NCBI GenBank assembly: GCA_947378965.1
Contig: CANCMG010000032.1
Coordinates: forward strand, 1 to 41,447
Source of the DNA: Alcaligenaceae bacterium
GTDB taxonomy: Bacteria > Pseudomonadota > Gammaproteobacteria > Burkholderiales > Burkholderiaceae_B
Direction: 5' to 3'
DNA: 41,447 nucleotides
Positions 1 through 41,447 of the stretch are shown in pieces. A model generated the notes under the pieces. That model had not been told where the DNA came from, ran no database searches, and saw only the letters and a list, made by a program, of their open reading frames with translations. The translations under genes were made by a program, and so were the position numbers. The number at the start of each line of letters is the position of its first letter. The first letter of the stretch is position 1.

Positions 1-783
1 ACAACGGTGTCTGGTGATGTTCCCATGCTTGACGGTATTGATCTGGCGGGCTTGAATCCAAGTATCAAGCAAGCGCGCAAGGTCGCAGATGCCATGATGC
101 CGGTTGCGAACAAAGAGCTCGAAAAGCTTGGGATCAAGCTTGTTGCAACGTATCCGTTTTCGGGTCAGATGCTGTTCTGTCGCAAACCAATTGCTTCGTT
201 GGCCGATTTGAAAGGCATGAAAGTCCGCATCAATGGGCCTTCGGCTGGTGATTTAGTGAAGTCGCTAGGTGGCCAACCTGTTTCGCTCGCCTTTGGTGAG
301 GTCTACACAGCGCTTGAGCGTGGCACGGTCGATTGCGGTATTACCGGTTCGGGTTCGGGTAATGGCGTGAAGTGGCCAGAGGTCACGACGCATCTTTACA
401 CACTCTCGTTATCTTGGTCGACCGCTGGCTACTTTGTGAATTTGGCATGGTGGAACAAGCTTGAACCTTCGATTCGTGCTGAATTCGAAAAGACGTTTGC
501 GGCCGTTGAAAATGCCCAATGGAAACTTGGCGAAGATGCGACCGAAGACGGTGTGGCTTGTAACGTAGGCCGTGCAGAGGGCTGCTCGGGTAAGTTGGCA
601 ACGCTGGTAAAGAAGCCCATGATAGAAGCCAAGGCGCAGGCCAATGAGGCAAGCCTGATCCAGACAAATCTTGCTGACACAGTCTTGCCAGCCTGGGTGA
701 AACGTTGCGGCGATCGTTGCGGTGTGGTGTACAACGAGGTGGTCGCGCCAATCACGGGTGTGAAATACACCGCTGGCAAGTAA
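1..783 (+). CDS. TRAP transporter substrate-binding protein (DctP family), 5' end missing
   Basis: This is the C-terminal part of a periplasmic receptor for a tripartite ATP-independent (TRAP) transporter. The frame is open from the first base, so the true start and signal peptide lie outside the window. The family's ligand-binding segment is visible around residue 75 (LKGMKVRINGP, with the Arg that normally salt-bridges the substrate carboxylate), followed by GEVYTALERGTVDCGITG. The two membrane subunits follow directly. The C-terminal third carries four Cys (C..GRAEGC and RCGDRC), which could form disulfides in the periplasm; this is more than usual for the family. The substrate is unknown. 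The Arg suggests an organic acid, and the DUF2848 and amidase genes downstream suggest an acid derived from, or carrying, an amide. Confidence 0.9.
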   Translation, partial: TTVSGDVPMLDGIDLAGLNPSIKQARKVADAMMPVANKELEKLGIKLVATYPFSGQMLFCRKPIASLADLKGMKVRINGPSAGDLVKSLGGQPVSLAFGEVYTALERGTVDCGITGSGSGNGVKWPEVTTHLYTLSLSWSTAGYFVNLAWWNKLEPSIRAEFEKTFAAVENAQWKLGEDATEDGVACNVGRAEGCSGKLATLVKKPMIEAKAQANEASLIQTNLADTVLPAWVKRCGDRCGVVYNEVVAPITGVKYTAGK

Positions 784-785
784 GG

Positions 786-1460
786 ATGTATCAAGGCCTA
801 GAGTGGCTCAGTCGCCGTGCAATGTGGGTAGCAGGGTTTTGCTACCTACTGATCACGGTGCTGATCTGTTTTGATATTTTTGCCAGGCAGTTGCTCGGGT
901 TTTCAACCGAGTCAACCATCGAGTTGACGGGCTATTTGATGGCCGTCGGTATGAGTTGGGGGCTGGCAGGTACGCTGTTTGAGCGGGGCCATGTGCGCAT
1001 CGATGTTTTGGTGCAACGCATGCCTTTGCGAGTACGGGTGTGGTTGCATTTGGCATCGCTGCTCGCGTTAGTGGTGTCAACTGGCTTCTATGTGTACGGC
1101 GCAGTGTCTATCGCCAAAGATTCTTTTGCGTTTAACGCTACCGATCTCACCACGCTACGTACACCTTTGGTTTTACCTCAAGGTATCTGGTCGGCGGGCT
1201 TCGTGTTGCTATTGCTCGCGGTCCTTGCCTTGGCGTTACGTTCGGTCGGGCAGTTAATGCGTGGCGATCTTGTCGCCATGGATCGTGCCTTAATGGCGCG
1301 TACTTACGAAGACGAAGCCGCCGAAACACTCGAAGCGGTTGCCGAGGCGCAGGCACAGATGCAGATGCCTGGCTATTTGTCTACTGAGGTGGTTGCTGAG
1401 CCACAGGCACCCCTTCAGACCCCTAGCGTGTCGTCTACTCATCAACAGGGCAGTCAATGA
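786..1460 (+). CDS. TRAP transporter small permease subunit (DctQ family)
   Basis: Small membrane subunit of the TRAP transporter, 224 residues. ATG 786 follows the receptor stop by two bases, next to the GG of taaggATG. Four hydrophobic segments are visible (about residues 12-35, 48-66, 85-108 and 135-157), and the family pattern FDIFARQLLGFSTESTIELTGYLM lies in the first half. The last 50-60 residues form an Ala/Glu/Gln-rich then Ser/Thr/Pro-rich cytoplasmic tail that DctQ proteins normally lack. The 3' end overlaps the large-permease start by 4 bp (ATGA), a sign of translational coupling. Function follows from family and position. Confidence 0.9.
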   Translation: MYQGLEWLSRRAMWVAGFCYLLITVLICFDIFARQLLGFSTESTIELTGYLMAVGMSWGLAGTLFERGHVRIDVLVQRMPLRVRVWLHLASLLALVVSTGFYVYGAVSIAKDSFAFNATDLTTLRTPLVLPQGIWSAGFVLLLLAVLALALRSVGQLMRGDLVAMDRALMARTYEDEAAETLEAVAEAQAQMQMPGYLSTEVVAEPQAPLQTPSVSSTHQQGSQ

Positions 1461-2857
1461 TTGCGATCGTCTTCATTGTGATCATGGCGATCGTGATTGG
1501 TGGTGCCAGCTTATTTGGCGGTGCGGATAGTGCCGCGGCCTTATCTGCTACGGCGGTGCCTTGGTGGGCGTTATTGGCAGTATTAGGGGCGTTTGCCGGT
1601 TTTTTTGCGGGTGGTATCTACGTCGGTGCCGCGCTCTCATCGCTTGCGCTCTTGGCGGGCTTTTCCTTGTCAGACCGACCGTTTTGGAATTTTTTAGGCG
1701 AGATGATCTGGGCGCCGTCCACCAACTTTGTGTTGGTGTCGGTGCCACTCTTTTTATTGATGGGCGAGGTCATGTTGCGCGCGGGGTTGTCTGAGCGCCT
1801 ATACCGCGGTTTGAATGTCTGGATGGGGCGTGTACCCGGAGGCTTACTGCACACGAATATCTTAGCCTGTGGTGTTTTTTCTGCTGTGGCGGGTTCAAGC
1901 GTGGCAACGGCAGCCACCATGGGTTCGGTTGCCTTGCCCTATTTTGAAAAAAGCCACTACCCGCCAAAATTGGTCTTGGGGTCGCTTGCTGCTGGCGGAG
2001 CGTTGGGTAATCTGATCCCGCCCGGCATCACTTTTATTATTTATGGCTTGATCACCGAAACTTCGGTTGGTTCTTTGTACATTGCGGCAATTGGCCCGAG
2101 TATTTTGGTCGTCCTCCTGTTTATTCTGGTCATTCTTTATTACAGCTACAAGCTGAAGCTGCGGGCTGATCCAAACGCCTTGGGCGTGACGTGGCGCCAT
2201 AAAGTGGCGAGCTTGTCAGATTTATTACCGACCGCCTTGTTAATTGGACTCGTGCTGGGCACGATTTATGCGGGCTTGGCCACGCCAACCGAATCGGCGG
2301 CGCTTGGCGTGGCGGGAAGCTTGATCCTAGCGCTCGTTGATCGCAAACTTAACTGGAAAATGATCTCTGAGTCGTTGCACGCCACCGCGCGTACAACGTC
2401 CATGATTGCGCTGATTTTATTTGGTGCCTATGTATTGAATTACATTTTGTCAGCCTTGGGTGTCCCGCAAATGTTGGCAAAATTTTTAACCGGCCTACCT
2501 TTGCCGGGTTGGGCGATCATGCTGATCATCATTGGCTTTTATTTAGCACTGGGCACCTTCATGGAAGGGTTATCGATGGTGATCTGTACCGTACCGCTGT
2601 TGTTTCCAGTGGTAAAAGCCTTGGGCTACGACCCAATCTGGTTTGGTGTGGTGATCACAATGTTGGTTGAGATCGCAATGATTAGTCCGCCTGATGGCAC
2701 CGTGCTGTATGTCTTGCAAGGCATGCGACGACAACCTGGGCCGATCACTGATGTTTTTTCTGGTGTGATGCCCTTTATGTTTGTCTATATGTTGGCGATT
2801 ATTATTCTGATGGTGTTTCCGGCGATTGCGCTATGGTTACCAGCGGTTTTGTCTTGA
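1457..2857 (+). CDS. TRAP transporter large permease subunit (DctM family)
   Basis: Ion-coupled transport channel of the TRAP system, 466 residues, about 12 membrane segments. It starts at the ATG of an ATGA overlap with the small permease. Family features include VPLFLLMGEVMLRAG, the half-helix-breaker segment GNLIPPGITFIIYG, and a C-terminal repeat-like segment GFYLALGTFMEG with SPPDGTVLYVLQG. The length is close to the usual 425-465. With the receptor at 1 and the small permease at 786 this completes a canonical TRAP set, the only membrane-embedded uptake system of either TRAP or TTT type in the window. Confidence 0.93.
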   Translation: MIAIVFIVIMAIVIGGASLFGGADSAAALSATAVPWWALLAVLGAFAGFFAGGIYVGAALSSLALLAGFSLSDRPFWNFLGEMIWAPSTNFVLVSVPLFLLMGEVMLRAGLSERLYRGLNVWMGRVPGGLLHTNILACGVFSAVAGSSVATAATMGSVALPYFEKSHYPPKLVLGSLAAGGALGNLIPPGITFIIYGLITETSVGSLYIAAIGPSILVVLLFILVILYYSYKLKLRADPNALGVTWRHKVASLSDLLPTALLIGLVLGTIYAGLATPTESAALGVAGSLILALVDRKLNWKMISESLHATARTTSMIALILFGAYVLNYILSALGVPQMLAKFLTGLPLPGWAIMLIIIGFYLALGTFMEGLSMVICTVPLLFPVVKALGYDPIWFGVVITMLVEIAMISPPDGTVLYVLQGMRRQPGPITDVFSGVMPFMFVYMLAIIILMVFPAIALWLPAVLS

Positions 2858-2931
2858 CCTCTTTCCCGCCCTGAAGGGGGGAGTTGCGAACAATTCGTTC
2901 AACGTTTTACTTTCTTATTTTTCAAATCATC

Positions 2932-3654
2932 ATGATGAGATCTCACCTGTATTTTTCTTGCGAAGCGGTTGGTGCTGACGGCACGATTACCACAACGCTA
3001 GCGGCCGTTGCCCCCAGGCATTATGTGATTGCTGGTTGGACAGGGCGTGATGCGGCGGCGATCGAACACCACATTCATGAACTCGGGTTGATCGGTGTGC
3101 CTGCGCCTTCTACTGTGCCGCTGTATTACCGTGGCAGCGCCCTGTTGCTGACGCAAACCGAAGTGATCGAGGTCGTCGGGCCCGATAGCTCGGGCGAAGT
3201 TGAGCCAGTGTTGTTTTACGCCGGTGGTGAGTGGTGGCTGACCGTTGGTTCTGATCACACTGACCGTCGTGTTGAAACGTATTCGATTGCTGTGTCTAAA
3301 CAGTTGTGTCCTAAACCGACCGGCACCTCGGCTTGGCGGTGGTCTGACGTCTCGGGGTACCAAGACGAACTCGAGTTGATTTCACGCATTTTTGAGGATG
3401 GCAAATGGGTTGAATATCAGAGGGGTACGTTCGCTTCGATTCGGCCACTTGAATCTTTGCGCAACGGCTGCTTCGCGGGCCCGCACATTGACGAAGGTAG
3501 CTTTGTGTCTTGCGGGACGCTTGGTGCAATCCCAAATGCCAAGGGCGAGGGCATTCGGGCAGCGACTCAAATGGAACTCGAAATCCGTGACCCTCGGCGC
3601 AACCGCAGTATTAAACATCGCTACTCGGTTGAAGTGTTGCCGCTCGTGTCTTGA
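2932..3654 (+). CDS. DUF2848 family protein
   Basis: This is a 240-residue protein that I recognise as DUF2848, a soluble family related in fold to fumarylacetoacetate hydrolases. Supporting segments are FSCEAVGADGT, IAGWTGRDAAAIEHHIHELGLIGVPAPSTVP, YRGSALLLTQ, and a Cys-containing stretch GSFVSCGTLGAI in the C-terminal half. No signal peptide is seen. A TTG at 2884 in the same frame would add a hydrophobic 16-residue extension. ATG 2932 (or 2935) matches the family's usual N-terminus better, although neither start has a good Shine-Dalgarno. Family members often sit beside amidases and uptake systems, as here. The reaction is not established. A hydrolase or isomerase acting on the imported acid is an inference. 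Confidence 0.82.
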   Translation: MMRSHLYFSCEAVGADGTITTTLAAVAPRHYVIAGWTGRDAAAIEHHIHELGLIGVPAPSTVPLYYRGSALLLTQTEVIEVVGPDSSGEVEPVLFYAGGEWWLTVGSDHTDRRVETYSIAVSKQLCPKPTGTSAWRWSDVSGYQDELELISRIFEDGKWVEYQRGTFASIRPLESLRNGCFAGPHIDEGSFVSCGTLGAIPNAKGEGIRAATQMELEIRDPRRNRSIKHRYSVEVLPLVS

Positions 3655-3672
3655 TCCAGGTGCCACAAGCTT

Positions 3673-3837
3673 ATGGCCCAATCTCAACGAACGAGCTCTA
3701 GTCTGAGTGAGGCACCTTTTCAAAACTATGGCCCAATCTCAACGAACGGGCTCTAGTCTGAGTGAGACATCTTTTCAAAGCGTTGGCCCACTCTTAACAA
3801 ACGGGTCCTAGTCTGAGTTAAGCTTTCTTTCAAATAA
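3673..3837. repeat. Three-copy 55-bp intergenic tandem repeat
   Basis: Three consecutive 55-bp units start at 3673, 3728 and 3783. The core is TGGCCCAATCTCAACGAACG followed by CTCTAGTCTGAGTGAG and a T-rich end. Copies 1 and 2 differ at about five positions and copy 3 is more diverged. The array fills nearly all of the space between the DUF2848 stop and the amidase start and ends 29 bp before the amidase ATG, so any transcript crossing into the amidase gene carries it. Confidence 0.9.
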
Positions 3838-3866
3838 ACGGTTTTTCTAATTTTTCATTATTCATC

Positions 3867-5216
3867 ATGACGCACATCACACAAACTATCGATCAGCTCA
3901 ACGCTCTCCTCGCACGTGGTGAAACGACCCGCGAAGCCCTTGTCGCGCAAGCTCTAGAAAATGCGACTCAAGCGTCGGCTAAAAGTGTTTTCACGCTGCT
4001 GTATCCAGAGGCTGCCCTCGCGGCGGCGCGTCAGGCCGATGCGCTACAAACTGCGGGGGTTGAGCAGCCCACCTTGGCTGGCTTACCTGTTTCGATTAAA
4101 GATCTCTACGGCGTGGCCGGCGAAACCACGATGTCAGGATCAGTTGTGTGCAAAGGTGAGCCGGTACAAACGCAGGATGCCCCCGTCGTTGCGCGGCTGC
4201 GGGCCGCCGGCTCGGCCATTATCGGCAAAACGAACATGACCGAATTCGCTTTTTCAGGGATCGGCATCAATCCTCACTACGGGACCCCAGTCAACCCGAC
4301 AGATACCAAGGTTGCGCGCGTGCCAGGTGGTTCGTCATCGGGTGCGGCTGTGTCGGTGGCGTTGGGGTTGGCGGTGGCAGGGTTGGGTTCGGACACCGGG
4401 GGTTCGATCCGCGTGCCAGCCGCACTGTGTGGAATCGTTGGTTTTAAAAGCTCTCAGTTTCGTGTGCCACTCACCGGTGCCATGGAGCTTGCCCGTTCGC
4501 TCGATACCGCATGCGCGATGACGCGCAGCGTGCAAGATTGCCTGATTGTGGATGGCGTACTGTCGGGGGCAAGGTTAAACGTTAAACGCCGCCCTCTGAG
4601 TGGGATGCGCTTTGCCTTGCCTCAGACAACGCTCTTAGAGGGCTTAGACGATACGGTTGCGAAGGCGTTTGCGCGCAGCATATCGAAATTGTCTGCCGCG
4701 GGTGCGCAAATTGTTGAGATTCCGTTAGCCGAATTATCTGAAATCCCTAAGCTCAATGCGCCAGGCGGTCTATCGCCGATCGAGGCCTATGCCGTGCATC
4801 ATGTGCGTTTGGCTACATCCAAAGAGGGCTTTGATCACCGCGTGGCAGCACGGGTGGCGTTAGGTGCACCGGTCACTGCACAGCAGTACCTTGCGCTGCT
4901 CGACAACCGGCTAGATTGGATTGCTAGAGTTGAGCATGCGATCGAAGGATTTGATGCGGTTCTTTGCCCGACCGCTCCGATCATTGCGCCAGAGATTGCC
5001 AAGCTTGAAGCCTCTGATGAAGCGTTTTTTAAAGCAAATGGGCAGATGTTGCGCAACACGTTTGCCTTTAACTTTTTGGATGGTTGCTCGTTTAGCTTGC
5101 CTTGCCACACTCCAGGTGAGCAGGCGGTGGGGTTGATGCTGTCGTCGGTCAAAGGTGACGACGCGGCGCTGGCGGCGGTTGCGTTAGCGGTCGAGGCGGC
5201 ACTGGCTAATCGCTAA
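3867..5216 (+). CDS. Amidase signature family hydrolase
   Basis: A cytoplasmic 449-residue amidase signature enzyme that cleaves a C-N amide bond. The Ser-cisSer-Lys triad is intact by eye: Lys78 in VSIKDLYG, Ser156 in VPGGSSSGA, and nucleophile Ser180 in GSDTGGSIR. The 24-residue spacing between the two serines is the family norm. The length is typical of stand-alone members such as AtzF-type or mandelamide-type enzymes; the substrate cannot be read from the sequence. It lies downstream of the TRAP operon and DUF2848, on the same strand but separated by about 210 bp holding a tandem repeat, so it may be cotranscribed or have its own promoter. A different three-copy repeat begins four bases after the stop. 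Confidence 0.93.
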   Translation: MTHITQTIDQLNALLARGETTREALVAQALENATQASAKSVFTLLYPEAALAAARQADALQTAGVEQPTLAGLPVSIKDLYGVAGETTMSGSVVCKGEPVQTQDAPVVARLRAAGSAIIGKTNMTEFAFSGIGINPHYGTPVNPTDTKVARVPGGSSSGAAVSVALGLAVAGLGSDTGGSIRVPAALCGIVGFKSSQFRVPLTGAMELARSLDTACAMTRSVQDCLIVDGVLSGARLNVKRRPLSGMRFALPQTTLLEGLDDTVAKAFARSISKLSAAGAQIVEIPLAELSEIPKLNAPGGLSPIEAYAVHHVRLATSKEGFDHRVAARVALGAPVTAQQYLALLDNRLDWIARVEHAIEGFDAVLCPTAPIIAPEIAKLEASDEAFFKANGQMLRNTFAFNFLDGCSFSLPCHTPGEQAVGLMLSSVKGDDAALAAVALAVEAALANR

Positions 5217-5220
5217 TTTT

Positions 5221-5313
5221 GCTTCTGAATCGTACGAGGTAACGCCGCTTTGCTTCTGAATCGTACGAGGTAACGCCCGTTTGCTTCTGAAGCGCACGAG
5301 GTAACGCCACTGG
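5221..5313. repeat. Three-copy 31-bp tandem repeat after the amidase gene
   Basis: Units start at 5221, 5252 and 5283. The core is GCTTCTGAATCGTACGAGG followed by TAACGCC. Copies 1 and 2 are nearly identical; copy 3 has GCGCACGAGG in place of TCGTACGAGG. The array is unrelated to the 55-bp repeat on the other side of the gene. It starts four bases after the amidase stop codon. Confidence 0.9.
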
Positions 5314-5327
5314 TTAAAGAGGGTCAA

Positions 5328-5429
5328 ATAAGGGGCCAAAGGCTGGATTGCAGGTTCACCAAGGCTTAGAGAACGCGTTGAAAGCACCTGAAATCGATCG
5401 AAACACGTGACTTTGTCTTGGCCCCTTAT
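5328..5429. repeat. Inverted repeat with 12-bp perfect arms
   Basis: ATAAGGGGCCAA at 5328-5339 is matched by TTGGCCCCTTAT at 5418-5429, enclosing 78 bp without a convincing ORF. It could be the ends of a small non-autonomous element or a structured RNA. No flanking target duplication is evident, and the T-run of a terminator is absent. Confidence 0.6.
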
Positions 5430-5488
5430 CGTTGGTATCGAAGGGCCCTAAGCTACTCCTCAGTTCAACTGAACAGAGGAGCCAGTCA

Positions 5489-5710
5489 ATGAGAGCCTTG
5501 CGCGGTACGGTTGTTGGGGTATTTGTCTTGCTAACGGGCTGTGTGGCCTACGGCCCTCAACCTGCGGGGTATGGGTATGGTGGTGGCTATGGGTACGGGT
5601 CAAGTTATTCATACACGCCCGTGTACGTCGCGCCCGTTCCTCGGGTCGTGGTACCCGTTGTGAGGTATCCTCTTTACAGACCGTGGGGGCATCGTCGCTG
5701 GCGCGGCTAA
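5489..5710 (+). CDS. Small Tyr/Gly-rich lipoprotein, unknown function
   Basis: A 73-residue predicted lipoprotein. ATG 5489 is preceded by AGAGGA at good spacing. A short hydrophobic signal ends in a lipobox, LLTGC, so the mature protein would be lipidated at Cys17. The mature part is short and low in complexity: a Gly/Tyr-rich run (GYGYGGGYGYGSSYSY), a Pro/Val-rich stretch (APVPRVVVPVV), and a basic end (HRRWRG). Such small Tyr/Gly-rich envelope lipoproteins are common in proteobacteria, and I know of no assigned function. It stands alone; the kinase gene begins 124 bp downstream, past several small hairpins. Confidence 0.72.
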   Translation: MRALRGTVVGVFVLLTGCVAYGPQPAGYGYGGGYGYGSSYSYTPVYVAPVPRVVVPVVRYPLYRPWGHRRWRG

Positions 5711-5834
5711 GTGCAGTGGCTGACAAATACGCACGCTTTGGCGTACAAACCTGTAAAGTGTCGGCACTTGTCGAGTTTAGAGTCCACTTAAGGGGCTCTG
5801 CCCCCTGAATGGCAAGGTTTACACGGAGCAGCCA

Positions 5835-6683
5835 TTGAAAGTCCCGCAACGTCTCGCGCCGCTAGTCGAAGAGGGTTTAGTCGACGAAGTTCTCAGTCAG
5901 CTCATGAGCGGCAAAGAAGCCACGGTCTACGTGGTGCGTTGTGGCGACTCTGTACGTTGTGCCAAGGTATACAAAGACGCCAAGCAACGCAGCTTCAAAA
6001 ATGCGGTGTCCTATACCGAAGGCCGTAAAGTCAAAAATAGCCGCCAGGCGCGCGCCATGGAAAAAGGCACGCGCTACGGTCGTCAAATGCAAGAAGAGGC
6101 CTGGCAAAACGCCGAGGTCGATGCGTTATTTCGCTTGGCAAACGCCGGTGTGAGGGTGCCACAGCCCTACATTTGCACGGATGGTGTCTTGTTGATGGAG
6201 CTCGTCACAGATGCTGACGGTCAAGTGGCGCCCCGCCTGAACGACGTCGAACTGACCGCCGAGTCGGCGCTTGAGCATCATGCGTATTTGATCAATCAGG
6301 TAGTTCGTATGCTGTGCGCTGGCGTGATCCATGGCGACTTGTCTGAATACAATATTTTGATGGCGAGCGGCGGGCCTGTGATTATTGATCTGCCCCAGGC
6401 AGTCGATGCCGCAGGCAACAACGAAGCCGCAGCCATGCTCGCACGTGACGTACAAAATCTGGCCGTTTATTTTGGTCAGTTTGCTCCGCAGTTGTTGGTA
6501 ACAGCCTATGCCAAAGAAATCTGGCAACACTATGTGGCTGGCACACTGACGCCAGAAACCCCCCTGACGGGCTTTGTGGCGGCCGACACGACACCTGTTG
6601 ATATGGCCGGCCTGCTGCAAGAAATCGAAGACACCCGTCGCGAAGAGCAAGAGCGCAGGCTGCGTTTGCAAGAACGCGATTAA
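5835..6683 (+). CDS. RIO1-family serine/threonine protein kinase
   Basis: An atypical protein kinase of the RIO family, 282 residues, cytoplasmic. The nucleotide loop SGKEATVYVVR (25-35) matches the RIO STGKEA motif. Lys44 in CAKVYK is the ATP-binding Lys, HGDLSEYNIL (166-175) is the catalytic loop with Asp168 and Asn173, and IIDLPQAVD (183-191) holds the metal-binding Asp185. The C-terminus is a charged helix (EEQERRLRLQERD). The start is TTG 5835 with GGAG six bases upstream; no ATG lies near the conserved N-terminus. A small GGGGC-TCT-GCCCC hairpin at 5792-5804 precedes it. Archaeal and eukaryotic RIO kinases mature the small ribosomal subunit; the bacterial role is not settled. Confidence 0.88.
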   Translation: MKVPQRLAPLVEEGLVDEVLSQLMSGKEATVYVVRCGDSVRCAKVYKDAKQRSFKNAVSYTEGRKVKNSRQARAMEKGTRYGRQMQEEAWQNAEVDALFRLANAGVRVPQPYICTDGVLLMELVTDADGQVAPRLNDVELTAESALEHHAYLINQVVRMLCAGVIHGDLSEYNILMASGGPVIIDLPQAVDAAGNNEAAAMLARDVQNLAVYFGQFAPQLLVTAYAKEIWQHYVAGTLTPETPLTGFVAADTTPVDMAGLLQEIEDTRREEQERRLRLQERD

Positions 6684-6704
6684 GGCAATTGTCAGTCTCA
6701 TGGC

Positions 6705-6710
6705 TATAAT
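6705..6710 (+). promoter_or_regulatory. Possible -10 box for ilvE
   Basis: A perfect TATAAT lies 35 bases upstream of the ilvE ATG, in the 62-bp gap after the kinase gene. The -35 position (AAGGCA with 17-bp spacing) is poor, so this is a weak assignment resting on one element. It would allow ilvE to be transcribed apart from the kinase gene. Confidence 0.3.
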
Positions 6711-6745
6711 CAAACGCAAACATATCCAATCACTTGATCCTTGCC

Positions 6746-7843
6746 ATGACTGCACAATCTTCTCTTGCCTTTCTATCGATTAAGTCTTCTCAGCCCACTC
6801 CTCAGGCCGAACGCGAAGCGATCGTTGCCAACCCCAGCTTTGGTAAGTACTTTACCGACCATATGGTGTCGATCGACTGGACGCTAGAGCAAGGTTGGCA
6901 CGATGCGGCACTCAAGCCTTACGGCCCCCTGCTGCTTGATCCGGCTTCCTCGGTGTTGCATTATGCCCAAGAGATTTTTGAAGGTTTGAAGGCATACCGA
7001 CATCCCGATGGCTCTATCTGGACTTTTCGCCCTGAAGAAAACGCTGCGCGGATGCAACGCTCGGCAAAACGGCTGGCTTTGCCACCGTTACCTACGGATT
7101 TATTTCTCGAGTCCATTAAGCAACTGGTTCAGGCCGATGCCGCTTGGGTGCCAGGTTCAGGCGAAATGAGTTTGTATCTGCGGCCTTTTATGATCGCCAA
7201 CGAAAGCTTTTTAGGTGTGCGCTCGGCCCATCGTGCGGCATATTATGTCATTGCAAGCCCTGCCGGCCCTTACTTTGCCAAGGGCGTGGCGCCTGTGATG
7301 ATCTGGTTGGCTGAAGATCATGCGCGTGCAGCCTTTGGTGGTACCGGTGCCGCCAAGTGTGGCGGTAACTACGCCGCCTCGCTGTTGCCACAGCAAGAAG
7401 CCTACGAAAACGGTTGCCCTCAAGTGCTGTTTTTAGATTCGCAAGAAGGCAAATACATCGAAGAACTCGGCGGCATGAATGTATTTTTGGTTCTCAAAGA
7501 TGGCACGTTACTTACCCCAGAGTTGACCGGCAGCATTCTTGAGGGTGTGACACGCAAGAGCATTATTCAGCTTGCGCGTGATCGCGGTCACAACGTGCAA
7601 GAGCGAAAAATTACGATAAAAGAATGGCGTGACGGCATCGCTTCAGGCGAAGTCACTGAGGCGTTTGCCTGTGGAACAGCAGCGGTCGTGACGCCGATCG
7701 CTGCGCTTAAAGGCCGTGGCTTTATTGCTGGCGACGAAAACGCACCCGCCGGTAAGCTCACCATGTCTTTGCGGCAAGAGCTCACCGATATTCAGTCAGG
7801 GCGCTTACCCGACCGTCATGGTTGGATGCTGCGCTTGGTGTAA
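6746..7843 (+). CDS. ilvE: Branched-chain amino acid aminotransferase
   Basis: Class IV PLP aminotransferase, 365 residues, which interconverts Leu, Ile and Val with their 2-oxo acids using 2-oxoglutarate/glutamate. It is the longer (eukaryote/BCAT2-like) type. Evidence: ASSVLHYAQEIFEGLKAYR near residue 70, the PLP-binding Lys204 in GTGAAKCGGNYAAS, the YIEELGGMNVFLV stretch, and the C-terminal ACGTAAVVTPI. ATG 6746 is preferred over the in-frame TTG at 6734. The single gene sits between a RIO kinase and a convergent unknown gene, with only 27 bp between stops. It is probably the housekeeping enzyme. Confidence 0.94.
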   Translation: MTAQSSLAFLSIKSSQPTPQAEREAIVANPSFGKYFTDHMVSIDWTLEQGWHDAALKPYGPLLLDPASSVLHYAQEIFEGLKAYRHPDGSIWTFRPEENAARMQRSAKRLALPPLPTDLFLESIKQLVQADAAWVPGSGEMSLYLRPFMIANESFLGVRSAHRAAYYVIASPAGPYFAKGVAPVMIWLAEDHARAAFGGTGAAKCGGNYAASLLPQQEAYENGCPQVLFLDSQEGKYIEELGGMNVFLVLKDGTLLTPELTGSILEGVTRKSIIQLARDRGHNVQERKITIKEWRDGIASGEVTEAFACGTAAVVTPIAALKGRGFIAGDENAPAGKLTMSLRQELTDIQSGRLPDRHGWMLRLV

Positions 7844-7870
7844 CGCCTTGGGCTTGGCGCTGGTCGCAAC

Positions 7871-8395
7871 TCAGGTTGACTTGAGTCTGAGCGAGAGCAT
7901 CAGCCGATATTGTGCTGCGTCAAGATAGGGCTGCTTGTTCATTAAATCCATTAAAAGTTGATCCGCCAAGATGACTTGATCAGCGGGCAACTCTTTCATG
8001 ACAGCTGAGTACACAGCAAAGCGACCACCGTTTGCCCAGACTTGAATGGCTTGCTCATGTACCTGAGTGAGCTGAAGTTTTTGTTGAATACGTTTCAGGC
8101 GTTGCAGGTCAGCCTCAGCTTTGCCGTATGCGGTTCGTGCCTCTGCTTGCCCTGAGCCCCTTAACACCCTAAGACGTGCCGCTGTGCGAATGGTGAGATA
8201 GTCAGCCTGCGAGGTGACGTTTGAGCGTTCAAGCTGTTTAATCTGCGCCAACAACAAGTCAGGGTGCGCGTCAACCTGGCTCGCGAGTTTTTTTAAACTT
8301 GCGGGCACACGATGCCCGCGCTGTTCGAGCAAGCTTTGGTAGCGCTGCGCGGTGAACTGCGTTTGTCCAACAGGGATTGAACGCGGTAGCGGCAT
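7871..8395 (-). CDS. Hypothetical protein, helical, 174 residues
   Basis: I do not recognise this protein. It has no signal peptide or membrane segment, is rich in Gln, Leu, Ala and Arg, and looks almost entirely alpha-helical. The middle (about residues 45-115) has heptad-like Leu/Ile spacing suited to a coiled coil (KKLASQVDAHPDLLLAQIKQ and the later DLQRLKRIQQKLQ). ATG 8395 has only a weak Shine-Dalgarno. It is convergent with ilvE and divergent from the secreted-protein genes across a 396-bp gap. Base composition resembles its neighbours, and the uninterrupted frame plus the absence of a competing ORF supports it as a real gene. Confidence 0.6.
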   Translation of the reverse strand: MPLPRSIPVGQTQFTAQRYQSLLEQRGHRVPASLKKLASQVDAHPDLLLAQIKQLERSNVTSQADYLTIRTAARLRVLRGSGQAEARTAYGKAEADLQRLKRIQQKLQLTQVHEQAIQVWANGGRFAVYSAVMKELPADQVILADQLLMDLMNKQPYLDAAQYRLMLSLRLKST

Positions 8396-8791
8396 CTTGT
8401 TAGCAAGCGACTTAGGGTGATATAGTATATTTTAGTTAAACAGATTAGTACACCTTTCATGCTTTGACGTTAATCTTAGGGTTAAAAAAGTCTTTGCAAC
8501 GACTGTTTGTAACGACTTTTCACCGAAGAGACTCTGTAATAAATTGTCAACTCTAAGCTAAATGGGATATTTCTCCTTGCACAAGGTAGTGCGACGGTTT
8601 ACTATTTGACGAGCTTTTTTTTGCGGCTTACAGCATTACGTTTGTTTCATAACAGTACATTGCGGCGCTTTGGCAGATGTTCATAGCGACGCACAGTAAG
8701 GTACGGTTGCCCGTTGGGATGAATCCCTTCGCTACATAGCCTGCTAGCCACCCCCCGTGAGTTGCCTTAGATCACAAACAGAGAACCTACG
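8396..8791. other. AT-rich 396-bp intergenic region between divergent genes
   Basis: No ORF with coding character is seen. The region is more AT-rich than the flanks and has two copies of AACGACT about 12 bp apart (near 8497-8516), a TTGACG at 8616-8621 followed by a T8 tract, and an AT-rich stretch (GATATAGTATATTTTAG) near 8418-8434 suited to a minus-strand -10. Promoters for both flanking genes are expected here, but none is convincing. A small RNA cannot be excluded. Confidence 0.5.
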
Positions 8792-9682
8792 ATGAAAACC
8801 CTTCGCCACGCTCTTAGAAACGTATCCGTCATAGCTGCCGCTTTATTTGTTAGCGCCGTGTCAGCCCAGCCGACGCCCCTGACACAAGCTCAGGCTGCCC
8901 CTCCCGGCGCGATTAAGCTGACCGCAGAACAAGAATCTGCTTTGCGCAGAATCACCGAAGTTCAACTCAAGCCGCAGTACTTCTACCCTTCACTCGGCGC
9001 AGGGATTCCGATTGGTTTTGGTGCAAACTGGGGAGACATCATGATCGGTGGCTCTGGCGCACTGACGGATAAAAATCGTAATCAGGTGGATGCAAGCCTT
9101 TCTATGACTGCGGGTTTGTTTGATGGCTCAAAGTACTTAGGTGCAGAGATCTCTGCCAACGTACTCTCGATTCGTAACTTTGGCGCGAACATGAGTTATG
9201 ACGCAAAGATTCATCGGATGTTGTATCAGGGCGAAGAGGGCTTCTTGTCACTGGCAATCGGTCGTAATAACTTTGCTTGTAGCGGTACTGAAATTTGCAG
9301 TAGCACACCCAATGCCTATGGGATTGCACCCAATACGGCGAGTAATTACATGGCGCTAAGCGGGTTGACTGAAATAAAGGTCGGTGAGGGCAAAGGGCTG
9401 CCCGTCAAGGCGACGCTAGGCGTTGGTAATGGGTATTTTGCGAGCAATTGGCAAAAGAACAACGTTTACAACGTTTTCGGTGATATTGGTGTGCAATTCC
9501 ACAACCAAGTCGGTGTCAGTGCCGGCTGGAGCGGTGTAGGGATCAACGCAAATATTTCTGCCGTTCCATTTCCAGAATGGCCTTTCGTTGTTAACCTATT
9601 ATTCGCAGACATTGGAAACCAGTCTCCTGGAGGTTTCAATGCGATTCTCTCGGTTGGTTTCCCTCTAAACTTCCTGAAGTGA
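8792..9682 (+). CDS. Probable outer-membrane beta-barrel protein, unknown function
   Basis: An exported protein of 296 residues. The Sec signal peptide ends near VSAVSA-QP (residue 26). The mature part begins with a Pro/Ala linker and a short charged helix (LTAEQESALRRITEVQ), then shows alternating polar/hydrophobic, Gly- and aromatic-rich strands such as GAGIPIGFGANWGDIMIGGSGAL, GISAGWSGVGI-like segments and a final AILSVGFPLNF strand. This pattern suits a small outer-membrane barrel. The last residue is Lys rather than the usual Phe, and two Cys (FACSGTEICS) could form a loop disulfide. It is followed 26 bp later by a Ser/Thr-rich exported protein. I do not recognise the family. Confidence 0.68.
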   Translation: MKTLRHALRNVSVIAAALFVSAVSAQPTPLTQAQAAPPGAIKLTAEQESALRRITEVQLKPQYFYPSLGAGIPIGFGANWGDIMIGGSGALTDKNRNQVDASLSMTAGLFDGSKYLGAEISANVLSIRNFGANMSYDAKIHRMLYQGEEGFLSLAIGRNNFACSGTEICSSTPNAYGIAPNTASNYMALSGLTEIKVGEGKGLPVKATLGVGNGYFASNWQKNNVYNVFGDIGVQFHNQVGVSAGWSGVGINANISAVPFPEWPFVVNLLFADIGNQSPGGFNAILSVGFPLNFLK

Positions 9683-9708
9683 TTGACGCGACTCAAGGCT
9701 AAAACACT

Positions 9709-10164
9709 ATGAAAAACTCTCTAGATATGATGAATCACGCAATGCGCGTCGCCCTCTTGCCTTTGGTGCTGAGCACCGCGCTTTTCAGTCAAGTCGCCCT
9801 CGCCGGAGGCTCTTCCTCTGGTCAGTCAAGCGGCGCGAGTGTTGCTGGTTCTGCAACCACACAGCCTGCAGCTGTAAGCGGGCTGACCGCTATTCTTATG
9901 ACTGGCTCAGGTGTTACTCCTACTACCACAAGCTCTACAAGCACTACAACCACTAATGGCGTGACAACAACAACAACAACTACAACGACTTCGGTGTCTG
10001 TCCCTGTGAGCGTGGTGTCGGCCTCTTTCACGTCGGTGGGTCTCTCGATTCCTGCCAGCGGACAAAGTGTCACTTACGCGGGTGCTGGTGGGGGCACGTT
10101 TACCGTTACCAATACTAACGGTACAGTGACGATCACTTCAGTCACTGCAACCACGCAGTCATAG
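9709..10164 (+). CDS. Ser/Thr-rich exported low-complexity protein
   Basis: A 151-residue protein with a signal peptide ending near SQVALA-GG (about residue 32). The mature chain is almost entirely Gly/Ser, then Thr: a long Thr stretch (about residues 72-95) encoded by ACA/ACT/ACC triplets, then Val/Ser/Thr/Gly-rich strands (SVTYAGAGGGTFTVTNTNGTVTITS) that look like beta-solenoid or fibre sequence. It has no Cys and few charged residues. ATG 9709 is upstream of a second in-frame ATG (residue 12) that would also give a good signal peptide. Close spacing to the barrel gene suggests one operon. Function unknown; a surface or matrix polypeptide is a guess. Confidence 0.62.
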   Translation: MKNSLDMMNHAMRVALLPLVLSTALFSQVALAGGSSSGQSSGASVAGSATTQPAAVSGLTAILMTGSGVTPTTTSSTSTTTTNGVTTTTTTTTTSVSVPVSVVSASFTSVGLSIPASGQSVTYAGAGGGTFTVTNTNGTVTITSVTATTQS

Positions 10165-10187
10165 CCTTCAGGTTTGAGTGATTCAGT

Positions 10188-10279
10188 GAGCACTGCCCAA
10201 GACTTTATTGTTTTGGGTAGTCGCTCAGTCTGTTAAGCTCTAAGGCTTAGCGACCATCAGCCCAACACGTCAGTGTTGG
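10188..10279 (+). terminator. Pair of hairpins after the Ser/Thr-rich gene, possible terminator
   Basis: Two stem-loops follow the stop at 10164. The first (10188-10226) pairs GAGC..ACTGCCCAA with TTGGGTAGT..GCTC. The second (10262-10279) is a perfect 7-bp stem, CCAACAC-GTCA-GTGTTGG, followed by TGTTT. Neither has a long U-tract, so termination is only possible, not clear. Confidence 0.35.
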
Positions 10280-10351
10280 TGTTTAAGAGTACGACCACAA
10301 TCGGTTAAGTGGCTTCTCTTTGGGCGTCGCGGCACGCGGTCTGTGAAATGA

Positions 10352-11881
10352 ATGAGTCCAAGATATCTCCAGCTTTGTTGTGTTGTTGTCGGCGGTTTTT
10401 GTCTGCTTTGGCCGGCAATCTATAACGGCTATCCGCTGGCCTACAGCGATTCACACGTATTTATCTCGCAGCCAGTCGCTGGCTTCATGAATTGGGACAA
10501 GCCCTTCGTGTACGGGCCTCTGATCCTTTTATTTCATGCCTGGCAAACGCTTTGGCTGGTAATCATCGCTCAGGCACTGTTGGTGTCACATTTGCTTTGG
10601 CTGGTGACAGTGACCTTCCTGCCTGAGCGCCCCTTCGCCGCTGCCGCAATCTCGCATCAAAGTTTAGCCAGTGCAAGCGCTTTGCATCAAAGTTTAGTCA
10701 GTGCCAACGCTTGGTCAGTAGCTAAGCGCCATCTGTTGGCCTGCGGTGCACTTGCGTTGGTGAGCACAGCCCCGTGGTTTGTTAGTTTTTTGATGCCTGA
10801 TATTTTCGCAGCAGTCACGGTGCTGTGTATTTTTTTGCTGGGGTTTTCGACGCGTTTGACGCGCGCTCAAACGGCGTGGCTGATACTGCTAGGCGCCTTG
10901 GCGATTGCGGTTCACCTCTCACACCTTGTGATTGCTGGTGCCTGTGTGTTTGGCGTGCTTTGCATGAGTGTGCGTCGGTTAAACATTGCGGTCTTACCTT
11001 TAGTGGGTGCCATTGTCATTTTGCTTGGCACCAACCTTTATGCGTTTCAAAAAGCAACGATCTCGCCCCATGGGTCAGTCTTTATGCTTGCGCGTCTGTC
11101 GGGTGATGGTAATACCAAAGAGGTGCTTGAAAAATATTGCGCGCAAAAAAACTGGTACCTCTGCGCCTGGGTCGATCGTTTACCTGCGGATAGTGACGAT
11201 TTTTTATGGAACGGTCAGGGCCCTGTCTGGAGTCACCCAGGTGGGCCGATTGGACTGGCGCCAGAGGCCTCAGAAATTGTGTCTTACGTACTGCGTACCA
11301 GACCTTGGCCGGTCTTGTTGTCTGGTTTAAAAAACATGACTGAGCAGTTGTGGATGATTCAGTTGGGCGATACCTTGCACCCCGATCACTTGGATGTGAC
11401 GGTGGCTAAAAGTGTTCGTCAGTATTTTTCTGCTGCAGAGCTTGAGCGCCTGAACGGCTCCCGACAAATGAAAGATATGCTTGCTGCCGATGCCGTCTGG
11501 TTTAGCCGGATGAGCGTCGGGATATTTTATTTTTCTGTGTTGTTTGGGCTGTATGTGCTTTTTATTGCGTGGCGCAAGCGCGACGTAGGCCTTAGCGCTC
11601 TGCAAGCCAATGCAGCACTAGAACCTGAGCGATCGGACGCAGCGCTTGACGTTCAGAAAACTCATCAAGAGCTTGACCGCCGGCAGACTAAATTAGTTGT
11701 CAATTTTATTCTGATGCTTTGGCTCGGCGTTGCGGCCAATGCCTTCGCGACCGGTGCGCTTTCTAAGCCGCACCATCGCTATCAAGCCCGTATCGCATGG
11801 TTACTGGTGTTACCGCCGCTACTGTTGTTGTGGCGCAGCCCCGTTCAGAGCGGCTTGGCGCAGTCTGCCAAGCCTGTTTAG
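10352..11881 (+). CDS. Polytopic membrane protein, unknown function
   Basis: A 509-residue integral membrane protein with roughly ten hydrophobic segments, an N-in start, and a loop of about 150 residues (about 235-385) containing GDGNTKEVLEKYCAQKNWYLC and HPDHLDVTVAKSVRQYF. The arrangement, several N-terminal helices then a large extracytoplasmic region and C-terminal helices, resembles glycosyltransferase-39/ArnT-like or hypothetical DUF families, but I see no diagnostic motif, so no function is assigned. A 10-residue unit is duplicated at about residues 102-121 (HQSLASASAL, HQSLVSANAW). ATG 10352 is chosen; another ATG sits 4 bp upstream out of frame. Confidence 0.7.
   Translation: MSPRYLQLCCVVVGGFCLLWPAIYNGYPLAYSDSHVFISQPVAGFMNWDKPFVYGPLILLFHAWQTLWLVIIAQALLVSHLLWLVTVTFLPERPFAAAAISHQSLASASALHQSLVSANAWSVAKRHLLACGALALVSTAPWFVSFLMPDIFAAVTVLCIFLLGFSTRLTRAQTAWLILLGALAIAVHLSHLVIAGACVFGVLCMSVRRLNIAVLPLVGAIVILLGTNLYAFQKATISPHGSVFMLARLSGDGNTKEVLEKYCAQKNWYLCAWVDRLPADSDDFLWNGQGPVWSHPGGPIGLAPEASEIVSYVLRTRPWPVLLSGLKNMTEQLWMIQLGDTLHPDHLDVTVAKSVRQYFSAAELERLNGSRQMKDMLAADAVWFSRMSVGIFYFSVLFGLYVLFIAWRKRDVGLSALQANAALEPERSDAALDVQKTHQELDRRQTKLVVNFILMLWLGVAANAFATGALSKPHHRYQARIAWLLVLPPLLLLWRSPVQSGLAQSAKPV
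10654..10713 (+). repeat. 30-bp in-frame tandem duplication within the membrane-protein gene
   Basis: GCATCAAAGTTTAG at 10654 recurs at 10684 within two adjacent 30-bp units differing at about three positions. The duplication keeps the frame and repeats ten residues in a loop after the third hydrophobic segment. Confidence 0.8.
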
Positions 11882-11897
11882 GGCGCGTTTAGAGGCG

Positions 11898-12881
11898 CTA
11901 CTCGCGCTGAATATTACTGGCCTTGATGACGGTGGCCCATTTGGCGATTTCACCATCTACAAAGGCAGTGAGCGCTTGCGGGGTGCTACCTTCAATCTCA
12001 ATGGCCTGTTGCACTAGCTTAGCCTTGAGTTCGGGATCAACCAATACAGTATTGATCTCGCGGTTTAAGCGCTCGATGATTGCAGGGGCTGTACCCGTTG
12101 GCGCAAAGAAACCGTAGCTTGCAACCGATTCGAAACCTGGATAGCCCAATTCGGCTATCGTGGGTAAATCAGGCATCAGGGCAGAGCGTTTGGCAGTGGT
12201 GATTGCAAGCGCACGCACTTTGCCGTCTTTGAGCATTGGCAAATAAGGTGGCAACGTATCAAGCGCCATCGTGACTCGTCCAGAAATGAGATCAGGCATT
12301 AACAGAGAGGTGCCCTTATAGGGGATATGTAAAACGTCAATGCCTGCTGCCACTTTGAACATTTCACAGGTTAAGTGAATTAAGCCGCCCGTACCCGATG
12401 AGCCGCAGGTCAGTTTACCCGGCTCTTTTTTTGCTAGCGCAACGAGTTCGGCTAAATTTTTGACGGGTAACTCGTTGCTGATGACAACGATATTACTCAG
12501 TGTGCCAGCCATTGAGATCGCAGTTAAATCCTTCTTGAAGTTGTAACCAGGGTCTTTGTAATAGCTAACTGCTATCGAGTGCGAGCCGATCGAACCCATC
12601 AAGATGGTGTATCCGTCGGGCGCTGCCTTCGCCACGTAGGCCGCGCCGATATTGGCACCTGCGCCTGGCCTGTTTTCGATGACGACAGATTGCCCAAGCT
12701 TCACGGCAAGTTTTTCTGTAATCGCGCGCGTCAAGATATCAGTGGCGCCGCCCGCCGGAAACGGCACAACAACTTTAAGAGGTTTAGACGGATACGAGTC
12801 TTGTGCCAGCGAGGGTGTTGAAACGCCCGTGCCAAGAGCCAAGATCGCCAACAAGGTATTTAAATAACGATTCAAGCGCAT
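11898..12881 (-). CDS. Bug/TctC-family periplasmic substrate-binding protein (copy 1)
   Basis: Extracytoplasmic receptor of the Bug (TctC-like, tripartite tricarboxylate) family, 327 residues. The signal peptide ends at PSLAQ (about 27). Family marks: VVVPFPAGGATDILTRAI (ligand-loop Asp48), VVIENRPGAGANIGA, DGYTILMGS, CGSSGTGGLIHL, and HIPYKGTSLLMPDLISGRV. The ligand is usually a carboxylate held by main-chain amides and bridging waters in the PAGG-type loops. No TctA/TctB partner is nearby. It is divergent from the next Bug gene (146 bp between starts), so the two may share a control region. Start ATG 12881; the upstream Shine-Dalgarno is weak. Confidence 0.93.
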   Translation of the reverse strand: MRLNRYLNTLLAILALGTGVSTPSLAQDSYPSKPLKVVVPFPAGGATDILTRAITEKLAVKLGQSVVIENRPGAGANIGAAYVAKAAPDGYTILMGSIGSHSIAVSYYKDPGYNFKKDLTAISMAGTLSNIVVISNELPVKNLAELVALAKKEPGKLTCGSSGTGGLIHLTCEMFKVAAGIDVLHIPYKGTSLLMPDLISGRVTMALDTLPPYLPMLKDGKVRALAITTAKRSALMPDLPTIAELGYPGFESVASYGFFAPTGTAPAIIERLNREINTVLVDPELKAKLVQQAIEIEGSTPQALTAFVDGEIAKWATVIKASNIQRE

Positions 12882-13027
12882 GAGGTGTTATCCCGAAAAG
12901 TGAACAGACATCATAAACCTCAAGCAAGAAATGTGCCGCCGCGCTGGCTTAAAAGGGATATAGTGTCACCACAAAATATAGAATCCGCTTGAGTCAACAA
13001 ACACCAAGTGAATCACAGGAGACACAG

Positions 13028-14050
13028 ATGTTCAACACAAAAGTCGACGGGCTCGCTTCAATTCAAGCCAAACGTGCTGCGCCTAACACGATTCGCAGAA
13101 CCCTATTAACGGCGGCGGGAGCGGCGGTGCTTGCGCAGCCCGCCTTTGCACAGACAAAGTTTCCGAGCCGCCCGATTCGCATCATTGTGCCGTGGTTGCC
13201 TAGTGCCGCGGCGGATCTTGAATTACGCGCCTTAGCCCAGGCCGCTTCAGGCTACTTTGGTGAAGCTGTGGTCATTGAAAACAAGGCAGGCGCTAGCGGG
13301 ACCTTGGGTGCTCAGTTGTTGGCGAGCGAAACAAAAAGCGATGGTTATTTGCTGACCCAGATGCACTCGACGATTTTTCGGGTTGCAGGGATGGTCGATA
13401 AGCCAAACTATGATGTGATGAATGATTACAGTTGGATTTTGCAGTTGGTGGGGTATTCGTATGGAGTTGTGGTGCGCGCAGATTCGCCATGGCAAACCTT
13501 TGGTGACTTGTTGGCGTATGTCAAGGCCAACCCCGGCAAGTTGACGCTAGGTACCGCAGGTGTCGGGACAACTCAGCACATCACGATGACCCAGGTTGCG
13601 ATGCAGCAAGGCCTTGAATGGTTGCACGTCCCCTTTCGTGGTGGAGGCGATGATGTGCAAGCCTTATTGGGTGGTCAGATCATGGCGGTGGCGTCTTCAA
13701 CCCTTTGGGGTGAGTTGGTGCAGTCGGGCAAGTTGCGCTTGTTGGTGACCTTCGGCAAAGAGCGGATTAAGCGGTTTCCAGAGGCTCCAACCTTGATCGA
13801 GTGCGGCATCAATATCGCACAGACTTCACCCTATGGGTTGGTCGCGCCTAAAAATCTCGACCCTAACATCAAACAAATTCTGCACGACGGTTTTAAAAAA
13901 GCCCTTTATACACAATCGCATCTTGATGCCATCGCGCGTCTTGACATGCCGGTACAGTATATGGATAGCGCCGAGTATGAAGTGAAAGGCAAAGAGCTCT
14001 TTCAAAAAGAGATGGCAGCCGTTCGCCAACTTGGTATTCGCTTGAATTAA
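13028..14050 (+). CDS. Bug/TctC-family substrate-binding protein with altered ligand loop (copy 2)
   Basis: A 340-residue Bug-type receptor. ATG 13028 is preceded by AGGAGA; an in-frame TTG at 12989 lacks such a site. The leader is long and has twin arginines (NTIRRTLLTAAGAAVLAQPAFAQ), so Tat or Sec export is possible. Family segments: FPSRPIRIIVPW, VVIENKAGASGTLGAQLL, TLGTAGVGTTQHI, WLHVPFRGGGDDVQALLGGQI. The usual PAGGxxD loop reads LPSAAAD here, and the PYKG segment reads PFRGGG, so the ligand pocket probably differs from its neighbours. The amidohydrolase gene follows after 25 bp in the same direction, and the two probably handle the same compound. Confidence 0.92.
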   Translation: MFNTKVDGLASIQAKRAAPNTIRRTLLTAAGAAVLAQPAFAQTKFPSRPIRIIVPWLPSAAADLELRALAQAASGYFGEAVVIENKAGASGTLGAQLLASETKSDGYLLTQMHSTIFRVAGMVDKPNYDVMNDYSWILQLVGYSYGVVVRADSPWQTFGDLLAYVKANPGKLTLGTAGVGTTQHITMTQVAMQQGLEWLHVPFRGGGDDVQALLGGQIMAVASSTLWGELVQSGKLRLLVTFGKERIKRFPEAPTLIECGINIAQTSPYGLVAPKNLDPNIKQILHDGFKKALYTQSHLDAIARLDMPVQYMDSAEYEVKGKELFQKEMAAVRQLGIRLN

Positions 14051-14075
14051 TTCGCTAACTTGAAGATCACTTGCC

Positions 14076-15122
14076 ATGACACACCCTAAAGCTGAAAGCC
14101 ATTTTCCACCACCGCATATCCCTGTGCGCACTGATTGGATTGAGCAGTCAAATGAAGACATTCTTGAACCGTCTTTGCCGATTGTTGATCCTCATCATCA
14201 CTTATGGGATCGACCTGGTCAGCGCTATTTGTTTGAAGAGTTACTCGCAGATGTGCAAAGCGGTCACAATATCGAGGCAACGGTGTTTATCCAGTGTCGC
14301 TCGATGTATCGCTCAAGTGGCCCTGTTGAGCTGCGCCCAGTGGGCGAAGTTGAATACGTCAATGGCGTCGCGGCGCAAAGCGCAAGTGGGTTGTATGGAC
14401 CAACAGAGATTTGTGCCGGCATTGTTGGCTTTGCTGATCTGATGTTGGGTGCGCGCGTGCGCGCGGTACTCGAGGCTGAACTCGCGGTCGCACCCGAGCG
14501 TTTTCGCGGTATTCGTATCATGACGGCAGCCAGTCCCCATCCAGAGATTGCGCCAGGGTTTGGCAAGGTACCTGAGGGGTTGATGATGAACCCAGCCTTT
14601 CGCGAGGGGTTTGCTCAACTCGCACCCTTGGGGTTGTCTTACGACATGTGGGCATTTCATCCGCAGATGGGCGAGGTTGTTGATCTGGCACGTCGGTTTC
14701 CCGAGACTTCGATCATTGTGAATCATGCTGGTGGGCCGCTTGCCATTGGGCCCTATCAAGGAAAGCGCGACGAGGTGTTTAAAGACTGGTCAAAGAGTAT
14801 GAGAGCGCTGGCAACATGCCCCAATATCACCATGAAAATCGGTGGCTTGGGCATGCACATTGGTGGTTTTGATTTTCATACTCGCCCGATGCCGCCAAGC
14901 TCAAACGATTTGGCACAAGCCTGGCAACCTTTTGTTCAAGGTTGTATTGATGCCTTTGGGCCGAGTCGATGCATGTTTGAAAGTAATTTTTGTGTTGATA
15001 AAGGCACGGCCAGCTATGTGAATTTATGGAACGCATTTAAGCGTTTGACGCAAGGTTTTTCAGCAATCGAAAAAGCGCACCTGTATAGCGAGACGGCTAA
15101 GCGCGTGTATCGCCTGAAATAG
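14076..15122 (+). CDS. Amidohydrolase (COG3618, PDC-lactonase-like TIM barrel)
   Basis: A 348-residue metal-dependent hydrolase of the family containing 2-pyrone-4,6-dicarboxylate lactonase and related lactone/aryl-acid hydrolases. Evidence: the N-terminal strand IVDPHHHLWD with HxH ligands (His40-His42), GIVGFADLMLG, RFRGIRIM-type segment, IIVNHAGGPL and CMFESNFCVDKG near the C-terminus, in the expected order for the barrel. Cytoplasmic, no signal peptide. It follows the Bug receptor (copy 2) by 25 bp, suggesting capture of a lactone or carboxylate and hydrolysis in the cell. The exact substrate is not inferable. Confidence 0.87.
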   Translation: MTHPKAESHFPPPHIPVRTDWIEQSNEDILEPSLPIVDPHHHLWDRPGQRYLFEELLADVQSGHNIEATVFIQCRSMYRSSGPVELRPVGEVEYVNGVAAQSASGLYGPTEICAGIVGFADLMLGARVRAVLEAELAVAPERFRGIRIMTAASPHPEIAPGFGKVPEGLMMNPAFREGFAQLAPLGLSYDMWAFHPQMGEVVDLARRFPETSIIVNHAGGPLAIGPYQGKRDEVFKDWSKSMRALATCPNITMKIGGLGMHIGGFDFHTRPMPPSSNDLAQAWQPFVQGCIDAFGPSRCMFESNFCVDKGTASYVNLWNAFKRLTQGFSAIEKAHLYSETAKRVYRLK

Positions 15123-15287
15123 TGAGGGGGTCGAGTCAAGGTACCGCGCGACTACCTCAACTAGTAGAGCGTTCCCAGAGTCGGTATCGCACCAACGCGT
15201 GAGTGTCTGAAAAAATGACTGACCGAACGAGGCGGCAGAAAAGCCGGCTCAGTTCATTGACGCCAGGTGCTCTGTCGTGAAAGTTGC

Positions 15288-16289
15288 TTAGTCAAATTTG
15301 ATGTTGGCAGCTTTTAAAACAGCCCCCCATTTTTTGATTTCACTAGTCGTTAAGTTACCTAAATCTTCAGGCGTGCCTGGCGCGGGTGAAGCCCCCTGCT
15401 GGGCGAATTTTTCTTGTAAGTCAGGCAGGGCCAAGGCTTGATTGGTGGCGGCGTTGAGGGCCTTGATGACTGCCATGGGCGTGCCAGTTGGCGTAAACAA
15501 CGCAAAGTAAGACGTCACGCTAAAGCCGGGTATGCCCGCCTCGGCGATTGTTGGCACATCGGGTAACGCGGCGATCCGAGTAGGCCCGGTGATGCCTAGT
15601 GCGCGTACATTGTTGGCCTTAATCTGAGCCATTGCTGTGGGCAGATTATCAAACATCATTTCAATGTGCCCGCCCATCAAATCGGCCATTGCAGGAGTGC
15701 TGCCTTTATAGGGCACGTGCACCATATTGACTTGCGCCATATAGTTAAACAATTCGCCGGCCATGTGTAAAGAGGAGCCAGCACCCGCTGAGGCAAATGA
15801 TAGTTTGCCTGGCTCTTTCTTGGCCAAGGCAATCAGTTCTTGAATATTTTGTGCGGGTAATTTTTTGGTGACGATCAAGACGTTGGGTGCGTGTGTCACT
15901 AAGGCAACAGGTGCAAAATCGCGGACAAAATCAAATGGTAGTTTGCGCTCGGCTGCCTGGTTGACTGGGTTATTGAGCGAACCAAGGTAAAGTGTCAGGC
16001 CATCTGGTGTCGAACGTGCGACCTCAGCGGCTGCGATGTTGCCGTTGGCACCCGGTTTGTTTTCAACGATGACAGTTGCCTGCAGAATAGGCCCGATTTT
16101 TTCGGCGATGCTGCGTCCGATGCTGTCTGAGGTTCCTCCGGCTGGAAACCCGATCAATAAACGAATCGTCTTACCGGACAGTATAGAGGTGGCGTTGTTG
16201 CCTTGAGTCGTTTGTGCTGTCACCGTCAAACTCACCGCGCCTAGCACGAGGGACAGCAGGGCAGTCGTCACGCTTTTATGTAAAAACAT
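15288..16289 (-). CDS. Bug/TctC-family substrate-binding protein (copy 3)
   Basis: A 333-residue Bug receptor. The start ATG 16289 has AGGAGA at good spacing. The signal peptide ends near LTVTAQ. Family segments: LLIGFPAGGTSDSIGRSI, VIVENKPGANGNIAAAEV, DGLTLYLGS, FASAGAGSSLHMAGELF, HVPYKGSTPAMADLMGGHI. It is the last gene of the minus-strand run that starts at 22281, 22 bp after the acyltransferase gene. The 165 bp downstream, up to the convergent amidohydrolase, shows no strong terminator. Confidence 0.93.
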   Translation of the reverse strand: MFLHKSVTTALLSLVLGAVSLTVTAQTTQGNNATSILSGKTIRLLIGFPAGGTSDSIGRSIAEKIGPILQATVIVENKPGANGNIAAAEVARSTPDGLTLYLGSLNNPVNQAAERKLPFDFVRDFAPVALVTHAPNVLIVTKKLPAQNIQELIALAKKEPGKLSFASAGAGSSLHMAGELFNYMAQVNMVHVPYKGSTPAMADLMGGHIEMMFDNLPTAMAQIKANNVRALGITGPTRIAALPDVPTIAEAGIPGFSVTSYFALFTPTGTPMAVIKALNAATNQALALPDLQEKFAQQGASPAPGTPEDLGNLTTSEIKKWGAVLKAANIKFD

Positions 16290-16311
16290 TTGTAGGTCTC
16301 CTAATACTAGT

Positions 16312-17478
16312 TTAGTGCGTTGAGAGCTTACGCCCCAGTTTGATCATGGGTTTTTCAACTGCGTAATAAATGATGGCCGAGAGCACGATCGAGCCGAGCA
16401 CAGACAACAGCAGATACACACCAAGGTGGGCGTTGGCCAGCCAAGGTAAACGATTGTCACGGAGCATCACAAAGAGCGTGTAAAACACAATGGGATGAAA
16501 CAGGTACATTGAATAGCTGATTTCGCCTAACCAAGTGGTGAGACGACTGTTGATTTGTAGTTTGGTCGATAATAAGATGAACAATCCAAGCCCGACAGAC
16601 ACCGGTGGCATAAATACCGATAATTTTGAGGCAAGGGCGCTTGGCAAGTCAGCGTAAAAGATCCAGTTGAGTACAGGCAAGGCACACACACCTAGCGGAA
16701 ACAACATAAAGACAACTAGAACCGCTCGAGAAAAGGGTGGTGTGCCGTCTGCTCGGTCGCGATCATGCCAACAGCGAAAAAGAGCCCCCCAAAACATAAT
16801 CGAAATAAACAGCGCGTATTCCGTTAGGTAGTTCAACAAGGGACCCGAGCTAGCCGGATTCAGCCAATGGGGGTTAAGCAAATGCACGCACCGCGGCAGC
16901 ACGGCAAAAACGATCGGTCCGCCGAAGATGCCCACTACCAACCAACGCGGTTGTTGTAGTACCCCAAGCGAAAACAGAAGCGCACAGGCGATATAAAAAA
17001 TTAACTCGAGGCGTAGGGTCCAGTAGAGTCCGATGACGTCTTGTGCGCCGAACACGCTCTGAATCATCGTCAGATTCAGCAATACTGTCTGTGCTGAGAA
17101 GGGCGTCATCAAGAACAGCCCAAGCAGAGCTGCGCCCACGACCGACACCCAATAAGCCGGATACAGCCTGAAGACTCTGCGAATTAAAAATACCCGTAGA
17201 GCATCTGGCTTTGTTTGATTGCCAACAGCTCGCAAACTCGAGGGAATCACAAAGCCGCTGATAGCAAAAAACAGGATCACCCCAACGCGCCCAGTATCGA
17301 TCGCCGCTGAAAACGCATAGAGCAGGTCTCCAACTGGTGGTATCGGCAATTGCTTAAACGCGTCTGTGGCGTGCAGCCAGATGACCAATATCGCTGCGAG
17401 GCCACGTTGCGCGTCGATGTAGCCAAAGCGTTGAGCCAGTGGCGAAGCTTGCTTGAGCATGCTTGGAGCTAGCTTCAA
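16312..17478 (-). CDS. Acyltransferase 3 family membrane protein
   Basis: An integral membrane O-acyltransferase of the acyltransferase-3 (OafA/OatA-like) family, 388 residues, about ten membrane helices. It opens with the family pattern YIDAQRGLAAILVIWLHATDAF, which includes the R-x10-H motif (Arg25, His36); ISGFVIPSSLR and GEISYSMYLFHPIVF are also typical. Such proteins move acyl groups onto surface sugars or other acceptors. The start used is TTG 17478, overlapping the upstream Bug stop as TTGA; ATG 17460 is an alternative. Its place between two receptor genes in a probable operon is unusual and could be a chance insertion. Confidence 0.88.
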   Translation of the reverse strand: MKLAPSMLKQASPLAQRFGYIDAQRGLAAILVIWLHATDAFKQLPIPPVGDLLYAFSAAIDTGRVGVILFFAISGFVIPSSLRAVGNQTKPDALRVFLIRRVFRLYPAYWVSVVGAALLGLFLMTPFSAQTVLLNLTMIQSVFGAQDVIGLYWTLRLELIFYIACALLFSLGVLQQPRWLVVGIFGGPIVFAVLPRCVHLLNPHWLNPASSGPLLNYLTEYALFISIMFWGALFRCWHDRDRADGTPPFSRAVLVVFMLFPLGVCALPVLNWIFYADLPSALASKLSVFMPPVSVGLGLFILLSTKLQINSRLTTWLGEISYSMYLFHPIVFYTLFVMLRDNRLPWLANAHLGVYLLLSVLGSIVLSAIIYYAVEKPMIKLGRKLSTH

Positions 17479-18623
17479 TCTGCCTGAATCTTATTATCTT
17501 TAATCAATTTGCCATATAGGGCGTATTGTTTTTCAGTTGCCTGACTAAACTCAGCGGCGCTGGTGCCGCGGATGGTCACCCCTAAGGCCACCAGGCGCTC
17601 GCGGGTCTGCGGATCGATTAGCGCTTGTTGCATCTCGGCATTTAGCTTGTCAATGATAGGTTTGGGGGTGCCTGCTGGCGCAATCATCGCGAACCAAGAG
17701 TTAAAGAAAAAATCGCTGATCCCCGCTTGCACTACTGTTGGTACGTCTGGATATTGTGCTAGGCGCTCGGGCGTTGAGACGGCTAGCAGGCGCAATTTGC
17801 CGCCCTGTATCAGCGAGGTGACTGTGCCTAGGCCTTGGTAAGACACCTCGACCTGCCCTGCAGCTGCTGCGATGGCCGCGGGTGTGGCGCCTTTGTAAGG
17901 GACGTGTACCAGATCGATGCCAGTGCGTTGTGCAAAAAGCGCCATGGCGATGTGCTGCGGGCTGCCGCTGCCGCCTGAGCCATAGTTGATCTTGCCCGGG
18001 TTTGCTTTGGCCGCCGCAATAAAATCCTTTAGGGTTTTATAAGGTGACTGGTCCGCCACCACGATGCCCCATTCAATCGTGGCGACCAGTGAAATCGGCT
18101 CAAAGTCTTTGAGCGCGTTCCAGGGGATGTTGGAATAAATATGTGGCAGCATCGTCAAGATACTGTCATTGACGCCACCGATCGTGTAGCCATCAGGTGC
18201 CGCTTTAGCGATGCGATCTGCTCCAATCAGGCCTGATGACCCAGCTAGGTTTTCAATCACGATGGGTTGCCCCATGTTTTGTGACATCTTGGCGGTCAAC
18301 AGGCGCGCCGCGCCATCAACAGCGCTACCAGCCGCCAAAGGCACAATCATGCGAATGGGCTTGCTGGGATAGCTGTCTTGTGCGTGTGCTTGCGGTAGAC
18401 AAAAAGAGGTGATTGTTAGCAGGGTCAGCATCGCGCTCTTGAACCCGTTGGCTAAGCAGCGGTTGTCTGGTAACCCGTTTGCTGAGAAGCTGTTGCCCAG
18501 TAACCGTTTCGCTGAGAAGTCGTTCTGTTTGAGGCGGGTCGCTGCGCGCCTGCTGCCTGTTGTCCACTTTGCAGACAGGCTTTGACCTCGTAAACAATTC
18601 GCTAAGAAGGGGAGCAGGGGCAT
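17475..18623 (-). CDS. Bug/TctC-family substrate-binding protein with decapeptide-repeat N-terminus (copy 4)
   Basis: The Bug domain starts near residue 82 (DSYPSKPIRMIVPLAAGSAVDGAARLL) and runs through VIENLAGSSGLIGADRI, GSGGSGSPQHIAMALF and HVPYKGATPAAIAAAAGQV to the end. The ligand loop is AAGSAVD rather than PAGGxxD. ATG 18623 has GGAAAG at Shine-Dalgarno spacing and follows the Ldh gene by 14 bp, but it adds about 64 residues ahead of the signal-like segment AMLTLLTITSFCLPQAHAQ. Those residues form six units of ten, for example FSAKRLLGNS and FSANGLPDNR. If translation instead starts at ATG 18431, the protein has an ordinary signal peptide and the repeat is untranslated leader. Confidence 0.88.
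   Translation of the reverse strand: MPLLPFLANCLRGQSLSAKWTTGSRRAATRLKQNDFSAKRLLGNSFSANGLPDNRCLANGFKSAMLTLLTITSFCLPQAHAQDSYPSKPIRMIVPLAAGSAVDGAARLLTAKMSQNMGQPIVIENLAGSSGLIGADRIAKAAPDGYTIGGVNDSILTMLPHIYSNIPWNALKDFEPISLVATIEWGIVVADQSPYKTLKDFIAAAKANPGKINYGSGGSGSPQHIAMALFAQRTGIDLVHVPYKGATPAAIAAAAGQVEVSYQGLGTVTSLIQGGKLRLLAVSTPERLAQYPDVPTVVQAGISDFFFNSWFAMIAPAGTPKPIIDKLNAEMQQALIDPQTRERLVALGVTIRGTSAAEFSQATEKQYALYGKLIKDNKIQAD
18442..18621 (-). repeat. Six degenerate 30-bp units encoding decapeptides
   Basis: Plus-strand units start at 18442, 18472, 18502, 18532, 18562 and 18592. The clearest begin AACCCGTTGGCTAAGCAG, AACCCGTTTGCTGAGAAG and AACCGTTTCGCTGAGAAG. On the coding (minus) strand each unit gives ten residues with the pattern x-[SLA]-A-[KNT]. 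Divergence increases toward the gene start. Confidence 0.8.
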
Positions 18624-18637
18624 GAGCTTTCCAAAAA

Positions 18638-19705
18638 TTAAATAGTGAGTGCTGCGATACCAAGTTCAGTCGCCAAGATATTTAAATCTGCCACCAGAAT
18701 AGGCGCAAGTGGTATCCCGTGCGTGGCATAGGCTAAGCGTTTGGCGTGGCTTTGCTCGCCTGGTAGCCACACCCGTTCAACCCCGGGCAGTCGTTCGCTG
18801 GCGCGCAGATCTTTGACCAGTTGATCGACTGCGCCTTTAAAGAAACCTGGCTCGCCAAAGGCTTTTAAATCAATCACTAAAATCGCTTGTCCGGTATTGG
18901 TGGGGGTCACGTGATCTTTATTGAAGTCAACTACCTCTTTGCCCATCGACGCGCCTTGTAGCGTGCCAGCCAGCAAGCCAACGATCAAGGCGAGGCCATA
19001 ACCCTTGTGCCCGCCGATAGGCAATAAAAAGCCTTCATCTGCACGGTTCGGGTCGGTGAGGGGGCGGCCTTGGCGATCGATCATCCAGCCTTCTGGCATG
19101 GTTTCACCACGTTTAGCTTTGGCTTTGACTTTGCCATAAGCCGCTACGGTTGTGGCCATATCCAACACCACAGCAGGTTCGCTGCCTGCAGGGATTCCGG
19201 CTGCGATTGGGTTGGTAGACAGCAGCATATCCATCCCGCCCCAAGGCGGTAAATGGTTGGCATTGCCCACTGCAAAATACAAACCAATCATGTCATGCTC
19301 GATTGGCATCCGTGCATAGAGTGAGGCGGGGCCCGCATGATTGCTATTGCGCGTACCCACCCAGGCGACGCCAGCCTCGGCAGCTTTTTTGATCGCAAGC
19401 TCAACCGCGTGCGACACCACCAAATGTCCCATCCCGTTATCGCCATCCACCACGGCCATCGCAGCCTTATCCTGGACGACTTTGATTTGCGGGTTGATGT
19501 TGATCCCACCAGCCCGAATACGCTTAACGTATTGCGGTAGACGAATCACGCCGTGACCGTCTGACCCTTGCAGATCAGCCTGTGCCATCAGCGAGGCAAC
19601 TTTATTGGCGTGCTCAGACGACAGGCCGTTGGCTTGCAAGGCGCGCGCAATAAAGTCTTTGAGTGCGTCGAACTGAACGATGATTGAGGTGTTGAGTTGA
19701 GACAT
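18638..19705 (-). CDS. Ldh-family (malate/L-lactate/ureidoglycolate-type) NAD(P) dehydrogenase
   Basis: A 355-residue cytoplasmic oxidoreductase of the Ldh/MDH2 family, which oxidises 2-hydroxy acids to 2-oxo acids. Evidence: N-terminal helical region ending QGSDGHGVIRLPQYVKR, VVDGDNGMGHLV, the catalytic-His segment TRNSNHAGPASLYA, DMATTVAAYGKV, and LLPIGGHKGYGLALIVGLL, all in family order. Members act on malate, sulfolactate, ureidoglycolate and similar acids; which applies here is not clear. It sits between a VOC protein (120 bp upstream) and Bug copy 4 (14 bp downstream), consistent with oxidising an imported hydroxy acid. Confidence 0.92.
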   Translation of the reverse strand: MSQLNTSIIVQFDALKDFIARALQANGLSSEHANKVASLMAQADLQGSDGHGVIRLPQYVKRIRAGGININPQIKVVQDKAAMAVVDGDNGMGHLVVSHAVELAIKKAAEAGVAWVGTRNSNHAGPASLYARMPIEHDMIGLYFAVGNANHLPPWGGMDMLLSTNPIAAGIPAGSEPAVVLDMATTVAAYGKVKAKAKRGETMPEGWMIDRQGRPLTDPNRADEGFLLPIGGHKGYGLALIVGLLAGTLQGASMGKEVVDFNKDHVTPTNTGQAILVIDLKAFGEPGFFKGAVDQLVKDLRASERLPGVERVWLPGEQSHAKRLAYATHGIPLAPILVADLNILATELGIAALTI

Positions 19706-19825
19706 ATTGATGGGCGTTTAAGTAAGGGCAGGAGGTCTGGTGAGGGCAGAAGGTCTGCAAAAAAATTACGCTAAGAGTCATGACAGACCAATGACAGAAT
19801 GGTCACGATTTGTCGGTGCGTGCAG

Positions 19826-20314
19826 TCAGTTAGTTTTTCCGGTGTCCGTCCAGGCCGGTACGCGCCCGAGCTGCTCGGCTTCGTGCCAGGCAAAGTTCAG
19901 CTCTACCTTAATCCCGTTAATGGGTTCACGCATAAATAATTGATATAAATTTGAGTTGTGTGCTTTGCGCTCGCTAAATTCAATGCCGTTTTTAGACAGG
20001 CGCTCGATAAACTCAGCCAGCCCATCGCAGTTCAGGCATAGATGGTCAATTCGCCCAGAACCCAAGGCGCCCGCTGCCGAGTAGTCAATGTCTGTTTGAT
20101 CGGTCGGGGTTTGCAGGTACGTATCCTGATGCGTTGAATGCCTGGCCTTACCGATATGCAACACGTCTTGCTCGCCGATATATAGCCAATACACCGGAAA
20201 CCCAAACTCAGGATGAAACCCATTGGTGAAGCCGAGGTTGTTGCAAAACCAGTCGCGCGTACCTTCAGGGTCGTGCGTCAGGATCAGTACATGCTCTAAA
20301 AATCGTAAGCCCAT
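19826..20314 (-). CDS. VOC-superfamily (glyoxalase/dioxygenase fold) protein
   Basis: A 162-residue, two-module beta-alpha-beta-beta-beta metalloprotein. The first module is LEHVLILTHDPEGTRDWFCNNLGF with His8, the second is GRIDHLCLNCDGLAEFI, and IKVELNFAW near the end supplies the Glu. His, His and Glu are the usual metal ligands. The family includes glyoxalase I, extradiol dioxygenases and epimerases, and the exact role is open. It belongs to the minus-strand run, 46 bp after the DctP-like gene and 120 bp before the Ldh-type dehydrogenase. That gap has a short direct repeat (GGGCAGGAGGTCTG, GGGCAGAAGGTCTG). Confidence 0.85.
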   Translation of the reverse strand: MGLRFLEHVLILTHDPEGTRDWFCNNLGFTNGFHPEFGFPVYWLYIGEQDVLHIGKARHSTHQDTYLQTPTDQTDIDYSAAGALGSGRIDHLCLNCDGLAEFIERLSKNGIEFSERKAHNSNLYQLFMREPINGIKVELNFAWHEAEQLGRVPAWTDTGKTN

Positions 20315-20360
20315 GTTATGCCTTAGCTAAAATCGTATCTGTTGAGATCAATGACAGCGC

Positions 20361-21296
20361 TTAGGTCTCAAGCGCGTCGAGGTAGTGTTGCACAACTGGC
20401 TTGGCTAGTGTTTGACGTTCGCGCTCGACAATATATACCGTGGCGCGCCGCAGCTGTGCCAGATCTAACTGCGAACCAGAAACAACCTGCACGCCTTGTT
20501 GCAAAAACGTTGCTTGCAATACGGCATCTTGTTGCGCCGCAAGGGCGCGCTGATGTTGAGTGGCTTGTGTCGCAGCCTCTTGAAGCGCCTGCTGTTGCGG
20601 CTCGGATAATGATCTGAACCATGGTTCGTTGCAGAGAAGCAGCAGCACCCCAAAGACGTGGCTCGTTAAACTGAGATATGGATGGTGCTCATAAATTTTA
20701 AAGTTGCTGTAATTGGTGAGGGGGTTTTCTTGTGCTTGCACGAGACCCGAGCGAATCACACGCATCAAGTCGCTGACGTCAGTTGTGATTGCCTGAAAAC
20801 CTAGTGCGTTTAATGACTCTCGATAAATCGCGCTATCCAAGGTGCGAATTTTTATGCCCTGGCAATCTGCAGGTCGACGTAGTGGACGCACGGCATTTGA
20901 CATGTGCCTAAAGCCATTATCCCAAAAGCCCAGTACCCGGTAGCCTGAATGTTGTTCAAGCGTGCGGCTCAACAGCTGGCCAGCGGTCTGATCTAGTGCA
21001 GCCAAGGCACGCGAGCGTTCGGTCACGGTAAAGGGTAGGTCTAGCACCGCTAAGTCTGGGGCCAGTGCAGTTAAATAACCAGACGCCACGTAACAAAGGT
21101 GTCGTGCGCCTGTAGCGACGCTTTTAAACAAGTGCCCGGCCGTTTCGCCCTGCGCGGTGACATCGATAGTTGTTGCGACGGGCCCAAATAACTGGCTCTC
21201 GTTGAGCGACTGTGCAAGGGACAACAAAGAGCTGCTTAAAATCGATCCGGCTCCTTGGTAGCCAGCTAGCGTAATAGGTGTTTGTTGTGAAAACAC
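20361..21296 (-). CDS. DctP-like TRAP receptor homologue without signal peptide
   Basis: A 311-residue protein clearly related to TRAP receptors: GYRVLGFWDNGFRHMSN, KIRTLDSAIYRESLNALGFQAITTDVSDLMRVIRSGLVQAQENP (split across the conserved Arg and the hinge), and NFKIYEHHPYLSLTSH. It starts at GTG 21296 right after the Bug stop (TGAAGTG), with AAGG about nine bases upstream of the GTG. Residues 1-30 (MFSQQTPITLAGYQGAGSIL...) are not a Sec or Tat signal, so the protein is predicted to stay in the cytoplasm unless exported with a partner. No TRAP permeases are adjacent. It may be a cytoplasmic ligand sensor or a receptor that lost its leader. Confidence 0.8.
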   Translation of the reverse strand: MFSQQTPITLAGYQGAGSILSSSLLSLAQSLNESQLFGPVATTIDVTAQGETAGHLFKSVATGARHLCYVASGYLTALAPDLAVLDLPFTVTERSRALAALDQTAGQLLSRTLEQHSGYRVLGFWDNGFRHMSNAVRPLRRPADCQGIKIRTLDSAIYRESLNALGFQAITTDVSDLMRVIRSGLVQAQENPLTNYSNFKIYEHHPYLSLTSHVFGVLLLLCNEPWFRSLSEPQQQALQEAATQATQHQRALAAQQDAVLQATFLQQGVQVVSGSQLDLAQLRRATVYIVERERQTLAKPVVQHYLDALET

Positions 21297-21297
21297 T

Positions 21298-22281
21298 TCA
21301 GGTGCCTTGAATATTAGAGTCCTTGATAATTTTTTGCCATTTCGTGTAATCAGTCTTCATGATTGTTATCAGCTGTTCAGGCGTGCGTGGCCAAGGATCT
21401 AGGCCCGCTCTGAGCATTTTCTCTTGAATTTCCGGGTCGTTGACGACAGTGGAGGTAACGGTACGTAAGTCGCTCAACGCTCCCGCCGGAACCCCTTTTT
21501 GCGCAAACAAGGCGATCCAAGAGGAGTAATCGTAATGTTTGATACCTTGCTCGATCAGGGTTGGTATCTTTGGATACTGTGGGTGTCGTTCAGTCCCGCA
21601 ATAGCCGATCAGACGAATACGTTTTTCTGCCAAAAAAGGTTTGGCTAAAGACAGTGCCATGGGCATGACTTGCACTTCGTTTGAAGCGACAGCCAGGGTC
21701 GCCTGACTGGCGCCGCGATAGGGCACATGAATTAACTTCACGCCTGCATAGGCATTGAACATCTCACCGGCTAAATGCTGAGGGCTACCGATGCCGCCTG
21801 AGGCGTAATGGATGCGATCCGGCTCTTTGCGGGCTTGCTGTAGCAGCTCTTCGATACTATTGATCGAAGACTGGGCAGGCACCGCAAAAAAAGTTGGTAT
21901 GTTTGCAATGCCGGCGATCGGTTCAAACTCGGTGAGAGTGTCGATTTTGACATTTTGAGGTTGTAGATGGGGCAAGATCGTCAAAATGCTATTGTTCAGT
22001 GCCGCTAGAGTTTGACCATCAGGCTTGGCGCGAGCCAACCGATCGAGGCCAACGATGCCGCCGGCACCGGTGATGTTTTCAACGACAAAGCTGACGCCCA
22101 TTTGCGCGGCGAGTGCGTTGGTGACATAGCGCACCGCGATGTCTGAGGCGCTGCCCGCCTGTAATGGCAGGCCCACGGTGACAGGATTGCCAAAGGCGTG
22201 TTTTTGGGCCTTGACCAAGCCTGGCCACAAGGCGACTCCGCAGGCAACAGCACTGGCTTTGAGAAAGGTTCTTTTAATCAT
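21298..22281 (-). CDS. Bug/TctC-family substrate-binding protein (copy 5)
   Basis: A 327-residue receptor starting at ATG 22281, where a leader with Lys-Arg and a hydrophobic core (MIKRTFLKASAVACGVALWP) fits an export signal. An upstream in-frame start at 22368 would add 29 basic residues and overlap the divergent gene's control region, so it is not used. Family segments: VGLPLQAGSASDIAVRYV, VVENITGAGGIVGLDRL, YASGGIGSPQHLAGEMF, HVPYRGASQATLAVASNEV. The ligand loop is QAGSASD, like copy 4. It appears to be the first gene of the long minus-strand run and abuts the DctP-like gene. Confidence 0.92.
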   Translation of the reverse strand: MIKRTFLKASAVACGVALWPGLVKAQKHAFGNPVTVGLPLQAGSASDIAVRYVTNALAAQMGVSFVVENITGAGGIVGLDRLARAKPDGQTLAALNNSILTILPHLQPQNVKIDTLTEFEPIAGIANIPTFFAVPAQSSINSIEELLQQARKEPDRIHYASGGIGSPQHLAGEMFNAYAGVKLIHVPYRGASQATLAVASNEVQVMPMALSLAKPFLAEKRIRLIGYCGTERHPQYPKIPTLIEQGIKHYDYSSWIALFAQKGVPAGALSDLRTVTSTVVNDPEIQEKMLRAGLDPWPRTPEQLITIMKTDYTKWQKIIKDSNIQGT

Positions 22282-22368
22282 GAGGTCTTTGGTTGCCCGC
22301 GTTAGGGTCAAAAGGTTTAACCTTGGTGGTTGAAATTTACTCTGTTTTTTTCGTTTAAAGGGTCGCAA

Positions 22369-22743
22369 ATGACTGCAAATGCCTTGAATGTGCTGGGCTC
22401 TGAATTAATCCCATGTTCTTACGATCCGCTGACCGGTTACTACCGTGACGGTTGCTGCAACACCGATATGCAGGATTTGGGTAGCCATGTCGTTTGCACC
22501 AAGGTCACGCAAGAATTCTTAGAGTTTTCGGCAAGTCGTGGCAACGATTTGTCGACACCGCGCCCCGAGTATCGTTTTGCTGGTTTGCAAGAGGGCGATC
22601 GTTGGTGCTTGTGTGCCTTGCGCTGGAAAGAAGCACTGCATGCGGGGGTGGCCCCGTTTGTGATTCTTGAAAGCACTCACGCCAAGGCGCTTGAGTTTGT
22701 CACGCTTGAGCAGTTGCAAGAATACGCTCTGTTAGCCGAGTAG
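22369..22743 (+). CDS. DUF2237 family protein
   Basis: A 124-residue cytoplasmic protein of DUF2237 (COG3651). ATG 22369 has AAAGGG at good spacing; an upstream in-frame start at 22330 lacks one. Family marks are conserved from the first residues: NVLGSELIPCSYDPLTGYYRDGCCNT, then GSHVVCTKVTQEFLEFS, GNDLSTPRPEY, GLQEGDRWCLCALRW and a C-terminal PFVILESTHAKALEFV. The strongly conserved Cys residues (Cys16, the Cys pair, WCLC) suggest metal or redox chemistry, but no function is established. It is divergent from Bug copy 5 and converges on the MerR gene. Confidence 0.9.
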   Translation: MTANALNVLGSELIPCSYDPLTGYYRDGCCNTDMQDLGSHVVCTKVTQEFLEFSASRGNDLSTPRPEYRFAGLQEGDRWCLCALRWKEALHAGVAPFVILESTHAKALEFVTLEQLQEYALLAE

Positions 22744-22791
22744 CCAGACGCAGCATCGCGTTACGTAGTGCGCCTAGGTACAAAAAAGCCT

Positions 22792-23763
22792 TTACAGCGC
22801 GATCCCCTCGTGCGCGGCGATGAGTTCAAGTGCGTGCTCGAACAGTGCGCGCGCTTGACCCGACACTTCGGCTAAATGCTCATGCAATTGTTGGTCTGCT
22901 GAATTTTTGTTTAAACACTCTTGGCTGTATTGCTCAAAACTTGACAACTGTGTCAGCAGTTCAGCGACATGGCGCGGGCATTCGCATAGGACTGCGGTTG
23001 AAATATTTGCTACCCGCGAAAGGGTTTCATCAGAATATTTTTTTGGTGTTGCCTTTCGACCTGTGGGTGGTGTGGCTGAAGCTCGCAGAGCCTGTTCAAG
23101 ACTGGCGTTGCGAACCCACTCGCTGAGCTCTGCGTCTGAGATTGAATCTTTACGCACCGTCATGCCGGCATTGCTGAGCGTTTGCAGATTACTGCTTGCA
23201 CCATACACATACAACAACAGAGTATGGGTTGCGCGACTGCTGCGCACAAAGTCAAGCAGCTCTGAAACGGTGCTCTCTTGAATCGTATTCAGGCGAATCA
23301 AGAGCAGATCAGCGGGCGCGTGTTCAGGCGCTGCGCGCGCTGCTGCCAGATCTGAGAAAACCTTGGCACGCTCGCTGTGTTCTGCAAAGAGCCCGAGTTT
23401 GTGACGGGTTGCCCCTAGCCGTTGTGCCAATCCTGTGCCGACAACACATGCGCTTAGCGGCCGTGCTTGGGTGGGGGTTCGCTGCAGGGCTGATGCCGAC
23501 AGCCCTTGGGTATGTAAGAGTTGCAGTTGCATGCTATCAAGCAGGGCGATGCCACTGACTGCGTGCCCCTGTTCGCTGAGCTGTTTGAACAACGTGGCGC
23601 GCAACACGTCGTCTTGACCATACAGCCGGTGCTGACCATGCGTTTTAGTGGGTGCAAACGCCCGATAACGTGTCTCCCAGATGCGCAGGGTGGTGACGGG
23701 TACATTGGCGAGCTTAGACACCGCGCCAATACGGTAGAAGAGAGGTGGGGCGATAGAGGGCAT
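22792..23763 (-). CDS. MerR-family regulator with degenerate B12-binding-like C-terminus
   Basis: A 323-residue regulator. Residues 10-80 form the MerR winged-helix domain (YRIGAVSKLANVPVTTLRIWETRY, QHRLYGQDDVLRATLFKQL). The C-terminal 200 residues replace a metal-sensing loop with an alpha/beta region: ACVVGTGLAQRLG, GLFAEHSERAKVFSDLAAA, ADLLLIRLNTI, HTLLLYVYGASSNLQTLSNAGMTV. This alternates like the Rossmann part of the cobalamin domain of CarH/LitR photoregulators. However, the ExHxxG cofactor His motif is not visible, so B12 binding is doubtful. It is divergently oriented to the winged-helix/TIGR03643 genes across a 157-bp AT-rich region with repeated motifs, its likely operators. Confidence 0.85.
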   Translation of the reverse strand: MPSIAPPLFYRIGAVSKLANVPVTTLRIWETRYRAFAPTKTHGQHRLYGQDDVLRATLFKQLSEQGHAVSGIALLDSMQLQLLHTQGLSASALQRTPTQARPLSACVVGTGLAQRLGATRHKLGLFAEHSERAKVFSDLAAARAAPEHAPADLLLIRLNTIQESTVSELLDFVRSSRATHTLLLYVYGASSNLQTLSNAGMTVRKDSISDAELSEWVRNASLEQALRASATPPTGRKATPKKYSDETLSRVANISTAVLCECPRHVAELLTQLSSFEQYSQECLNKNSADQQLHEHLAEVSGQARALFEHALELIAAHEGIAL

Positions 23764-23796
23764 AAATATAAGTAAAATTTAATTTGAATAGGATTT

Positions 23797-23845
23797 GAGT
23801 AGATTATAATGAAAATATTTATAAAATGTTGTAAATAATCTACTC
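23797..23845. promoter_or_regulatory. Inverted repeat in divergent promoter region, candidate operator
   Basis: GAGTAGATTA (23797-23806) and TAATCTACTC (23836-23845) form a perfect 10-bp inverted repeat with a 29-bp AT-rich spacer. The arms lie upstream of both divergent genes, 34 bp from the MerR start and 76 bp from the winged-helix start. The wide spacer suits two bound dimers or DNA looping rather than a single MerR dimer on a 19-20-bp spacer. Confidence 0.6.
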
Positions 23846-23888
23846 ATTCTTTGGTTTTTATCTAAATTATTGATGTGAAAGTGTTAAT

Positions 23889-23899
23889 TTCTACTCATT
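23889..23899 (+). promoter_or_regulatory. Third copy of the TCTACTCATT motif
   Basis: TTCTACTCATT here matches the right arm at 23839-23848 (TCTACTCATT), 51 bp away (about five helical turns). It lies 22 bp before the winged-helix ATG, where a repressor would block transcription or translation. Confidence 0.5.
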
Positions 23900-23920
23900 G
23901 AAATAGATTGTGAGGTCGCC

Positions 23921-24388
23921 ATGCTGTCGAACAGAGCTTTAAGTGCCTTAAACGCCACCGTTTTTATTGCAGCAAAAGGGCACCAGCACCCTCCAACCAC
24001 CCGAGAGCTATCCGCAGCCTTAGGCCTGTCGGTATCGTCGTTACACGGCATGCTTAAACTGCTCGACGATCACGGTATTGTCCGGTCGTTCAGGGGGGCC
24101 GAAAAGCGTTACGAAATCAAAGCCGATCTGACTACAACGACGGCCTGGGATGTTGTGCAAATTTTTGAAGATCCGCATCCCCCAGTTGCCCAAAATGCGA
24201 AAGAAAAAGAGACGGCCTCCTACGAGTACGAGAATACCTATTGCGAACTGCTGAAAGATTTTTTAGCGTCGCAAAAAATCAGTGATCAAATTGCTGGAGT
24301 GAGTGCGATTGCAAGCGCGAGTGCAAGTGCAAGTGCAAGTTCGAGTGCGAGTTCGAGTTCGAGTTCGAGTGCTGTTGCATGGGCCTGA
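23921..24388 (+). CDS. Winged-helix DNA-binding protein with Ser/Ala hexanucleotide tail
   Basis: A 155-residue protein. Residues 5-68 form a winged helix-turn-helix resembling the Rrf2/LexA N-terminal type: TTRELSAALGLSVSSLHGMLKLLDDHGIV followed by a wing RSFRGAEKRYEI. No Cys cluster of the Fe-S Rrf2 type is present. An acidic linker (about 75-125) leads to a tail, residues 131-150, that is purely Ala/Ser and encoded by ten hexanucleotide repeats. The gene is divergent from the MerR regulator and overlaps the next gene by 10 bp. It is probably a local transcription factor in the same circuit. Confidence 0.75.
   Translation: MLSNRALSALNATVFIAAKGHQHPPTTRELSAALGLSVSSLHGMLKLLDDHGIVRSFRGAEKRYEIKADLTTTTAWDVVQIFEDPHPPVAQNAKEKETASYEYENTYCELLKDFLASQKISDQIAGVSAIASASASASASSSASSSSSSSAVAWA
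24311..24370 (+). repeat. Ten-copy hexanucleotide microsatellite
   Basis: Ten consecutive 6-bp units of the form GCAAGT, GCGAGT or TCGAGT, each encoding Ala-Ser or Ser-Ser. Units are in frame, so copy-number change would alter tail length without shifting the frame. Confidence 0.9.
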
Positions 24389-24678
24389 AAGAGTCACTGA
24401 CTGAGGCTGAGCGGTCACGACTCATCGAGATGGCGTGGGAAGACCGAACTCCTTTCGAAATGATTCGTTTGCAGTACGGCCTCACTGAGGCCTCGGTGAT
24501 TGATTTTATGCGTAGCAACATGAAAAAGAGTTCGTTTAGGATGTGGCGAAAAAGAATGAATGGGCGTCTGACGAAGCACCTGAGCTTGAAAAGTTCTTCA
24601 ACAGGCTTCAATCACGTCATCAGCGACGCAGCGTTAAACAAAAAAGCTCGAAAGGGCATGGTCGGGGTGATGAAGTGA
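24379..24678 (+). CDS. TIGR03643 (DUF2805-type) family protein
   Basis: A 99-residue cytoplasmic protein recognised as TIGR03643. It has the conserved Trp/Met-containing core LTEAERSRLIEMAWEDRTPFEMI, then LQYGLTEASVIDFMRSNMKKSSFRMWRKRMNGRLTKH. The first half resembles a small HTH (sigma-like or transposase-like), so nucleic-acid binding is plausible but unproven. The tail after residue 72 is basic and less conserved. ATG 24379 lies inside the end of the winged-helix gene (10-bp overlap), and the stop overlaps the next start as GTGA. This shows a tightly coupled three-gene unit. Confidence 0.87.
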   Translation: MGLKESLTEAERSRLIEMAWEDRTPFEMIRLQYGLTEASVIDFMRSNMKKSSFRMWRKRMNGRLTKHLSLKSSSTGFNHVISDAALNKKARKGMVGVMK

Positions 24679-24848
24679 GTGAAGATCTGAGATGTTGCGG
24701 TTCGGGTACTTGCATTATTAACCTTGAAGGGCTGTGTTGGTGTGGCCAACAGTGGGATGGCCAACAGATGCGTCACCAACCGATTGATTCACCCTTGAAA
24801 TCGACAAAATGCGCAGACGATTTAGGTGCCAACGCATCGAGCGCCTGA
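24675..24848 (+). CDS. Cys-rich microprotein, 57 residues
   Basis: A short ORF starting at GTG 24675, whose GTGA overlaps the TIGR03643 stop, a classic coupling arrangement. The N-terminal 32 residues carry a dense Cys pattern: RCCGSGTCIINLEGLCWCGQ, then QWDGQQM. The five Cys are at positions 7, 8, 13, 21 and 23. The CC-x4-C-x7-C-x-C spacing suggests a metal or Fe-S site. The rest (33-57) is antisense to the end of the SDR gene and looks unconstrained apart from one further Cys. That the ordered core stops just where the convergent gene begins supports a real gene. I have an impression of similar short proteins in Burkholderiales but cannot name a family. Confidence 0.62.
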   Translation: MSEDLRCCGSGTCIINLEGLCWCGQQWDGQQMRHQPIDSPLKSTKCADDLGANASSA

Positions 24849-25468
24849 AGCAACCCGTCGACTGATTCACCCACCGGGGTGCAGTGATCGGGCGTCGCAA
24901 AGGGTTGAGATAAAGGCGACGCAACCGTACCGGGTTGTAGCGCTGCCAAAATCGCTTGTGGATTTTTACGCGCAAATTCGATGGCAGCGGTTTGCAAAAA
25001 CATATTGACTGCGGCTTTCGATGCCCGGTAGCCGTACCATCCACCTTTAGAGTTGTCGCTGATGCTACCTACACGGGCAGACAGTTTGGCGTAAATGGCT
25101 CGCTCTCGTGCTAGCAGAGGCAAGAAATATTTGAGTAACAGAGCGGGGCCGATGGCGTTGACTTGAAAACTGCGCATGAGTCGCGTTGCGTCGAGAGCCC
25201 CTAAGTGCTTTTCAGGGCCCTTACCCTCAATGGTTAAAGCCCCCGTGGCATCAATGATTAGTTGGAAAGGCCCTGACGCAGAACAGTGCGCAGCGGCTGC
25301 CGCCAAGCTCGCTTCGTCTTCTAACGCAAATCCAGGTGTGTCGCGTCTTGAAACCTCAGCGACCAGCGCACAGTTAGGATCTTGGTTCAGTGCCGCAACA
25401 AAACCGGCCCCGATCGTACCGGTCGAACCAATAACTAGTGCGCGATAAGTTGAACCCAAGGATTGCAT
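24773..25468 (-). CDS. Short-chain dehydrogenase/reductase (C-factor/CsgA-like)
   Basis: A 231-residue SDR. The cofactor loop ALVIGSTGTIGAGF (about 10-23) is the TGxxxGxG variant, IIDATGAL stands in for NNAG, and the active site is seen as Ser in LSARVGSISDNSKGG and the YxxxK pair in WYGYRASKAAVNMF. The short length and PGTVASPLSQPF loop fit the CsgA/C-factor-type subgroup. Such SDRs recur beside photolyase and stress genes in proteobacteria, but the substrate is unknown. It converges on, and overlaps by 76 bp, the Cys-rich microprotein gene. Confidence 0.88.
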   Translation of the reverse strand: MQSLGSTYRALVIGSTGTIGAGFVAALNQDPNCALVAEVSRRDTPGFALEDEASLAAAAAHCSASGPFQLIIDATGALTIEGKGPEKHLGALDATRLMRSFQVNAIGPALLLKYFLPLLARERAIYAKLSARVGSISDNSKGGWYGYRASKAAVNMFLQTAAIEFARKNPQAILAALQPGTVASPLSQPFATPDHCTPVGESVDGLLQALDALAPKSSAHFVDFKGESIGW

Positions 25469-25559
25469 GACGTAAACCGCCCTTCACTATTTGATGGTTC
25501 GCAGATTACAAGATTTGATCGCCGCTCGCGCGAAAGTCCTTAGAGCGATTGCACGCGCG

Positions 25560-26555
25560 TTACTCGGCCTTGATGTCGGCTCGTTTAATGAGTGCGCCAT
25601 ACATCGTCAACTCGCGCTTGATAAGTGCTGCAAACTCAGCCGAAGAGTTACCCACTAAATCATTGCCACCCTTGGTTTGTAAAGTCTCGATCACCTCGGC
25701 GTCTTGTAGGGCTTGGTGGGTGCTTTGATTCAGACGTTCGATGATTGCAGCGTCTGTTCCGGTCGGCGCAAATAACCCCACAAATTGCGTGATATCAAAG
25801 TCCTTAAAACCCGCCTCTTGCATGGTGGGAATATCGGGTAGCGAGCGTGCGCGTTTAGGGCCCGATACTGCAAAGGCTTTTAAGCGCTTATCTTGTATCA
25901 AGGGCGAAGCGGTTAACACAGTATCAAAGGTAAAGGCTAGCTGCCCACCCAACAAGTCTACCAAGGCGGGTGCGCTGCCTTTGTAGGGTACGTGGTTGAA
26001 TTGCGCGCCGCTGAGCGTCGAAAACATTTCGCCGGCAAGATGACCACCCCCGCCAATGCCGGTTGAGCCGAAGCTGAGTTTGCCTGGCTGGGCTTTGCCC
26101 TGCAGCACCGCCTCGTTCAGACTGTTGATTGACGAGGTTGCCGAGACGACCAACACGTATTGAAACGACAAGACTTGGCTAATCGGTTGTAAGTCTTTGA
26201 TTGGATCGTAGGGAACCTTGGCGTAGAGCACTGGGTTGATCACGATAGGCCCGCTTGCCGCCATGAGCAGCGTGTAGCCGTCGGGCGCCGATCTGACCAC
26301 GGCATCGGTTCCGATCATGCCGTTTGCACCACTGCGATTTTCGACGATGACCGGACTGTTTAGCAGCGTACTCATCTTTTTGGCAATCACCCGGCCCGTG
26401 ATGTCGGCATTGCCACCGGCGGGGTAGGGCACAACCATTTTGATGGGGCGATTAGGGTAAGGCTGGGTCTGTGCTTGTACTGATCCAAGCCCGAGGGCCC
26501 CTATTAGCACACAAGCCCAAAACTGAAATGTGGCGCGAAAGAAGAGGGTGTCCAT
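25560..26555 (-). CDS. Bug/TctC-family substrate-binding protein (copy 6)
   Basis: A 331-residue receptor with a canonical ligand loop: MVVPYPAGGNADITGRVI, VIVENRSGANGMIGTDAV, DGYTLLMAASGPIVINP, FGSTGIGGGGHLAGEMF, HVPYKGSAPALVDLLGGQL. The signal peptide ends near GSVQAQ. It stands apart from the 11.9-22.3 kb receptor cluster, 91 bp from the SDR gene and divergent from the lipoprotein gene. It is probably a single-gene unit or transcribed into the SDR gene. Confidence 0.93.
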   Translation of the reverse strand: MDTLFFRATFQFWACVLIGALGLGSVQAQTQPYPNRPIKMVVPYPAGGNADITGRVIAKKMSTLLNSPVIVENRSGANGMIGTDAVVRSAPDGYTLLMAASGPIVINPVLYAKVPYDPIKDLQPISQVLSFQYVLVVSATSSINSLNEAVLQGKAQPGKLSFGSTGIGGGGHLAGEMFSTLSGAQFNHVPYKGSAPALVDLLGGQLAFTFDTVLTASPLIQDKRLKAFAVSGPKRARSLPDIPTMQEAGFKDFDITQFVGLFAPTGTDAAIIERLNQSTHQALQDAEVIETLQTKGGNDLVGNSSAEFAALIKRELTMYGALIKRADIKAE

Positions 26556-26650
26556 GGTGTTTAGGCCGAAAGTGGGTGACTTGGATTAAACTGCATCGCC
26601 AATTTAGCCCAATATCGTCGCTGCAGCCCTAATCTATTCAAAGAAAAATT

Positions 26651-28021
26651 ATGTGCGTATTTCAAAGATTCAACCGCCTGGCGACAGCTGTAGGAGTCTT
26701 GCTTGTCAGTATCGGCTGCGCTCAGACGACCGAACCGCCCAATCCTATTGCGCAGGGGCAGACGACCGAACCGCCGCTCAGCCTCGCGGCAGGAGGACAG
26801 ACAGCCGAGCCGTCGCGTAGCCCCGCTTTAGGTGCACAAGCGACCGAGCCGCTTAGTCGCCCCGTTGGCGGGGCGACTCAGACAACCGAGCCTTCGCTTA
26901 GCCCTGCTACGGCGGTGCAGTCTGCCGAGTCGACACGCAATGCTGTCGCGGTTGTGCAGCCAGCTGAGCTACCGCGCAGCGCAGGTGCAGCTACTGGCGC
27001 CACCGAAAGCAAAGACACGGCAGCCGCTGTGCGTACGGCGGCAATCCTGTTAGCAGGCCAACAGCCAGTCACCGGTTTACCACCGGCGCTGGCGCAAAGC
27101 CCTCGGTGGGCTGCTTTTGCTACAGAGGTGACCGCAAACTGGGCGCGCTACAGTCAAAAGATCGCAGACCCGATGTCGCAATGGGCGTTGGCTGAGTTGT
27201 CCGTCGCAGCCGAGACGGTGTTTTATCCTTTTTCTGGCCCTGATTTTGTCACGGTGCATCAGCTGTTTCCGGCAGCTAAGCGCTACGTCATGATGGCCAT
27301 GCAAAACGCTGAACGACCGTTAGATTTGGCCAACCTGGCGCCCGAACTCATCGATCCAAGCCTGAGCGTGCTGACCTCAGCTTGGCGGCACTTTGGCGAG
27401 AATGGTTTTTACGTGACCGAATATCTCGAAAAATATTTGTACTCCACCCGTGCCCACATTGGTGCCAGTACATTCATTGTGAGCTTTTTGACTTTGCAGG
27501 GCTTTGAAATAGAGCGCGTTGTACCCATACAGGTTGCCGCAGACGGCTCATTGCAAGAACTCGCGCCAGAGACGCCACGTTGGCGCTCGGTGCGCATACA
27601 AGCTAGCAAGCACGGCAAGCCGATTGTTGTCGACTATCTGAAAATTGATCTGTCAAACCCAGGTCTTCAAGCGGCGCCACAACACCTCACCTTAATTGGC
27701 ACCCTCACGAAAAACCCAGTGTTGTTCAAAGCGGCCTCTCATCTTCCCCAAAATGTTGGCTTTAGCATGATTGCGAATCAGGTGCTCGAGAATTCTCCTT
27801 TGATTGTGCAAGACGAAACAGGTCTGAGCTATTCGACGCTGCTTCGTGCCCATCAAGTTGCTCTATTTGGTAAATTTGTGAACGCTCATCACGCCTTTCC
27901 AAGTTATCACCATGACTTGGCAAAAGCCTTTGCCCAACGAGATGACATCAAGCCGTTGAATTTTAGATTTGGCTATTTTAAAGATGGCAGCTATGCGCTC
28001 ATGATTGCTTCGCGTAAGTAG
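26651..28021 (+). CDS. Lipoprotein with N-terminal 13-residue repeats, unknown function
   Basis: A 456-residue predicted lipoprotein. The signal ends in SIGC (Cys23). Residues 25-117 consist of about seven units of 12-14 residues with the core Q-[TAS]-[TA]-E-[PS], rich in Pro, Ala, Ser and Gly, that would form an extended tether. The globular part from about residue 130 contains AQSPRWAAFATEVTANWARY, FYPFSGPDFVTVHQLFP, and an end with FGYFKDGSYALMIA. It has no Cys and no enzyme motif that I recognise. The FYPFSGPD/FPAAKRYV and SYALMIA segments recur in a poorly described family of exported proteins. It precedes the PhoD-like gene, separated by a hairpin and 122 bp. Confidence 0.75.
   Translation: MCVFQRFNRLATAVGVLLVSIGCAQTTEPPNPIAQGQTTEPPLSLAAGGQTAEPSRSPALGAQATEPLSRPVGGATQTTEPSLSPATAVQSAESTRNAVAVVQPAELPRSAGAATGATESKDTAAAVRTAAILLAGQQPVTGLPPALAQSPRWAAFATEVTANWARYSQKIADPMSQWALAELSVAAETVFYPFSGPDFVTVHQLFPAAKRYVMMAMQNAERPLDLANLAPELIDPSLSVLTSAWRHFGENGFYVTEYLEKYLYSTRAHIGASTFIVSFLTLQGFEIERVVPIQVAADGSLQELAPETPRWRSVRIQASKHGKPIVVDYLKIDLSNPGLQAAPQHLTLIGTLTKNPVLFKAASHLPQNVGFSMIANQVLENSPLIVQDETGLSYSTLLRAHQVALFGKFVNAHHAFPSYHHDLAKAFAQRDDIKPLNFRFGYFKDGSYALMIASRK
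26723..27010 (+). repeat. About seven degenerate 39-bp units in the lipoprotein gene
   Basis: The first units begin CAGACGACCGAACCG at 26723 and 26759. Later units keep CAG/A-x-C-GAG-CC at about 39-42 bp spacing. The period is a multiple of three, so the repeats translate to Q-T-T-E-P-type units. Similarity decays toward the 3' end. Confidence 0.82.
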
Positions 28022-28029
28022 CTCTTAGT

Positions 28030-28057
28030 CGGCTCTGGTGCTTAGCCTACAGAGCCG
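28030..28057 (+). terminator. Hairpin after the lipoprotein gene, possible terminator
   Basis: CGGCTCTG (28030-28037) pairs perfectly with CAGAGCCG (28050-28057) around a 12-nt loop, 9 bp after the lipoprotein stop. No U-tract follows, so intrinsic termination is uncertain. Confidence 0.4.
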
Positions 28058-28143
28058 ATGATCGCCAGCGTTGATCGCCCGACGAGCATATAAAAACCAG
28101 AAATTGCCGGTATGCTATTGCTTTACCATCGCGCGAGAATAAT

Positions 28144-29742
28144 ATGAAACGCCGTGATTTTCTGCGTGCCAGTACAGCCCCTTTGCTGGCAGCGCTACCA
28201 GCCGCAGTGTTTGCACAGTCTCAGACGACAGCCACCGCCTCTGCCTGGGACTCGGGTCAACTCAGACACCTTCTACCGACTGCTAATCATTCAGAGTTTC
28301 TGATCAAAGTGTCCTTTGTATCGCCACTGAGTACACCTCCTCGACTCATGGTCGATGGCGTTGCAGTCGAAGGGCGCATGACCGACACTCAAGGCGAATT
28401 TTGGCAATTTCGCGCTACCAGCCTAGCGGCGGGGCGCACCTATCAGCTATCGTTGAAAGCCCCAGACGGTAAGCCGTTGTGCCAGCCTTGGGAGTTGGCC
28501 ACGTTTCCAGCGCCCGCGAGTACGCCCGATCATTTACGCTTGTTGTTGTTCACTTGCGCTGGCGGACACGAGGCAATGAAATTTTTACCTGCCACAACTA
28601 GAAACCGTTTACTGAAACGCGCGTTGTCGTTTAAGCCGCATGCGGCGGTGGCAAACGGCGATCACGTTTACTGGGATTTACGCTCACCGCTGACTGCAAA
28701 AAACTCTGGCGGTTCAGAGCAAGCCAAAGCCTTAATCGGTGGAACGTTCGAGCGCTCGAGCCCAGTGTTTGGTACTGACAACGAACAGTTACTAAAAAAG
28801 GCGGCCGGGCCGCAAATTGCTCCGGTGTACGGCACCGAGTTTCGCTCAACACCAACCTTCTTCATACAAGACGACCACGACTACTGGGATAACGACGACG
28901 CCTTCGATTCGATCATCACGTTTCCGCCTGACTTTTTTATGCGACAGATGGCTCGTGTCACGCAGTCGCTGTATTACCCAGAATTTTTGCCTGATGCGAT
29001 GCGCCCAGCTGGGTTACCAGGCGCTGCCGTCATGGGCCGTGCGGATTCTGTCGCTGAAAGTTTTGGTACCTTGCGTTATGGTCGCCTGGCAGAGATGTTG
29101 TTGTATTCGGTGCGTTCAACGATGACCCTTGCCGGCCCCAGTGCGGTGTTTGTTGAAGATACGGTTGAGAGTTGGCTCAAACAACGCATGGCCGAATCCG
29201 ATGCGGCCCATGTCATCAATGCGCCCTCGAATCCTCATGGCTGGACAGCAGGTAAGTGGGGCGAGTGGTACCCCGACGTTCTAAGCAAAGAGGGTAAGCT
29301 CACTCTTGACGTTAAAAAGCCGTACTGGCAAGAGGGCTGGCTCAAGCAACACGATCGCTTGCTTGCAGCAATGTCTGCCATGCGAGGCAAAATCCCCCTG
29401 TCAGTCAGCGGCGATCTGCACGCCTTGGGTCTGGGTAGCATTATCCGCAGCGGTACCGCCGATCTTTCAAAAAACCCAGTCGTATCGGTGCTGACGGGCC
29501 CCATCGGTACCCGTCCATCAGGTTGGCCCTCGGGCATCCGAAAAATTGGTGCTCAACCTTCGTTACACTTAAGTATGTCCGAGGCGATTGCGCCTCTCGA
29601 GCAGCATGGCTTTACGCTTGCAGATTTCACTAACGATAAAGTCATTTTGAGGTTTTTTAAATGGGATTTGAATAACCAATCAGTCGAGGCCATTGACACC
29701 CTCGAACCTTTTCATACAGCAGAGTTAAAGAGACCATCATGA
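28144..29742 (+). CDS. PhoD-like metallophosphoesterase, Tat-exported
   Basis: A 532-residue protein with a clear twin-arginine leader (MKRRDFLRASTAPLLAALPA, cleavage near AVFA-QS). An N-terminal Fn3-like domain (about 45-125) is followed by a phosphodiesterase/alkaline phosphatase D-type core. The metal-ligand motifs are NGDHVYWD (171-178), QDDHDYWDND (242-251) and SGDLHALGLGS near residue 430. These match the PhoD order GDxxY, DDHE/D and GDxH. An Asp replaces the more usual Glu in DDHE. It probably cleaves phosphate esters in the periplasm. The stop overlaps the DUF3237 start by 4 bp. Confidence 0.85.
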   Translation: MKRRDFLRASTAPLLAALPAAVFAQSQTTATASAWDSGQLRHLLPTANHSEFLIKVSFVSPLSTPPRLMVDGVAVEGRMTDTQGEFWQFRATSLAAGRTYQLSLKAPDGKPLCQPWELATFPAPASTPDHLRLLLFTCAGGHEAMKFLPATTRNRLLKRALSFKPHAAVANGDHVYWDLRSPLTAKNSGGSEQAKALIGGTFERSSPVFGTDNEQLLKKAAGPQIAPVYGTEFRSTPTFFIQDDHDYWDNDDAFDSIITFPPDFFMRQMARVTQSLYYPEFLPDAMRPAGLPGAAVMGRADSVAESFGTLRYGRLAEMLLYSVRSTMTLAGPSAVFVEDTVESWLKQRMAESDAAHVINAPSNPHGWTAGKWGEWYPDVLSKEGKLTLDVKKPYWQEGWLKQHDRLLAAMSAMRGKIPLSVSGDLHALGLGSIIRSGTADLSKNPVVSVLTGPIGTRPSGWPSGIRKIGAQPSLHLSMSEAIAPLEQHGFTLADFTNDKVILRFFKWDLNNQSVEAIDTLEPFHTAELKRPS

Positions 29743-30194
29743 TCCAGACACGCCATATCTTTCAAATTGTTCTAACCGTCCCCAATATTGTTGACCTAGG
29801 TCAGACACCCGTGGGAGGGCGAAAAATTGCCAATGTCACGGGCGGCACTTTCGAGGGTGAGCGCATTCGGGGTACGGTTAAGGCCGCCCCTGGCGGCGAC
29901 TGGTTGCTGATGCGCCCAGATGATGTGCTGACCTTAGATGTGCGGCTGATCCTTGAAACCGATGACAATCAGTTGATTTATATGAGCTATCGAGGTTTGC
30001 GCCACGGCCCCAAAGACGTGATGGCCCGGTTGAATAAGGGCGAAAAGGTTGACCCGTCAGAATATTACTTTCGCACTACGCCGGTGCTTGAAACAAGTTC
30101 AGAAAAATATAGCTGGCTTAACAAAATCATCTGTGTAGCAACCGGTCGGCGCGAAGCGGCAGGGCCAATTTATGACGTCTACGAGGTGCTGTAG
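29739..30194 (+). CDS. DUF3237 family protein
   Basis: A 151-residue protein of DUF3237. It starts at the ATG of an ATGA overlap with the PhoD-like gene. Family marks: TPVGGRKIANVTGGTFEGERIRGTV, GGDWLLMRPDDVLTLDVRLILETDD, YMSYRGLRHGP, YYFRTTPVLETSSEKYSWLN and the final YDVYEV. The fold is a small beta barrel with no signal peptide. The function is not established. Translational coupling to an exported phosphoesterase is notable because the two products would end up in different compartments. A strong hairpin follows. Confidence 0.87.
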   Translation: MIQTRHIFQIVLTVPNIVDLGQTPVGGRKIANVTGGTFEGERIRGTVKAAPGGDWLLMRPDDVLTLDVRLILETDDNQLIYMSYRGLRHGPKDVMARLNKGEKVDPSEYYFRTTPVLETSSEKYSWLNKIICVATGRREAAGPIYDVYEVL

Positions 30195-30221
30195 TCGCTA
30201 GGGGCGCCGCCGTTGCGCCTA

Positions 30222-30254
30222 GAGCCCTTAAAGAGTAATCTTTAAGGGCTCGTT
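30222..30254 (+). terminator. Terminator-like hairpin after DUF3237
   Basis: A perfect 12-bp stem, GAGCCCTTAAAG (30222-30233) with CTTTAAGGGCTC (30240-30251), 6-nt loop, followed by GTTT. A second GC-rich hairpin (CTAGG..GCGC with GCGCCTAG) overlaps just upstream at 30198-30224. Likely transcription end of the PhoD-like/DUF3237 unit. Confidence 0.65.
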
Positions 30255-30409
30255 TAGGCTGATATCCTGTCAGGCTTAAGCGCTAAGACAAAAATAACAG
30301 TCAGACACTACACACCTGAAGATTTGCAGGCGAGTCCCCATTCGGATTGGTCCATCTAGCTGACGCGCGTTGAGTAACTTGATTTATTTGATTAATTAAA
30401 GAGACAACA

Positions 30410-31621
30410 ATGAATTTTTTGTTCAGTGCTGAAGAAGAAAAACTACGTTCAACTGTGCGCGAGTTTTTAGCCGAGCATTTCACTGAAGAAGTGCGTGCCG
30501 AAAACACCGCAGGTAAGCGCGGCGAAGGGTGGGGGCCGGCAATTCGAGCCTTTTTTGATACGGTCAATGAAAAGCGTTGGTTCGCCTGGAGCTGGCCGAC
30601 TGAGTTCGGTGGTGGTGGCGGCGACCGCACTGCCCAGTTTGTCATCGAAGAAGAATTTTACCGAGCAACCGGCATCACCTTGGGTGGTGGTACGGGTGCC
30701 CCGGCGATTTTGTCTTTTGGTACAGCCGCACAAAAACAAGAATTTGTGCCGGGCGCCATTAAGCGTGAAATCATTTTTTGCCAGGGTTATAGCGAGCCCG
30801 GTTGCGGCACTGACTTGGCGGGTATTCGTTGTCGTGCCAAGCGTGTCGGCGACAAGTACATTATTACTGGTCAAAAAATCTACACCACCAATGCCCAAAA
30901 TTCGACGCATATCTTTTTAATGTGCCGCACTGACCCTGATTCAGTGCGTCATCGTGGTTTATCGATTCTGTTGGTGCCGATGGATGTGCCCGGCTTAACC
31001 GTGCGCCCACTCTGGACAGTACAAAACGATCCACCAGCACCGTTTGGTACCACCTACGGTGAAGAGCGTACCAACGAGGTGTTCTTTGACGATGTTGAAG
31101 TGCCTGCCTCGTGCTTGCTGGGTGAAGAGGGCGGCGGCTGGGAAGTTGCTCGGCGCGGTTTGAACTTGGATCGCGTGGGTGCCTGGCGCTATTTGATTTC
31201 TGTGATGCGTGATGAAGATATTGTGAATTGGTTGCACGGTGAGGGCGAGTTGCAAGACTCATTGCGCGAAGATTCTCAAGTGCGCGACAAAGTCGCCGAA
31301 ATGTGGACCGAGGCTGAAGTGTGTCGATTAATGACGATGCGCAGTATCAGCATTGAGCAAAGTGGCGGAAAATTCACCTACGAAGGCTCGGCCGAAAAAG
31401 TCTTTGCGCCTGAACACAGTGTGCGCACCACCGAAGCCATTAGTCAGATTTTGGGGCCGTTTGCCCAGTTGATGCAAGGCTCGCCTACTGCGATCGAGAA
31501 AGGTGTCTTTGCACACAATATTTTGGGTGCCTATCAGTCAACGATTAACCACGGTAGCGTTCAGGTGATGCGCGATCAGGTGGCTCGTATTGGTTTAGGC
31601 CTGCCGCGCGCGGCAAAATAA
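30410..31621 (+). CDS. Acyl-CoA dehydrogenase, larger subunit of a pair
   Basis: A flavoprotein of 403 residues with the acyl-CoA dehydrogenase fold: FLFSAEEEKLRSTVREFL, WSWPTEFGGGG, CQGYSEPGCGTDLAGI (FAD/substrate loop), GQKIYTTNAQNSTHIFL, and NEVFFDDVEVPASCLLG. At the position where classical enzymes have the catalytic Glu (YEGT), this protein has INHGS with His381. A closely following second ACAD gene suggests a heteromeric enzyme like FadE/ChsE pairs, in which one subunit supplies the base from another position. The start ATG 30410 has an AAAGAG site. Likely role: dehydrogenation of an unusual acyl-CoA (branched, cyclic or steroid-like). Confidence 0.92.
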   Translation: MNFLFSAEEEKLRSTVREFLAEHFTEEVRAENTAGKRGEGWGPAIRAFFDTVNEKRWFAWSWPTEFGGGGGDRTAQFVIEEEFYRATGITLGGGTGAPAILSFGTAAQKQEFVPGAIKREIIFCQGYSEPGCGTDLAGIRCRAKRVGDKYIITGQKIYTTNAQNSTHIFLMCRTDPDSVRHRGLSILLVPMDVPGLTVRPLWTVQNDPPAPFGTTYGEERTNEVFFDDVEVPASCLLGEEGGGWEVARRGLNLDRVGAWRYLISVMRDEDIVNWLHGEGELQDSLREDSQVRDKVAEMWTEAEVCRLMTMRSISIEQSGGKFTYEGSAEKVFAPEHSVRTTEAISQILGPFAQLMQGSPTAIEKGVFAHNILGAYQSTINHGSVQVMRDQVARIGLGLPRAAK

Positions 31622-31641
31622 GAATAAAGGTGAATTGAATC

Positions 31642-32799
31642 ATGGATATTTTGCTTGACGATCAAGAAGTACAAATCCGCGAAGCGGCGTCAGAGTTTTT
31701 GGCTGGTGAGTGCACGTCTGTATTGGTGCGCAAGATCGAAACTGACCCGCTGCAATATTCGCCAGCGTTATGGGAAAAGTTCGCTGAAAACGGCTGGCTG
31801 CAACTTTGCCTGTCGGATAAAAACGGCGGTCAAGAGTTGCCCTTAACGTATCTGGCCTTGCTGTTTGAATTGGCCGGCTATCACATTGCGCCGATCCCTT
31901 TGCACTCGACCATGGTGCCAGCAATGATCATCGATCGGCATGGCAGCGCAGAGCAGCAGCAACTCTTGCAGCAAGTGTTGAGTGGTAATCTGATCTTGAG
32001 TCATGCTGTGACCGAGGCCAATGGTCGTTGGACACCCGAGTCAATTAAGCTCGAAGGTCGGGTCGAAGGTAATGGGCTGGTGCTCAACGGCACAAAAAGC
32101 TTTGTGGGTAGTTATCGTGCCTCGAAGCAATGCATGGTTGTGTATCGCGAAGCGACAGCACCTCACCAGCTGGGGGTTGTGCTGGTGCCAACTGACGCAA
32201 CGGGCTTAAGCAGCGATGCCCTAGTGTCGATGGCAAAAGATGGCGAAGCAAACGTGCAGTTTAATAATGTTCGGGTGCCGCTGGACGCTCGGGTGGGTTC
32301 GGCTGCACAAGGCAATGCGATTGCACTTGAAGTCATGGATTTTTCTGCAGTGTTGTACGCCTCAATGATGGCGGGTGCAGGTCGCAGAACCCTTGACATG
32401 GCTGTTGCACATGCTAAACAGCGCGAAGCGTTTGGTCAGCCGATTGGGGCGTTTCAAGCCATTCAGCACTTGTGTGCAAACATGGTCAATGCCATCGATG
32501 GCACAACGATGCTTGCGCGTGAAGCGTTATGGCGGATAGACGAAAAACTACCTCATCGCGTTAACGTCGCGCAGGCAAAATCGTTTGGTAACGAACAATG
32601 CATGATGGTGGTGCGTTCGGCACAGCAAATTCACGGCGGTATGGGCTTTATTCGTGACTTTGACTTGAACCTTTGGTATCGCCGAGTGGGCTCCTGGAGC
32701 CTGCGTGGCGGCACGGCGGCAGAACATCGCCGCACGATCGCTGCCGCGTTGTTAGATCAGCCAGGCAAAGTTCGTATTGGTAATATCCCACAGGCTTGA
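31642..32799 (+). CDS. Acyl-CoA dehydrogenase, smaller subunit of a pair
   Basis: A 385-residue ACAD 20 bp downstream of the first, with AAAGGTGA ahead of ATG 31642. Segments: DDQEVQIREAASEFLA, FAENGWLQLCLSDKNGG, SHAVTEANGRWTPESIKL (degenerate FAD loop, without the ExxGSD pattern), VQFNNVRVPLDARVG, AKQREAFGQPIGAFQAIQH, and QIHGGMGFIRDFDLNLWYRR. The YEGT position reads RGGT (Gly356), so the canonical Glu is missing here too. The classical Arg and Gln of the FAD/dimer contacts (REAFGQPI) are kept. I interpret the two genes as one alpha-beta enzyme. A strong terminator follows. Confidence 0.92.
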   Translation: MDILLDDQEVQIREAASEFLAGECTSVLVRKIETDPLQYSPALWEKFAENGWLQLCLSDKNGGQELPLTYLALLFELAGYHIAPIPLHSTMVPAMIIDRHGSAEQQQLLQQVLSGNLILSHAVTEANGRWTPESIKLEGRVEGNGLVLNGTKSFVGSYRASKQCMVVYREATAPHQLGVVLVPTDATGLSSDALVSMAKDGEANVQFNNVRVPLDARVGSAAQGNAIALEVMDFSAVLYASMMAGAGRRTLDMAVAHAKQREAFGQPIGAFQAIQHLCANMVNAIDGTTMLAREALWRIDEKLPHRVNVAQAKSFGNEQCMMVVRSAQQIHGGMGFIRDFDLNLWYRRVGSWSLRGGTAAEHRRTIAAALLDQPGKVRIGNIPQA

Positions 32800-32842
32800 T
32801 CATCGCGCAAAAATGTTGCGGTCGTTAATTGCGTTTAAGTCG

Positions 32843-32882
32843 TACTAATTCAGAGTTCAACTCTGAATTAGTATGGTTTTTC
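32843..32882 (+). terminator. Rho-independent terminator after the ACAD pair
   Basis: TACTAATTCAGAGTT and AACTCTGAATTAGTA flank a single C (32843-32873), making a near-perfect 13-15-bp stem. It is followed by TGG and a T5 run (32877-32881). It is the clearest terminator in the window and closes the acyl-CoA dehydrogenase unit. Confidence 0.8.
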
Positions 32883-32967
32883 TAAACAAGGGGCTTTGAT
32901 TTCAAAGCGAAGCTGGGCGACGATTAGCCGTCAAAAGTGCAAATATTCGCGCTGGTAAGATGAACAA

Positions 32968-33630
32968 ATGCCCCCTCACACCCCCGTTTTACTTCAAGCC
33001 GAAGGCCTTTCAAAGCGGGTTTCGCCCGAGCGTTGGCTGTTTCGACACCTGAATGTCTCTGTTGCGCCGGGCGAACAACTTGCGCTTCGGGGCGCCTCAG
33101 GCGTGGGCAAATCTACGTTACTCAACCTGATGGCCGGGCTCGATCTGCCTGATGAGGGTCGTGTGCTGCTAAAGGGCCAGAATCTGTCTGAGATGACCAA
33201 GAGTGAACAGTTAGCTTTGCGCCGTGCGACCTTTGGTTTTGTGTTTCAGGCATTTCATTTAATGCCGCATCTCAACGCTTTACAAAATGTGATGGTGCCG
33301 TGTTTGTTAGCGGGCTTAGCCTTCGCGCAGGCGAAAGAACGCGCTGAGCGTTTACTCGAAGCACTTGAACTCATGGCTGTCGCGCAATCCTTTCCCTCGG
33401 TGTTATCTGGCGGAGAGCAGCAACGCGTGGCGCTTGCGCGCGCGCTTGTCCATCAACCAAAAATTGTGTTGGCGGATGAGCCGACTGGCAACCTTGATCC
33501 TGAAACGGCAGCTAAGGCACTCACCCTTCTTTGCCATACCTGTCGCGAGCAAGGCGCGGCACTGCTGATGGTGACGCATTCGGCAGAGTCCGCCGCTAGG
33601 CTTGATCGCACCTTCGTGTTAACCGGTTGA
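32968..33630 (+). CDS. ABC transporter ATP-binding protein (LolD/MacB type)
   Basis: A 220-residue ATPase. Walker A GASGVGKST (42-50), Q-loop in FVFQAFHLMP, signature LSGGEQQ (146-152), Walker B IVLADEP with Glu171, and the D-loop GNLD and H-loop MVTHS are all intact. The sequence type (RRATFGFVFQAFHLMPHLNALQNVMVP) is that of LolD/MacB-like mechanotransmitters, which work with FtsX-type permeases on envelope substrates. The permease starts in the overlapping TGATG at its stop. Confidence 0.93.
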   Translation: MPPHTPVLLQAEGLSKRVSPERWLFRHLNVSVAPGEQLALRGASGVGKSTLLNLMAGLDLPDEGRVLLKGQNLSEMTKSEQLALRRATFGFVFQAFHLMPHLNALQNVMVPCLLAGLAFAQAKERAERLLEALELMAVAQSFPSVLSGGEQQRVALARALVHQPKIVLADEPTGNLDPETAAKALTLLCHTCREQGAALLMVTHSAESAARLDRTFVLTG

Positions 33631-36170
33631 TGTTATTTTTTTGGCTACTAACTGCCGCTTTTCGGGCGCAACCTGGCCGCTGGCTGATTGCTGGGCTAAC
33701 TGTTGCGCTGGGTATCGCCCTAGCCGTGGCGATTCATACCGTCAACAGCTCTGCCCTCAATGAATTTGGTCGCGCACTGGATACGGTCAACGGGCAAGCT
33801 TCGGCGCAACTCGTTTCTACCTCGGGCGACTTTCCAGACACTTTGTTTGATGAAATCGTCGCTCGTCAAAAAGAGTTCGGTCTCCGCGCGGTGAGCCCTG
33901 TGCTCGAGCGTGTGACGCAACCGGTGCGCGTACTGGGTTTAGATATTTTTCAAGCAAGTCGAGTGACCACCGCTCTGTTGCCAGCAGCCTCTGACGAACA
34001 GCGTATGCGCGTTTTTGAACCAGACGCGATCTTTTTATCAGCGGCGGCGCTAAAAGAGTTGGCAGTGGCCGTGGGCGATGACCTCACGCTGTCGTTAGGC
34101 GGTAAAAAGCAAACGTTCAAGATCGCGGGTTTGGTGCCGGGCGCTGCGGGGCAAAGCTTGGCGGTAATGGATTTAAGCGTTGCGCAGTGGCGTTTGGATG
34201 GGCTTGGCAAGCTGAGTCGGTTGGATATTCAGCTAGTCGATGGGGCGAGCCCCAAAGACTTAGTGATCGCGCTTAAGAATTCAAATTTGGGTTTGACGCT
34301 GGTCACTGCCGACGATCGCGATCGTAGGATGTCTAATTTATCGCGCGCTTATCGCGTAAATTTGAGCGTACTCGCCTTGGTCGCCTTGTTCACAGGCGCA
34401 TTTCTAGTGTTCACGACAATTAGTTTTTCTGTGCTGCGCCAGCAGTCTGAACTGGCGCTACTGAGCGTCTTGGGGGCGGGGCGTACATGGTTGTTTGGTT
34501 TAGTCTTGACGCAAGCATTGTTAGTGGCTGCGCTTGGTGGTTTGCTGGGCATTGGTTTAGGCTTAGGCGTTGCCTCGGTTTTATTGCGAGTGATGGGCGG
34601 CGATCTTGGGGCGGGCTATTTTTCAACGACCGTGCCGCCGCTCGATATTGATCCGTCGATCTTGTTGGGGTTCTGGCTGTTGTCGCTAGTTGTTGGTGCG
34701 ATCGCTGGATATTTTCCTGCGCGTGCTGCCACAGCGGGTTCTCCAGTGAGACAGCTGCGTGCAGGTGCGACAGAACGCATGCTTAAACCCGTGTTGAACG
34801 CTAGGATTGCGATCGCGCTTGCAGTCACGAGTATGGTGCTGACTCTGTTGCCGCCTATCGAGGGCTTGCCCATTGCTGCGTATTTGTCGATTGCTTTTCT
34901 ATTATTTGCGGGGCTGGCGTTGATGCCCTCGTTGGTGAGTCAGTTCTTTTCATGGCTGGCTCGCTTTTTACCGAGTCGGTTTGCTGGCGCGGTCTCACCC
35001 TCTTTGACCCTTGCTGTGTGGCGGCTGTCACAAGCGCCTGCCAGTGCGGCTGGGCTAATTGCTGGGGTGGTAGCAGCGCTCGCTTTAACGGTGGCGATGG
35101 TGGTGATGGTGGCCAGTTTTCGTGACTCTGTCACGCAATGGCTAGATAAGGTGTTGCCCGCAGATCTGTATGCGAGTTTGACCCGCTCTGATGTCAATGA
35201 GGCCTTAGTCCAAGATCCCGCCTTGCTTCAGGCTCTTACGGCTGTCCCCGGGATTGCGCGTTTAGAATTCACATTGCAACAGAAGATTCTGTTTCGCCCT
35301 GAGCAACCAGAAGTGATGTTCATTGCTCGGCCGGTGCCGGTCGGTCGCGCTGCTCAAGTACTGCCTGTCACGGGTGATCTGTCTGCTCAACCGAAGGGGT
35401 TAACAGATCCACTACCAGAGGTCTTTGTGTCTGAGGCGATGCTGGATTTATATGATTGGAGGCCCGGTAAGATTCATGAGTTGCCTATCAAGACAAGCAC
35501 CAGCGATTACCTTTCGGTGTGGGTGGCAGGCGTATTTCGCGATTACGGTCGGCAACACGGCTCGGTAGTGATGGATATCTCGACCTATCAAGCGCTCACT
35601 CAGGATAAACGCCGCACGGATATTGCCTTGTGGCTTGCGCCTGATGCAAATCCGTCCGTAGTGCTTGAGCGCTTACGCTCGCAGTTTCCTCAATTTAAGT
35701 CGCTCGAGTTTAGAAGCTCAACAGATTTACGCGCGTTATCACTGACCATTTTTGATCGGAGTTTTGCAATGACCTATGCGCTAGAGGTCGCGGCTTTGAT
35801 GGTGGCATTGTTTACGGTTGCGGCCGGTTTTGCCGGACAGGCGCTTTTACGACAAAAAGAATTTGCGCTAGTGAAGCAATTGGGCCAATCATCTTCACAG
35901 TTAACGCATTGGATTAGCCTCGAGGCAGGCCTTTTACTTGCGCTCGCTGCCTGTTGGGGAACTGTACTCGGCTTGCTGATGAGTCAGGTGCTGATCCATC
36001 GCGTCAATCCTCAATCTTTTCACTGGACCATGGAGACAAGCCTGCCTGCGGTCGCAATCGTTGTACTCATTCTTGTGACTGTGTTGCTGGGGATGTTGGC
36101 AGCGGTCTGGGCAGCGAAAACAAACTTGAATGCAGAGCGACTGGTTTTGTCATTGCGCGAGGACTGGTGA
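33630..36170 (+). CDS. FtsX/MacB-type ABC permease, long form
   Basis: An 846-residue permease with two FtsX domains. It has an N-terminal helix, a periplasmic MacB-like core (about 40-230), three helices (LSVLALVALFTGAFLVFTTI, then FGLVLTQALLVAALGG, and one near 340), a middle pair of helices, a second periplasmic domain (about 480-680), and three C-terminal helices ending VWAAKTNLNAERLVLSLREDW. Sequences such as RQQSELALLSVLGAGRTWLFG and RQKEFALVKQLGQSSSQL are duplicated FtsX signatures. ATG 33630 overlaps the ATPase stop (TGATG). The long two-FtsX-domain type resembles the AttF/AttG arrangement fused, or YbbP-like permeases. Confidence 0.92.
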   Translation: MLFFWLLTAAFRAQPGRWLIAGLTVALGIALAVAIHTVNSSALNEFGRALDTVNGQASAQLVSTSGDFPDTLFDEIVARQKEFGLRAVSPVLERVTQPVRVLGLDIFQASRVTTALLPAASDEQRMRVFEPDAIFLSAAALKELAVAVGDDLTLSLGGKKQTFKIAGLVPGAAGQSLAVMDLSVAQWRLDGLGKLSRLDIQLVDGASPKDLVIALKNSNLGLTLVTADDRDRRMSNLSRAYRVNLSVLALVALFTGAFLVFTTISFSVLRQQSELALLSVLGAGRTWLFGLVLTQALLVAALGGLLGIGLGLGVASVLLRVMGGDLGAGYFSTTVPPLDIDPSILLGFWLLSLVVGAIAGYFPARAATAGSPVRQLRAGATERMLKPVLNARIAIALAVTSMVLTLLPPIEGLPIAAYLSIAFLLFAGLALMPSLVSQFFSWLARFLPSRFAGAVSPSLTLAVWRLSQAPASAAGLIAGVVAALALTVAMVVMVASFRDSVTQWLDKVLPADLYASLTRSDVNEALVQDPALLQALTAVPGIARLEFTLQQKILFRPEQPEVMFIARPVPVGRAAQVLPVTGDLSAQPKGLTDPLPEVFVSEAMLDLYDWRPGKIHELPIKTSTSDYLSVWVAGVFRDYGRQHGSVVMDISTYQALTQDKRRTDIALWLAPDANPSVVLERLRSQFPQFKSLEFRSSTDLRALSLTIFDRSFAMTYALEVAALMVALFTVAAGFAGQALLRQKEFALVKQLGQSSSQLTHWISLEAGLLLALAACWGTVLGLLMSQVLIHRVNPQSFHWTMETSLPAVAIVVLILVTVLLGMLAAVWAAKTNLNAERLVLSLREDW

Positions 36171-37384
36171 TGCAACGTCGAATGTGGCTTAAGCGTTGTG
36201 TCTTGTTAGCTTCCGCGCCCTCTTTGCAATCGTGGTCTGCTGCGGCTTTTTCTGGCCTCACGACGACTGGTGCGTTAGCCACTGGGTCGCCACCTCTCGT
36301 CGATGCGGCTTCATCTCCGAACCCATTGTCAGTCGCTCATGCGGACAGCATTGCGGGCGCTGCGTACCCCGAAGTGTTCTCAAGAAAACTAGTTTTTCCG
36401 CGGGACTTTGGCGCACATCCAGACTATCGCACTGAGTGGTGGTACATGACGGGATGGCTAGGTGAGGGTGCAGATCAGCTGGGCTTTCAAGTGACATTTT
36501 TTAGAAGCCGTACCCTGCATCCTCAGAGCAATCCAAGCCGGTTTGCTCCACGTCAATTGATGTTTGCGCATGCCGCCTTAGCGTTGCCAGGTGAGGGCCA
36601 GTTGCTTCACGCTGAGGTGGCTGGTCGAGCGGGCCCTGCAGGCGCTTCATTCGATACAACAGATACCGCGCTTGCACTTTCTGGCTGGAGCTTGCAACGC
36701 ACGGTTGATGATCATTACAAAATCCTGATTCCTGCAGAGCACTTTACGCTCGAGTTAGCTGCACTCACTGCGCTGGCTCCAGTGTTGCGTGGAGACGACG
36801 GCTTTTCTTTAAAAGGACCGACTTCACAGTTTGCAAGTTACTACTACAGCCGCCCGCAGTTAAGTGTCTCTGCGCGGGTCACGTTTAAAAAATCTTCGGG
36901 TAGTCGTCGTAAATCAGAACAGCCTTTGAGTCTCTCAGGATCAGCTTGGTTTGATCACGAATGGTCAAGTAGTTTGCTGATGGCCGGTGCGGTGGGCTGG
37001 GACTGGATTGGTATCAATCTTTTAGATGGCGGTAGTTTGATGGCGTTTCGCATGCGAGACGCCGCAAAGGATACCCTATTAAGTGAGTGGGACTGGCGCG
37101 ACGCACGCGGGCAAGTGATTGAGAAGCGACGGGATGTGAGCTGGCAACCTCTTGGTCAATGGCGCTCACCTCGCTCGTTGGTTGCGTATCCCGAGCGGTT
37201 TCAGCTGCGAGTGGCAGGTCGTACGTTGACCTTGCAGCCTTTAATGCCAGACCAAGAGGTGAATGCACAAGCCAGCACGGGCGGCTTTTATTACGAAGGC
37301 GCAGTCGAGCTGAAAGAGGGCGGCAAGTTACTGGGCAGGGGGTACTTAGAGTTAACCGGCTATGGTGCACCGGTGGCGTTGTAG
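36170..37384 (+). CDS. CrtC/AttH-like lipocalin-family exported protein
   Basis: A 404-residue protein with an exported leader, Arg-rich start (MQRRMWLKRCVLLASAPSL). The diagnostic segment HPDYRTEWWYMTGWLG (about 93-108) and the later SGSAWFDHEWSS and WDWIGINLLDGGSLMAF identify the hydroxyneurosporene synthase/AttH family with two lipocalin-like barrels. Biochemically known relatives hydrate carotenoids, but most members are in ABC cassettes and have no proven activity. The start ATG 36170 overlaps the permease stop (TGATG), so the three genes are coupled. Together they look like the attEFGH-type cassette. Confidence 0.88.
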   Translation: MQRRMWLKRCVLLASAPSLQSWSAAAFSGLTTTGALATGSPPLVDAASSPNPLSVAHADSIAGAAYPEVFSRKLVFPRDFGAHPDYRTEWWYMTGWLGEGADQLGFQVTFFRSRTLHPQSNPSRFAPRQLMFAHAALALPGEGQLLHAEVAGRAGPAGASFDTTDTALALSGWSLQRTVDDHYKILIPAEHFTLELAALTALAPVLRGDDGFSLKGPTSQFASYYYSRPQLSVSARVTFKKSSGSRRKSEQPLSLSGSAWFDHEWSSSLLMAGAVGWDWIGINLLDGGSLMAFRMRDAAKDTLLSEWDWRDARGQVIEKRRDVSWQPLGQWRSPRSLVAYPERFQLRVAGRTLTLQPLMPDQEVNAQASTGGFYYEGAVELKEGGKLLGRGYLELTGYGAPVAL

Positions 37385-37768
37385 TGCTCGGAACTGTGCC
37401 GGTCTGCGTGCGTCGGTAGATGTCAAAAATACAGAACCAATACTGGTCTCTTAATTCAATCAGGTATTCGTGGATCCCACGCTCACTTCGTTGAGTTTTA
37501 TTTTGACGGTCGCAATCACGGCTCAATGACTGTTTGCTGTATCAATGGCAGCGTGAACGACGCACCAAAAAGCACGACAGCTGAATTGATCAATAACATC
37601 AGGCAAAGGCAGCGAGCAACACAAATATTTGTTGATACCGATCAAATGGGCGATTTACAAAGACTTTGCATTTTCGAAATATTCGTGCCCCTCAAAGCGG
37701 GGCTATTATTAATTTTCGCGGAAGTGTCAAATACTCTATCTTCAGTTAAGTTTAAACACAATCACGTC
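37385..37768. other. Intergenic stretch with no supported gene
   Basis: Nothing here is convincing. One plus-strand frame is open from 37385 into the pseudogene at 37769, but its start (37526) and translation (SVNDAPKSTTAELINNI, DTDQMGDLQRL) match nothing I know. The base composition is more AT-rich than the upstream operon. CCCTCAAAGCGGGG near 37689-37702 is a weak hairpin. It may be remnant DNA. Confidence 0.5.
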
Positions 37769-38178
37769 ATGACTAACTTTCACGAAATTCATCCCCTGAA
37801 TGCCTCACCCGAAATTGCGGCAATCTCTGCTGACATTCGTGCCGTTTCGGGCTTAGCGATGGTCGGCCTGATCTGGCTTCACTTTGCGGCTTGACCCGAC
37901 GTCCTTGAATACACTTGGACGGGCGTGCGTCCGTCCGGTGGTGGCCTCGCAGCAACTGGTAGCTGCGCCCACGCTGTCACTGGCGCCAATGCCCGCGCCC
38001 TTGACTCAACTCGCGCCCTTAGCTCGCATCGACACCTTATAGGTGGGGATTGCATCGGCCATTCGCTCCCTTGCAGCACGCCACGAGGGCGCGCAAGGCG
38101 GCATCGTCCCGAACCTCTGTTATTCCCGCCCTCACGCCGGTGCGCGTCGCCGTGCAACAATTACTACTGGCGCGCTAA
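37769..38178 (+). pseudogene. Decayed gene, probably DehI-like (halocarboxylic acid dehydrogenase/dehalogenase family)
   Basis: Reading on across lesions gives a coherent protein: IHPLNASPEIAAISADIRAV, GLAMVGLIWLHFAA, then LPDVLEYTWTGVRP, VVASQQLVAAPTLSLAP and LAPLARIDTYRWGL. The lesions are a TGA at 37892 where Leu (TTG) is expected, a duplicated TCCG at 37930-37937 that shifts the frame, and an extra T near 38037-38038 causing another shift. The remaining text runs to TAA 38178 in a third frame. The pattern (xIRAVSGL..NLIWRHFAALP) recalls Burkholderiales proteins annotated as DehI-like. The family name is moderately uncertain, but the decay is seen directly. Confidence 0.6.
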
Positions 38179-38206
38179 CCGGGCGGGTCTTGAATCGGAT
38201 CAGAAA

Positions 38207-38617
38207 ATGAAGAGTATCCTTGCCCTACTCTTGCCCTTTTGTACTTGCCTCGCACTTGCCCAAGATACGCTCTGCGTCGTTCAGGTGTTAAATATCGAAA
38301 AAAAATTAAATATCAAATTGACACAGGATCCTTATATTTTGAGCACGCTCAATCTAGATAGTGATTTTCGATTTAGTGGGCAAGTTTTGCAAGATTCGGT
38401 AACGAAGCAAAGTAAGTTAAAGACCTTCGTTTATCACGAATCCAAAGATCGCTATGTTCTGATCCATGCAAGTGAAAATAAGCTTGACACAGCAACCTGT
38501 GCAAGCGGGAAAAATGCGACTCAAGAATTTGGTTTGCACCGTGTGTATTCGCATAAATTTGAACACGAGTTAAGCTACAGCTGCAAAAGTACATGTGCAG
38601 TAGGGGTGCTGCAGTGA
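38207..38617 (+). CDS. Small exported protein, unknown function
   Basis: A 136-residue protein with a Sec signal (MKSILALLLPFCTCLALAQ, cleavage after residue 19). The mature part of about 117 residues holds four Cys (DTLCVV, TATCAS, SYSCKSTC) likely to pair in the periplasm, and beta-rich segments (DSDFRFSGQVLQDS, KTFVYHESKDRYVLIHASE). No family is recognised. The 3' end overlaps the next gene as GTGA, suggesting a functional pair with the CapA-like enzyme. The DNA from here to 39582 is more AT-rich and uses more A/T-ending codons than the neighbouring operons, which may reflect transfer. Confidence 0.68.
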   Translation: MKSILALLLPFCTCLALAQDTLCVVQVLNIEKKLNIKLTQDPYILSTLNLDSDFRFSGQVLQDSVTKQSKLKTFVYHESKDRYVLIHASENKLDTATCASGKNATQEFGLHRVYSHKFEHELSYSCKSTCAVGVLQ

Positions 38618-39582
38618 AGCGCGCTTTTTTAAAATTCAAACAACTTTCTTTAGCGCTTGTTTGCTGCACGGCTTTGATCAGCACTGCGTCTGCGCAAAAA
38701 CAGGAGGTGCGTATGCTGTTCGTCGGAGATATCATGCTCGATGAACTACCCGGAAAAGTCATCGCAAAGGGAAACAATCCATTCGCTGCTTTTCATAAAC
38801 AATTCAAACAGGCAGATCTAAGCTTCGGTAATTTAGAGTGCGTAGTGGGATTTGCCGGAAAAAAGGAAGACAAGCCATTTACCTTCTTAGCGCATCCTCG
38901 GGTGCTCAAAACCCTGAAATCGCACTTCTCAGCCGTCTCTGTCGCCAATAATCACAGCGGGGATTTCGGTCCAAAAGCCTTTGAGACGATGCTGGGCTTA
39001 TTAGAGAGAGCAAAGATTCCCTACTTCGGCGGTGGGCGTAATTTGCGTTCTGCTCACGCACCGTATGTCGTCGAAAAAAATGGGCATAAAATTGCCATCT
39101 TAGGCTATAACAATTTCCTTCCGCGTAGTTTTGAAGCCTTAGAAGATAGACCCGGCGTGGCGTGGGCCGACGCCGATCAAGTGGCTTTTGATATTCGTAA
39201 TGCTAAAGAAAAACTCGGCGCTGATATCGTGATTACCTATCCGCACTGGGGATGGGAGCATGAACCGCTAGCGTCAAAACATCAAGAAGAATTAGCTCGC
39301 CTGATGATAGATGCGGGCGCGGATGCCGTCGTCGGTGGACATCCACATGTGACGCAAAACATTGATATTTACAAAGGCAAGCCGATTTTTTACAGTTTGG
39401 GCAATTTTGTTTTTAACGGGTTTGATACCGAAGAATCACAAACGGGCTGGGCCTTAGAGTTAGTTTTTGATTCAAACCAACAAATCACTTGGACCATTCA
39501 TGTCGCCAAGCTCGATAAAAATGGTGTGCCACGATATGCAGGCATTTTGACAAAACAAGAGATAGATAAGATTCTTCGGTAG
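38614..39582 (+). CDS. CapA-family (poly-gamma-glutamate synthesis type) metallophosphatase-like protein
   Basis: A 322-residue exported protein. GTG 38614 has AGGGG at good spacing and overlaps the upstream stop. The signal peptide ends near STASA-QK. Motifs of the PGA_cap/CapA family: LFVGDIMLDELPG (Asp39), FGNLECVVG (Glu75), FLAHPRVL, VANNHSGDFG (Asn103-His104), YPHWGWEHE, VGGHPHVTQN and FYSLGNFVF. These metal-binding residues are in order. Relatives take part in poly-gamma-glutamate or other polymer export; here no CapB/CapC is present, so the role may be a generic periplasmic phosphoesterase. Confidence 0.87.
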   Translation: MKRAFLKFKQLSLALVCCTALISTASAQKQEVRMLFVGDIMLDELPGKVIAKGNNPFAAFHKQFKQADLSFGNLECVVGFAGKKEDKPFTFLAHPRVLKTLKSHFSAVSVANNHSGDFGPKAFETMLGLLERAKIPYFGGGRNLRSAHAPYVVEKNGHKIAILGYNNFLPRSFEALEDRPGVAWADADQVAFDIRNAKEKLGADIVITYPHWGWEHEPLASKHQEELARLMIDAGADAVVGGHPHVTQNIDIYKGKPIFYSLGNFVFNGFDTEESQTGWALELVFDSNQQITWTIHVAKLDKNGVPRYAGILTKQEIDKILR

Positions 39583-39640
39583 CGAACGGTGTGCGGTTAT
39601 CAGATGTCAGTCAAGAAAAACAGATTGCTCGGAGAACTGC

Positions 39641-39781
39641 ATGTCGCTTGAACAAGCAAAAATTGGATTTATTGGACTCGGCGCAATGGGGGGCGAAGCT
39701 CGGTGTCGCTGTGTCTGGCTATTTCTTGCAACGCCTGAAGACGAAATGAGGAGGCGTTATGCTTGCAGCACTTCGCGCTAA
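39641..39781 (+). pseudogene. Fragment of a 3-hydroxyisobutyrate-type dehydrogenase
   Basis: ATG 39641 opens a 46-residue frame starting MSLEQAKIGFIGLGAMGG. The motif KIGFIGLGAMG is the NAD(P)-binding N-terminus of beta-hydroxyacid dehydrogenases (about 290 residues when whole). After GAMGG the text no longer matches, so a deletion has joined the start to unrelated sequence ending at TAA 39781. No other part of the gene is found. Confidence 0.6.
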
Positions 39782-39824
39782 AGTCGTCATGCCAGTACAC
39801 TCATTTCTTTCAGACTGATTCAAT

Positions 39825-40169
39825 ATGCCATCAAAACTTAGCAGTCTTATCGGGTGGTTGCAAGAATATCAAGTTCTCTCGCGCTACCGAAAGCAATGGT
39901 TGCTGGCCGCGCTATTTTTGGTCTTAGCAGCGGCGGCAACACTTGCAGTCCCGCTTGCTTTTCGGGGGCTGGTAGACGCAGGGATCACCAGTGACGCCAG
40001 CGACCTTAAATTTATCTACTTATTGATATTGGCGATCAGCTTGGCTGTCGTGACGGCTAGTCGGTTTTACATGATGTCCTGGCTCGGCGAGCGTGTCGTC
40101 GCTGATATACGCCAGCGCGTCTTTAAAAACGTTTTACGCCAGAGCCCGGTTTATCGGATTTGCGCGTAA
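39825..40169 (+). pseudogene. ABC exporter (MsbA-like), truncated by insertion
   Basis: The first 110 residues are the transmembrane start of an ABC exporter: YRKQWLLAALFLVLAAAATL, VPLAFRGLVDAGI, LAISLAVVTASRFYMMSWLGERVVADIRQRVFKNVLRQSPVY. The normal continuation (roughly FETTKTGEVLSRL) is lost. Instead the frame runs into R-I-C-A and a stop inside the mobile element. The break lies at 40154/40155. The rest of the exporter would be expected on the far side of the element, outside the window. Confidence 0.8.
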
Positions 40170-40171
40170 AA

Positions 40172-40218
40172 CCTCGCCGTTCAGGGCGGGGATGTAAGCG
40201 CGGAAGGCACAGCCTTCC
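40172..40218. repeat. Subterminal hairpins of the IS605-type element
   Basis: Hairpin 1: CCTCGCC (40172-40178), loop GTTCAG, GGCGGGG (40185-40191), seven pairs including one wobble. Hairpin 2: GGAAGGC (40202-40208), loop ACA, GCCTTCC (40212-40218), perfect. Such imperfect palindromes near the tips are what the Y1 transposase recognises. Confidence 0.65.
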
Positions 40219-40235
40219 ATTCTTTGGCCTTTAAT

Positions 40236-40616
40236 TTAGCGTAGGGCTTGCCATTGCTTAATATACTTGCAAATGTCGCAAATTGGCGCGCCGCCACAGC
40301 TGCATTCTGCAAAGTGACTGGGCAACCACAAAGCCCCACCCCACAGCTTTTTGCGGACGATTGGGTCATTCTTTTTGCGAATCATTAAGCTAGTAATACC
40401 CTAGAGACCATTCACAAGTGTCGACACGGTCACTTTAGGTGGATAGTTCACCAGCAAGCGTACGTGATCGTCTTCCTCCTCGAGCTCTATCAGCGTTGAC
40501 TCGAAATCAATACAAACGCTAGCAAGTATCGGGCGTAGGTCATCAAGTGTGTCTTTTGTGAATCCATCACGCCTATATATTGTTACAAAGAACCAGTTTT
40601 TGTTGCAAAGATTCAC
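40236..40616 (-). pseudogene. tnpA: IS200-type Y1 transposase TnpA, inactivated
   Basis: The frame from GTG 40616 reads FVTIYRRDGFTKDTLDDLRP, ELEEEDDHVRLLVNYPPKVT and STLVNGL, then a TAG at 40401-40403. Past the stop it goes on in frame as SLMIRKKNDPIVRKKLWGG, ALWLPSHFAECSCGGAPI and CKYIKQWQ (with the catalytic-Tyr segment) to TAA 40236. So one nonsense codon splits an otherwise complete Y1 transposase. In addition the HUH motif reads HVR rather than HVH, removing a metal ligand, and the usual N-terminal 10-15 residues are missing. The protein is almost surely dead. Confidence 0.85.
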
Positions 40617-40695
40617 AGAATTTGTATCTTATAAATACAACTTTTACACAGGCGAATTGGTGATCTACCTTGAATGCGCAAATATAATTCAAGGT

Positions 40696-41447
40696 ATGAA
40701 ACGTTTGCAGGCCTACAGATACGAATTGATGCCAAACGGCGACCAGCTGCGCGATATGCTCAGATTCTCTGGCTCGTGTCGGTTTGTCTATAACAAGGCT
40801 TTGACACTGCAAAAAGAGAATCATGCGGCAGGCAATAAGTTCATCAGCTACGTAGCCATGGCCGCTAAGCTGCCCGTTTGGAAACGTGAAGCGGGGACTG
40901 CATGGTTGAAAGAAACACCATCACAAGCGTTGCAACACGCTCTAAAAGATTTAGAAAAAGCCTTCAAGGGTTTCTTTGAAAAGCGTACTGGTTTTCCACG
41001 CTTCAAGAAAAAAGGGAGTGGCGACAGTTTCCGCTATCCTGAGCCAAAACAGATTCAATTAGACCAAAGCCATAGCCGTATTTTGTTGCCAAAACTTGGC
41101 TGGCTGCGTTACCGCAACAGCCGTAAGGCACTGGGGCAGGTGCGTAACGTCACCGTGAGCCAGTCAGGTGGCAAATGGTTCATCGCGGTTCAGACACAAC
41201 GCGAGCTTGAACAGCCGTTGCCCACGTCCACAACGGCAATTGGTATCGATGTCGGAATCGCCCGTTTCGCTACACTTAGTGACGGCAACTATGTTGCTCC
41301 ACTGAATAGTTTCAAGACGCACCAGCAACGACTTGCGCGCTATCAGCGCCGCATGAGTCGTAAACAAAAGTTCAGTAATAACTGGAAAAAGGCGAAAGGC
41401 AAAGTTCAAAAGATTCACGCCGCTATTGCGAATGCCAGAAAAGATTT
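40696..41447 (+). CDS. tnpB: TnpB, RNA-guided nuclease of IS605 family, 3' part outside window
   Basis: The frame is open from ATG 40696 to the window edge, 250 codons. It starts YRYELMPNGDQLRDMLRFSGSCRFVYNKAL (the TnpB N-terminal helix-turn region), then LKDLEKAFKGFFEKRTGFPRFKKKG, VSQSGGKWFIAVQT, and AIGIDVGIARFATLSDG with the first RuvC Asp (Asp185). The later catalytic Glu and Asp and the zinc ribbon would lie beyond the edge. It is divergent from tnpA with 79 bp between starts. No stop or frameshift is seen, in contrast to tnpA. Confidence 0.88.
   Translation, partial: MKRLQAYRYELMPNGDQLRDMLRFSGSCRFVYNKALTLQKENHAAGNKFISYVAMAAKLPVWKREAGTAWLKETPSQALQHALKDLEKAFKGFFEKRTGFPRFKKKGSGDSFRYPEPKQIQLDQSHSRILLPKLGWLRYRNSRKALGQVRNVTVSQSGGKWFIAVQTQRELEQPLPTSTTAIGIDVGIARFATLSDGNYVAPLNSFKTHQQRLARYQRRMSRKQKFSNNWKKAKGKVQKIHAAIANARKD

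Follow-up and report, generated by a model that had tools for sequence, protein, structure and literature searches.

A conserved cysteine-rich microprotein of Burkholderiales and phages, putatively metal-binding and probably associated with light-damage genes

Introduction

Among described systems, the class II LitR cluster of Pseudomonas mendocina is one of those closest to the locus analyzed here: the available passages of its description place photolyase, short-chain dehydrogenase (SDR), FAD oxidoreductase, and hypothetical genes in the pmlR1 region and report that genes near pmlR1 are light-induced (PMC9758184). Genes for a MerR regulator, photolyase, SDR, FAD oxidoreductase, and folate functions recur around the microprotein described below, whereas those passages name no Cys microprotein, and the published operator is of the TGTACA-N12-TGTACA type, in contrast to the TGAGTAG repeats of the promoter studied here (PMC9758184). 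The family TIGR03643/DUF2805 (PF10985) is the direct operon neighbor of the microprotein in the clade of our locus and recurs in its neighborhoods; however, the 2 proteins have no family model or resemblance in common, and their presence and absence are independent. Members of Cys_rich_CWC (PF14375) are likewise small, Cys-rich bacterial proteins with a CWC preceded by another Cys, but the 5 members seen have a CxxC before and a CxCxxC after the CWC, neither of which occurs in the microprotein. Literature searches found no papers on TIGR03643 or on strings of the core motif; the available passages on DUF2805 hold no functional data, and the entries returned by wider searches contain nothing on the Cys microprotein. 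Three further papers (PMC5241685, PMC11417400, PMC10872708) give background on light-response or photolyase genes, with the Cys microprotein absent from their available passages.

Our starting point was a 41,447-nt stretch of DNA from an Alcaligenaceae bacterium (contig CANCMG010000032.1; hereafter the window), in which a sequence-only reading had singled out a short Cys-rich frame, suggested that it has a metal or Fe-S site, and proposed that it acts with TIGR03643.

Results and discussion

The microprotein gene and its conserved core

Table 1. Features of the microprotein locus, in coordinates of the window
Feature	Position	Strand	Remarks
Divergent MerR-type regulator (PF13411)	22792..23763	-	Putative LitR/CarH-like, from N-terminal domain and context
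Inverted repeat TGAGTAG-N37-CTACTCA, MerR/HTH divergent promoter	23796..23846		Further CTACTCA at 23891-23897
HTH regulator, Rrf2-like (PF02082), with Ser/Ala-rich repeat tail	23921..24388	+	Heads the three-gene run
TIGR03643/DUF2805 (PF10985) gene	24379..24678	+	Upstream of the microprotein, GTGA overlap
Cys-rich microprotein gene	24675..24848	+	GTG start, 57 aa, TGA stop; orthologues with ATG at this position; dN/dS
Conserved 32-residue core, xxxDxRCCGSGxCIIxxxGxCWCGQxWDGxxM	24675..24770	+	Alignments of 40 and 46 members; 130 distinct motif-selected cores; motif-missed sequences checked
Non-conserved tail	24771..24848	+	Antisense to the SDR 3' end
Convergent short-chain dehydrogenase (PF00106)	24773..25468	-	Best NCBIfam match PRK09009, below cut-off

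The frame had been described as a 57-codon unit with the spacing CC-x4-C-x7-C-x-C that starts at the TIGR03643 stop, and both sequence and translation (VSEDLRCCGSGTCIINLEGLCWCGQQWDGQQMRHQPIDSPLKSTKCADDLGANASSA*, 57 aa) bear this out. The GTGA at 24675-24678 supplies the GTG start of the microprotein and the TGA stop of the gene at 24379-24678, which scores 103.2 bits against the TIGR03643 cut-off of 66.55. The core was also correctly placed close to the convergent SDR gene, its methionine M32 ending at 24770, 2 nt short of the end of that gene. In aligned loci of relatives an ATG occupies exactly the place of the window's GTG, which supports the assigned start; of 113 family ORFs (97 distinct proteins), 108 begin with ATG, 3 with GTG, and 2 with TTG when the start is set at the closest candidate codon in the stretch 4 to 13 codons ahead of the CC. 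Past M32 the tail is different and variable in relatives that lack the SDR overlap, and therefore lies outside the conserved unit. By itself a 57-codon open frame is little evidence; conservation lifts the microprotein above chance, and it is almost certainly a real gene.

Thirteen positions are invariant over 40 members (D4, R6, C7, C8, G11, C13, C21, W22, C23, G24, Q25, W27, and G29), and all of these except G11 are invariant over 46 members including phage copies. The CX4CX7CXC pattern (C8, C13, C21, and C23) is retained in all full-length cores inspected, including those of motif-missed sequences; the collection scans were seeded on Cys-containing patterns and are thus biased against showing Cys loss, and the family and order profile searches impose no Cys pattern. 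C7 and Q25 are changed in L165/L191, which are the same place in one genome fetched twice, and the core of L239 is visible from C13 onward only.

The core is under purifying selection. Median dN/dS (Nei-Gojobori) was 0.040 in the window's clade (11 distinct cores, 44 of 55 pairs usable), 0.062 in the genus (24 cores, 101 of 276 pairs), 0.114 over all bacterial copies (108 cores, 2406 of 5778 pairs), and 0.110 over the usable pairs of 22 phage cores, with saturated pairs and pairs with zero synonymous differences omitted, duplicate cores and sequences missed by the regular expression dropped, and Cys partly enforced by that expression. Variation at codon position 3 is 3 to 6 times that at positions 1 and 2.

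Distribution among bacteria

Used as a query, the core was recovered from 25 of the 32 genus genomes. Profile searches gave 14 matches at E ≤ 0.01 in 200 genomes of the family, all but one of which reached E ≤ 5.3e-16. In 399 genomes of the order Burkholderiales they gave 27 at E ≤ 0.01, of which 20 reached E ≤ 1.4e-18 and are counted as carriers; the 7 weak matches (E 1.8e-5 to 0.005, 5 with an internal stop) are excluded. The window's own match was the sole strong one among 369 genomes of the class, and all 5 strong matches among 398 genomes of the phylum fell within the window's order. The plasmid and cultured-phage collections gave no match to the microprotein.

Scanning of named genomes confirmed at least 298 of 590 stretches among the matches listed, and 80 named loci were kept. 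Among the matches listed, these loci come from Limnohabitans, Rubrivivax, Rhodoferax, Polaromonas, Hydrogenophaga, Aquabacterium, Zwartia, and others; Zwartia hollandica lies within the genus, as L050 and L093 are identical over 1.5 kb. Carriers also appear to include Methylopumilus-like (1.3 Mb) and Polynucleobacter-like (1.7-2.1 Mb) genomes. The family adds an unmodelled component to the gene repertoire of lake bacteria, Limnohabitans and Zwartia among them and, presumably, also Polynucleobacter and Methylopumilus-like bacteria with genomes of only 1.3 Mb. Three loci (L071, L073, and L074) are titled as a Bordetella parapertussis metagenome-assembled genome, yet resemble the Zwartia-like genus, and the species label looks mis-assigned.

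Family models, predicted fold, and a putative metal site

The microprotein represents a previously unmodelled family with a core of about 32 residues rich in Cys, Trp, and Gly and a variable tail. For 40 members neither Pfam (best E 0.02; DUF5522 not among the matches) nor NCBIfam (best 0.066) gave a significant match, and 2 phage members had no match in PHROGs and 2 members none in PADLOC. EGF_Teneurin was touched by 20 of the 40 members (best 0.022) and EGF_2 by 7 (best 0.02); at E ≥ 0.02, kinship with either was dismissed as Cys-rich noise. Membership in Cys_rich_CWC was dropped as well, with no Pfam match to it in 40 members at E ≤ 1 and a profile-profile alignment (hhalign) of probability 21.6 spanning 9 columns of the CWC stretch alone. 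A profile search of PDB sequences retrieved only the CWC/WxG stretch of IGFBP1 (E 0.13), which we judged to be chance.

AlphaFold predicts 2 short strands (residues 25-27 and 32-34), and mean pLDDT is 64 for the whole protein and 74 for the core alone; a model of such moderate confidence is too weak for placing a metal. A Foldseek search with the 40-residue core model found no match among solved folds at E ≤ 0.001. At least 4 Cys are conserved at fixed spacing, as in Cys-ligated metal-binding miniproteins. The metal or Fe-S site proposed by the sequence-only reading is plausible, and the microprotein probably binds a metal.

Bacterial neighborhoods and the divergent promoter

In the window the adjacent genes are those for MerR, HTH, TIGR03643, and SDR only, and the FeS-type (6-4) photolyase gene of the same genome (PF04244) lies on another contig. 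The HTH regulator owes its Ser/Ala tail to tandem repeats of 6 to 18 bases at 24301-24372, just ahead of the TIGR03643 overlap; among relatives the tail varies in length and sequence (139 to 155 aa). The promoter boxes are kept in 9 aligned loci (first box 9/9, second 8/9 with L070 differing, third 9/9), and much of the sequence between them varies. TGAGTAG-N25..50-CTACTCA has a single exact site in the whole genome, which suggests local control, probably of the divergent MerR/HTH pair. The class II LitR operator T(G/A)TACA-N12-TGTA(C/T)A is absent from this promoter; the window holds one match with 2 mismatches, at 15746, against a chance expectation of 2.6.

Neighbor counts rest on tblastn (E ≤ 1e-8), because antisense ORFs seemed to arise when ORFs were called greedily in high-GC loci. 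Across the 80 named loci we counted MerR in 24, TIGR03643 in 16, photolyase in 15, SDR in 13, DCC1 in 13, DUF2237 in 12, SOUL in 12, and DPRP in 10; in 40 control windows of 10 kb, drawn from carrier genomes with Comamonadaceae hardly sampled, MerR occurred in 0 and photolyase in 1. Half of the named loci (40 of 80) and 12 of the 19 loci from the genome samples had at least one of 8 marker families (MerR, TIGR03643, photolyase, DPRP, DUF2237, SOUL, DCC1, and COG3380-like) versus 1 of 40 controls, although most markers were chosen for recurrence in the same loci and neither loci nor genomes are phylogenetically independent. For this reason the test was repeated outside the genus with the 4 markers derived from the window, which gave 21 of 69 loci versus 1 of 40 controls, the control match being an SDR. 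COG3380-like, FolB, ChrR-like cupin, AlkB-like, and DUF4864 genes, taken singly, showed no significant enrichment over controls in the 80 loci. MerR regulators with photolyase-type genes nearby, as in light-inducible LitR-type clusters, recur among the named loci.

The other 40 named loci have none of the 8 markers within up to about 6 kb a side. Eighteen of these (L105 and 17 others) are Limnohabitans-type loci with other shared neighbors, including an MFS transporter (Pfam on one) and what we take to be a xanthine-dehydrogenase-like gene. Polynucleobacter-like genomes have FolB and SDR genes near the microprotein, along with others that presumably encode a COG3380-like oxidoreductase, a ChrR-like cupin, and an AlkB-like protein. 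In 4 of the 113 ORFs the core is extended in frame by another domain, namely SOUL (L097 by Pfam; L081 by similarity), flavin amine oxidoreductase (L088), or DUF4864 (L095); the SOUL and DUF4864 domains follow a signal-like stretch, so that internal starts may be used. Taken together, the microprotein is very probably associated with light-damage genes, including those for LitR-like MerR regulators, photolyases, SOUL, flavin oxidoreductase, and DUF2237.

A proposed role and the FeS-type photolyase

We tentatively favor the view that the microprotein is a Cys-ligated, metal-binding accessory to the response of Burkholderiales to photo-damage, also carried by phages, with metal and mechanism both conjectural. 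The core would most likely fold around one metal ion, with Zn2+ favored and Fe or Fe-S possible; C8, C13, C21, and C23 would be the ligands and C7 a near-invariant fifth thiol. In Burkholderiales it would most likely serve the response to light and photo-oxidative damage, perhaps as a small metal-dependent adaptor or a redox-sensitive accessory to light-stress machinery, and its gene may itself be light-induced. Adaptor-type action is conceivable but on the unlikely side. The family gains a concrete hypothesis centered on light and photo-oxidative damage.

A rather unlikely alternative ties the microprotein to the FeS-type (6-4) photolyase: it would deliver, protect, or repair the Fe-S cluster of this enzyme, which would explain why the two travel together. 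PF04244 was matched in 19 of 20 carriers, the exception being G512 (89% complete), versus 4 of 26 non-carriers (in one of them a partial match), in a comparison that is uncorrected for kinship among genomes and omits 14 non-carriers picked for TIGR03643. The 26 were chosen outside the family and order matches, and one of them (G039) has TIGR03643. The enzyme gene also lies close to the microprotein in several loci (e.g., L102 and L175), and the PF04244 protein of L132 matches FeS-BCP enzymes in the PDB by sequence (PhrB, 4dja, E 1e-159; CryB, 3zxs, 9e-152). An Agrobacterium photolyase-like protein contains an Fe-S cluster, according to the available passages of its description (PMC3204975). 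However, all 14 of the TIGR03643-picked non-carriers have PF04244, so that the enzyme occurs without the microprotein, and no PF04244 gene was found in 29 viral loci tested with flanks of at most 3 kb a side. The enzyme is linked to TIGR03643 as well: PF04244 was present in 27 of 27 TIGR03643-positive genomes tested, and the 2 matches lie within 100 nt of each other in G294, G439, G553, and G602. This adjacency and co-occurrence provide a lead to the function of DUF2805.

Phage copies

The core is encoded on 43 IMG/VR viral contigs (L197-L239), although several are near-duplicates and L207 looks bacterial. Genes for the T4 capsid protein Gp23 are found on 4 of the 43 (289, 220, 357, and 111 kb), and contigs without Gp23 may be fragments. 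RIIB lies beside the microprotein in L199, and QueE-like and exonuclease genes are nearby in L197. Near the microprotein we found ClpP in 18 viral loci, Band_7 (HflC/prohibitin-like) in 13, and Bax1-I (YccA-like) in 11. The viral microprotein is often just upstream of ClpP and downstream of Band-7 or Bax-inhibitor-like genes; in 10 loci the ClpP match begins right where the microprotein ORF finishes. Ten loci share a gene cluster of which one representative is a GTP cyclohydrolase I. Light-cluster markers occurred in none of the 29 of 43 viral loci tested, with flanks of at most 3 kb a side. The phages presumably live in freshwater, and freshwater T4-like phages would thus appear to carry the core as well, often in a proteostasis-type gene block. 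Since viruses carry the microprotein too, both the host and the phage side can be tested with cultured hosts.

On a bolder and unlikely view, the core defines a new metal-binding family common to freshwater bacteria and T4-like (including jumbo) phages that connects protein quality control with the light-damage response: host cells would use it to protect or turn over photodamaged proteins, and phages would carry a copy, along with ClpP, Band-7, and Bax-inhibitor-like genes, to hold that system in check in sunlit water. Quite improbable is the proposal that the core is an adaptor or inhibitor of Clp or FtsH-type proteases, acting in photodamaged hosts and during phage takeover. The viral gene counts given above speak for it, and Band-7 and YccA-type proteins modulate FtsH in Escherichia coli. 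Against it, 18 of the 43 viral loci have none of the 3 genes and several contigs are near-duplicates, gene order in phages says little about function, and PHROGs also groups this ClpP-like protein with head maturation proteases.

The metal-binding accessory role that we favor has a further competitor, in which the microprotein is a sacrificial or redox-active thiol peptide that quenches singlet oxygen or peroxide without a metal. Its core is rich in Cys and Trp, the DCC1 genes counted among the named loci are thiol-oxidoreductase-like, and L175 has a gene that we take to be MsrA-like. The invariant Gly, Asp, Arg, Gln, and Trp and the exact Cys spacing point instead to a fold and a binding surface, which leaves the thiol peptide distinctly improbable.

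Relation to TIGR03643

Conservation of the frame and of its Cys spacing beside TIGR03643, on which the sequence-only reading had staked its case, was found in related genomes. TIGR03643 is present in 28 of 61 genomes (the window's own and relatives), at 29 loci, and 17 of these loci carry the motif; in 16 no more than about 110 nt separate its start from where the TIGR03643 profile match ends, and in L012 the distance is about 1.1 kb, a candidate match in L018 having been set aside as false. The GTGA overlap is not fixed: gaps between the 2 genes run from -8 to +29 nt across 19 pattern-caught rows, some of which are one locus fetched twice. Among the 25 carriers of the genus, on the contigs covered, the microprotein adjoins TIGR03643 in 16 and lies elsewhere in 8, and G009 (76% complete) has no TIGR03643 match. 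In terms of co-occurrence, 24 of the 32 genomes of the genus have both genes, 3 only TIGR03643, 1 only the microprotein, and 4 neither.

The proposal that the microprotein acts with TIGR03643 stands in part. In the order sample TIGR03643 occurs in 12 of 20 carriers versus 31 of 379 other genomes, which makes a shared pathway likely but not an obligate partnership. A dedicated TIGR03643 partner is very improbable: it would account for the close coupling, by GTGA or a short gap, seen in the window's clade and for the co-occurrence in genus and order, but 8 of the 20 carriers have no TIGR03643 match (E ≤ 0.001), 9 of the other 12 have it at least 17 kb away or on another contig, G009 keeps the microprotein with no match to it, and it is found in none of 29 viral loci tested with flanks of at most 3 kb a side. 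As for a spurious open frame kept only through overlapping genes, which the shortness of the microprotein and the overlap of its tail with the SDR gene might suggest, its probability is negligible, as the core shares no more than the 4-nt start overlap with TIGR03643 and does not reach the SDR gene, is kept in phages as well as in unrelated contexts, and shows median dN/dS values of 0.04 to 0.11.

In G009, the microprotein seems to be continuous, in frame, with preceding codons that resemble the TIGR03643 start (L049, 489-716; MGLKSPLTEDLRCCG), as if the rest of TIGR03643 had been removed by a deletion.
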